DNA from: Sipunculus nudus
Taxonomy: Eukaryota; Annelida; Sipuncula; Golfingiida; Sipunculidae
Length of the DNA stretch: 64,000 nt
Assembly: GCA_026874595.1 (NCBI GenBank)
Contig: CM049310.1
Span: 88,047,556 to 88,111,555, forward strand
Direction: 5' to 3'
The notes beneath the pieces were generated by a model. The model was not told the origin of the DNA, did no database searches, and saw nothing but the letters and a program-made list of their open reading frames with translations. Position 1 is the first letter of the stretch. Each line of letters starts with the position of its first letter. A program made the position numbers and the translations under genes. Positions 1 through 64,000 of this stretch are shown here, piece after piece.

Positions 1-530
1 ACCTATATACCTTACACATTATTTATGAAAAAGAATTATTTAAAATATGATAAATCAGTCTACATTTTATATGCGATATATGTGGCAGACAAGGTCAGTT
101 GTTCCATGCGAAAACAGCCTCAGTTATAGCACCTGCTGAATGGACCATTCATGTAAATACTCTAAAATTATATAACTCCCTAAAAAAATAGTTGGGTGCT
201 CATGGAGGGACACACCTGATCTGCCTGATCAATGGAATTTATGGAGTCCCAAGCGTTGAGAAACATAAACTGGAGATAATCTTTAAAATTCTTGATTACT
301 ATATAAGGCCTATACTTCCAAATGCAACTTTCTAGAAAATTTATGAAATATATATGATTTAAAGAAAATTTAACCATAAGTTAATCATGCAGACATGCAT
401 ATATTTCCGCAGATCATGCTGTTGTTTTATTTAAACATATATCGTACATTTTAACCACGCAGCATCATGCATATGCTTAAAGAAGTAAAAAACATATATA
501 AAACATATATATAAAAACATATATATTAAG

Positions 531-533
<3 letters not shown>

Positions 534-579
<46 letters not shown>
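534..579. repeat. (TA)n microsatellite
   Basis: Uninterrupted TA run followed by further TA-rich sequence. Confidence 0.95.
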
Positions 580-585
<6 letters not shown>

Positions 586-2103
586 TATTCCCTTCTTCTC
601 GGGTGTCTCACGCATATATAGGTCATGGATAAAAGATAGATTTAATATAATTTATGAACATTCAGATCATCAGAACATTTATAAAGACTATAAAATATAT
701 CAGATTTAACATGCGTGCTAAAATAGGATATGATTGTATAAATAAAGGTTGAATCCATAAAGAATCGTTGAATGGTGTGACTATATAACGCATTCGTCAT
801 TGCATGCATGCGGTATATATTTAACAGATAATATAACGAATGTGTTCATGACATTTAATTAGCCTTTTGTATACCTGCATTTGTTATTAATCACATATTA
901 CTAAATAAATATGCATGGAGATATCTTTATATAATTCATATGTAAATTTACATATTTATATAATTATAATAACGATCACATGGGCTTCCACGGACAGTTG
1001 CATGACCCTGCATACACAATGGCAGGTATACAATATTGCATGAGCGGAAGGATGCGAACAAGCCGGAGTTCGCCCAGGTGTATGAATATAAGTTTTAATG
1101 AGCTGAACTAATTAGAAGCGAGTTTAGCAGACGAATCCCCCCTGGGAACGGGGGTTTGAGGGTCCTTGTTCCCAGCGCGACCCGACACCTAGGTAACGTA
1201 TACAGGTGGTTCAGTTTTGTCACAAGGGCTCTACAAATTATTCGGATAATTGGATGTTCTGGTAAGACACGAGGGACCCGTATAAGTCGCGTCGCTTGCG
1301 GAAGGATACTGCAGTTCCCGTCAGTCTGACGGTTCTGCTAATTACCAGCAACAGATCCCACAGAAACTGTAACAACTGATATCACCAATGCTCTGATAGT
1401 ATAAAGAAGTATGCCTATAATTAGTTCTTACCCATAGATGTGGAACTCTCATTATCGGCTGAGCTTTTCTGGGAATTCACTCTGGAGTTTCGAATCCGGT
1501 GTCTTGGGAAATCCTGCATGGCACACATATATATATATATATTATGCATAGAATGCAACACAGAGGTCTATAATAATAACATGCATGTTAATGTGGTAAA
1601 TAATGATAAAATAATATATTTATTAATTTAAGTGATTACTATAATATACATATATTCCAGTATGTCTTGTCCCTGCATGTAGCAAATCAGACATTCTTGT
1701 CTGAAAGGGTTACCCGATATATAGATATAAATTTGTTTAGATAAATAAATATAAACATTAAATTTGTCATTATTTAAATATATAATTTCACAGGTATATA
1801 TAAATGTAAAGACAACACATTGATATACAATGTCCTATCTTTTTCACACAAATACACGCATTAATTTGTGTAAATATAATCTACATTCTTAAACGCCTTT
1901 GATTTTCGGTTTAACTGCATGATGCTTTAATGATGTTAAAAAATTACACAAAATTATATAGAATTTTATTGAAAAAGTAACAGTTAAAAATGAAAAACGT
2001 TTAAAAAAAAACAAATACTCTCAACAGATATAAATGTGAAATATTACAAATTTATTTTGTTATTTCTGGGTATATAAATGCCCTCCCCGCAGTTAAACAG
2101 TCT

Positions 2104-2106
<3 letters not shown>

Positions 2107-2159
<53 letters not shown>

Positions 2160-2180
2160 TTGTGTGTGTGTGTGTGTATG
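2107..2180. repeat. (TA)n(TG)n compound microsatellite
   Basis: TA run to about 2151, passing directly into TG repeats. Confidence 0.95.
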
Positions 2181-2256
2181 TGTGCTTGTAAGGAAAGCTA
2201 TACAATCATACATGGAGTGCACGGATGCATGCATATACTGAGCAGGTATATAGGCA

Positions 2257-2264
2257 TATGTATA

Positions 2265-2309
<45 letters not shown>
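2257..2309. repeat. (TA)n microsatellite
   Basis: TA run with two early TG interruptions. Confidence 0.95.
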
Positions 2310-2312
<3 letters not shown>

Positions 2313-2984
2313 GGTTTAAGGCGACCAATATTGAACCACGGGTTTCATACAAATGTATGTATATTTATGATATGCCGTTTTTAATTTGAATGGGATTTAA
2401 AGTGAGTCAAAAATGCAAAATCATTTTACATTTTGAGATTATTTCCTGCTATTTATTTGTCACCAAATTAAACATTTCCTAAAAATATTTTCTGAAAGAT
2501 AATTGATAAACTTTGCGACAGAATGCTAAGTGTCTAATGTCTGTATATTTCACATTTATTTTGATCTCCCAAGAAGACTGTTCAGCAAGTTTGTATTAGC
2601 CTCAAGCATATCTAAGAAAAAACTAGAATAAAACGTTTCTTTTAATTTAGAGTTTGGAAACAATTTAAAACTCATTTGTTTGCTTACAGCTTAATTTATT
2701 TAGTAGACAGTGAGACAACAATTCTACTGACATTCCAAAACTGCAGATGTAAACTTCCGAAGCAAGGGTGACTAGTTTCACTTTCAGGAATGCCGTCCAC
2801 TTTTTTTTCTCGTTCCTTGCAGGAATGCTTTTTCCCTTTGTTGCCATGGCGATCCTCCCTGCAGCGCTGGTTCCGCCGGTTAGAACCAGTCAAATATAAG
2901 ATTACGTTGTGTGATATGAATGGTATGTTCCACCCACTGTTTATTATATAAAAAGCAGATTTTTCTCAACAGTCAATTGATCAT

Positions 2985-3050
2985 TCTCTCTCTCCCTCTC
3001 CCTCTCCCTCTCTCTCTCTCCGCTCTCTTTGTATCTGTCTCTCTCTCTCT
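2985..3050. repeat. (CT)n-rich tract
   Basis: CT and CCCTCT repeats with few interruptions; a looser CT-rich zone continues at about 3150-3245. Confidence 0.9.
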
Positions 3051-3254
3051 AAATTTATACAGACGGAGAACAATATATACACAACTGCATGTGCAGGTAA
3101 CTGTCTATTTAACTATAATTCATTAAATCAGTATTCTAAAGTGAAGCACCCTTTCTCTCTTTTTCTTTCTTTCTCTCTATTTATCAAATCAGTATAAGAA
3201 ATTAAAACGTTCCCTCCTCTCTCTCTTTCTCTAGCTCTCTTTCTTTTTGACTGA

Positions 3255-3257
<3 letters not shown>

Positions 3258-3295
<38 letters not shown>
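3258..3295. repeat. (TA)n microsatellite
   Basis: Uninterrupted TA run. Confidence 0.95.
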
Positions 3296-3297
<2 letters not shown>

Positions 3298-3686
3298 ACC
3301 ATGCAGAAAACTTAACATCGATTTTTTCTCTTTTTGTTCCCTTTTTTTATTACTTACACGAGCAATAAACATAACAATATACATATATACACAAACCAAT
3401 TCGACCAAACAACCAAAATTCAAATTATAATTAAAAAGTTAATCATAGACTCGATTTAAACATCAATTTTATTTCTTGTGAGGTAACATGCAGCTTGCCA
3501 TTGTGTGCCCCTCGCTGCGTTTGTGGTTAGGTGTGATCATGCACGACTGAGTTTTTAACAGATTCATATTAACATATGGTCTGTTGTCCCTAAAATGTCA
3601 TTGTGCACAACGTCAAAGCAAAGATCGTAAATGTCACACAATACAAAGGCCGGTATTCAGATCTTTATTCTCTGTTCGTTGTATTC

Positions 3687-3710
3687 TTCTCTCTCTCTTA
3701 CTCTCTCTCC

Positions 3711-3757
<47 letters not shown>

Positions 3758-3759
3758 TC
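3687..3759. repeat. (CT)n microsatellite
   Basis: CT run with a few single-base interruptions. Confidence 0.95.
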
Positions 3760-4689
3760 ATAATATACAGTATGAATTCAGAGGTTTAATATTACATTAT
3801 CGATTTCAAAGGCACAAATTTCTATAGAAACCCCCCCCGTAAATTATTCAAATACACACAAACATTTATGTATATATAGATATTACTTAAGAGTTTATTT
3901 ATTTAATCTCACGATTTTAACTTTATTTCTCTTCTGAGTATGCTTATGCATGCATGCCATTTTTAATTCTCCAGTATAAAAAAAATACAGATATTAGCAT
4001 AAATATCTGAATATCATAAAACATAAGTCTGCATATATATGAGAATATTTGTACCATATTTTTTTGTCGGTAATTCCTTTCCGATTATAAAATACTCACG
4101 GTTATATATAAAAGGACAGAAAAGCATTGTTAGTGGAGGGATATACGTTATGTCACGTGACGTTTTGGCGCCACGCCCCTTCACCTACCGCAAGTACAAG
4201 AAAGGCCTTTGCTCACGTGAACAGACAAAGTCATTTAACAATGGTACAAATGTTTTCAATGCAGTTAACAAACGATATTTACGGGTGGTAGAGTGCTACA
4301 TGTCTAAACTAGTTCATTGACTATATGCACCCCTCCTTTATGTAGACGTTTGTAGATATATAATTGCAGGGATCGAACACTAGCTGTTCAAATGATTGAA
4401 GATTGTTTAAAAAATGGCAGTTTTTGAGTCAAAATATTTTATGGTGTTTCCACATGCATGAAAATAAGGTAATTCAAAAATATTAATTCACAATATTTAT
4501 GAAGCATAAATATAACCTTATACAAGAAAAACAAAAGAGCTCCAAAAAAGCTCCTTCTACTACTACTACCAATACTAATACTACTTGTACTACGATTTCT
4601 AATACTACTAATAATAATTATGAGTACATGTTATAACAAATAATAAAAAATACATGTTATACATCATCATCAATGATTCCAAATGATGA

Positions 4690-4690
4690 C

Positions 4691-4756
<66 letters not shown>

Positions 4757-4757
4757 T
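4690..4757. repeat. (AAT)n microsatellite
   Basis: Over 20 AAT units, in a wider trinucleotide-rich zone of ACT, AAT and ATG repeats (about 4557-4825). Confidence 0.95.
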
Positions 4758-5865
4758 AATATTAATAATACTTAGTAATAATAATAATAATTATGATAAG
4801 ATAATGATGATAATGATGATGATGAAACATTAAAATGATGAAGTATGATAGGCCTTTCATCATAATATTCCAGGATTTTTCATTAATATTCTCATGGTCA
4901 GGATATTTACGTTTCCACCAACATTACGTGACAGTTATTTTCAATGTCAGGAACGGGGGGCTTGGTGTGTGTAAATTGCTTGCCGGATCATTCCTGGATT
5001 CTTTCAGTACAGCCGTGGCATGTAAAACGAAGTCTGCCTGAAGCTACTGGTCCGAAGTCAGGTCAATAATGAGGGGAGGTATCGGCCGGCGAGAATCCTT
5101 GTTCACTTGCTTCACGTCAGATGGCGCGACCTGTCATTGTTTCTTGGAGAAACTGCTCTGATGCTACGCGGAGTGAACACGGTATGTCTTCAGCCTGACC
5201 TATTGTGTTTCTTTGAATCTTGTCTAATTAAGGAAACTGGAAATAATAACATATTCACGACTAGGTCAAGGAAAATATATGATAAACTAAAAACGTAAAC
5301 ATATTTGGATTCAACTATGTCTGAAATTTCAAAATCTGTGCTGTCAAAATTTGCAAACTGTCGCAAACTGATCGACACATAAATCCTGAACTTACATTTA
5401 AAACATTTTCATGATCAGGAAATAATTTATCGATTATATAAAAGAAGTGAACCATGGGTCACGACGCTCATCTGATTGACAAGTTTGTAGTGGCTATATA
5501 CTAGATTCAATTATGTTTATGCAGAAAATGGCTACAGTGAATATGATACTAGTGGTGACTTACGTTTAAAACTAGTGGTTTTAAAAGATAAACTATGTTT
5601 ATGAACCGTAGCTTGCAGAATATACGTCCCCATGACCGTATTTTTGGTTTCTTCGGAGAGTTTCTTTCAGAAACTCCCTGGATGTCCCGGGAGCTCCGTT
5701 TGCCGAAGAGTATCCTTAGCAAACAATAACGATTTGTGCCCTGATAATGCCCGACCGGAATGACAGACGAATGGACGAATGACTGCAAAAGAACGATCTT
5801 TCAGTAAGCTTAGCTCAACAAAAGAAAAGATCATTCTGAAAGAGAGCCCTTCTGAAACCGCATAA

Positions 5866-8800
5866 GAGATACAGGATAAGAGGCGCAGTGATGGGGATAC
5901 AGGACTATGAGGCACAGTGATAGGGGTACAGGCTTATGAAGCACAGTGATGGAAATACAGTATTATAAGGCTAAATGAAGGGGATACAGGATTATAAGGC
6001 TCAGTGATGGGGATACAGGATTATAAGGCTCAGTGATGGGGATACAGGATTAAAAGGCTCAGTGATGGGGATACAGGATTATAAGGCTCAGTGATGGGGA
6101 TACAGGATTATAAGGCTCAGTGATGGGGATACAGGATTATAAGGCTCAGTGATGGGGATACAGTATAATTAGGCACAATGGTGGGGATACAGTATAATGA
6201 GGCACAGTGATGGGAATACAGGATTATCAGGAACAGTGGTTGGTATACAGGAATAGGAGGCTAAGGGATGGGGTTACAGGATTATCAGGCTCAGTGATCG
6301 GGATGCAGGATTATCAGGCTCAGTGATGGGGATGCAGTATTATGAGGCTCAGTGAAAGAGATACAGGATTATGAAGCTAAAAGAAGGGCGGTACAGTATT
6401 ATGAGGCCTAGTCATGGGGATAAAGGATTATGAGATTCAATGATTGGGATAGATACAGGATTATGAAGCTCAATGATGGGGATACAGGATTATAAGGCTC
6501 AGTGATGGGGATACAGGATTATAAGGCTCAGTGATGGGGATACAGGATTAAAAGGCTCAGTGATGGGGATACAGGATTATAAGGCTCAGTGATGGGGATA
6601 CAGGATTATAAGGCTCAGTGATGGAGATACAGTATAATGAGGCACAACGGTGGGGATACAGTATAATGAGGCACAATGGTGGGAATACAGGATTATCAGG
6701 AACAGTGGTTGGTATACAGAATTAGGAGGCTTAGGGATGGGGTTACAGGATTATCGGGCTCAGTGATCGAAATGCAGGATTATCAGGCTCAGTGATGGGG
6801 ATGCAGTATTATGAGGCTCAGTGAAAGAGATACAGGATTATGAAGCTAAAGGAAGGGCGGTACAGTATTATGAGGCCTAGTCATGGGGATAAAGGATTAT
6901 GAGACTCAATGATTGGGATACAGGATTATGAAGCTAAATGATGGGGATACAGGATTATGAGGCTCAGTGATGGAGATACAGGATAATGAGGCTCAGTGAT
7001 GGGGATAAAGGATTATGAGGCACATTGCTCGGGATACAGGATTATGAGGCTTAGTGAAAATGATACAGTATTATGAGGCCAAGTGATGGGGATACAGGAT
7101 TATGAGGCTCAGTGAATGGGATACAGGATTATCAGGTACAGTGGTTGGTATACAGGATTAGGAGGCTTAGTGATGGGGTTACAGGATTATCAGGCTCAGT
7201 GATCGGGATGCAGGATTATCAGGCTCAGTGATGGGGATGCAGTATTATGAGGCTCAGTGAAAGAGATACAGGATTATGAAGCTAAAAGAAGGGCGGTACA
7301 GTATTATGAGGCCTAGTCATGGGGATAAAGGATTATGAGATTCAATGATTGGGATAGATACAGGATTATGAAGCTCAATGGTGGGGATACCGGATTATGA
7401 GGCTCAGTGATGGGGATACATGATAATGAGGCACAGTGGTGGGGATACAGAATTATGAGGCTCAGTGATGGGAATACTGGATTATGAGGCTAAATGATGG
7501 GGATAAAGGATTATGAGGCACACTGCTGGGGATACAGGATTATGAGGCTTAGTGAAAATGGTACAGTATTATGAGGCCAAGTGATGGGGATACAGGATTA
7601 TGAGGCTCAGGGATAGGGTACAGGATTATGAGGTTCAGTGATGGGGATGCAGGATTACGAGGCTAAATGATGGGGATACAGGATTATGAGGCTCAGTGAT
7701 GGGGATACATGATAATGAGGCACAGTGGTGGGGATACAGAATTATGAGGCTCAGTGATGGGAATACTGGATTATGAGGCTAAATGATGAGGATAAAGGAT
7801 TATGAGGCACACTGCTGGGGATACAGGATTATGAGGCTTAGTGAAAATGGTACAGTATTATGAGGCCAAGTGATGGGGATACAGGATTATGAGGCTCTGT
7901 GAAAGAGATACAGGAATATGAGACTCAGGGATAGGGTACAGGATTATGAGGTTCAGTGATGGGGATGCAGGATTACGAGGATAAATGATGGGGATACAGG
8001 ATTATGAGGCTCAGTGAATGGGATACAGGAATATGAGGCTCAGTGATGGGGTTACAAGATTATCAGGAACAGTGGTTGGTATACAGGATTAGGAGGCTCA
8101 GTGAAAGAGATGCAGGATTATGAAGCTAAAAGAAGGGCGGTACAATATTATGAAGCCTAGCCATGGGGATAAAGGATTATTAGACTCAATGATTGGGATA
8201 CAGGATTATGAAGCTCAATGATGGGGATACAGGATTATGAGGCTCAGTGCTGGGATACAGAATAATGAGGCACAGTGGTGGGAATACAGAATTATGAGGC
8301 TCAGTGATGAGGATACTGGATTATGAGGCTTAGTGATGGGGATAAAGGATTATGAGGCACACTTCTGGGGATACAGGATTATTAGACTTAGTGACTGGGA
8401 TACAGGATTATGGGGCTTAGTGAAAATGAAACAGTATTATGAGGCCAAGTGATAGGGATACAGGATTATGTGGCTCAGTGAAAGAGATACAGAAATATGA
8501 GACTCAGGGATGGGGGTACAGGATTATAAGGTTCAGTGATGGGGATGCAGGATTATGAGGCTCAGTGATGGGGATACAGGATTACGAGGATAAATGATGG
8601 GGATACAGGATTATGAAGCTTAGTGATGGGGATACAGGATTATGAGGCTTAGTGATGGGGATACAGGATAATGAGGCTCAATGATGGGGATACTGGATTA
8701 TGAGGCACAGTGGTAGGGATACAGGATTATGAGGCTCAGTGATGGGGATACAGGATTTGGAGGCTAAGTAAGGGATGGGGGTACAGGATTATCAGGCTCA

Positions 8801-9256
8801 GTGATGGGGGTACAGGATTATCAGGCTTAGTGATTTGGATACAGGATGATGAAGCTCAATTATGTGGATACAGGATTTTGAGGTACAGTGGTGGGGATAC
8901 AGGATTTGGAGGCTAAGTAAGGGATTGGGGTACAGGATTATCAGGCTCAGTGATGGGGGTACAGGATTATCAGGCTTAGTGATGGGGGTACAGGATTATC
9001 AGGCTTAGTGATTTGGATACAGGATGATGAAGCTCAATTATGGGGATACAGGATTTTGAGGTACAGTGGTGGGGATACAGGATTTGGAGGCTAAGTAAGG
9101 GATTGGGGTACAGGATTATCAGGCTCAGTGATGGGGGTACAGGATTATCAGGCTTAGTGATTTGGATACAGGATGATGAAGCTCAGTGATGGGGATACAG
9201 GATTTTGAGGCACAGTGGTGGGGATACAGGATTTGGAGGCTAAGTAAGGGATGGGG
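5866..9256 (+). repeat. 29-bp minisatellite, about 115 copies
   Basis: Unit close to GAGGCTCAGTGATGGGGATA + CAGGATTAT, with many point variants. Higher-order structure is visible: a block marked by GGGCGGTACAGTATTATGAG recurs near 6386, 6855, 7291 and 8136, offsets close to multiples of 29. The last kilobase has a variant unit with GGATTTGGAGGCTAAGTAAG. Unit length is not a multiple of three and frames are interrupted, so it is not coding. Confidence 0.95.
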
Positions 9257-9360
9257 AACATCACAAACAATGCTGGAACATCACACATAGATTAATAGCG
9301 ATATGTCATTAATTATACGAAATAAGGATCGAGAGTGCTTTATCATTGAGTATTACTTAC

Positions 9361-12300
9361 ACGAATCGCAGGCTTTGTCCGGGATTCACAATAACACACG
9401 GATTGGCAAGGAATTGTCGAGGCTAAACACTTACACACGAATCGACAGGGTTTGTCAAGGCTAAAAACTCACACACGAATCGACAGGGATTTACCCGGGC
9501 TATACATTAATACATAATTAGATAGGGGTTTGTCCGGGCTCAACAGCGTCACAAAGATTGGCGAGATTTGTTGAGGCTAAGCACTAACACGCAGATAGAC
9601 AGGGGTGTCCAGACTAAACACTAACACACGGAGCAACAGGGGTTTGTCCAGGCTAAACACTAACACACGGAGCAACAGGGGTTTGTCCAGGCTTAACAGT
9701 AACACACGGAGTGACAGGGGTTTGTCCAGGCTTAACACTAAAACACGGAGTGACAGGGGTTTGTCCAGGCTTAACACTAACACACGGAGTGACAGGGGTT
9801 TTTCCAGGCTTAACACTAAAACACGGAGCAAAGGGGATTGTCTAGGCTAAACACACACGGAGCAAAGGGTGTTGTCCGGGCTTCACACTAACACACGGAG
9901 TGACAGGGGTTTGTCGAGGCTAAACACTAACACGCAGATAGACAGGGGTGTCCAGACTAAACACTAACACACGGAGCAACAGGGGTTTGTCCAGGCTAAA
10001 CACTTACACACGGAGTGACAGGGGTTTGTCCAGGCTTAACACTAACACACAGAGTGACAGGGGTTTGTCCAGGCTTAACACTAAAACACGGAGTGACAGG
10101 GGTTTGTCCAGGCTTAACACTAAAACACGGAGTAAAGGGGATGGTCCAGGCTAAACACACACGGAGCAAAGGGTGTTGTCCGGGCTTCACACTAACACAC
10201 GGAGTGACAGGGGTTTGTCCAGGCTTCACACTAACACACGGAGTGGCAGGGGCTTGACTAGGCTAAACACTAACACACGGATCAACAGGAGGTTGTCCAG
10301 GCTAAATACTAACACACGGAGCAACAGGGGGTTTTCCAGGCTAAACATTAACACACGGATCGTCTGGGGGCTTTCAGGACTGAACACTAACACATGGATA
10401 GACAGAGGTTTTTCTAGGCTCCACACAACACGGAGCGACAGGGTTTGTCCGGGCTAAACACTGACATATGGATCGACAGGGGTTTTCCGGCCTACACATG
10501 AACATGGATTGACAGGGGTGTATCCAGGCTAAACACAAACACACGGATCAACATGGGTTTGTCCAAGCTAAACACTAACACACAGATCGACAGGGGTCTA
10601 TCTTGGCTCAACACCAACATTCGGATGGACGGGAGTTATCCGGACTAAACACTAACACATGGATTCACGGGAGTTTTCCTGAATAAACACTTAAACACGG
10701 ATCGACAGGGGTTTGACCGGGCTACACACTCACGTACGGATCGACAGGGGTTTGTCCGGGCTAAACTAATACAAATGGATCGACAGGGGGTTGTCCGATC
10801 TTAACACTAACTCACAGATCGACAGGGGTGTATCCGGGCTAAACACTAACACACGGATCGACAGGGGTCTATCTGAGCTATACACTAACATACGGATCGA
10901 CGGGAGTTATCCGGACTAAACACTAACACATGGATTTACGGGTTTTTTTTCTGAATAAACACTAAAACACGGATCGACAGGGGATTGACAAGGCTAACCA
11001 CTAACTTACGGATCGACAGGGTTTTTCCGTTGCTAAACTAATACACGCAGATCGACAGTGGGTTGTCCAGTCTAAACACTAACTCACGGATCGACAGGGG
11101 TGTATCCGGGCTAAACACTAACAACCGGAGTATCAGGGGTTTGACCCGTTTAAACACTGACACACGGATCGACAGGGGTGTATCCGGGCTAAACACTAAC
11201 ACACGGAGTATCAGGGGTTTGACCAGTTTAAACACTGACACACGGATCAACAGGGGTGTATCCGGGCTAAACACTTACACACGGATTGGCAGGGTTTGTC
11301 CTGGCTAAACACTAACACACGGATCGACAGGGGTGTATCCGGGCTAAACACTAAAACACAAATCAACAGGGGGTTGTCAAGGCTAAACACTAACACACGG
11401 AGCAAAAGTGGGTTGTCCAGGCTGAACACTAACACCCGGAGTGACAGGGGTTCGTCCTGGCTAAACACTAACACATGGATCGACAGTAGTTTTCCGGTCT
11501 ACACATGAACACATGGATTGACAGGGGTGTATCCGGGCGCAACACAAACACACGGATCAACATGGGTTTGTCCAGGCTAAACACTAACACACGGATCGAC
11601 AGGGGTGTGACCGGGCTTAACTAATACACACGGATCGACAGGGGGTTGTCCGAGCTTAACACTAACACACAGATCGACAGGGGTCTATCTGGGCTACACT
11701 AACATATGGATCGACGGGAGTTATCCGAACTTAACACTAATACATGGATTTACGGGGGGTTTCCGAAATAAACACTAACACACGGATCGACAAGGGTGTA
11801 TCCAGGCTAAACACTTACACTCGAAGTGACAGGGGTTTGTCCAGGCTAAAAACTGACACACGGATCGACAGGGGTGTATCCGGGATAAACACTTACGGAT
11901 CGACAGGTGTCTATCTGGGCTACACTAACATATGGATCGACGGGAGTCATCCGGACTTAACACTAACACATGAATTTACAGGGGGGGGTTCCTTAATAAA
12001 CACTAACACACGGATCTTCAAGGATGTATCCGGGCTAAACACAGGGGTTAATCCGGGCTAAATGCTAACACACGGATCGACAGGGCTGTATCCGGCCGGG
12101 CTTAACACTAAAACACGGATCGACAGGGGTGTATCCAGCCGGGCTTAACACTAACACACGGATCAACAAAGGGTTTTCCAGGCTAAACACTAACACACGG
12201 ATGAACAGGGGTGTATCGGGCAGGGCTAAACACTAACACATGGATCGACAGGGGTGTATCCGGCCGGGCTAAACACTAACACAACGATCGACAGGGGTGT

Positions 12301-12615
12301 ATCCGGGCTAAACACTTACACACGGAGTGACAGGGATTTGTCCAGGCTAAACACTAACACACGGATCGACCGGTGTGTATTCGGCCGGGCTAAACACTAA
12401 CACACGGATCGACAGGGGTTTTTTCCAGGCTAAACACTAACACTCGGATCGACAGGGGGGTATCCGGGCTAAACATTTACACACAGAGTGACAGGGGTTT
12501 GGCCTGGCTAAACACTAATACACGGATCGACAGGGATTTGTCCAGACTAAACACTATCACACGGATCAACAGATGTTTGTCCAGACTGAACACTAACACA
12601 CGATTCAACAGGTTT
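9361..12615 (+). repeat. 39-bp minisatellite, about 80 copies
   Basis: Unit close to GGCTAAACACTAACACACGG + ATCGACAGGGGTTTGTCCA. Because 39 is a multiple of three, long frames open on both strands (plus-strand 13-residue repeat SRLNTNTRSDRGL, minus-strand LRVLVLSLDKPLS). Frames break often, none has a proper gene context, and both strands being open argues against a gene. A roughly 343-bp block is duplicated (GCAGATAGAC at 9591 and 9934). Confidence 0.95.
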
Positions 12616-15600
12616 TCTCACACAGGGAATTCAGTGGACGTTATTTATAGGCTATTTGGCATCTATTATTTATCTTTTTTAGAGTATCACTCATATACAG
12701 TGATCTGAATAAACAGCAACTAAATAATTTCCTAGTGCATATAAAGATTAATAGGATGAAAGAGAATTAAATTTATTCTCAAAGGTCGCTTCATTAAGTC
12801 ATTAAAATATATGCTTTGTCTAACTGATGTTAACATAGTCAATACTATAATTTTAAAATGTAACAGTTTTTGCAAAATACAAGGCTAACATTTATTCTTA
12901 GAGACATTCGTTACATCATTTAATCACCTACTTATGTTTCATCACCACGCGCCCTTGGGATTACTGACAATCTAAAGATAAACAAATGAGCTGTAAAATA
13001 CCTTTATGTAACCAACAGAAACAAAGTTAAATATATTGGTACGAATCACGTTTGATTACACACCACTCAGTGAATTCCCATGTATAATGCGCTACTAAAT
13101 ACTCGTGCCTAGCACAGGCTTGGGAGCGTTTGTTGAAAGTGTGGGTGTGTGTAAAGGGGGGTGGGGGCATTCTGCAAGTGTAGCGAGCTTGAGGGCGCGT
13201 ATAAGAGCAATAAGCGGGTGGGTGTGGGAATTGAATTTCACAAACACGGTATAATGAATTAAATATATATTTATTATTAATTATTAACATAATTACACAT
13301 TGAAAAATACGCAAAAATGTTTTATTCCTTAACAGACCTCACGATAAGGTGTACCAATTTAAACATCTGGCAGGATGTATATTTCCTACCCTTCTTACAG
13401 AAAATAATTGCATTATGATTAATTCCCTTACCTAGACCGCAAATGCACCTCCAACAGTATCCTGAATAAAATTTGGCGTGTGAAACGAAAGCGCAATGCA
13501 TACTCACCGATATTTGTATCACGGTACATCTACTCGATAGATGCATCACAGGTTACCTAGAACAAAGGCGGTCTTAATAACAGCGCAACACTATATGGCG
13601 GTCGGCAGAAAAAAAAACAAATTGCCTTTTAACATAAAACTATAAATGTTGTTCCGGATTATCTGCAAAATAAACAAAAAAAAAATCGATTAGTAATACA
13701 ACTCTTCAAAATATCTAAAAAAGTGAAAAAAGGATTTTTGGTAAATGCTGTTAACAGAAAAAAAAACAACAAAACAAGAGGGGTAAAATAACCTTTAAGC
13801 TTGAACAAATACGCGATTAATTATATGAACTGTTATACGAAGGTACATGGACATTTTGAAACAATAAGGCAGATTGTGTTTAAATATATCGAGTTTGAAA
13901 GCAAGATGTCTATTGTGAGTTGAATCAATAATAAAATGTACGAAGATGATAAAGATATTAAAGTTAAAGATTTTCCTGTTTGTTTGACAATAGCATTTGA
14001 ACAGTTTGGTGGAAAGAATGATACTTCCATCAAAGTAAGAACAGGATACAAGGTGCAGGGCTGGCGTGGCTGTTGAAGCAGCGGGGGACACGTTAGCTGT
14101 GACTACATGGCATGACTGCACCAGGCCCCAACCATCTCCCGACCCGTGGCTGGAAACGCGCCCGGAAAGGCAAGGCGGCTTATTTGTCAAGACACAGGAA
14201 ATCGTCTCTATCAGCAGTGTGCAGGGGCTGCTGCAGTGCTACCAGTTCCGGAGATGGAACCACATACCAGCTCCAAAAACTGTGTCTATCTTTTTCTTCA
14301 TGGCAGATTAGAGCGTGTTCTCTAATACATCACAGGTCCGCTTATCACCTTCTCAACCCGAAGCGAAAACAAATTGTTCCTCACCGTCCTGAGGTGGCGG
14401 ACGACACACGAGCAGGCCAAGCTTTCAGGAACGTCTTCAGGGGCACGGAGATCAAGAGTTTGTTTGCTGGAATGTTTAGATAAGATTAAACTCGAGTCAC
14501 TTTACGGCAATGTTTGCATACGGAGGGGTAGGGTTTTTTGATGCCGCAACAATGTGATGACACGGGATAAGAACACGCATAGGTCACAATAAATCTTCAG
14601 CCTCCAGCCCGTAAACGCATGGTCTTTCCTTCACTCCAAAGGCCGGGGTAACATTATTGTAAATTATTCTTGACAAGTATTCATCATAAAACCATCTTGC
14701 CGCCCGATGTATGATAGCGCACTGAGATTAACCCCCAGAGAATGGGGCGATGGTTAGCTTTTTACCCCGAGATAATAGTTGGGCTTTGCTCAGGGTGCGC
14801 GTATGTTGTAGCTTGAGTCACAGGAGCCGGGATTTTCCAGATAAGACACATTGTCAAGTGCGGATGCCTGTAAGCAACCCTCGGGATATAGACTCTGGTG
14901 GTGACAGCATACCCTTTGATACTCCCGTTACAGTTAGGTGTAGATTAGCAGAGTTTATCCCACTGTCTGCACACACTGCTATCTCAACATCACACGTATT
15001 GTCAAACAAACTCGCCTCTGTATATAGCTCTATTTCTAAAAACCAATTCCAGGTTATCTAATATATACAATAACAGTCATACTGTCATACAACAATAGTA
15101 AAATGAAACACAGCATTCCTTATTTTGAGACCAGATTCTGATAGATTATATGCTATTTCTGGAGGTTATTCGATTTTTCATAAGTAAATTTATTTTTGGA
15201 AAAATAAATTCACCAAGTATATTTTTGTTTAATATTCTAAATGAACACAACAAATTTCCTTTAAAAATGTTTTACATTTTATCCATTTTAATTTGTACAT
15301 GAATTAAAAATCATTTGAATTAAGATGTTTAATAAAGATATTTGATTACCTTTATCCACTTTAATTTTAGAAAATATTTAAAACACCTGATGCAACTGAT
15401 CGCTTTTATATACAATTAATTTATTAATCCGTACTAATTATGGCGGTTGATATATTGAAATGACAATCCATTTACCATATTTAGGTATAAATATCCTGAT
15501 TCTCTGTATGTAACACGCGCTTAATTATATACACAACTCATCGTGCACAGTATAGCACATATTGTTTCAAAAACTAGTATAGAGGATTTATCACTGTCAA

Positions 15601-16422
15601 TTCATGTTTCACTTTTGTATAATATAAATCCTAATTTAATATTTACAGGTTAAAGATTATGACTATTTGATTTATAGTATACCACATTTATTTTGTGACT
15701 TTCTGAAATGTGAACTTGGTTTCCTTACACATGTACTATATAAAGAATATGATATATAACATAATTCTGCGAAGTTAATTACACATGAATACATTATTTC
15801 TTTATCTAGTGGCATCCTTAAAATTAAAATAAAATCAGCTTTCACAGCTCTAGTTCCGCAGATAACACTTGGAACATCTCATCAGATACACTTCACAAAT
15901 CCATTGATAATTATGCATCAGGAGGGGTTGAATAATTTTTTTTTAATCCAACTTATATTCAAATATTTTATATTCATATGAATAGCTGCATGATAGAGAG
16001 ACACATAAAATATAAAATTTCTCCAAGGACCTAGTTATAATAATTGACAATTAAGATCAAAGGTCATGTATATTGTACACGTTCCTCCCAGTTTGTTTCC
16101 GAGTGAAATTTAACATAATCCAGAATATACCTGGTTCTATGCTATATTATTACATACTTGGGCCAGTGTATATATACCCCTCATATCAAATCACAGATAC
16201 TTATATTGTGTTAAAAACTATATATGTCGACACCTCATTGACATATATATAACAACCATTGCTCTCAACGAAATGAGCATGCATGCACGTTCCCGTTCTT
16301 CATTATTGATATATTTCATATGATGCTGGATATGACAGCTATTCCCGAGAGTTTTCTATCTTTTGGATTATATCGACGAGTGTTTTAAAAACTGACAGAA
16401 GTTAGCAGCAGCACTTTTAAAA

Positions 16423-16558
16423 GACATAAAGCACGGTTATTTTATTCTATAAAGCAACAAAATATACGGGATCTAAGTTATAGCCTAATTTGGTATAAAG
16501 TATAGGTTATATAGGATAAAATATACTCAGGCATGTAATCTTGACTTACCCGTATATA
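16423..16558 (+). repeat. 136-bp dispersed repeat, copy 1
   Basis: Starts GACATAAAGCACGGTTAT and ends near CCCGTATATA. The same sequence, about 90% alike by eye and the same length, occurs at 24312-24447, nearly 8 kb away. No open frame or terminal inverted repeat is seen. Probably a piece of a larger interspersed element. Confidence 0.8.
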
Positions 16559-18053
16559 TATATCTATAGGGCCAACAGTACATCTGATAAATACCGAGCT
16601 CAATAGGATCTAATCGTAAATCTTTCCTTTTGTTTTTTTTTAATACTTAATAATACATAACAAGGATTTTTTTGCAAAAGGCTAGGTCGTCCTTCAATGT
16701 GCTTTCTCAAACGCGGTATACATATATAGACCTATATATGCCTGTGGTTATTGTGGAAAAAAAAAAAAAACATTACCCGCGTATGCCTGTCAACATAAAA
16801 AGAAACATATAGTTTTTGTTGTTTGGAATTCATTTTTCAAAATTAAATTTCAGCATTCATTTTATATCGTGAGGACTAGGAAACAAAAACTAAAGATATT
16901 GTATTGCGGAGAGATAAAAAGACACAAATGACTGGGTAACGCTATATGGCCCCCGCGTGACGAAAGTGAAATCTGCTGCCTGAATCCGAACTCTCGTGAG
17001 GCCCGCGATACTTAGACAAAGAACAAATCGCGCGTGGCATCACTTGTCAGTGGACTCCTTCAGATACAAAATTCATGCCAATTTAACAACGCTAGCGCGT
17101 GTCGTTTCCAGGAACGAAGTCGGGTTTTCTGGGCGCATATCCACCGAGTTCCCGCCAATTAGCGAATAACGAAGCCAGTTAGGCCCTCATCGTCAGACAG
17201 AGAGACTCGGCTACAAATTTTCCTGCCTGAAGCCCGGGCCCTGCGGCAGCCTCGGATCGATTTAATAGCTATAGATAACAAACATATTGCCTACAGAGTA
17301 TCGGCAATGGATAGGGCACGGTTCAAATGCTGCCCCGTCTGTAATTGTGCTGTCGTTTCAAACGAACAATGCACGGGACGAGATGTTACTTGACTTGAAA
17401 CACCGGAATCATTGCTTTTTGTCCTTGCCAAAGGGTTTTATTATACCTGAATGAACACATGAATTCATATAAAGGAAGTCCTGAATATCCGAATAAAGCA
17501 GTGATTTGGTTAGGGAATGTATAATGAATTAAGATGATTTGTCGTATTAGATTACCCCTGCTCAGACAAACGTGGACTCGCTCGATTCCAGATTTCATTA
17601 ATAAGTGTTTTACGGTTTAATACCCCCACTGAATTAATGTGATTGAAGTCCTTCATCTGTTGCCGAAGAAACACTTTATGGTAAATATGTTCGTTGCGTT
17701 TTCATGATCTGAATATAACGCGGTTATAATCACTAATGATTTTACATAATAAAGGGACTTCAAACTACAATAACATCTCATCTAAGCTTTAATGAGAAAA
17801 CGTTAATGATTTATATACTAACTCTTAAATAAATATTTAATTTCAATCTAATATCAAGCCTCAAAACATGTTTGGACTAATAATTTGATGTCCTTCCGTC
17901 ATGAAAATGTAAAGCTGTTTTACATATAACTTTTATATGTACTTATAATATAGTTGAACTGATAATTAATGCTTGAAGAACTGTGACGGGTGTATACATG
18001 TTATGAAGTATATGAATCTGGAATCAAACGTGAAATATCATTCACATATTCAA

Positions 18054-18150
18054 GGGGCGTGCGCAGGATTTTAGCCTTGGGGGGGGGGGGGGGGGGGGGG
18101 GGCTCACAACCGCAAAAATTCTGAGAGGACACCCCTCCTCCCCTTCGTCC
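18054..18150 (+). repeat. poly-G-bearing repeat fragment, forward copy
   Basis: AGGGGCGTGCGCAGGATTTT is followed by a run of 24 G (18079-18102) and GGCTCACAACC. A related fragment lies in inverse orientation at 18835-18915. The GGGGCGTG start plus G run suggests one interspersed family with an expanding G tract. Confidence 0.5.
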
Positions 18151-18834
18151 GAGACCCGAGACAGTCGCGCAATGATCTATATACTAACATACAGTTAGAC
18201 CTATACTTCGCGTCTGGGATGACAGTCCCTGCGATTGGGTAATGTGTCTATTCCATCAAATTATTATAATATTAATTATATTAATTAAAACTCAATGATG
18301 TGTGAGCAGAAAGGATATATTTCACTCGTTTTTTTTAGATAATATGTAAACGCTCTGAATAAGTCGATAAGCAGGGCCTCCGAGGAGGAACAAAAGGTTC
18401 CCGGCCCCCTTCCTTCTACATTTTCAAACATATAATGCTACTCTTTATATAGGGAATTCCTGGTCGATCGGGCACCCCTTGGGCCCGTCATGCCCCCGTA
18501 ACGGTGTACCTGCTGACTTCACCTCTCATAGGACCTGCTTTAAATTAGATAAATACCGGCGGGGATTGAACACCAAACACTGACGTTACCTGAAACAATC
18601 ACAGAACGGGTATATTTAATATAGATAACCGCCAGGACTGTCGTGCTCCATAACCTATGCATGCATGAGTACAGCAGCTTTCAATGAGGATCTTGTTTGG
18701 CTACTAGAGGGTGTCATCCTATATATACTGTTACTAAATAGAAACAGTTTAAACTATGCCCTGGGCCTTACAGATACATTTTTGTGAGCTTATTTTGCAA
18801 AAGGTTTAGGCACGCCCTGACAATTGACGAAATT

Positions 18835-18915
18835 CGGTGCCCCCTAAAATTTATTGAACAGTTTTCAGGGGGGGGGGGGGGGGTGTTGCGCCCACCTTTA
18901 AACACGCCCCTGGTA
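18835..18915 (-). repeat. poly-G/poly-C repeat fragment, inverse copy
   Basis: On the minus strand it reads CAGGGGCGTGTTTAAAGG, then GGGCGCAACA, then a C run (plus-strand G run 18868-18883). Orientation is opposite to the 18.05-kb copy. Confidence 0.45.
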
Positions 18916-18983
18916 TTTACAACTGAAAATAAATAATTGGAATGTTGTAAATGTATATGCATATTCATAATGATCCATAACAT

Positions 18984-18995
18984 GATATATATATA

Positions 18996-19056
<61 letters not shown>
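18984..19056. repeat. (TA)n microsatellite
   Basis: Long TA run with two early phase slips. Confidence 0.95.
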
Positions 19057-19059
<3 letters not shown>

Positions 19060-19185
19060 ATCTATAGTCTACGTTAAGACTCAAACATATCATGCCGACT
19101 AAATTGGCATGCATAACATTGCAAAATGTTTTACCCCATAAAATGATCCAATGATCAACATTTGTTAAGGTTATTCTGTGACACA

Positions 19186-19191
<6 letters not shown>

Positions 19192-19252
<61 letters not shown>
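19192..19252. repeat. (TA)n microsatellite
   Basis: TA run with one TTT interruption. Confidence 0.95.
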
Positions 19253-19253
<1 letters not shown>

Positions 19254-21779
19254 ACACCCTTAATTTTCATAACCATAGTTATAATGAATAACACTTAGAC
19301 AAATTAACTATGAAAACATCTAGAAAACAAAATCAGTTTTATAGTTATATAAAAAATAAATTTAATAAAAATAAACACTGAGGACAAATTTATTATCTTT
19401 CTACATCATATGTGAATGCTTTAAAATTATATAGAAAAGTAGCAATTTATATAGAAAATATTTGTCGGCTGATAAAATAAATCGTTGGAAATAATAAGCT
19501 CGAGCCCATTTTTCTACAATATCATATATTATACATATATTATAATTTTTTACTCAATACATTGCATTCCTCGGAAAATTCGCAATCAGAGGAATTAAGA
19601 AGAAATGCATAGGAAACGTTATCATATTTGACATAATGTTAACACAGCTGATAGATTTTTTAAAATATTCACCCAGAAATATATACTCCTCCTAAAAAAA
19701 TCTCTCTCTCTCTCCCTTCCTCCCTCTCTCTCTTTCTCTCTTATATACAATTAACGAACCCTATGAAGCCGAAATCATTTTAACCTGTTTCAAATTATAG
19801 AAGCACATGCATGCATGCAGTATAAGAGCAAGCAATGCAGTTCCCAGCGTTAGACTAGGAGTAAAAAAAAAGAGTTAATCTTTATTCACATGATTAAATC
19901 ATGCCTCACTTCTTTCTGTCGATCGTAGAGGTCCGCATAATATTTAAAGCAAGCTGTGTGATTTCTAATTAAATTTCATACAAATTAATAAACTTTATGT
20001 AATTCCTGCTATGAGAGGTCCTTTTCAACGTGTTTCTGTGACAGGCTTTTGGTCTTGTTTATCTATACAAGATGTTTTATATATATAGTTAACATGGCAC
20101 ATGCATGGTGACAAACAGAAAAAAAAACATTTCTCTGATGGTTGAAGCTATATGCGCGGGGAAGTTGAAAGGTCAATAGTTGCCAGAAGCCAGAAAACTC
20201 TGACTTGCCGCCATGGCAGTTGTCCTTGTTGAATGTGTCCTGATTGTTTTGGCGCCCCCCACATGTTGTACACAAGTAGATATAAACAAAACGAACAACC
20301 TGTGTATACAATGCATGGGATTGGCGTTTTCTGGCCTTATTTTATGAAAGGTTCAAGGGATTATCCATAGTTGATAGATGTTATATATCGAAAAAGGCCC
20401 CTTTAATAGAAAATCTGACAGACACGCAGATAGACAAACGGTGAGTCTGATACACAGAAAAACATCTGGACATATAGACAGACAGCTAGACAGACACAGA
20501 AACAGTGAGAGTGAGCTATAGACAGAGGATTTTTAAATATATAAATTTAACTCTAGGTGATATATCTTACCTATATTGCTTATAAAATACTGTGCATTTT
20601 TTTCTTGTAGCGTCCTTTCCATGCACATAGATCCATCATTAATATGCCTTTGGTTGACCAGGTGCTATCTTGCCCGTAAACTTGTCTTAATTTCATTATC
20701 AGGAGAACCTCCATGATCCACGGTAGAAAGCTTTTCCCATGCAGTAATTGATTATGTAATCTGTTATCATGGCAAAAGGCCGAGCGTCATAAATCTGTCG
20801 ATTAATAAAAGAATCAAGGCCTTGGTTCAGAAAGTCTGTGAAAAAGAAAATATACGACATGAGGACGAAATGAAAACCCAAGGTTCTATTCTGATAATTA
20901 ATAACTGTAAAGGAATTTTTATGTTTTAAAAACCAATATATATATACTATAGTGTCACAAACAATAGCATGTATATATATGGCTCATGCATGATATTATT
21001 TTCAGGTGAGAGACTCATCAAGACGTCAGACGTAAAAACACTCAATCTAAACTCATTAAACATTGCATGGTGAAACAGTATTATATATACATGTTAATTC
21101 AATTCAACTCAACATGTTAACATGTTTCATAAACAAGTATACAAGAAATGATGCAATAATAAATATACGTTATGGGCCCACTGTTCTTTTCCTTCTCAAC
21201 CAAAATGCGTGCTATACTATATATATATATAGTAAATCAGGTATATGTTAATAATGCAATGCATTGCCCAAAGTTATACTATATATATAGAGGGTTAAAC
21301 ACAAATATAAATATTGTTTATTGAACTCATATTAAAATGTAACAATTTCCTATCTGAATCCGAAGATGTTATAATTATTAATTAAGCAATAAGCAGCTTT
21401 CGGATAGTATACTTAACAAGAATTTGGTAAATTTTACCGGTACCGAAAAGGTATGACTATATATTCAATAGTGAATTCTTTTCAGATATATAAAAAGAAC
21501 ATACAGATATATATGTACACTTAGGCAAGCGCAAAGATTAAATTTTCAACCCCTTCATCTCTAAGGTTCTCTTCACGATAAGATTACACGAAATCTTAAA
21601 TTTACGCAATGGCAAATCGCGCACGTGAAATGCTTGGTCTTTCTAGGGAAAGATAAAAAATGTCTCATATTATTTTTTATTGAAATCTTTTATTTAATAT
21701 ACGGATAACAGATAAGCTGTGTTATTATTTGTAATATCAATATTTTGTCTTGCACCGATACATGCAGACAGGCATAGAT

Positions 21780-21783
<4 letters not shown>

Positions 21784-21826
<43 letters not shown>
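21784..21826. repeat. (TA)n microsatellite
   Basis: Uninterrupted TA run. Confidence 0.95.
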
Positions 21827-21828
<2 letters not shown>

Positions 21829-22370
21829 GATGCAAAAAGGCTTCTGCATAAATGGATGTTCTCCAGTGCAGATTTGTTGCGTCTAATGATTTTCGCGAAT
21901 ATCACGAATTTAAAACCCTCGCGAACACATTATTTGACTCTGGAGTTAATGTTCGAAATATGGATGTAGAAGTTACATTATGGTTTATAATATCATACAG
22001 GCTCAGGTGAATTTATACTTGCGTTTTCTTTTACGATGCATGTTTGTACAAATAAATATTTAAAGTGAGACAAGCTTATATATATATACTTCTTCCGATT
22101 TCACACTTCATCACCGGCGAATGAATATAATAATAAAATATTCCCTCTGCATGGATGTATACTCTATATATGACAGCCGTCATTTTATCACTTTTTTGTT
22201 CATTTGAGTCTTATTGATATGGTCTTGCATTCAACCAGAAACATAAGAAAATTATCAAAACAATAAGACCCGGGCATTTACACACACACACACAAAAAAA
22301 TGTTTAACGCGGCCAGATTCCTAAAGTTAATAGGGTCGTTTGGATTCAGTTTGTGCCCAAATGTCAACTT

Positions 22371-23490
22371 AAGGACACGTGGCTGTTTTTATTTTCCCTA
22401 TATATAACATCTATAAACACCTGAGGTTTTGGCCTCTTTCTATTATTTTTAAAATAAATTCTGATATAAAATCTTTTTTACCTTGGAATTTGTTGATTCT
22501 AGAGTCAAGCAAGGCTAAGAAAATTAGGGCTTGTGTATCCATTTTCTCACAAGTCTTGTCCAAATGCAGTGAAGCCAAAATTACCCCTCCAAGCACTTCC
22601 AAACAAGCATTTGAACAACATGTCTTTGATTCGCTACAGATTTAAAAATATTTGACTGATACCAAAAACCCTAAATATATACAAGCTTTACATACAAGGA
22701 CACTTCAAAAACTTTGTTCACAACACAAGTCCTTCAGTCATGAATGGAATCACATGAAAATTTCGGGGATGGGCTAATGAAGAAGCGATTAGATTTTGGT
22801 GTGGATCCGGCACATGATCCTGATCAAGGAACGTCATCAAGGAATATTCACAAATGTACAGTCATGCACTTATGCACGAATGGACCATGGATTATGGACC
22901 GAATAAGTGAATGGCGGAGACTTGTATTAGGTATAGAATACAAATTTCTAATTGACCTTTGAATCACTTTTTTTCTAGAAGTGCTTTCTCTTTATATGAT
23001 ATTTTGTTTTTCCCTGCATATAGCATTTAGTGACAGAGAACTATGAAACGGAGCTAGGCACGCAATTGAGACTTCCTTTTCCTGTTCAAGCACATACATC
23101 TTGCTCTGACATTACCTCTGTTACGTCTTCTTGTTTTTCTTACAGGAAAAGTCAGTTTATTGAAGGAAATGTTATTTTCGAGAAACTTAAATTTAGCAAA
23201 TTGACAAGCTAGCAGACCTTTCGTGGGAATTAAAAAAAAATTTAATTAATTGATATTTTACAGAAAATCCTTATTCTGGCATTCATTTCTGGTTACAACT
23301 TCTTTGTTTTACTTTGAAGAACATGCTTTTTTTCGAGAAATTTTGTGAATGACAAGTTAAAGTATGCACACCTTTCGCGGGGATGTTTTTATTTTTATTT
23401 AACTGACTTTTAAAGAAAAGTACTGCATCAACGAAAGTCAACACTATAACCGGTCAATCCAATCGAGTAATGCTTTTAATTGCGTGAACA
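22371..23490. other. unassigned, possibly old repeat-derived sequence
   Basis: A plus-strand frame at 22379-22645 ends KITPPSTSKQAFEQHVFDSL, which loosely resembles fragments seen in repeat-derived invertebrate proteins, but I cannot name it. Another at 22744-22962 contains a GATCC-rich stretch giving DFGVDPAHDPDQG. Neither has splice or start support as a gene. Confidence 0.3.
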
Positions 23491-23633
23491 CAACTGGCGC
23501 TGCGTGGAGCAAACTGTGCAAATTATTCTCTCACGATAATTATAGAATCAAATGCAATGATTGGGATCATGTATTTTTGCGAGTCAAGGCACTCTCGCAA
23601 AATTTACGAAAATTGCATACTCGCGAAAATTTC
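23491..23633 (+). repeat. dispersed repeat, copy A
   Basis: About 143 bp starting CAACTGGCGCTGCGTGGAGC and ending in ACTCGCGAAAATTTC. It is nearly identical and in the same orientation as 24449-24592, the two copies bracketing the endonuclease fragment. It translates by chance to a short open frame. Its internal TTTGCGAGTCAAGG and CTCGCAAAATTTACG segments look like a repeat family scattered through this genome. Confidence 0.8.
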
Positions 23634-23794
23634 TCTATTTTTACAAGAAACACATTGCACGGAAAATGACGAATGTTTATGGAATCGGGAATAGTCGGGC
23701 TCTATATATTTCTGCTTCGGTACAAGACAGTCGAGAGGTGTTATGATTCTAATATATAGGTAAACATATAGATATTAAGAATATAAAGCTTTAC

Positions 23795-24264
23795 AAAGAT
23801 ATTAATGGACGTTTTCTGTGTTTGAAAGCCGACGTATACACGGTTCTGCTTATGTCTTCATTAATATACTTATGCTCCTATATACGGAAAGAGAGCAGAC
23901 TTTATTCTTTGAAGAAGTCCGAAACAGAATTAAATTAAGATGTACTCTCGAATACAGAGGCTATGGTAATCTGGGGAGGTGATTTTAATTTTAGTTTTTA
24001 AAATCTTGATGGCGGTCCTTTTCGCACAAAATATAAATCCATCAATACTGTGTCAAGTATAATGGAACAGCATAATTTAATTGATTTATGGCGTACAAGG
24101 AACTCGTCTGCACGTGGCTTTACCTGGAGAAGTAATACTCCTATTATACAACGAAGACTAGACTTTATTCTTATTTCTAGCGAACTTAATGCACATGTTC
24201 GCCATGTACAAATTTTGCCAGCCATAATTTCGGATCATTCAGCGGTGAGATGTACAATTAAATG
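23795..24264 (+). pseudogene. broken non-LTR retrotransposon endonuclease fragment
   Basis: Remnant of the APE-type endonuclease that nicks target DNA in LINE elements. Pieces in order: KDINGRFLCLKADV, then after a frameshift an acidic stretch like FFEEVRN, then WGGDFNFSF with an in-frame TAA, then NLDGGPF, LIDLWRTRN, FTWRSN, RRLDFILIS and ISDHSAVRCTIK. GGDFN and SDHS are the conserved catalytic-core motifs of this family, and the spacing suits the C-terminal half of the domain. No reverse transcriptase follows. It is flanked by a directly repeated sequence (23491-23633 and 24449-24592). Clearly non-functional. Confidence 0.75.
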
Positions 24265-24311
24265 AGTGTTTTGATATTTCTGACAAAAGTTAGCTATGAC
24301 AATTTTTAATT

Positions 24312-24447
24312 GACATAAAGCACGGTTATTATATTCTATAAAGCAACAATATATACGTGATTTAATTTATAGCCTAATGTTGTATAAAGTATAGGCTATA
24401 TAGGACAAATTTTACTCCGGCATGTAATTTTGAACAGCCCGTATATA
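24312..24447 (+). repeat. 136-bp dispersed repeat, copy 2
   Basis: Second copy of the repeat at 16423-16558, running directly into the 143-bp repeat copy at 24449. The junction of two families with no gap suggests either one composite element or a nested insertion. Confidence 0.8.
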
Positions 24448-24448
24448 G

Positions 24449-24592
24449 CAACTGGCGCTGCGTGGAGCAAACTGTGTAAATTATTCTCTCACGATAATTA
24501 TAGAATCAAATGCTATGATCGGCATCATGTTTTTTTTGCGAGTCAAGGCACTCTCGCAAAATTTACGAAAATTGCATACTCGCAAAAATTTC
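24449..24592 (+). repeat. dispersed repeat, copy B
   Basis: Second copy of the 143-bp repeat at 23491-23633, with a handful of substitutions. It abuts another dispersed repeat at 24312-24447 that also occurs at 16423-16558. Confidence 0.8.
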
Positions 24593-24914
24593 CGATCTTA
24601 CAGTAACAATACGGTAAGAATAGCAGTCTTAAGAATGGTGTTAAGATAGTCTCTTGAGTTCAGGGGTTACATGAGTGAGGTTAGGAAATATCAAGAAGCC
24701 ATAAATCCTGAGTGAATTGCCGGGTTTGTTTATTGAGATTTCATTTATATTGCTTTTTGCGTGGTTGCATTTGAACCAATGATCTTCTGCTTCGGTAAAT
24801 CTAAGTCATGTCCTCTTTCATTCTGTTGCATTAATGCTTATTTTTGCTTTTTGCAATGTACATATAATATCTACGGCTAGACTTTTAAATATTGTTTTCA
24901 CTGGAGGTATATAA

Positions 24915-24990
24915 TCTTTAATGGTAGCTCAACTAAGTATGTACATCTATACACAATTCCGTTCCAGGTTCGAACTCCGTGACAGGACAC
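24915..24990 (+). mobile_element. tRNA-like SINE head
   Basis: A Pol III type B box GGTTCGAACTCC at 24967-24978 matches consensus. An A-box-like TAGCTCAACTAAG lies about 45 bp upstream. The following ACACTTGCCCACGCTTCC resembles the body of tRNA-derived SINEs. The anticodon region is not tRNA-like enough for a functional gene, so a SINE is the better call. Confidence 0.45.
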
Positions 24991-25024
24991 TTGCCCACGC
25001 TTCCTCTCATTTTATATCCATGTA

Positions 25025-25265
25025 TTAAAAACTGCACATGCGGGCCCTGAATGTTATCTTTCCCATAGCTGGGTCATACCATCGAGGGAACCCCGAAAGG
25101 CGCACTCGTCTGTGATTGAAACACGGCGATGGGCACGGCCTCCCATTAAGCCTGCAGAGCGCTCGCCTTCGAAGGAACCTATCGTGAATAATTTCACCAC
25201 TTGGCTGAGATTGAAACTCGTAATCTCTCTGCTTTAAGTTTAGTTCTCCTACCACAGGACACAGA
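25025..25265 (-). mobile_element. possible SINE-like repeat on the minus strand
   Basis: GC-richer block read on the minus strand: TGTGGTAGGAGAAC (A-box-like), then CGAGTTTCAATCTC (degenerate B box), then a body with GCGAGCGCTCTGCAGG. Directly adjoins the plus-strand tRNA-like head. The open frame spanning it has no recognisable protein features. Confidence 0.35.
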
Positions 25266-26147
25266 AACGGTTTTATTTCTAAACCATTGGATTTTATTTT
25301 CTACTGCATGATTATATGGAAAATTGAGCTATATTATCGATTGTTTTTCGTTTTCTCTCACAATCGATTATATTGCATTGTTGTATCATCGTATTATTGA
25401 TTACAAACAATTAAGTATAAACTTGCAAAGAAGCAAAATTATGTAGAAAAATATTCCAATCCTGAACTTTTATCAGAGGTCAAGTGTCATCAACTTGGCA
25501 ACAGATCTTTCAGCACGACCTGAAATATTTGTTGTGTTATTGGTGTCCGTTTTAAAATTGAACACTTGTCTGCAGTTAATATACAAACCGCAGACACGCG
25601 TCACCATTTGAATGAATACAATGATAACACGATCTAAAGTAATCTATACTGACTTACACAGCAGATATGATGGAAATGTAGAAATTATATAAAATAATCA
25701 AATAATAATTGATCATCGGTCCGTTTCTGTTCTTACATGCAGTGATCAAACATTATTTACAACCATGCAATGCCTACCAAAAGACTTTATAAATGACCCT
25801 CTTTTCGCAGTTCGAAAAAAAAATAATATAGCATACTCAATTAAAAAACATACCTATATTTTTTCCATGGCTTTTGTCTATGTCTAAGTCTATGTCTTTT
25901 TTTCATGAACTCCCTGCAGGCCTCTGCCGGTCTGTGCTATACAGTTGGCATAGAGCTGTCGTCAACATTTTAATTTAACCACATATGGGAATACTTTTAG
26001 TTTATAAAGTTCAGATAGGTGATTGGCCCCTTTAAAATGAGGATTCCTTAATTGTACACTGAATGGGAAAAGAGAAACCTATATATATATATATATTTGG
26101 GTTCTAACAATATCTAACAAGAACCATCCTGAACCATTTTTTTAGAT

Positions 26148-26302
26148 TGTTACGTGGTGACATAAAAGCGGACCGAACTGTCTCGCTAGTGAAGCTAGCT
26201 TTTCTAGCGAAGCGGTTGGTACGCCGGACTTGTGCGCCACCGTTATGGGTTGAATCCGGGTACGGCCCAATATTTCCCCCCGAATAATTTGTCTTCGTAA
26301 CA
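26148..26302 (+). repeat. left LTR of the miniature element
   Basis: 155 bp from TGTTACG to CGTAACA. The A-box-like TAGCGAAGCGGTTGG is at 26205-26219. The B box has lost one base (GGTTGAATCC). It is 13 bp longer than its partner because of a CTCGCTAGTGAAGCTAG segment. Confidence 0.7.
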
Positions 26303-26420
26303 AATGGGGGCTCGTCCAACGTGACGGTGAACTTTGTGGCCCAGGGAATTAGCTTACCAAACTGTGACTCCTGGGATAATTAGTCTTGTTCTAAAAGCAG
26401 AACGCTCTTAAGAGGGGGTG

Positions 26421-26562
26421 TGTTACGGGGTGACATAAAAGCGGACCGAACTGCGAACTTTTCTAGCGAAGCGGTTGGTACGCCGGACTTGTGTGCCACC
26501 GTAATGGGTTCGAATCCGGGTACGGTCCAATATTTCCCCCTGAATAATTTGTCTTCGTAACA
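26421..26562 (+). repeat. right LTR of the miniature element
   Basis: 142 bp. The A-box-like TAGCGAAGCGGTTGG is at 26464-26478 and an intact consensus B box GGTTCGAATCC is at 26507-26517, spaced as in a tRNA. The surrounding CCGGACTTG and CCGGGTACGG resemble anticodon- and T-arm sequence. Confidence 0.7.
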
Positions 26563-28689
26563 ACATCCTCCAGAGGAATTTAAACTTAAATTAAAAAAAA
26601 ATTAAAGAAATAAAATTTGATATTTAATCTTGTGGTTACATCTTAAGGGAGCACACCTGGCTAAACCCCTATATCTGAATTCAATCCAAAAGATGTCTTA
26701 ATTTTATTATAAATCCTAGCAAGTATACATTATTTTAAACCTATACAGAACATGCAGCGTTCTTTCTTATGATATACATATTTTTGAACTCTCCATTCAT
26801 TTCAACGTGATTTATGTAATATTAATTTTTTTAAAGGGTACACTAATTTAAGCAATCAGTAACGGTAAGCCACTTTTCGGTTGACCAATATTAAACTAAA
26901 TGAAAATATCCAAAAAGATTTTTTTTGGTCTACTGTGTGTATTTCTTGTTGAAAATGAATCAATATTAAAGATTTAAGATTTAACAATTCAAACGTTTTT
27001 TTGCTTACCGTCACTAAAAAAAATCCTTCCAACAAAAGTTAGCTTTTTTATGGTCTGCGCAGGATGTGATCGATGTGTATTATGTTTTATTCTTCCCGGG
27101 GTGTTTTCATCGGCGGCCCCGTGTGTTTATACTGTCACAAAGTTCACTTGAAACATTTAACTGACTTTTGACCTTGGTCGCTGAACTCGTTCCAGCATGT
27201 GTAAGAGTCATATATAAGGCCAGACCTTTAAATTTAGCGTTTTTGGAACATTTGTTTGAAAGTTTTCAGGAAGAAAAAATTTTAAGAAGTTAAAAAATTC
27301 TGGCCTGAAAGAACGAAAAGTGGAGTCGGGTTACGAGCTGATCTGGTTGACCCCAGCAAGCCCGCATCGGCTCCCTCAACAATGACAAAAGATAAGAAGG
27401 TTAGTTTCCCGGTATTTGGCCTCCAAATATTGTAATGAGAAATATAAGGAATGTCTTTGAATGTATTTGTAGACGCCACACCAAGCCAGGCGCAAATTCA
27501 AGTTATCCCCAAGGACACCTTCCCAGGTTAGCTCCAGAACGACCAGCACCCGGGGCTAAGTCGAGAAGTCGGACGATCCAGCAGAGCACCAGGACCCTCG
27601 CCCACTCCGTGATGAGGGCCAGAACATCCCAGCCATACACCAGCACATATACAGACAGTTTGACACTAATCTAGAACCATTATTTTGAGTGAAGACTGAG
27701 TAAAGTCCTCCATAGACTGGAATCTGTCCTTAGTGAACACTTTTTCAACGAGCAGCACGGCAAAGTCAACAGGGCTAAAACTGTAAAACGACAACTAATA
27801 GTAAAGGGACAGGCTGACACGAAAGTAAACATAGTTCGTCATAATGCATTCTAAAGCGATGTTTATCCAATTGAGTCCACATGTTAAAACCATGTTGTCT
27901 TAGTACAAATGTCAATCAAGTTTCAACTTGGCTGTAACATTACCAGTTAAAACGTGTAAAATGGCAATAGAGAATGTTATGTTAACGACAGGCAAAGGTT
28001 GAAAACTGAAGTATTATTTGTGTTATTTGGGATTGTTCGACACCGTTTCAACTCTGACTAGTCATTAGTTTGACGAAAATCTTGATAAATTATGAAGAAA
28101 TGCATGCTTTACGAATTTTGGCACTTTCCACCTTTAATATTAGTGGTAGATATTGGTTGTAAAATAATATTTGATGATTGTAGGAAATGAAACAACTGAT
28201 GATCGGTTATTAATCAATCATTTTACATCCCTTATTTGTTACCGTGAAATCTGCTGCATAGAATTGTACCTAACATTTCTTCCGAGTAATTTCAGTTTGA
28301 CCTGTACATCACGCTGAAATAGGTCAAGTTAACTGCCTAGTTGATGACACTTAACTATAGTTCGCTGCATGATATTAAGTTTTAATGCTGTTCGCTAATT
28401 TTTGTCCGCTATTTCTTGTATCTCACAGGGTTAGATTTATTTTCTGAATGAAAGGACTTCTTTGTGTGTGTATACATTATCTTTTTTTGATCGATTATGC
28501 AAAGAGGCAACAAATTTAATCGATTATAATAAAAAGTGACCCATGGATCATGACGCTCAGCTGACAAGCATGACCTGTATTTAAAACCTGATGGTATACC
28601 ATATGGTATCTGACAATACTTGGAAGATGGAAGGTTTGGGATGAAAGGTCTGACTTGAAATGCATCCACAACTTTTTTCAAGAAGCTGG
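26563..28689. other. unassigned DNA between mobile elements
   Basis: No recognised gene. A GC-richer stretch at 27450-27620 gives a 79-codon Arg/Ser/Pro-rich plus-strand frame without motifs. The rest is AT-rich. Confidence 0.4.
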
Positions 28690-29035
28690 TCCTGTGACAT
28701 TGACCTTTGACCCTAAGACCTTAATATCAAAAAGTTTGTTCCTCTATTGACATGTAAGGTTTGGGATGATTATTTTGGCTTTAAGAATTAATTCTGGGAG
28801 GTGCAAACACACCCCGTAACTCAGAGAATATAGGTCACAGTGACCTAATTTCAGATCTGCAAGGAGATCTTTTTAGAACCTCTAAGACTGCATAGGGTTC
28901 ATGTATATAGCCCTTACAGTTACAATTTGTGCCCCTGCTAACAGCCGGACGGCTGGCCGGACGGACAGACGGAAAGACGACAAAGACCCATCGCTATAGC
29001 ACAGCATGACTAAAAGTCAGCTGAGCTAAATAACG
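28690..29035 (+). repeat. interspersed repeat with nuclear-receptor-type sites
   Basis: Contains TGACCTTTGACC at 28701-28712 (a perfect DR1 on the minus strand) and AGGTCACAGTGACCT at 28832-28846 (a perfect consensus estrogen-response palindrome). It ends in a GACGGACAGACGG stretch and AAAGTCAGCTGAGCTAAA. The latter segments resemble the 3' part of widespread invertebrate repeats, but a repeat library is needed to name the family. Confidence 0.5.
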
Positions 29036-29089
29036 ATCAATCATCCATACAATCGATTTTCTGGCACACCACTAGTAACTAGACATTTC

Positions 29090-30692
29090 TTGGCACCGCA
29101 GGTGCCAAAGTATCCCCAGACAATTAATCCCCCCTCCCTTAAGAATAGGCCCCCATCTTCAGCAAAAATTAATATCAGACCACACTCATAGAAAAGGTCA
29201 CTCTCATAGAAAAGGTCATGACCCCAATTTCAATATAGATCATCCCCTAACCCGTGTCTATGTATATGCATAATATGAAAGAAATCTGTCCATTAGTTTT
29301 GGACTCATAATGCTCACAGTACTGTTAAATGGCAATGATGGGGTACTAAACGGCACGAAAACAAGTAAAAGAATAACAGGTGGTGCTATCAGTTTCCGGT
29401 ACATGACAAAACTATCCAAGATCTTCGGTCAAGTTGATTTTTGGACCAATCAATGCATCCCTTATTGAGATATTAATGATTTTGTGTGGTTTTCACTATA
29501 TATGGCAATATTCAAGGTCAATGCCACTCTCATAGGAAAGGTCATGACCCCAATTTGAATAAACATCATCCCACAACCCATATCTATGTATATGCATAAT
29601 ATGAAAGAAATCTGTCCATTAGTTTTTGAATTATAATGCTCACAGTACTGTTAAGTGGCAATTATGGGGTCTTAAACGGCACGAAAACAAGTAAAAGAAT
29701 GCAAGGTGGCGCCACCTGTTTCTGACAATACTATCCAATATCATCGACCAAGTTGATTTTTGGACCAATCCATGCATCCCTTATTGAGATATTAATGATT
29801 TTGTGTAATTTTCAACATATATGGCAATATTCAAGGTCAAGGCCACTCTAATAGGAAAGGTCATGACCCCAATATATATATACATCATCCCATAACCCAT
29901 GTCTATGTATATGCATAATATGAAAGAAATCTGTCCATTAGTTTTTGACTTATAATGCTGACAGTACTGTTAGGTGGCAATGATGGGGTATTAAACGGCA
30001 CGAAAACAAGTAAAAGAATAACAGGTGGCGCCACCTGTTTCCGGTACATGACATTACTATCCAAGATCTTCAGTCAAGTTGATTTTTGGACCAAACCATG
30101 CATCGCTTATTGAGAAATTAATGATTTTGTGTGATTTTTACCATATATGGCAAAATTCAAGGTCAAGGCCACTCTCATAGAAAAGGTCATGACACCAATT
30201 TATATAAACATCATCCCATAACCCATATCTATGTATATGCATAATATAAAAGAAATCTGTCCATTAGTTTTTGACTTATAATGCTAACAGTACTGTCAAG
30301 TAGCAATTTTGGGAGTCTTAAACCGCACGAAAACAAGTAAAGAATAATAGGTGGCGCCACCAGTTTCTGGAACATGACAACCCTATCCATGATCTTCCAT
30401 CAACTTGATTTTGGGATCAATCCATGCAAGATTTCTTGAGATATTTAAGAATTTGTGTGATTTCTCCAAAAATTGGACCTATTCAAGGTCAAGGACACTC
30501 TCCTTTTCAAGTTCATGACCTCATTTTAAATAGGCGTCGTCCTCTCACCCATATCTATACATATACCAAGTTTGGTTAAGATCCGTGAAATATTTTTGGA
30601 GTTATCGCGCCAACAAGATTTATATGCGACGGCGGCGGCGGCGGCGGCACCAGTATGAAAACATAGTATCCCGCGACTTTGTCTGGGGATAC
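29090..30692 (+). mobile_element. putative non-autonomous element enclosing a 326-bp tandem array
   Basis: Left end: a perfect 8-bp hairpin TTGGCACC-GCA-GGTGCCAA (29090-29108) followed by AGTATCCCCAGACAA. Right end: TTGTCTGGGGATAC (30679-30692), the reverse complement of that 14-15 bp motif. Between them lie about 4.3 tandem units and a (CGG)n run at 30629-30648. No open frame. The inverted ends suggest a DNA-transposon-like or composite satellite element. A target-site duplication was not established. Confidence 0.5.
29190..30610 (+). repeat. tandem array of 319-326 bp units
   Basis: The anchor GGTCATGACC recurs at 29214, 29540, 29859 and 30185 and, degenerate, at 30511. Each unit has TATGTATATGCATAATATGA, CATTAGTTTTTGA, CGGCACGAAAACAAG, a GGTGGCGCCACC palindrome (best at 30022-30037), and TCAAGGTCA at 29512, 29831, 30157 and 30483. 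Units are about 85-90% alike. Confidence 0.9.
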
Positions 30693-31499
30693 AGATATAT
30701 GATAGTATATACCCATGGAGAGTCAAAATCGAGCTAAAGAAATACTTCATATTTGCATATCTGTCTGGTTTATAAGACACTATTAATAGTATTTCCTCCA
30801 AAGGTAAAAATATGTTTAGTTGATCCTGCACTTTTGTCAATTATAAACCAATTAAATGTTTTCTTCGTTTCCAAAAAGAGACAATCTAACTTGTTATTAT
30901 GCTGTGCTTTTTACGGAATCTAGTCAGGATTTATTGACAGAACATCTGTATTTGTGTTGGTCCTGACAGCATGCATGCATATCAATATATAGGAACGTGG
31001 AGATTGTCGTAAACTCCTACGTAAAAACAAATGATAAACTTAAAAGTATTGTTTTCAAAGGAAAATTCTCAAATATGATCTATTGGTATTATAGATTTCC
31101 CATGGTCACTTTCCCTTTGTTAGTCTGCATGTTAGCGACTTTACTCACAAAAAGATCTGGAGGAATTTTGATGAAATGTTGTGGAGAAATCGCGTTATGC
31201 CAAAAGATGGTGATCTGGATTACCATCATATATTTTTTATATAAGGGATTCAATAGCATTGTGACTTACAGCTATTTCTTTGTCCGGTGCGAGAGCCAAA
31301 ACCATTTATAGGATGACTTTGTTCTGGAGCTCACCTGTGAACTGAATTGATAAGAAAAGGTTTATTTGGATTCTGACGCAGGTATGTGATCTTGGACTAC
31401 ATATCTCGTTACTGAATGTGTATATGTATAAGGAATGTCTAGAAAGTTCAGACGACTGCAATGCATGAAAAAGTGCAACACTATACATTACGACATAGG
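30693..31499. other. unassigned DNA between the repeat element and the Lhx2/9 3' end
   Basis: Holds a 104-codon hydrophobic plus-strand frame (30997-31311) that begins with GTG, not ATG, and has no recognisable domain. Nothing else is seen. Confidence 0.4.
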
Positions 31500-32277
31500 A
31501 CAACAGTTATTTATTGTTAACTATGTACATTAACTCGCCCGTCGGTCTTTGTAACACCTGTTTCAAGGCTTGTATAAGAAAATACTGCAGATTTGGTACG
31601 ATTAATGATAAATAAGTTCACACTGCTGTGATTGTTCTACAACAACAGTATGTAAGTACATGTACATGATTAGTGTGATGAAGTATAAAATTATGACCTC
31701 TCAGCACCGGCGTGCAGCCACGCCAACAATGACATCACAGCCACGCCTACAATGACGTCAGAACCACATGTACATTAAGTGTCCAAAAGTCACACGCAAA
31801 ACAACAACAATACTCAATAGTGTCTTGAGAAATGTTGGACACATCGTCCAGCAAATGAATTTGAACCTCAGTATATATGAAATGTCACGTTTCACTGGCG
31901 TTTCTTAGTTCTGTTCTTTCTTTGGTCTTCAGCATATTTGAAGCTGGTTCAAACTAGCTGAAAATATGGCTGCAGCCATCCGGGTCCTTTCTCTGCCGAT
32001 TCACGCCATATGAATATTCATGATCACATTAGATTGAGACAATGACCGAAAGTATTACAGTTTCACAATTTTCTCTTGCAGTCATACTTCGGAGTCAAAC
32101 ATGAGATAAACCAACCGGAAGCGGAAATCGTGATCAGACATGATGGCTGAAATAACTTCTTGTCAGCACATGCAGAGATGCATCCTGGGAGCACAGTTTA
32201 ATAAATAATGCTACACAATGTAAGATCAGGCGCAAGTCTGCTTTACTGAGATTACACAACAATTTTTCCTGTGCAGG
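31500..32277 (-). other. probable 3' untranslated and downstream region of Lhx2/9
   Basis: No open frame. On the minus strand an ATTAAA lies at 32197-32202 and an AATAAA at 31510-31515, so the transcript could end about 100 or about 770 nt after the stop. A tandem 23-bp duplication (31715-31760) carries a TGACATCA and a TGACGTCA site. Which signal is used cannot be told from sequence. Confidence 0.4.
31715..31760 (+). promoter_or_regulatory. tandem 23-bp duplication with CRE-like sites
   Basis: Two adjacent copies of CAGCCACGCCWACAATGACR + TCA differ at two bases. The second contains a full CRE palindrome TGACGTCA (31753-31760), the first TGACATCA. It is about 520 bp past the Lhx2/9 stop codon, either in the 3' UTR or just downstream. 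Confidence 0.4.
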
Positions 32278-32544
32278 TCAGTTGAGCGTGTTCATTGTGT
32301 TACCGAATAAATCACTGATGCTGTTTCCGCTTTGATGGTCTTCTTTCTCTGTAAATGCCGTGCTCTGGAGCTCGGACAAAGATGGCGTCGAACTAATGTC
32401 TGAGAAAGATGGCGACCGCTCGCCGTCAATTCCTCCGCTTCGGCTTTCGGACTTTCCTTCGGATGACCCTTGACCTGAACCGCTGTCCTGCTGTTGGCGG
32501 ATGAGATTGCGCCGGTACTTCGCTCGTGCATTTTGAAACCACAC
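32278..32544 (-). CDS. Lhx2/9: Lhx2/9 last coding exon: recognition helix and C-terminal tail
   Basis: The acceptor is CTTTTTCACCGCAG|GTGTGG. Translation starts [13 protein letters not shown], joining after homeodomain residue 46, an intron position shared with vertebrate Lhx2/9. The tail is rich in Ser, Gly and Glu and includes [13 protein letters not shown] and a terminal ISDLFGN, loosely like the TNLF end of vertebrate Lhx2/9. A TGA stop is at 32278-32280. The 435-bp intron upstream contains a full cAMP-response-like TGACGTCA at 32755-32762. Confidence 0.95.
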   Translation of the reverse strand: MWFQNARAKYRRNLIRQQQDSGSGQGSSEGKSESRSGGIDGERSPSFSDISSTPSLSELQSTAFTEKEDHQSGNSISDLFGNTMNTLN

Positions 32545-35500
32545 CTGCGGTGAAAAAGCGAAACTTAACTTTATAATTTGTTCAAAAATAGCCAGTACAA
32601 ATTGATAAAGAAGTAATAAATATCGACGTATAGTGTTACTTTAAGGCCATACAATATAAAACATGAAAGTTGCTTTTTGGATTATGTGAATTCAGTCATC
32701 TTTCGGATGATTTCTGGAATCGTTGTCGAGGTACCTGTACTCTGTTAATAAGTATGACGTCATAACGGCTACTATATTACATTTATATAGTCATATTTCT
32801 AAGCCATAATTATTGTTCAAGGAATAACTGATACTGCCAATAATATTTTTGTTTAACATTAACATTGTTTTGTAAAAATATATTTAGAACTTTGTCCACA
32901 ATGAAATTTGTACTGGCAGAGCGCAGATAATACAACGTATGCAGGATTTAAGTTCAGAAATTCTTTCAAATGTCCTCACCTGAAGGACTCTTTTAGAAAG
33001 GCCTGTTTTCTGTGACAACTGTTTCAGGTCCTTGGCGTCGGGGTTCTGATTCAGGGCAAAATACGACTTCATTGTGCGGAGTTGATGATGTTTGAAAGAA
33101 GTGCGCATGCGCTTCTGTCGGTGCTGCTGGGAAGGGTAGCCATCAGGGGACAACGCTGATCCGTCCAGGTCTCCGGGTCCTAGACCTAAAACAATCCAAC
33201 AGACATGTAAAAGTCATCAGGTCCTAGACCTAAAACAATCAAACAGACTTGTAAAAGTATTCAGGTCCTAGACCTAAAACAATCCAACAGACATGTAAAA
33301 GTCATTAGGTCCTAGACCTAAAACAATCAAACAGACATGTAAAAGTCATCAGGTCCTAGACCTAAAACAATCAAACAGACATGTAAAAGTCATCAGGTCC
33401 TAGACCTAAAACAATCAAACAGACATGTAAAAGTCATCAGGTCCTAGACCTAAAACAATCCAACAGACATGTAAAAGTCATCAGGTCCTAGACCTAAAAC
33501 AATCCAACAGACATGTAAAAGTCATAAGGTCCTAGATCTGAAACAATCCAACAGACATGTAAAAGTCATCAGGTCCTAGACCTAAAACAATCAAACAGAC
33601 ATGTAAAAGTCATCAGGTCCTAGACCTAAAACAATCAAACAGACATGTAAAAGTCATCAGGTCCTAGACCTAAAACAATCCAACAGACATGTAAAAGTCA
33701 TCAGGTCCTAGATCTGAAACAATCCAACAGACATGTAAAAGTCATCAGGTCCTAGACCTAAAACAATCCAACAGACATGAAAAAGTCATCAGGTCCTAGA
33801 CCTAAAACAATCAAACAGACATGTAAAAGTCATCAGGTCCTAGATCTAAAACAATCAAACAGACATGTAAAAGTCATCAGGTCCTAGACCTAAAACAATC
33901 AAACAGACATGTAAAAGTCATCAGGTCCTAGACTTAAAACAATCAAACAGACATGTAAAAGTCATCAGGTCCTAGACCTAAAACAATCCAACAGACATGT
34001 AAAAGTCATCAGGTCCTAGACTTAAAACAATCCAACAGACATGTAAAAGTCATCAGGTCCTAGACCTAAAACAATCCAACACATATGTAAAAGTCATCAG
34101 GTCCTAGACCTAAAACAATCCAACAGACATGTAAAAGTCATCAGGTCCTAGACCTAAAACAATCCAACAGACATGTAAAAGTCATCAGGTCCTAGACCTG
34201 AAACAATCAAACAGACATGTAAAAGTCATCAGGTCCTAGATCTGAAACAATCAAACAGACTTGTAAAAGTCATCAGGCCTAGACCTAAAACAATCCAACA
34301 GACATGTAAAAGTCATCAGGTCCTAGACCTAAAACAATCAAACAGACATGTAAAAGTCATCAGGTTCTAGACCTAAAACAATCATTCAGACTTGTAAAAG
34401 TCATCAGGTCCTAGACCTAAAACAATCAAACAGACTTGTAAAAGTCATCAGGTCCTAGACCTAAAACAATCCAACAGACATGTAAAAGTCATTAGGTCCT
34501 AGACCTAAAACAATCAAACAGACATGTAAAAGTCATCAGGTCCTAGACCTAAAATAATCCAACAGACATGTAAAAGTCATCAGGTCCTAGACTTAAAACA
34601 ATCAAACAGACATGTAAAAGTCATCAGGTCCTAGACCTAAAACAATCAAACAGACTTGTAAAAGTCATCAGGTCCTAGACCTAAAACAATCCAACAGACA
34701 TGTAAAAGTCATTAGGTCCTAGACCTAAAACAATCAAACAGACATGTAAAAGTCATCAGGTCCTAGACCTTAAACAATCCAACAGACATGTAAAAGTCAT
34801 CAGGTCCTAGACCTAAAACAATCCAACAGACATGTAAAAGTCATCAGGTCCTAGACCTAAAACAATCAAACAGACATGTAAAAGTCATCAGGTCCTAGAC
34901 CTAAAACAATCCAACAGACATGTAAAAGTCATCAGGTCCTAGATCTGAAACAATCAAACAGACTTGTAAAAGTCATCAGGTCCTAGACCTAAAACAATCC
35001 AACAGACATGTAAAAGTCATCAGGTCCTAGACCTAAAACAATCAAACAGACATGTAAAATTCATCAGGTTCTAGACCTAAAACAATCAAACAGACTTGTA
35101 AAAGTCATCAGGTCCTAGACCTAAAACAATCAAACAGACTTGTAAAAGTCATCAGGTCCTAGACCTAAAACAATCCAACAGACATGTAAAAGTCATTAGG
35201 TCCTAGACCTAAAACAATCAAACAGACATGTAAAAGTCATCAGGTCCTAGACCTAAAATAATCCAACAGACATGTAAAAGTCATCAGGTCCTAGACTTAA
35301 AACAATCAAACAGACATGTAAAAGTCATCAGGTCCTAGACCTAAAACAATCAAACAGACTTGTAAAAGTCATCAGGTCCTAGACCTAAAACAATCCAACA
35401 GACATGTAAAAGTCATTAGGTCCTAGACCTAAAACAATCAAACAGACATGTAAAAGTCATCAGGTCCTAGACCTTAAACAATCCAACAGACATGTAAAAG

Positions 35501-38500
35501 TCATCAGGTCCTAGACCTAAAACAATCCAACAGACATGTAAAAGTCATCAGGTCCTAGACCTAAAACAATCAAACAGACATGTAAAAGTCATCAGGTCCT
35601 AGACCTAAAACAATCCAACAGACATGTAAAAGTCATCAGGTCCTAGACCAACGTCAATTAAACAGAGATGTGAACGAACACAGTCACATAAACGCATAGT
35701 GTATGAATGTACATGAATGCAATCTAAATTTTGTGGATCCCTTTGATTATATATTTATTACCATATGACTCTTTTATCAAAGTTTCGACAATATAAACAT
35801 ATGATATATTCATTAGAAACAGCAAGTATTCACGTTCTCATGAAAATGGGGGCAGGTACATTATAAGAATCAACATTGATGACTGCATGCTTGTCAGAAC
35901 AAGTGTTGTTAATTGCCTTAATACGCACTATATTACCATATATTTATATAGAAAAAAAAACCAAAGTGGTTGTACATATTCATGATTTACATGTACGTGG
36001 TAAAGTGTACGCTGACAAGTTCCTATATACATTCCATCTTTCTACATTACGAACCATTCGAGCATGTTCAAAACGTAAATACAAAGTGTACATTAATAAT
36101 ACAAATATATACAGGCTGAGTATGGGTTCATAAATGCATCATTTTTTTACCTCGTTATGGAGTTTATAATTTTTTTCATTCGTGTTTGCATGCCTGTTTG
36201 CTTGCTGTATGGTTGGTTTGTATGTCTGTTTCCAGAATTACCCAAAAATGTGTATCTGATTTCCACGAACCTTTGTGGACTTGTATTGTTACATAGGCCA
36301 GGAAAGACCACCCTACAGTTTAGTGCTTCATGATCAGGATAATCTTTGTTTTGGCGGTGGTATGCGCTCTACCGAGAACCGTTTCTGGTTATAATGCAAA
36401 ATTGTCACTTTACTTAGTATTACTTTAATACAATGGTAATATGAAATGTTAAAACATACAATCGACGAATATGATCTAATAAATATTTAGGCCCTGACTC
36501 CACAATCGTACAAACACAGATTTATTATTTTTCTTAATAAAAGCACTTTTAAAAAAAATATAAATGTTCTCAGATGTTACATATCGCAACAGTTATTGAA
36601 TGCGTACCTTGGGTTTGTTCCGTTCAGTCACAATATATTGGTGTAACCACACACATTGTAACCCCACGGAAAGAACAAGTCATCGATCGTATTAACAGCG
36701 TATCTAGAAATATAAAATGCATGGGTCACCCATAAGAGTGGTGTATCAAAACTCGGCTGACCGCAGGAATCAGGTTTAATGACATTTTCAAATGTTTTGC
36801 GCGTCCACTGTGTCGCCGCAGGATGTTTGAAAAGTCCGAAGCCAGTCAGGGACTGTTTGTATCAAATGGGACGTACAAAAGACCCGTAGAACTGTTAATG
36901 TTTGGCAGATCCATGGCCGCCCCGGAATGAATCGGTGGCAATACCGGTGAGGGGGCCTGACACACCTGCAAGCGAGGGCAAGACAATGCCTAGAGATCGA
37001 TGACCCCCAGGCCAGAAGAGGCCTCTCTGTTGGTTTTATTGGATAACGTTTAGCTTGATGGGTGCCCCGACACTAACATCGTGATTTTCCGCCTTCAGAG
37101 AGGCGGGATTGTGGGAACGAAACAGCTTCGAGAAACAAACACCCCGGGGAAGGACCTGCCCGGCTCAATACAGCATTCACTGCGTGCTGCCGCCGACAAT
37201 ATCGGCGTTAAAAGCTGCAGACAGCGGCCATGAACGCTACAGAACGCGGGCCACCCTTCCCGTTCTCACGCCCGTTTGACTTACACCTTATGGTCGCCTG
37301 GCCTTTCATGTCGTTTACATAATACTAAATGCTCCTAATCATAACGCACGCCCAACTTTGTCTTACTAATAGGTTCTTGACAAGGATTTTCCGCTCATTA
37401 TTTAATAGTGTGCGACATTAGGCATTATTCAGCAAATTTATTATAACATCACAGATAAACTGTAATTCTTGAAAGATCTTTTCCTTACTCATTATTAAGA
37501 AACTGAAAGAAAGTCAAATTAAAATCTTCAGCGTAGACATTAAATGAACATTTAGATGGTTATGGTGCATTCTGGGTAGGGATGCAAATCCCTGCGCTGT
37601 TTTTCAGTATTAAACGTGTTTTGTTATACATATTCCCAGATTTTTTTTCGAAGGGGGAGGGGGCCGCAGTCCTTAAAATCAGCCCCTGTATTGAATTTTG
37701 AAAGTGTGTCAATAATATGAAATAATTGTATAAAACACCACAAGACGCGCACCACTGACCAAACTGAATAGTCCTGGTTTACTTTGGAACTATATCTACT
37801 TGTACAAGAACTAATCATGTACGTTATGCGCACCAGCACGTCTTGTGCAACTCTCTTACGAGCACGGTCCAACACATGGCGGCGAAACGCACTGGCTGGT
37901 ACCCGGCCGAAAACAGGAAGCGGTAGGGTTTCTGTAAGAGGGCGGAGAGGGGGGCAAAGGAGAAGAAAAGCCGGGCTTTTCCTAACAGGTGCCGTGCGGG
38001 TACCGGGACCCCGGTCTGAAATCTAGACGCACTGTTGTCATTCTGTTTATTGATACATTTCAAGATCATTTTCCAAGCAGCTTGTGGACCCATCAGACGC
38101 AAAATGGAATTCCCTTCAAAAACCGCCGAGATATGTCTTTGATAACATATAGTATTCATACAACAGAACCCTGGATGTACGGCACATGGGTGGCGGCTGT
38201 CCAAGACCTGCACAGTGTACCAGTGATTGCATACCGAGTGGGGTCACTAAACATGCTCCGAGGGTTGATGTTCCAATAATATAACCTGCTATACCCGGTT
38301 CACGGTACATTTTGTAACATGCCACCGGCGAATATACATAATGTTTGCATATAAATGAATATAGTTGTCACAACGCGCCCCTATCGCATTCTCCTAATAC
38401 AAGTGTGCTTTTTCATGTGGGAAATTTGGATCCTTGCAAATCAAATGATCACAGTGATCTATATGCAGTAAATAGCATGTAGTATTCAAATGTGAACCTT

Positions 38501-41500
38501 GTATTTTGCAATTACATAGTAATTTCTATTCGTTATATGGACTGTTGTAATCACCATTGAAATGGAAAATAAACAAATGTCCAAACGGCTTAAAGTATTT
38601 CCTCGACAAAAAAAAAAAGTTTGCCTGCATACTGCAAAAGAAGTGGTTGACCAAAGGTGTGTATGATACTTAAAGAGTTCGACGGACAAATGTCAGATTG
38701 ATCTTTCATGGTGTGACTTTTTCCAAAATATCAATACTCCTTCAGCTACACCTTAAGCACTAAATTACATATCTAAAACAATGTTTTGAAATAATCTTTT
38801 TGTTATCTGGTTGAAATTAGCTCAAACTATATAATCTAGTGTGAAGTAAGCTTAAAATCTATACCGTATTGCATGACTAATGTGACGTAATTCATAAATT
38901 GGTCATCGGTTTGTATTACCAATAACGTAGGGTGGTATACATGTCTTTGACACGCCATAGGTTATGTTAAGGCAAGTTCCACGCTCAACACTGTCTAAAT
39001 ATGCCTTGGTGTCTTTTAAATTAAAATTGAATTTTAAATATTATATTTAACATAGCGCTGCAAATGCCTACCAATGCAGCAACCATAAGTCAGTTTAAGC
39101 ATGAAAATATAATAATCAATTATATCTCATTGTTTATGTGACAATGTAAGTCAGAATGGCTCAGTTTCGAAATACCTAACCCATGTATAAGAACAAAGTG
39201 GAAACATATCACAGCGAAGAAGATTTTATTCTGCAATAACTTGGGTGTTTTAGTAATGGTGTCCGTAGTATGCCCTTCGTCATGCAACACAATAATATTT
39301 GTCTGTTAAGTAAACCCAGCTGGTCGTGTCAGAAATTAGTAATTACATGAGAGAGGGGCGAGGTATGTCCCAGTGTCCGTTACCAGACGCATGCCAGCCT
39401 AGTGTGCACTTTGACTTGTTGATAAACAAAGGTTGGAGAACCAGTTGCTCGTAACCAGCAACAAAGTGGTATGACTTACTTTCGGTGTTTACGGGGCAGG
39501 TTTCTGGTTGTACCAACACGGGCTCCCGACCTTCTATACCGGCGCGTCTCAAACACCGTACTGTATACGTTACTGCAAGCATTGATACCGTACAAGACTC
39601 AAACAACAGCTGATACGACCACAACAGTGTGGGAACTCCTGTTTCTTATATAGCCAGAACTATAAACTATGTGTCCACTTTGATTAACCCAAAGCGTTTG
39701 ACATGAGCGAACATCGAGTGCATTCAGTATATGTGCTTAATTTTTTATCCTCAGCTGTTCTATAAATAATTGACATATATAACATAGGGATTAACACCTA
39801 AGCCACGTCTATGTAATCCGCCCATATATATTTAACACGACTGATAACCCTTGGTATTACATGACAGCTGTGGCCCACATATATGAAATGCCAATATTAA
39901 TAAATCATGTCTTCCAACACCATAATTTATATTGTTTAATAAAAGGATGTATTACTCCAAGAACACATGCCGCTATATGTGGCTTTCCCACCTTGCCGTA
40001 AAATTCTCCATTTTCGGAAAACAAGAAAAAATAAAATGTTAACATACGGGAAATTATGCCCTTAGTACCGCACTAGAATGGTAAGACTATATATATAAAG
40101 TTTTATATGTAATAAATATTTCCCAGCTGTATCTGAATATAATGTATTAAAATAGAACCTAATACCTAAAATCTAATATCTATTTCTCTCTCTCTCTCTT
40201 TCTCTTGTTGTAAAGTAAAATTTACGATAAATAGACCAAAATTTTGATTTTCTGAAAAAACCTTAACCATAAGATTTATTGATAATCTCAGGAATTTGTA
40301 ATAGGTCACTTTTATACATGTACAGATATTAGTAAGTCATTTTTAACGACTTTATTATGCTTTAATATTGCAGGACCATTATCTGTGCCTGATTTGAGAG
40401 GGATAATTCAGTATATGCGTGATAGGTAACGTTTTCCTGCGGTCTTCACTGTGCTGGCTGGTTCCACGCGGGGGTAGGTGGTCTGGAAGCAGCTGCTAAG
40501 TGAACAGAAAAAGATACCTGCGTGTTTCCGATGCGTTTTATTGGCAACACATTTACTCCGGGTTGGACTACATCGGTTGAGCCGGAGGGGGCGGGGAAAA
40601 GGAGGCCGGGGCTTGGTGAGGTCAAAGGAAACAAGGGAAGAACACACTCTCCATACCGTAGTGTTTAACGTCGGGGAATAAGATTTCTGTATCTATTACG
40701 ATAAGAGCCGGTGCGCACGGTCAGCCTACAGGCTGCGCCATCGCAGGTAGGTATATACCTCCAGATGCGGCGGCTGAGATGGATGCTATTCATTAGATCT
40801 CCTAAGCTGCGGGGGGAGTTTCATCCTTGCGTGCCCTTGCGTAACTATAGTCGCTCTGTTACATTTCTAAACATTCGCCGGCGGACACCGTGTGCTTGAA
40901 AATATCTCTATCCCCTTGAGCAAGCTATAAGCTTCTCCTGATCAAAAGAACAAATGAAGCGATTGTCCGCGTCTACACCTGGCGCTCGGTCTCAGTCCAC
41001 CAGTAAATATTGATACATCGAAGGGTGCCAGTTCATTATTACGGTCACTACTTACATAGGGTCAGATTGTCATGGGTCTGACAGCGGCAAAGACGTTATA
41101 CACAAGCAAGGAGGTGCTTCTCAAAATATAATACCGGGCACTTGACTTTCAAGGAGGCTATTGTCTCTGAGCTACCGGCGCTGCGCTCCCAGAATTGAAA
41201 GCAAACTACCGCAACACCTATGTCAAGAGGATCCCCGGGAACCTCACGTATAAGGTGAAGCGTCACCCCAATTAGCCGACCACGACAAACACTCGCATGC
41301 CTTCTCTCAAATGACAGATGCGCAGCCCGCTCAAATTCCAATACACCTCTGCGCATCTTAGCAAATGCTCCTCGCCAGTACGTGGATAAGGAGGTCTAAA
41401 CTGTTTGTCGAACGTGACACAAATCTCTTAAGACACAGCAGAGATCTGTTGACTAATTAACGCTTACAAATTTCATGATGTTGTCAGAACATGAACATTG

Positions 41501-43780
41501 TATTCAGAATGTTTCTTTGTTCGGTACAGCCCGGTGTCAAGAAATGTGCTACAGATCACTGACAAATATTCAGAGATGCTTGATGCATCCAATTAATATA
41601 TGGGCAAAATCACGTATTAATAATAATTATATACATGTATATATACATATATAAAAGAAGTATGCCCCAAACTAAGTAAAAATGAAGTTTTTCTCCGATT
41701 TTACTTGTGTTTATGGGGTTTGAACATCGCCGTTAGACAGTGAATAGTTATTTAAATTCTATTAATTAATTTTAATTCATTCATGAAATCTAACCACACT
41801 ATATCGGTTATACTTTTATTGAAACTGATATTGGTACCATTCTATTGGTTATTTTTATTTGAAGGATATTGATAATAGTAATATTGAAAGGAGAGATAAA
41901 TTGTATATCTACAATATTTCCAATGCAGAAATAAATTATCTACAGATTTTTTTGGGTAAAATTAATAATAAGATATTAAATGTGCCAAACACAAATTGGC
42001 TATTGAATATTAAGTAAATGTATGTCATTTAACGTATACAAAATGTCGTTTACCATTTTTAAGCTTTTATATTAGTAAATAAGAAAAAGTATGCGTGCAT
42101 ACGCTAGAAAAATAATAAGCAAAATTCCACGGATATTATTTCATTTTGGGGCGCCAGTGCAGATGCAAAACCTAAAATATTGTGTAGGAAAGAACAGAGC
42201 GACGTATACATGATTAAGCAGGGGTCTTTAGGACTGAATGACTGTTCGGACGGCCGCTTACACATATTGTTACTTTATTGTTGGCGCGGTAGAAGGCATA
42301 TGACAAAAATTAGCCACTTGAGTGAGGTTGCGACATGGAAGTGTCAGTCGCTGGAATATTCGCTATACAAGAGCTTGTGTGCTTGGCTTGTGTGCGATAA
42401 TAGCCCTAAACCATCGAGCTAGTGCAAACTTCTTCAGGGTATGATATTATTTGGACATGCCCACTGTAATCCTAAAGTACTCAGTACTTCAGTTAGAAAT
42501 CCGACAAAGCGCCATTGTTATTGGTCCCGTTTCGTGTCTTGTTTTGAATATACGTGGAACGGCTTTCTATTTGTTGGTCAGAGATTTCCCACAAGGTGTC
42601 CGTTACAACCCAACCCCGGGTCACTCGCCCCTTGCCCTCTGGTCTGAAACCTTCCCTCTTCACATCCAGGGGTACATCTTCTTATAAGCTCTACTCCGTG
42701 TACAAACGCACTCACCTTGCAAAACTGATTATAACCGCCAAGTTAGCCGTAATCCGACAAGGCTGGCTTAGAGACTGCGCCGGCAAATAGCCATGATTAG
42801 CTTAACCCGGGTAGCGTGTTAAAGGCTAAATATTATTGTGGGTAAGCCGGTCGGTCATTTTCTGCCCGATTACTCGCCCATATGGCGGCCAGGTCGGTGA
42901 GACCGCCCCCCAGGGGAAGAGGAGGGGGAGAGAGAGCGCGGTAAAGTGAAGACCGGGGACACCCCAGGGGTGGCTTCCTAACTGTGAACTCGAGTTCTCG
43001 TGTTAAAAAGTAAAGCCTGTCAAACGTGTTAAATGCTGCTTGGTAGGTTTGTAATGGATGTTTTGTAATGCTGTAATCCCTCGCGGACAAAAGATGGGTG
43101 ACAGCTTTTGATAGCCTTAATCCCCTGAGAGAAGGGGCTGTCTTAGCCGGGCTGGCGGCGATATACGGGTCGTCTCATCAACAAGTTGTACAAGACATAT
43201 ACACTGGAGCCCGCTGCCATCTCCGATCACATCCGACTCGTTGGTAAATCTATCTTTTTCTAAAGCGGCATTAATCTCTCAATGAGGGGCCATCGCGGTT
43301 CAAAAGCTCCCTACAAGCTGCAGAAAATTGTGTTTAATGGCGTCTTTGTGCGACGCGGCAAGATGGTTGCCGGTCATTGTTGGACTAATGTGTTCACATT
43401 GTGGCTGTGTCTTTCACCAGGCCATCCCCGACACAGAAAAGCCGCCACGAACAAGTGGAAACATTTGTACACACCGGTTGCACGATGTTATCTGACTGGT
43501 AACCTGTCAGAAAACACAATTTTCAATGTTTAAATACCCGTAAAACGGCCGCCATCCTCCCCCAACCCTCAGATAATATGTCATGCGCGGGTATAGATAG
43601 AGACGCAATTCGGTCGCAGAACGGGTATTTTAGGACACCCCGCTGGTAATCTGGCGGGGACCACAGAAAACCATCAAACACGACCTGATTACTCAAGCTG
43701 TAACTTCATACATTCAATATCAAAATCTGAGCGTTTTATAAAAATTCCCTTAAATAGAACCATCTGCCTCATTCGTTTCT

Positions 43781-43846
<66 letters not shown>

Positions 43847-43869
43847 TGATATTATATCACTTTATGCAT

Positions 43870-43927
<58 letters not shown>

Positions 43928-45236
43928 AAATTATTTTAATCATTTCATGTATTCATGATGAATAATATATATATATATACCTGAAAATTAGCTCTCTTGG
44001 GCTTGATTCCGTTGAACTAATAAAGTATGGATGAATATTTATTGACTGACCCTCTAATGGAATAAATGATAAAATAAAATAATAAATGAACATTGCTGTG
44101 TTATGACCGTTTCTCTCTATATAGAAAACATACACGTAAATTTACGTTGGTATCATATTTGTTAAAAATATATAAGGTAATAAACGTTATCAAATAAACA
44201 GTTATTTTTTCGGCTAAATGTTATACGTTAAGTCGGTCCGTTTGATAACGCACATGGTTAAATCTATATATATAAACCTGCAATTGTATTAATTGGCCAT
44301 TGCGTGAAGGCGCACTCGTCAGACACTTAGCTATTTTGCACATGGATAAATTAATTATACAAACCGTCGGCGGTAAAATAATCGGAGAAATTACTGTACA
44401 AACCGAAAAACAGGTTACATATGGCAACATGCAGACATTTGGAGAACACGTGCATGCGACTAAGTGTAGTTCATATATAAGATAACTGTAATATTATTCC
44501 TTGCGGATATAGTTCTCTGGTTCTATTACATTAGCTCCACATGGGTGTCGGGGTGACACGAGGGATTGACACTCGGATCTTTAAGTCAGGTACCCACCCC
44601 CTTGCTGTTTCTACGCGAGAAAACTTGTTTATTTTGTACTTGCGTGTGTCAACCGCTCGCCCCCGAAACCCACATGTGTGAAACATCCTTGTTGTAAACT
44701 GCTGCGCTTGTTGCGAAATTGGGTAACCAGAAAAAGTCATGTTGTTAAAACGGTTGGTTTTCCTGGGGTTTGTTGATATCTAGTTACACGGACAAGTCTT
44801 GGCCCCATGTCAATACCCCGAAAACTCGGGCGGATCACCTGTGTAGCTCTCACGAGAGAACGAGATGGAATAACCTGTATAATGATATAAGATTATCCTT
44901 TTCTCTTTCAGGATCAATTTCAGAATTAACTCTAAAGTTTAAATCTAACGAGTCTTAATTGATCTTCGTTATCTGCTTATCTGGATATTTCTGTTCATTG
45001 TCAGTGATTATAATTTCAATCCTATATTTTCTATTAGATTTATTTTCTTTTTTTGTGATGTGCCTATTCATATTTCCGATATTTTCGTGTTACTTTGTTT
45101 ACTGAAATAATTTTTCTCATAGGATTAGCGTTTGACCCTTGCAGTGGACCATTTGAACCTATACCATTTCTAAAGTTGTTAATTTGTAAGAATATTACCC
45201 AATCCAGAACTAATATAGGCATTAAGCTATTCAAAC

Positions 45237-45281
<45 letters not shown>

Positions 45282-46395
45282 ATATGTGCATTTATGATTT
45301 TAAACGAACACAATTATAAGCTGCCTGAACTTTTTCCAAGACATTTTTTTAATTTCATTATTTGATAACTAGTTATATATATATATATATATATATACAT
45401 ATATTGTATAATGTATAATTTATAATATATAAAATATATATTATCGTTACGAGCAAATAGCTGAGTCAAATGCATCATAAAAGTGTATGCGTAATTCAGC
45501 TGCCAAGGGCGCGTGAGCAAGGGTGCAAGTGTTACTAGGTGCAGAAAATAGAAAGAGATATATATTTAAGGAAAAGTGTGCAAGCTATATAGGAGTACAC
45601 CTATGTAGATAAACTTGCACTTTAGCTCGGAGTGTATAAAAAAACCTTGACATCCGTTATGAGAGAGCCTTGTGAAATCAAACGTGGCGGAACATTTGTT
45701 GAGGCGACTCAACCCCAAACGTGTTCAGGACAAAATAGCTGTAGTTACTGACTCAAAAGACTAGTGTAGAATCAATATTTAAACCAATATTTAGCCACGT
45801 GAGATCGGCATAACATCCACCAGGTAGTATCAACAGTTGGTCTGGCAGACTCCGGTCGCTGTACCTCATGTAACAAAGCTAGTCTTACATACCCAAATAT
45901 TGCCCATGCGGCGGGTGTTGAATAGACAAGTTTCTAGCGCTTGAGAGTTCTAACATCTTGAGAACGCCCGAAGAACTATAGATACACACGGAAGCGAAGG
46001 AAAATATTTGTTGAATGTGATTCATTGCACTACAATAGCGCGCGGCCATGGACCTGCACCGGAAACACATTTTCTTCAAAAGAAGCTTCTTCCAGAACGC
46101 GCACGTGCACTATAATGTCTTGACAATGGCACCGTCACAAGGGACTCCGACACTGCTTGCCTTTGTAGATTATGTTCCAAACAGTCAGTTTATGTTCCCA
46201 ATAGGCACGCGAACACTTCCCGTATAATGTCCGTTAGAATAATAAAAGTCTAATAAAGAGGTGTTAATGGAGTATATACACATGCAGTTTAACGTCCATG
46301 TATAGCACGCGATTACTTCCCGTGTATTATGTCCGTCAGAATAATATAGGAAAACCAGAGGCGTTAAATATGGTATATGCAGTTTAACATAGATT

Positions 46396-46465
<70 letters not shown>

Positions 46466-48629
46466 GTTATCGTAATATATAATCTTTATGTTCATACTTA
46501 TCATTTTTCAATATTAAAAATCCTTACCAATATTTGATAATCATAAGGATTTGATATCAGCTTGTTTAAATATACATAACTAAAACTCTTTATTTCTATA
46601 GGCATTGTGCAAAATAAGTGATAATTATTTTCATATGAATTATATAAAAATTTATCTGAAAATGAAAGCGTCCTCAATATAAGAAATCTAAAATTTATCA
46701 CAATTGCTATACAAATATAACCCGGTACTAATTTATGAATTTATGAAAATGCATATAATCTTAACATTGACTTGACATTTTGTAATTGATAAATTTTGCA
46801 TATTTTAATTACATATTCAGATGGATGCATGTGACATGTTAACAAATTTCAGACTCAAAGATCTATAGTGTATAATTATGTACTATACAGAAAAATAACG
46901 TATGAATATAATGTATAATAATTTGTCATAATATAATAAAATAAATATAGGTATGCCTATATAATACAGAAGAGAATATTACAATATAAAATGAATATTG
47001 TAATATAATAATGTATCTTGACAAACTATCTATTATCTAAAAGACAACTCAAATTATCTTATTATTTACAGATTCAAAGAGAGAAAGTTGATATGAAATG
47101 AATTATTTGGGTCTGTTGAAATATTTGGGGATGGATATATGTGAGATAAAATTTCACCCAGTTTGACATCCCATGGCATTATAATTGGTTACAGTTGTGA
47201 CCCAAGCACAATACGTCAAGACAATGTTGCAGTTTCTCTAATTAACATCTCCGTGTCTTGTCTGATTGGTCATAAATTGATTTTAAAGATCCAAGAAATA
47301 AGCAATTTCTGACTCGATAATTGATACAAGCTTTTCATATAGTCACATAATTACTCCCACTGGTACGGAGCATCAATTAGTGTGGATGAGTTAGGACTTG
47401 TATGTCGGACAATCTGTGTGATGGACAAAGCGGATTAATTCAATCAGTTGCTTATTTGCTTGATTAATTAAGTCCCTTCGGTGCACACGCACGCGATCTT
47501 TAATTGGAACCGATTTCCAAATGAGCAATTCCACTGTAGCCTCGGTGCTGAGAATCTTAAGAAAATAGCAGGTATATATAATACACAGAGTAAAGGTTAA
47601 AATTCCCGAGAGAAATTTCTGGTGAAAATTCTGCCGATTATGTTCTCCTGAAGGAAAATGAGAATCATTTTATAGATCATAAATGCAGAATAAATTTTCT
47701 TCAATTAAATCCAGTATTTATCTAATTAAATCGATTAATGTACGATCGAAGCGTATACAATTATTTATCAAAGATATGATGTTTATTTCCTAAAATATGG
47801 ATAATGTATGCCCTTATTACATTAATGTGAACGAAAAACAAGATACTGTGCAGAATTCATGAAAGTCCTCCTGTATACATTATTACTAGTAACATGGCAA
47901 CAATATGAATATTTTACTTCATATTTTATGGTAATTTTTCTGATCAGCTTATCATCCTTTTTTCCCGTGCAATATGAGTGAATACATTTTTAGAGATCAG
48001 ATGTGTTGGAAATCGGTCACCGTGAATGTCTGACAGAACAAATCTAATTATCTCTCTCGGCCGTGTGAAATTGTCACTTCGGCTTTCACACCCAATCCTC
48101 GCTGGAGCTATCTGCGGTCTCTGAACGCTCCGAATGCCTCCCGCAGAAATCCAACACAGAAATACAATCTGGTGGGCGGGGAGCCGGGCCAGGTGGAAGA
48201 GATGTGACTGCTTGGAGAGAGTCCAGCGCGCCACTTTTGCGCAAATGTCGTCTGCTTAGACCCAGTGTATCGTCTGCTGGACAGATCAACAGTATCAGAC
48301 TGCGCGCGCCAGATGGAATCTCGCGCTCCCTTTTGTAACCCTGTAAACCTTAGGGACACGTTGCGCGTTTGACTAGCTTACCCTCTCCCGGTTAAGAAAA
48401 CGAATTCAAAGGGTATGTCTTATCTTACTTTCCTATGATATTCCGGAAAGTTTCTTTCATCAACATAAGAATATCGTAATAAAAGGCCTTTAGCTCATCC
48501 CCTTCTTATATAGCGTTTCAGTTAAATCCTTGAACTCACTTAAAAGTATAAAGGTGCATTTCTAGGTAAAGACTAGTCTAAAATATCGATTCTTGTCACA
48601 CTGAATTGAATGTTTGATCCAAGAAACTT

Positions 48630-48691
<62 letters not shown>

Positions 48692-51600
48692 GAAACAAGG
48701 ACGAGAGAGAGAGAGAGAGAGAGAGAGATGCACTTCATTTGAAATGAAATTCGAACAGATAAGGGCAGAATGTGGAACAGACGTGGTTTGGCAAGACGGA
48801 AGCTGTTTAAAGCAAGTTTAGAAGGGTCTGTAACCCAAACCGCTGACCGTTCGGAGCACTGCTTGTTTTAGCTACATGGATACACAGGTTCCGGAAAACC
48901 AACACACTTGTAAATGTTGTCCAGACGCCGTAAACATAACACAGCATGCTGGCGGGCTGGCTGAGAGAGACACCCGGTGTCTTGGTGTTCCTTAACGCGC
49001 TTGTATTGTATAAATCTGTCCGGGTCAGTCTCCGTGGACCAAACCAGAAGGTGGTCTCTGCACAAGACATATGCATGTAGACTTACAACACACACATATC
49101 AAGACATTTTAGTTGGAGACCAGTTTTTGAACTTCTTCTTTTAATCACACCCACGTACTCACACGCACACATTCTATATATAACATATCTAAACTGAATG
49201 AAGTTCTGCAGAGTGATTACCCCCGCCAAGAAACAACAATCCTATAGATACGCCATGATTCAATTAGGTCTTCCTTGGTCCATTTCTCGCTCCGCCTCGT
49301 TAAACTGCTAACAGACCAACCAACAAACACACTATATGTCCTCCATGGCGTTGGTGAAAAATATCATGCATTTATGATAGAGTCTGTATTTTGACCTATA
49401 TTTATACATTTAATGCACAATTTATATTTACCTTTTGAAGATGCATTTTGGTTCACGAGTGAATACATAACCGCCTACGTGGAGTTGATAAATATAACAC
49501 TTACCAAGAGCACCGACAACAGTATCTTGAGATGCTTGACCATTTTTTCTTTTTCTTGGCCTTCCTTTCTGCGGTGCGTTCATTCCATTAAAATACGGCA
49601 GCGGCTGCATGGCGCTGGGTTCCGGCGGAAGTCCATTGGCTACTTCCGGTGTCGGAACACCAGGAGGAAAGTTGCACGGCGTAAGGTATTCGTCCTGTAA
49701 CAACACTTCGTAATGGGCTTGACAGTATATGACGTCATCTTTCATGCCGAAATAGTCCCCCGTATTTAAAGCTTTGTTACACGTGAAGCAAGTGAAACAC
49801 GTTAGGTGATATACCAAGTCCCGTGCGCGCATGATCAATTCGTTAGCTGATATTGACATGTGACATCGTGAGCACCTCTTCACTCCAAACATTCTGTAAA
49901 AAATATAATATTAAAACATAATAATAAATGTTATAGCATTCAAGAACCGACAATTATAAGGTTTATCGCATATAAACAGGTACTAACTCCATCAGGATTG
50001 AGTGTGCGTGTGTGCGTGTGTGTGTATACACAGGAAGCCGTCATCGACCATAAACTGTTGGCAGTTCATTAAATATAAGTACGTCATGTAAACACTTTTA
50101 ATCAATTAAATTTATAAAAGCCGAAAAACATGTAATATGCACAGGCGATATATCAAAAGAAACCTCTATATGCGTTTTTTGGTGTCTATCATACATGTAT
50201 AGGCGAGTCCATGTCCGAACTCGAGTCCACTTTTTTAGAGACTTACACTCGAGGGTTCAGGACTTGTACTCGGACTTACTTAATTGGAGGTAAGGACTGG
50301 AGAGATCAGGTAGGGTCCATCTCGAGTACAGTAGCAAAGAAAGCTCTGTCACAAACTTTTAAGGCTTATATAAAGATGTGCAAACTATACTAATAGAATA
50401 TTATAAAGATAAGATTACATATACCCATCATTAGCTCTGCATCAGGAACATTCAAATACAAGTATGTGCAAACTAATATGAAAATACACAAGAGGATCTC
50501 AAATTTACATTTTAAACCTTCATTATTAAGGAGATTTGTATTTTGGACTTTTACTTTTATAACTCGGAATTGGATTCAGGATTGAAATTACTCGAACTCG
50601 AAGAAGGTGGACTTGGACTCGAACTTCAAGCACTCGGACTTGGATTCGACTCGAAGTGGCCTGGACTCGGATTGCACTCGGACTTTATGATGGTGTGGAC
50701 TCGACTACACCACTGGTTATAGTCAATAAATGCTATCATGGATGTCCAATGAAGAAATTGTCCATGGTTAGGAATTATTTATATTTGAAGTAAATAATTG
50801 GAAATGACTGCATCAGTAACGAGTAAACATGGATACCGCGTCATTTTAAAACCATATTCTGCATTTAGTTATATTTCATGTGTTTTTTTGGCTGTTGATT
50901 CTTGTTGACACTTGCTTGTGTTTGATACATATGTGTACTTTAAAACGATTTGAGGATGGACTTGATGAAACGTAATCGCGTCAAAAAAGAAATCCACATA
51001 AATCACCCCTGCCAGGTTACACTTTATATACACGTGACCGCGTGCAGAACGCCAATTTAAATTTCTTATTCGCTCTTACTGTTGATATGTTTTCACCTAA
51101 TTTGTTTCTACTGATTGGAGCTATTTTTCTCTAATAACCGTGTTGCTGAATGTTTAGAATATACGAAACTAACTCTGTAATTTATCTTGTAAAACTACCA
51201 GGTGTGGAACATTGAGTCAAAAGAACCACCCTGTCGAGAGCGCTCCGAGGGTAGAGGAAAGAATATCAGGTTCATAAACCAAGGGTGGCACTCAATTCAC
51301 AACGTATACAGTACATTAAACGACAGGCTGAAGGCTTTTAATTATGTCTAGAATACATGTGGTTGACAACATTTTGTTTTGCGATCCCGCATTGTACACT
51401 CAAGTACTCTTGCACAATGAAATCAAAGATGTATTCATTGGGTTAGTTGCTTGTAGACCAGCAAAGAAGACCGGGGATAGGGTCCTCAACTATAGAGCGT
51501 CCGCGCTCTACCCCTGCGTTCGGGTCTTGCTGGGGCGCCATTTTGTATCCGGCCTCCCCGCAGCGCGCATGACAATATCCCTGACTTCCCTGCCAAGCTC

Positions 51601-52004
51601 CTGTAGTCACTGACAAAACGCTGACACTAAACCTTTTGCCGGTGGGCTTGGGTGCGTATGTTTTGTTCGGGGTTCTCTATTCAAGCTTGCGTGTATTGTT
51701 AGGCCAGGTAACCCTACCATGGTATTGTGGCCTGTTCATTTTGCTCCAGTTACGGAGACCGCTGGGACAGATGACATGTTTCTGCGTCCTCGGAATGGGA
51801 ACCAACCCACGGGACCGGGGGCTTCCCCAGCCACGGGAGGTCAAATCCATGGACGGGTGGTGCGCCCCGGGTTTTGAGCCCCGGGGTGCATGGTCCTCAC
51901 ACTCAACTTAACATTGCCAAATGGGTCAGAGAATTTTACCCTGAAGGTTTCCTGACATTTATATCGAAACCTCTCATCATACACGCATAAAGTATACAAT
52001 GATT

Positions 52005-52049
<45 letters not shown>

Positions 52050-52325
52050 TATCCTATTTTAATACATGATATGCCAATAAAATGAGATCTTGTTAGCATA
52101 TCATATATGCTTGATGAATTAACTGATATGTAAATATAGATATCATATAATGAAATGTTGTAAACATATATTTCATATATGTATGAGAGAAAGATCCTAT
52201 ATTTTAATACATGATATGTCAATAAAGTCACATGCAGTGAGACCTCGTTTCCATATTATATATAATAGATGAAATAATCAGAATTAAATGATATGTAAAT
52301 ATATGTTATCATATATTACATATCT

Positions 52326-52378
<53 letters not shown>

Positions 52379-54877
52379 AAGGTCTGAGGACCTGTTTTAA
52401 CCTTTTATTTTTCACACTGAATGAATGTCATGACCAAGAACACGCACCCAAGAAATAGTTATTTTATGAGTTTACGTGTTAGTTACTTATAGTGCATTTA
52501 TGTCGGGATATATACATTATACATACAGGAACCGTTTCATATAATGGCAAAATAGCAATGAACAGGCAGATTTATGAAAAAAATAAAATAATATATAATA
52601 TATATGCTCTTATTTCCAAGTGACCGAAATCGTTATATCAAACTTATTTTTCTCTTATAATGAAATGTATATAACGGGACTGAATATATATAGCAGCAGA
52701 TTCCTTCTCTTTATTAGAAGTGAAAATGAATGAAAAAGAATTGGAAAACTAATTCCTTTTGTCAGGTGGGTTGCATGTAACGCGCATGTAATAATATTTT
52801 TAGTGAAAGATAATACATAAACGTTAACAGTTATAGAATATTATTATATTTTATAATATGTATAATAATATAATATTTTTACAATAATTTTTCACGTTAA
52901 AATTGATTGTATTGCTGAATGTACATTTTACCTTGATACAACATATACGGCAACATTAAAAAATAAGAATATTTAAGACTTAAAAGGAAAAGGATCAGGA
53001 ATTACAAAAAATAAATATATTTATATACTCGTGAAGATAAGTCTGGTACTAGTTTTGAAACATAATATTGCTCAGATCATGGATGTCATATGAAATACAA
53101 TATCACTTTTAGATCATATTATGCAAATACACCATGAATATATTGAAGCATACAGGAACGAGACAATATTGATTGATTTAAGGATTCAATTATATCATCG
53201 ACCATGCAGTGTGATGATTTATATTAAAATGCATGGCCTTGCAGTATGGTATATGTTGCACATGTATATACATGTTTCCGACTTGTATTGTTAACGTCCA
53301 TTAGTATAGTACAAGTATGAAGTGAGACCCATCCCGTAGCGAGGCTCATCAAGTTTTCTTGGATTTTTATGAATGGCGCGAGGGCTGTAATATTTTTACG
53401 TTGCCATTTGGGGCGGCTGTTTTTCCGGTGACAAATTACGTCCTTCGAAGTACCAGCCTCGTTTTCAGACACGGCGGTATCGCTCATGACCTGCGAACGT
53501 ATTTCAAAACGACATGTAGAGTATAATCTTCTACGAGCGGACAGATTATCGTATCCTGTAGCAGCAGAGCCTCATTTATAAACGCAAGTTCATGAGAGTC
53601 GTAACCGGGTGTCGAATGAAGCGGAGATTACAGTTCGAGATAGGGACCACATGACAAAGAACACAGTCAGGGAATCCGTCATCGGCGAGCATGCTTCCAA
53701 GTTAGGCAGCGGCGCCCGGCTCACGCGATCCGTGGAAATGGAAGTCGGAATATTAGATGAGTTGTTGATTTAACAGGAAACGCTCCCCATTGAAAGTTAA
53801 ACATTTACCGCTGGTTTCAGGAAACTAGCATATTGAAGATAGTGTTGTATACACGAAACCGGTTGTAGTTGTGATGGAGTGTCCCCTAGACTGGAGCTAG
53901 AAGGTTAAAGACCCAGCACTGAAGAAATACCTCAACGAATGGCGCCATTTCCGGCCGCGGGGCGTGGAGTCTTTAAATGTCTGCCGTGGTGTTTAACTCT
54001 CTTTTATACACTTACACAAGACACAGAACCAGCAAATGCTCAATCTGCATGTCACCAGCGAACTCACGTGCTGAGGTCCCATTACTTCAAAGCTTTAACG
54101 CCAATATATATTCACAAGCCCGCGAAGCAATTTGTTTCTGTGATAAATGGATTCGAGCATCTGAAACTGCATGGTCGCTGTATATGAATACTTGGACACA
54201 TTTTACACCCTCTTAATTGTGTCAATTTGTTACATTCATCTATTACATTAAAATCTCAGACCCCTTCTATCAGTGCTTTTCAACTGAAAAACAATCAAAA
54301 TGATTTAATATTTCATATTCAGAGTTATTCCCATTTAATTTCTCTACCCTCTTGATTTACATTTATATATAGAGAGAGTTGTACATGTATATTGAAACTC
54401 AGAAATTAGAAAATGCATGTAATTAGCTATCTTTGCGAATCTTTGGCCATTTTGGGTATAGTCCTGCCAAGGATATGCTGCAACAAAATACTTTATATTC
54501 TGTTCAGAGAGATTTAAAAGCGAAGTATATTTCTGTCATAGTAAATTGGTTATTATTTTTATTTATATGTCGAACTTTTAGAACTCTTTCTAGAGGTGTC
54601 GTGTCATTTTAATGTAACCATTTTGCACTCTCATTCAATTTTTTTATTCATTGTTGACTGACCTGTAATAATCTTCTTTGCAGTATATTCGGCCATCTTT
54701 GGAAAAACACGTGCCTTGGGTGTCCAATGGCTGTCGACATTCCGCGCAGCGTAAGCAAGTCACGTGCCAGGGCTTGTCGACAGCCAGCAGGTAATATCGT
54801 TCTAGAATCTTCGTCCCGCACGCAGCGCACGTGAAGGCGGGCTCGTCGCACGCGGACAAACCTGTTGTCTGCGCTAC
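32278..54877 (-). CDS. Lhx2/9: LIM-homeodomain transcription factor, apterous/Lhx2/9 family (four coding exons; first exon listed separately)
   Basis: A nuclear transcription factor: two zinc-binding LIM domains (contacts for LDB/Chip and LMO proteins in this family) and a homeodomain that binds TAAT-core DNA. Exons 54877-54663, 49893-49505, 33185-32980 and 32544-32278 join in phases 2, 1 and 0, all at GT-AG junctions, giving 1,077 nt and 358 residues. Counting from the LIM1 exon: LIM1 about residues 17-69 (CAAC, WHVTC, CAEC, CKED), LIM2 about 79-137 (CSRC, YHLTC, CFTC, YCQAH), basic GRPRKRK linker, homeodomain 225-284 with Phe8, Gln50 and Asn51 ([12 protein letters not shown]), then a Ser-rich tail ending [14 protein letters not shown]. 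The block [20 protein letters not shown] is diagnostic of Lhx2/9 over other LIM-homeobox classes. Human LHX2 and LHX9 have 406 and 397 residues, so only about 40 N-terminal residues are missing. Introns are 4.8, 16.3 and 0.4 kb. Confidence 0.95.
32980..33185 (-). CDS. Lhx2/9: Lhx2/9 exon encoding homeodomain residues 1-46
   Basis: A 206-nt exon between acceptor TTGGATTGTTTTAG|GTCTAG and donor CTTCAG|GTGAGG. It encodes [20 protein letters not shown], then [15 protein letters not shown] and the rest of helices 1 and 2 to KRVLQ. A second in-frame acceptor lies six bases downstream (GTCTAG|GACC) and would drop two residues. The exon edge is embedded in a 44-bp tandem array: the first ten exon bases, GTCTAGGACC, recur in about 56 upstream copies. 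The exact start is therefore chosen by frame (the preceding exon ends in phase 1) and by continuity with the homeodomain. Confidence 0.93.
33178..35650 (-). repeat. 44-bp minisatellite carrying splice-acceptor modules
   Basis: About 56 head-to-tail copies of a 44-bp unit, one of them (near 34277) short by one base. On the minus strand each unit reads GGACCTGATGAC, then a T-rich segment, then TTGGATTGTTTTAG|GTCTAG. That is a branch-site-like CTGAT about 30 nt before a T-rich tract and AG. The last unit is the real acceptor of the homeodomain exon. Units differ by a few substitutions: CTAAT for CTGAT, CAG for TAG at four or so units, AAG at a few others. A 16-unit block is repeated at a 704-bp offset, for example GGTTCTAG at 34363 and 35067. 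Confidence 0.97.
43784..43922. repeat. pair of (TA)n microsatellites
   Basis: Two long TA runs, 43784-43841 and 43872-43922, separated by about 30 bp. In the 16.3-kb intron. Confidence 0.95.
45239..45279. repeat. (TA)n microsatellite
   Basis: TA run; a shorter one lies at 45374-45397. Confidence 0.95.
46399..46463. repeat. (TA)n microsatellite
   Basis: Uninterrupted TA run of about 65 bp. Just upstream, 46185-46400 holds two imperfect copies of a segment with ATGTCCGTYAGAATAATA. Confidence 0.95.
47175..47510. promoter_or_regulatory. candidate intronic enhancer dense in homeodomain cores
   Basis: Within 335 bp of non-repetitive sequence there are ATAATTGG, CTAATTAAC, CGATAATTGAT, ATAATTACT, CAATTAG, GATTAATTC, GATTAATTAAG and TTAATTGG, plus CCAAT and SOX-like ACAATG sites. 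LIM-homeodomain proteins bind TAATTR cores, so feedback on the gene is possible. Function is inference. Confidence 0.4.
48632..48728. repeat. (GA)n microsatellite
   Basis: GA run with one 15-bp interruption. Intronic; on the gene's sense strand it reads CT. Confidence 0.95.
49505..49893 (-). CDS. Lhx2/9: Lhx2/9 exon encoding LIM domain 2 and basic linker
   Basis: A 389-nt exon. The acceptor is ATTTTTTACAG|AATG; its first A completes the split AGA Arg codon. The donor is GCTCTTG|GTAAGT, leaving one base of a Gly codon. It encodes [40 protein letters not shown] and YCQAH, then a Pro-rich stretch with LPYFNG and the conserved QKGRPRKRK basic linker, a likely nuclear localisation signal. Reading through the donor stays open to a stop at 49428, so intron retention would also yield a protein ending after the LIM domains. 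Confidence 0.95.
50195..50720. repeat. CTCGGACTTGG-type interspersed repeat, split in two
   Basis: Two stretches (50195-50330 and 50560-50720) are built of ACTCGGACTTGGA-like hexamer-derived repeats, with GTGGACTCGACTACACCAC at the far end. AT-rich sequence separates them. This kind of repeat is common in marine animals; here it lies in the LIM1-LIM2 intron. Confidence 0.55.
52009..52049. repeat. (GA)n followed by a G run
   Basis: GA repeats ending in nine or more G. Confidence 0.95.
52328..52376. repeat. (GA)n microsatellite
   Basis: Uninterrupted GA run. Between this tract and the one at 52.0 kb a segment with ATACATGATATGYCAATAAA occurs twice (about 52060 and 52208), so the GA tract and its flank were duplicated together. 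Confidence 0.9.
54663..54877 (-). CDS. Lhx2/9: Lhx2/9 exon encoding LIM domain 1
   Basis: A 215-nt exon in phase 0 at the start and phase 2 at the end. The acceptor is TTGATTATTTCAG|GTAGCG and the donor is TTACAG|GTCAGT. Translation starts [17 protein letters not shown] and runs through [20 protein letters not shown] to YCKEDYY, with the split Arg completed by the next exon. All eight zinc ligands of a LIM domain are present. YYLLAVDK followed by WH and CFSKDG and YCKEDYYR closely matches vertebrate Lhx2/9 LIM1. No ATG is placed at its start, so a further 5' exon is required. Confidence 0.95.
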
Positions 54878-55279
54878 CTGAAATAATCAAAGCTTTCATT
54901 ACATTCAGCTAATATAGACATTATGTTCGCGTGGGACACAATTAAGTTTAGTTGGATGAGAACATTTTCTTTCTGTGCTTTTTTTTTCTTTCAGGATTAA
55001 AAGGAGATAGAAATATGTTTTGTAAAGAAGAAGTATTTCTATAAAACATGTTTGGTGTTAAATTCAATATATGACGGAGGCGGTATGTTTTGTTTTACGT
55101 ATTTATAAAAACAAGTTCATGTCTGTTTCTGCATACTGATGTAATATATATCTCTGATATGTCATTGTAGACAGTAGTTGTTTGTGTGTGCCATGCATTT
55201 TGTGTACTAGAATGCTTTATATTTGTGTAATGTGTCACATATACATATGTGAGAAAATACGATCATATATTCATATAGC

Positions 55280-55281
<2 letters not shown>

Positions 55282-55330
<49 letters not shown>

Positions 55331-55390
55331 GTTAAGATTTTTTATGTCTTGTTTATTTTAAAAAACACTCATAATATAGAATTTATCCCT

Positions 55391-55452
<62 letters not shown>
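55282..55452. repeat. pair of (TA)n microsatellites
   Basis: TA runs at 55282-55328 and 55392-55452. Confidence 0.95.
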
Positions 55453-55455
<3 letters not shown>

Positions 55456-55929
55456 CCCTCTGTCTTAAATTCTAATTTCAAATAAAGTCTTTAGATAGGG
55501 TTTACATATTTGTTTCAATTTTTAATCATATAAAACTTTTCCAATATATTTACCCTACAAAGTTTACATTTCAACTTTATTTACGCTTATTGTACACGTT
55601 TTGTCCATTTGATAAACACACTCGTTTAGGCCGCGTGCGAAACCGGAAGTCGCTATTCCTTAACGTAAGCGGCGTATACGATTTCACATGTCGCCAACGA
55701 ATCCTGTTTGATTTTAATTGTGAATAATTGTTTCTCCATCCGTGAGCACCGCCCGGTAATCCGTTTTTACAAACTTATTGGATTCAGTGGCGGCCCTGCC
55801 ACGCCTGCGCTGTACACCACAGTGATTTTTTATTTGGTCTAATTGCTTCCCGATGGCCCACGAGCGGCCCATCGGCCGCCATGTCTCGCAGGAAACGCCA
55901 ACAGCTGTCCGCAAGAAATGCTCGATCAC

Positions 55930-55977
55930 CTTGCCAGGTTTTGCCCCTGCCGTGAAAATGCACTCGTGGAATATCAT
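55930..55977 (-). CDS. alternative candidate first exon of Lhx2/9
   Basis: The ATG at 55977 starts MIFHECIFTAGAKPGK and reaches a phase-0 donor-like AAG|GTGATC only 1.05 kb upstream of the LIM1 exon. The opening MIFH resembles the MLFH start of vertebrate Lhx2. The start context is poor (T at -3) and the donor is weaker than that of the 61.2-kb candidate. The frame stays open to 55714. It could be an alternative start or chance. Confidence 0.25.
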
Positions 55978-58900
55978 GTAAGGATGGCTAGTGTGCGTGA
56001 TATATAGCGGTGCAGAAAGTGTACACTGGTGAACTATTTTTTAATTAAAAATAAATCAATAATCCTTGTCTGTGTATTGAAATGACTGATATAAGAATGT
56101 ATATATAACATGATTAAATATCTAGATATTAATTAATACCGATATTACAAATATCAATACACCATAAATATATATATATATATATGTGTATGTATGTATG
56201 TGTATGTATATACCAGTCTATCTATATTTAAATATATTATATATATGTGCACTAATAAATAATATATAAATTTCAGATACAATTAATAAGGATACATACA
56301 TTTATATAGAGGAACATCATACTATATACAATATATACATTATTTCTTATATATAGTATAGATCATAAAAAAATTACTAGCACATAAATATAAAATCCAC
56401 CTATAGAAAATTCATTAAAATATATTTTCATATGTAAAGAATGCATGTGTTCAATTTGCTGATCATAATAAATTCGTAAAATCACGCTTGGTTTAATATA
56501 CAACAATATTTTTGTTATGACAAATTAAGCAAATATTTGTGATAGATGGATAGCATGCAGGAAAGGGTGTTAGACTTTAAAAAGGAAATGTTCCACATCA
56601 ATAAATATTCAAACGTAAAGAATTAGGCAACAAGACAAATCGTTTGAATAAAATAATATACAATCAGATATATAAAATATACCAATAATAAAGTAATTAT
56701 CCAAGCGCGCGTGAGATATATAGGCAAAGAGCAATCCCCCCATGTAGCTAAGAGGTACCGCGGTATATGTATTAAAATTAGTACACATGCAGCCCTATAT
56801 ATACAGATAAATGCACGCAGGTCGACACTTAAAGTTTGTGGGTATTTTTTTAATTCGCCGGGGGCTCTTGATTGCTTTGTAAAGTCTCTGACACGATAAG
56901 GTTCAACAAGTACAGGCTCTGTGTAAACACTCACATATCCAGAAACCGTTAAGATTTCAATTGGTTTCCTTTTGTATCGCGTAATAGGACGGGAGTTTAT
57001 CACCATAAAATACAGTAACCCGCCTGTCTGCCTCAGGCGTCGACAACAGGGGATTTATTGAGTATTTGACGCGCAATTACTTAAGGTTTTGTGCTTCTGT
57101 CGACCTGTCAGGGTTTTCTACCATGGCCGGACAATTTTGACGGCCTTTAGATGTTTTACATGTTTTACTTTTATATCCTGTTGTATCTTTATATTGAAAG
57201 CTGAGTGCTAAAGTGAAATTCTGTATTATAGTTTTAATTTATGGTGGAGAGATTATATATATACTAGTACTTTATAGAAAGTGCATACCAATCTTAATAA
57301 CTTCAGCTCTTCAATGCATTTTTTTTTATTAAAATATGCGAAACTTGACTCGTAAACCATGCGGCCTCACTTGCATATATATATAAATATACATAAATAT
57401 AAATAAAGATATATACCCATGAGACATAGAATATACATGTATATATACACATAATGTTGTATTTGTATATAATACGCATAAACATTAACAGAGTACATCA
57501 AATTACCTATAAATACTGCATAGACAATACAATAAGTATAAAATTGTATCTTTTCTTGCTCCCATATAAAATGGACCCCGTAACTTAAAGCTGGTAATGT
57601 TATTTTAAGGCAAACGATTTGACAAGTTGGCAGTGACACAGGTAATATTACATGGACGGAAACAGTGAACTGTTAATGTTTAGACAACGTGAGAGGGGCT
57701 TGTTCCTCGTAACCCACTGAGACAACCACCAACAGTCGTGATGTGTTTTATATCAACACTGGTCCAGCCTGAACCTCCTGGGTTCTCACGGCTTTCTTTA
57801 CTTTACTGAAATCAAATATATATCAGGGTTCTCAAATTTGCATAATCGTATTTAAACGACTGTACCGGCTGCAATAACTTGCAGGTATCGATACTGAAAC
57901 GCATGCACACATATATGCACACTTGTACACATGTTTAATATGTATACATAAGTATGTGGCTTATTAAGTTTATTTGATATTTTATGATGATGATATATAT
58001 ATATATAAATATATAAATATATGTATATAAATGTATATATATATATAGATACATAAATACTTAAATACATATATATATATCGCAGAAACATATTTTTAAC
58101 ATAGGTAAATTTTATTTTTAAATTTGCGACATCATAATTTAAATAGTTCTTGTTTAAAATGCATATGTTTCTACATTATAAATCAAAAATTTCTGTAAAA
58201 TATAACAAGTTGTCATTAAAAACGAATCTTACAAATAAGGTTCACAAAATTATTAAATCAACGTATCAGCATTTCAGCTGTCAGCAGCTTTCCCAGGTAT
58301 TTAACAGGTTCAATGGAAAATTAATGTAAAATGTAAAACAATAATTTATGTCTCGGGTGTCGCAAATGCATTATTCAGAAGTATAGCAATTTGGTTAAAA
58401 ATTATTTGTAGTAAATTACTGATACACCGTCTATAAACCGTAACTGACACAGCCGGTGATTAGTAAATCTGTACCAGTTCGCGGCAGACCCGCATGATGC
58501 CAGCGCATCCATATTGCAAGATCCATATGAACGTATTTATACTGGAGTGGCTGTAAAAGTATTTACTAAGCATTGATCAGCCCAGCTGGCCTTACACATC
58601 ACTAATTCATTGCAATTGATCTGACTTAGAAATGCTGCGTGGTCACCAAACAGACGGACTGGCCTAGCGTAGTAACGTATTAATTGGCTCAATAAGCAGT
58701 AAAGCATCTATGGCAAAGCCGAAACTGTCACTGGTCACGCCTGGCCCGCGGGCTGTATCAGCCAGCCGGCTGATTTCGCCCTCCGGGACTGATACATATT
58801 GTTTTGTATAGTATTCTCATATAATCAGTTTGTGGTGTTACAGAATAGACTAAGTTACAGGTTTATATAACAGCAGTTGCAGAAGTTGTTGCATGTAAAA

Positions 58901-59224
58901 ATAATAATGATGATGATAATAATATATTTATATATAATAAATAATCATAAGAATAGAAGTAATATAGTTTTTTTTTTCAAGAATATACCATAAACATGCT
59001 TAATACCATATTCACACGTTGGCCGTGAATTTTGTTTTACTGTGTATAGACGCAGTCTCTTATTCGCTTACTTTTTACACCGAGCGAAAGGACAGCTTTA
59101 TAAATGCTTACTTATTTTCAAGTGACCACTATATCAAATATTTATGTTGAGTCAACAAACGTACCTTACATAAGATAAAGCTGGGATTTTTCGCCAAAAC
59201 TGGGAATATACTATAAGTGCATGG

Positions 59225-59256
<32 letters not shown>

Positions 59257-59302
59257 CAACAACAATAATAACAATAATAATAACAACACTAATAATAATA
59301 AT
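59225..59302. repeat. (AAT)n/(AAC)n microsatellite
   Basis: Mixed AAT and AAC trinucleotide run. Confidence 0.95.
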
Positions 59303-59589
59303 TTTGTTTGTGATTTTTCAGTACAAAATATTAATGCATCATATATATATTCATGTGTGTGTCTTGCTAATCAGAAACTAGTATATATTTATATAGGAAT
59401 CAATTTCATAAAATGACAAATATTCAGTGACTTCAGTGTCTCTTTATTACCCGGCATGATTGTTCATATCCGTTCAAAACCAGTTTTTTGCACTTGCAAA
59501 AACGAGATAAATTGATAAAAATAATTTATGTACAGGTTTGTATTCTTATCTCACACAAAAATGAACTATTATTATTTTGCAATATAGAT

Positions 59590-59594
<5 letters not shown>

Positions 59595-59631
<37 letters not shown>
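59595..59631. repeat. (TA)n microsatellite
   Basis: Uninterrupted TA run. Confidence 0.95.
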
Positions 59632-59641
<10 letters not shown>

Positions 59642-60115
59642 TATTTATATATTTTATATATTTATATAATTTGGACCCATATAATACACTTTTTTGTAAA
59701 AAAAAGATGAAATGGATAATATTATATGTGATGTTTATTATTTGAATAATAGTAAATTTTAGTTGCGGTCTGTTAATGAAAAGCCTGGTTCCTAACACGG
59801 AGGATGAACCGCCAGACTTGTTGCCGGCGGGCTTGTCGCTGCAGCGAGAACGGGGTCCCCGCAAAGAGGGGAGGGGTCGACCAGTTGACACTCTCTCGTA
59901 TAGGGGTGGACAATTTTCTAGATAAAGATTTCCCATGTGAATTCCCGCAAGGCAGGGCGAACATAATCCCTGGCTTGACATCTAATTCTAATCCGAGCTT
60001 TGTTGAGACTGTATTGTAACATTATATAAAAGAGAGCTTGGGATAAAATCATTGGCATAAAAAGTTTTGTATTTTTTGTTGTTGTTGTGGTGGCGGATAT
60101 TTAAACGTTAATATA

Positions 60116-60118
<3 letters not shown>

Positions 60119-60152
<34 letters not shown>

Positions 60153-60170
60153 TTATTTATTTATTTATTG
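60119..60170. repeat. (TA)n(TTTA)n compound microsatellite
   Basis: TA run passing into TTTA repeats. Confidence 0.95.
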
Positions 60171-60779
60171 CAGGGACTGTACTATATATTACAAATATAA
60201 AGTATATATTGATATAACTTATTAAATTAAAGTATTAACTTGCATTATTCAAATTATTGTGAGTTTGTTTTCTTGTGTTAGTCTGTTTGAATACAGATCA
60301 ATTATTTTTGAGTAATATAAACTTAATTGTTCTGACTGTAAGGATATTTCAGCGATCAGTTAACTTATGTTACATAATGCCCATAAGATGTTAGCTATCG
60401 ATCAGCATTTGCAGTTCATATTTTACATTATAAAAACAAATATTTTGTCTTTTTATTTAAACAATATTACTAACTTTTTATTTCTACATTTACTCTTAAG
60501 TATTGATAATAAATACTTAAAACCTTGACACACGTTTTCCATTTTAATAAAATTAGCATTTGAATAATATATCATATTGCGTAACATTGAAAGTATAGTC
60601 TATAACCTTTTCCCAATTGTGTAGATCTACAGAATATAAAATCCTATTTTTATCATAAATTTTATTATGTTTAAACAGAAAATTCTGATGATATTACACA
60701 TATAGCTATTCATATTGAGTATTAATATATAGATGGAAATTGATAGGGACAATATTTGAATTCCATTAACTCAATAAGA

Positions 60780-60855
60780 TGATAATAGAATCTTTCCACT
60801 GTTAATTACTCATATTGATTCCAGTAATTACCGCTAATTAAACGTTATGAATCGG
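60780..60855. promoter_or_regulatory. cluster of TAATTA-type sites in the presumed first intron
   Basis: GTTAATTAC, AGTAATTACC and GCTAATTAAAC occur within about 50 bp, with a GATTCC between them. About 350 bp from the candidate first exon. Regulatory role is inferred. Confidence 0.3.
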
Positions 60856-61187
60856 GCCCTGTGTGGGTCTCTTGCGACTTATATTAACGTGGGAAACACG
60901 ATAATCAAATATGAAAGCCTTCACCGTAGTATAATACAACCACTATAACCACAAAAGTGTTTTGAGTGCTCGACATTAAGAGATTTACTTGAGCAGATTT
61001 AACAAAGATCTGACAGGTTTATTTTCTATTTAGTATGGTCACTGTAGTGAAATTAATTAATCACATGTTAAACACGCGAGTTTATAACATGCGGGTCCTC
61101 TGTTATGTATCATACATATAACGGCCAGGGGGCTGCGGTAATATATACCTGTAAGTGTTCCGGTTTGGTTCCGTGCGTCAACCTTAC

Positions 61188-61298
61188 CTCGCGATGGTCG
61201 GCGGAGAAGACATCTGGTCTGGACGGGATGTCTGAGCGGGGACAATTGTCACATGAAGTTGGAATGGCGTGTTCAACCAGAGCTGCACAACCCACCAT
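61188..61298 (-). CDS. candidate first coding exon of Lhx2/9
   Basis: An ATG at 61298 in a good context (A at -3, G at +4), with an in-frame stop upstream, opens 37 codons (MVGCAALVEHAIPTSC to FSADHRE). They end exactly at a strong phase-0 donor, GAG|GTAAGG, the phase the LIM1 exon needs. Joining gives 37 + 358 = 395 residues, with the first LIM1 Cys at position 54; human LHX2 has it at about 53. The residues themselves show no clear similarity that I can recognise. The intron would be 6.3 kb. Support is frame, donor, start context and length, not homology. Confidence 0.45.
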
Positions 61299-62560
61299 TT
61301 TTGACGTATATTCTCTCAGATAGTCCTGGTCAGTTTAACCAAATTCCTGTTCATACGATAAACCGTGGTTCCACTGTGTTGCCCTTAAAGGTATCTCGGC
61401 TGTGTTCCAGTGACGGGCCTCAGATCTTGTATAGGACACTGAGCCGTTATGTTTGTACTATAACTTACAATATACCCGCCAAGTCCGTGTAACTCTTGCT
61501 TAAACACATTAACTCCAATGGATTAACCCTTGCATGGGGTCACTTTTGAGAAACTGAGGTCTCTTTAAAAAAATCACGGCTGATATATGAACGGCTTAAT
61601 TTGCATCACTGATAGGTCAAGGTAATTAGGCTAATAACGACATTTTTAATCTAATTCACATGCGGGGTTAATGCGTGCAAATGTGATACGCTACACGACG
61701 ACCATACAGCTGTTATGAACTCGCTGTGTCCACGCACAGGTGCTGGAACGCGGGATGAAGAATCCTAACCCAGACTCCCGACACGAAATCACCTGTCACC
61801 ATCCGTGGAGCATCCCTGGGCCACCGTGCCAGCTTCACAAGTTTCCTCTGATAAGCATCAGTGGATAAAACTTGTAGCTAAACTCGTAGTCGCAGAATCC
61901 ACACTCTCATACAATCACCCATCAAGTTGGATTAACTGATCAGCTCATCAGGCTGACGTATTTGTCACTGTGGCGATCTCAGCTGCTTCAAATGGGAGGG
62001 GCCTAATATAACTTTGGTCGATTTGCCCGCGGTCCTTGCTGCCAGCGATGCTTTAAGCACTGATGAGGCGCAAAGATGCACACTTTAAGTGCTTTTTCTG
62101 GTGTCCCATATAGTCCAGGCGCCGTAAGAGTGGACAGGGTCCGCTGTTTATGTGAATCTGATATACCCTCGCGTAAAGTAACACGGTTCCATCAACCTAT
62201 GGTCCATAGAATGATGCCTGGGTTAAATCTACACGCCGGTTAACACACGGTTTGTTGCTTAATTTGCTTTTTGTGGCAACGGTGTGTCATGAACACTTGG
62301 GCCCGTGATTCTATCAAACAGATGTAGTGGTTGCACGGGTGTTTCATTCAAATCTTATGTGTGCCCGGTATTAAAGAGCATAGTTAAGGGATAATGGGGT
62401 GGGCGGGGCGTCTCTTCTCAGACCGATCACGTTCACTGTCCTGTGATGGGCGATGATTGGTTGGGCGTCAACCTTCCTCGGCGTCCCATTGGTCCGCCTC
62501 ACGAAAGTCCCAACCGAGATTGACAGGTGAGTAGTTTCTCAGCAGTCTATGCTTTTGCAA
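61299..62560. promoter_or_regulatory. candidate promoter region upstream of Lhx2/9, possibly divergent
   Basis: Over a kilobase of normal-complexity sequence, GC-richer than its surroundings, just upstream of the best first-exon candidate. It contains an octamer ATTTGCAT at 61599-61606, a nearby GGTAATTAGG, a GC box GGGCGGGGC near 62402-62410, and two ATTGG (inverted CCAAT) motifs near 62456 and 62489. A strong plus-strand donor ACAG|GTGAGTA lies near 62526, suggesting a plus-strand noncoding first exon. A start site on either strand is inference. Confidence 0.4.
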
Positions 62561-63339
62561 CTTTTCTGCATGTTTTAAAACAGATTATTTTTATTTTCTA
62601 CCTATCTTGCACTGAAATATGTTATTTGTCGTTTTATATTACGGATATAAAAATGCAAACTTGCCATGATTTTTTTACCCACGTGCCACTGTGATCATTC
62701 ACGGCCCCTAGAAACTAGCTTTATTAGTTCGGAAGCCTTGTTTGCGCATGGATATGCTTGGAGTGCCACTCGGAACCCCGTCCAAACATTAACCATGTTG
62801 GCATGCAGTGTCTAGTGCCGGGGCTAAGTGCTAAGGTTTACGCGTACATGTGTAATCTATAGAAAAATCAGGCACAATCCTGAAACTATGTGTAGACGAA
62901 CTAACAGATCAGCCTTGCTTGACAAGAGGGACGACGCGCTCCCGTTTTGAGGCCCTTCGGGCGGTTCTGAAGATCTATTCAGAACTGCATTTTCAAGGAC
63001 AATATTGCACAATAGCGGGGTAAAGGGAGGGTCGTGGGGGCTTGGGTATATTTGTCATACATATATCACCTGGGGTTTAATGGATTTGATACCGTTCTAA
63101 CGTAACCGCTGTGTCGATGACATGTATGTTAACTTATATGTATATACTCTGAAGACTTTTTTTTGTTATTGAGCGTGTCAGAACTCAACAGTGAAACTTT
63201 GGATTAAGAAAATTTAATGCGTTGATTAATCTAAGTGTTGTTGTTGTTTGTATATACATGTATCATTAATTTGTAGTTTCTTTGTTTATCTGTTGCTTAT
63301 TTGTCCTCTGCATGTAATTTCAACCCAACTTTCGCTTGT
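62561..63339. other. unassigned sequence upstream of Lhx2/9
   Basis: Mixed complexity, no exon recognised. If the plus-strand donor near 62526 is real, this is the start of an intron running off the window. Confidence 0.4.
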
Positions 63340-64000
63340 TTTCGTTTACCACATCTTTCTCCCCTTTCTTCTCTCTCACTCCTTCCTTTAGCAACGGACC
63401 AACAACGAACTTTCTTTCCTCCTCACTCTCTGTTTTCTTTCTTTCTATTTAGTCTTTCCTTTCCCCCCTCTCTCTCTTACTTTTGATCTATATCTTTCTT
63501 ATTGAGTCTTTCCTCTCTCTTTCTTCCTTTATTCTTTCTTTCTATTTAGTCTTTTCCTTCTCTTCCTCTCTCTAACTTTCTCTAACTCTCCCTCTTTTTC
63601 TTTTTTTCTTTCTTTCCATTTAGTCGCTCCCTCTTTCTTTCCCTATATCTTTCTCCCCTTTTCTTTCTTTATATTTAGTCTTCCCTCTCTCTCTCTCGCC
63701 CTTGTTTCCTCCCTCTCTCTCTCTCTCTCTCTCTAATTCTTTTAATTCTATCTGTCTATCTGTTTAGTTTTCCGCCCTCGCTCTCTCTACCCCTCTCTAT
63801 GTATTTCTGTCTGCATGTGTGTCTCCCTCCCTTTCCTCTCTCTCTATATCTATCTCCCTCGCTCTCCCCCTCTCCCTCTCTCTCTCACCCCATGCATTCT
63901 CACCTTCGCCTTTCTTTCTCTCTCTTTCGTTGTCCATCCCTCTCTCACTCTCTCGCTCTCTCTTCCTTTGTACTCTCCTCTCTCTCTTTCTTTCTCTCTC
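63340..64000. repeat. long pyrimidine (CT/CTTT) tract at the window end
   Basis: About 650 bp of nearly pure C and T on the plus strand, with CTCTCT, CTTTCTTT and TATTTAGTC interspersed. The phrase TTCTATTTAGTCTTTCC recurs, showing tandem expansion. It continues past the window. Confidence 0.9.

Follow-up and report, generated by a model that had tools for sequence, protein, structure and literature searches.

A minisatellite of acceptor-like units ends at the predicted 3' splice site of a homeodomain exon in a Sipunculus nudus LHX2/9 (apterous) gene

Introduction

How does an intron come to carry dozens of near-identical candidate 3' splice sites directly ahead of a coding exon, and which of them would be used? 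This question is raised by a tandem array found in a 64-kb window (the whole stretch of DNA analyzed, 64,000 nucleotides) of the Sipunculus nudus genome.

Results

A LIM-homeobox gene with a long intron before its homeodomain

Judged by its predicted product, the gene is an LHX2/9 (apterous) LIM-homeobox gene. Two LIM stretches and a Homeodomain were identified in the product, as expected from the initial annotation, which had assigned it to the LIM-homeobox class. The named matches in the similarity search were mainly Lhx2, Lhx9 or apterous (among 120 listed of 1057), and in the alignment of relatives the homeodomain was nearly identical. The donor at 49505, likewise put forward earlier, is a good GT donor and joins in the correct frame to 33185, and the LIM-LIM-homeodomain reading frame stays open over this predicted junction. 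The introns flanking the first homeodomain exon measure 16,319 nt before it and 435 nt after it (cf. Table 1).

Table 1. Positions of the gene and array features within the window. A slash inside a sequence marks a splice boundary; splicing at 33186/33185 is a prediction.
Feature	Position	Strand	Remarks
First LIM exon, 215 nt	54663..54877	(-)	
Second LIM exon, 389 nt	49505..49893	(-)	donor CTTG/gtaagt at 49505/49504
Degenerate upstream-most partial copy, TTG instead of AG	35649..35671	(-)	6/23 mismatches to unit end
Tandem array, 56 units (55 x 44 bp, 1 x 43 bp)	33186..35648	(-)	21 unit variants
Higher-order block 1 (units 1-16), 704 bp	34945..35648	(-)	unit-by-unit comparison
Higher-order block 2 (units 17-32), 703 bp	34242..34944	(-)	unit-by-unit comparison
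Branch-site-like CTGAT, last unit	33216..33220	(-)	A at 33217, 32 nt before exon; motif match only
Predicted functional acceptor AG, last unit	33186..33187	(-)	joins donor 49505 in frame, gives GLGPGD
First 10 exon bases GTCTAGGACC, also in array units	33176..33185	(-)	
First homeodomain exon, 206 nt	32980..33185	(-)	donor CAG/gtgagg
Second homeodomain exon, coding to stop	32278..32544	(-)	

The array ends exactly at the predicted acceptor

Tandem Repeats Finder reported a repeat at 33176-35671 with a period of 44, 56.8 copies and 95% matches. Read on the gene strand, the first unit starts at 35648 and the last one ends at 33186, which is exactly the predicted acceptor of the first homeodomain exon; the earlier description of about 56 copies of a 44-bp unit ending at the exon acceptor was thus accurate in both count and boundary. 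The gene-strand unit reads GTCTAGGACC followed by TGATGACTTTTACATGTCTGTT(T/G)GATTGTTTTAG, and since tandem units within about 10-100 bp that carry internal variants define a minisatellite, the array is one. The exon begins with the same ten bases as the unit, a 10/10 match in a fixed register that chance would produce about once in a million (4^-10), and past 33176 it diverges from the repeat (CGGAG...). Homology between exon and unit beyond +10 was considered and rejected as too weak, with 14/34 matching positions, a value reached by 1.7% of 1022 coding offsets.

At the opposite edge lies a degenerate copy, whose 23 nt were matched equally well at 0.14% of 5000 random positions (the array not being excluded); extended to 33 nt, it shows 12 mismatches, a score matched by about 1 in 57,000 positions (array excluded). 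As this upstream-most copy lacks the AG, the array comprises 55 decoys and one predicted functional acceptor. Two further large tandem arrays are present in the same 64-kb window.

The units carry the signals of a 3' splice site

A U2-type 3' splice site is made up of an AG, a pyrimidine-rich tract and a branch-like motif about 18-40 nt upstream. By sequence, the last unit of the array has the AG together with CTGAT at -32 and a second branch-like motif, TTTAC, at -23, while its tract is weak, because the 67% pyrimidine content at -20..-3 is equalled or exceeded by 16% of 3031 AGs in the window. The same signals recur throughout the array. The AG stands at the exact place in 51/55 decoys and 1 nt later in the remaining four, being a CAG rather than a TAG in five decoys; a yTnAy motif is found at -32 in 55/56 acceptors (CTGAT in 49, CTAAT in five, CTTAT in one) and TTTAC at -23 in 55/56, and all 56 units have a second AG six bases on (GTCTAG/GACC). 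Ten of the 55 decoys are identical to the predicted functional acceptor from -34 to +10, and 18 from -20 to +3. The acceptor modules described in the initial annotation are real, while its two further points, use of the last unit as the acceptor and exposure of the spliceosome to the other sites, are predictions. Its statement that the sites could be distinguished only by the exon sequence holds for the local sequence of the ten identical decoys; it does not hold for position and predicted RNA structure, which differ too, the predicted functional acceptor being the one closest to the downstream donor.

Predicted RNA structure may contribute to acceptor choice

The array RNA was predicted to fold more stably than 200 dinucleotide shuffles (z = -5.1). 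The local hairpin holding the AG reached -7.2 kcal/mol in 34/55 decoys and -4.5 kcal/mol or lower in 46/55, compared with -3.5 kcal/mol at the predicted functional site; on the other hand, nine of the 55 had a weaker hairpin than the latter. At three settings, the predicted functional AG was the most open of the 56, with a predicted openness of 4-6% versus 22-33% for AGs flanking the array, so that its structural advantage is small in absolute terms. The advantage is also partly an edge effect, the real value being reached or exceeded in 13% of 60 trials with shuffled downstream exon sequence and reached in 17% of 60 trials with random window sequence. In view of these controls, structure was rejected as the sole selector and is regarded as a possible contributor only. 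No compensating changes were found for the unit variants that break the hairpin, the CTGAT of the functional unit was no more open than those of other units, and an Rfam scan of 32000-36500 for known structured RNAs gave 0 matches at gathering scores.

Exon definition would favor the last acceptor

We consider it fairly probable that the array is a passenger minisatellite of local origin and that its last acceptor is preferred by exon definition, perhaps aided by RNA structure. Lying between a 16.3-kb intron upstream and a 435-nt intron downstream, the homeodomain exon would be recognized as one unit, which would give preference to the acceptor that is nearest to the downstream donor and has the exon body behind it; strong self-pairing is predicted for the array RNA, so that most decoy AGs would be buried. 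Occasional use of a decoy would result in an early stop and probably in loss by nonsense-mediated decay, as the frame entered at the AG of each of the 55 decoys meets a stop 2-53 nt past the junction. From these features we infer acceptor choice, RNA structure in cells and decay; the gene most likely still makes a normal mRNA. In Carranza et al. 2022 (PMC9225289), exons with both flanking introns >250 nt are classed as exon-defined and the sites closest across the exon are favored; both introns here (16,319 and 435 nt) belong to this long class. Against a preference for the last acceptor, the same paper reports that upstream 3' sites are favored overall, an effect reduced by exon definition, in data that we take to be human.

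That preference bears on a different reading, which we regard as unlikely, namely that a noticeable share of transcripts is spliced to internal units, acquires early stops and is degraded, so that repeat number would set the productive output of the LHX2/9 gene. It would agree with the ten decoys identical to the real site across 44 nt, with the five that carry CAG, with the stop following every one of the 55, and with the upstream preference overall in the PMC9225289 data set. However, exons starting at distal decoys would be long (206 + 44k nt, up to 2669), and the decoy AGs are predicted to be more buried than the real one. It seems distinctly unlikely that the array is a copy-number-tuned splicing rheostat, in which the 55 competing acceptors, including ten with the same sequence as the real one and for the most part buried, by prediction, in self-paired RNA, would divert a heritable share of the pre-mRNA into stop-containing products; if this were true, the dose of a developmental selector gene would change with repeat number. 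Finally, we hold it to be very unlikely that the array is neutral, without splicing consequence, and acts, if at all, on DNA or chromatin only, as a slippage-prone inverted repeat or as clustered factor sites. The inverted repeat of the unit, TTAGGTC-TAG-GACCTGA, could indeed promote slippage, and hairpin-breaking variants are tolerated, but such an array would by itself have no reason to end at the acceptor unless its origin is taken into account.

The array most likely arose from the intron-exon boundary

The intronic 34 nt of the unit, searched with <=3 mismatches in the 1.43-Gb genome, gave 56 matches, all within the array and none elsewhere, and the reversed sequence used as a control gave 0 matches. 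A 133-bp query yielded 24 matches in one candidate region, this locus. Both results refer to searches that skip very common words, according to the tool's warning. The repeated exon bases encode GLGP, and GLGP or GLVP is present in 5/17 aligned relatives (Patella P0004, Haliotis P0005, Liolophura P0009, Ylistrum P0011 and Mytilus P0109). Since the unit was found only at this locus and the exon bases encode a motif common to these five relatives, expansion from the intron-exon boundary, as suggested in the initial annotation, is the best explanation, although the 12/17 relatives without GLGP or GLVP count against it. Thus, the array most likely arose here via tandem duplication of the boundary. 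A 44-bp stretch, with 34 nt from the end of the intron plus the exon's initial 10 nt, would have been duplicated in tandem, and slippage or unequal exchange would then have brought it to 56 copies, an order of events that we infer. Blocks 1 and 2 share 12/16 identical units and differ by 5 edits in total, compared with a maximum of eight identical units in 2000 shuffles of unit order. This 704-bp internal duplication with 5 edits implies that the array grew later as well.

How common such arrays are was assessed at 40 of 150 scored homeodomain matches, each with about 2 kb upstream, selected visually from those whose match ended at profile positions 44-47. A locus was flagged if an array with a period >=8 came as close as 60 nt to the open frame or ran past it. 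Four of the 40 loci were flagged, and, on reading these four by eye with acceptors presumed from sequence, none of their arrays crossed the presumed acceptor. Two of the arrays, both short and weak, end just short of it (L027, 2.4 copies; L030, 3.1 copies).

We consider it highly improbable that a pre-existing satellite was inserted into the intron and supplied the acceptor, in which case chance or conversion would account for the match at the exon start. This region is rich in tandem arrays, as the two other large ones within the window illustrate, but the unit was found nowhere else in the genome (very common words being skipped), and the exon bases that match it are coding and agree with several relatives; a dispersed-satellite origin was rejected as not supported by the genome searches, which match this locus only. 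An assembly artefact with a wrong copy number is hardly credible: the exact number is checkable by reads only and the size could be off, but the definite order of the 21 unit variants and the uniqueness of the edges favor a real array. As a ratchet point of recursive splicing is an AG directly followed by a good donor, GTRAGT, a ladder of zero-length exons at each AG/GT boundary, stepping along the intron, has a next to negligible probability and was rejected, for despite a GT directly after 47/56 acceptors, most units read AG/GTCTAG, their boundaries match 3-5/9 donor consensus positions versus 7-8 at the gene's three checked donors, and the best donor-like site within units (CATGTCTGT or CAAGTCTGT, 6/9) lies away from the boundary.

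Discussion

The locus is a natural counterpart of a hand-built splicing experiment, a single intron presenting dozens of 3' splice sites that are nearly identical and differ mainly by position and downstream sequence. Should splicing of the gene be faithful, the locus would illustrate how far exon context and proximity outweigh local signals; otherwise, it would provide a natural link between repeat number and the dose of a developmental regulator. Our findings also suggest that a minisatellite can grow out of a splice boundary in an important gene while that boundary goes on working.

Several known systems resemble parts of this arrangement. Turri et al. in 1995 reportedly described, to go by the title, a minisatellite that supplies many splice donors to one transcript, the gene being said to be human 6-16/G1P3/IFI6. 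There, as here, minisatellite units carry a splice site, in our case an AG within 1 nt of its place in 55/55 decoys. The sites of that system are, by the title, donors provided to a transcript, whereas the present units hold, by sequence match, an acceptor, a branch-like motif and an exon start, and their boundaries, with 3-5/9 donor positions matched, do not represent donors of that type. In tandem or close alternative acceptors (NAGNAG-like), neighboring AGs compete; each unit here likewise has a second AG six bases on, but the array repeats the complete acceptor module, branch-like motif included, tens of times at a spacing of 44 nt. A known class of VNTRs lies in introns and influences splicing; the array shares with it an expandable repeat in an intron, but no such VNTR is known to contain an acceptor-side intron-exon boundary. 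In yeast, secondary structure is reported to shape 3' splice-site choice, with structured AGs skipped for a later one (Meyer et al. 2011, Mol Cell 43:1033). Here, too, AGs held in structure would be passed over, but in the yeast case a single hairpin separates one branch point from a small number of AGs.

The initial annotation knew of no described case in a LIM-homeobox gene. No acceptor array of this kind appeared among the full-text search matches listed, and PMC7536079 offers no precedent for one; the general kind, a minisatellite carrying splice sites, has a published precedent for donors.

The LHX2/9 gene and the array at its homeodomain exon

Contig C5 of a 1.43-Gb genome (153 contigs) contains the window, whose minus strand carries a LIM-LIM-homeodomain gene; the four exons identified share one open frame. 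The Pfam domains of the predicted protein are LIM (in two stretches) and a homeodomain, with Homeobox_KN matching weakly. A protein search returned 1057 matches, 120 of them listed. Among those listed, most of the named proteins were Lhx2, Lhx9, or apterous, mollusc and annelid proteins had 52-60% identity, and the top position went to a bird protein bearing no family name. The homeodomain exon is flanked by introns of 16,319 and 435 nt. Tandem repeats in themselves are frequent in the window.

Exons of the LHX2/9 gene and other large tandem repeats in the window
Feature	Position	Strand	Remarks
LIM exon	54877-54663	minus	joins in open frame
LIM exon	49893-49505	minus	joins in open frame; donor 49505
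Homeodomain exon	33185-32980	minus	joins in open frame
Final coding exon	32544-32278	minus	joins in open frame
29-bp tandem array	5868-9245		~116 copies, 78% matches
39-bp tandem array	9359-12602		higher periods 78 and 117 bp
326-bp repeat	29194-30558		4.2 copies; beyond 3' end of LHX2/9 coding sequence

Tandem Repeats Finder placed the array abutting the homeodomain exon at 33176-35671 (period 44, 56.8 copies, 95% matches). In gene orientation, it comprises 56 units in 21 variants, whose consensus is GTCTAGGACC plus 34 nt with TTTTAG at the end; after the TTTTAG of the last unit, GTCTAGGACC is followed by exon sequence departing from the repeat. Since the degenerate copy at the upstream edge has no AG, 55 decoy acceptors precede the predicted functional one. 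Their AG is in place in 51 of 55 and one base later in 4, 5 have a CAG acceptor, and identity with the functional site extends from -34 to +10 in 10 decoys and from -20 to +3 in 18. Six bases into the exon copy there is a second AG (GTCTAG|GACC), at 33180-33181 on the minus strand and at the corresponding place in every unit, and the 2463-bp array contains 121 AGs altogether.

The junction of donor 49505 with the homeodomain exon reads G|GT, with 11 residues of the conceptual product across it. At this position, the Haliotis, Ylistrum, and Mytilus proteins have MGLGPGENPD, MGLVPGDGHE, and MGLVPGDGSD, respectively; GLGP or GLVP is present in 5 of 17 aligned relatives and absent from 12. Because GLGP/GLVP recurs in relatives at the same place, the ten repeated bases are plausibly old coding sequence, and 33186|33185 fits best as the predicted acceptor.

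Origin and growth of the array

A 133-bp array probe matched one region of the genome, the array itself, and the 34-nt intronic part (≤3 mismatches) gave 56 matches genome-wide, all within the array, while its reversed control gave none. As the DNA search skips very common words and its match counts are lower bounds, the evidence for uniqueness is strong but not absolute. The confinement of matches to this locus and the exon bases within the unit favour an origin by tandem duplication of the intron-exon boundary itself; which way the initial step ran is inferred. Part of the growth is block duplication postdating most variants, since 12 of 16 units are identical between units 1-16 and 17-32 (5 edits in total), whereas no tested 16-unit pair exceeded 8 in 2000 unit-order shuffles. 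Exon bases +11 to +44 (33142-33175, minus) agree with the unit sequence in 14 of 34 positions, a likeness equalled by 1.7% of 1022 coding offsets and a weak hint that the unit might once have included more of the exon start.

The same contig carries a second, convergent LHX2/9 gene (L009, G000:C5:88037600-88047555), about 36.7 kb from the stop codon of the array gene, with which it has homeodomain features in common (20 residues). Its homeodomain exon has the same entry phase, and its presumed acceptor (tgttgcag|GACTTAG) bears no minisatellite. Among 40 other homeodomain exons, picked by eye out of 150 scored matches, none had an array across the presumed acceptor. At locus L030 (G000:C3:95966392-95968529), a degenerate 53-bp repeat (3.1 copies) ends 8 nt before the presumed homeodomain-exon acceptor, and L027 has a comparable array of 2.4 copies.

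Choice of acceptor

Read conceptually from their own AG, all 55 decoys meet a stop 2-53 nt past the junction, and their second AGs do so after 26-47 nt, so that decoys, with exon lengths of 250, 294, 338 nt and so on, could not encode an extended protein and could affect output only by lowering it. Use of the equivalent second AG within the homeodomain exon itself would preserve the frame at the cost of two residues (356 instead of 358).

Since local-sequence scoring gives identical sites equal values, context must decide. According to Carranza and colleagues (PMC9225289), an exon between two introns longer than 250 nt favours the sites nearest across it, 3' sites show an overall upstream preference that is lessened in this long/long class, and efficient inclusion with long introns is confined to exons below about 500 nt. 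The intron lengths place the homeodomain exon in that class which, assuming that the rule applies to Sipunculus nudus, backs the last acceptor without proving it: under exon definition, it would probably be chosen as the site nearest across the exon.

RNA structure may aid this choice. The predicted fold of six units has an energy of -79.6 kcal/mol, against -57.2 for shuffled versions (sd 4.4; z = -5.1). In the most frequent decoy context, a 7-bp hairpin (UUAGGUC-UAG-GACCUGA) is predicted, pairing the acceptor AG with part of the next unit's branch-like motif; this hairpin (-7.2 kcal/mol) occurs in 34 of 55 decoys, while at the true boundary the exon permits four pairs alone (-3.5 kcal/mol). 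At three window settings, the functional AG has the highest predicted openness among the 56 (0.059, 0.063, and 0.039 versus decoy medians of 0.021, 0.014, and 0.007), although a decoy at 35560 practically equals it at the widest setting (0.039), and array values are low in absolute terms (the mean for AGs on either side of the array is 0.33, 0.27, and 0.22; n=43). The gain is in part the effect of a non-repeat neighbour. In nine of the 55 decoys, the local hairpin is less stable than at the functional site, hairpin-breaking unit variants show no compensating changes, and the functional unit's CTGAT is no more open than that of other units. The second AG of the functional site, in the hairpin loop, is predicted to be more open (0.37-0.41) than the first, so its use is possible.

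Comparison with known systems

The interest of the array lies in its architecture; any effect on splicing is predicted. A minisatellite reportedly supplying multiple splice donors is cited in the literature; an acceptor counterpart was absent from the full-text matches listed, drawn from open-licence literature. Whereas the published minisatellite reportedly repeats splice donors, the S. nudus array, as judged from its sequence, repeats acceptors, and among the literature matches listed this acceptor version of a splice-site minisatellite, a type known for donors, appears new.
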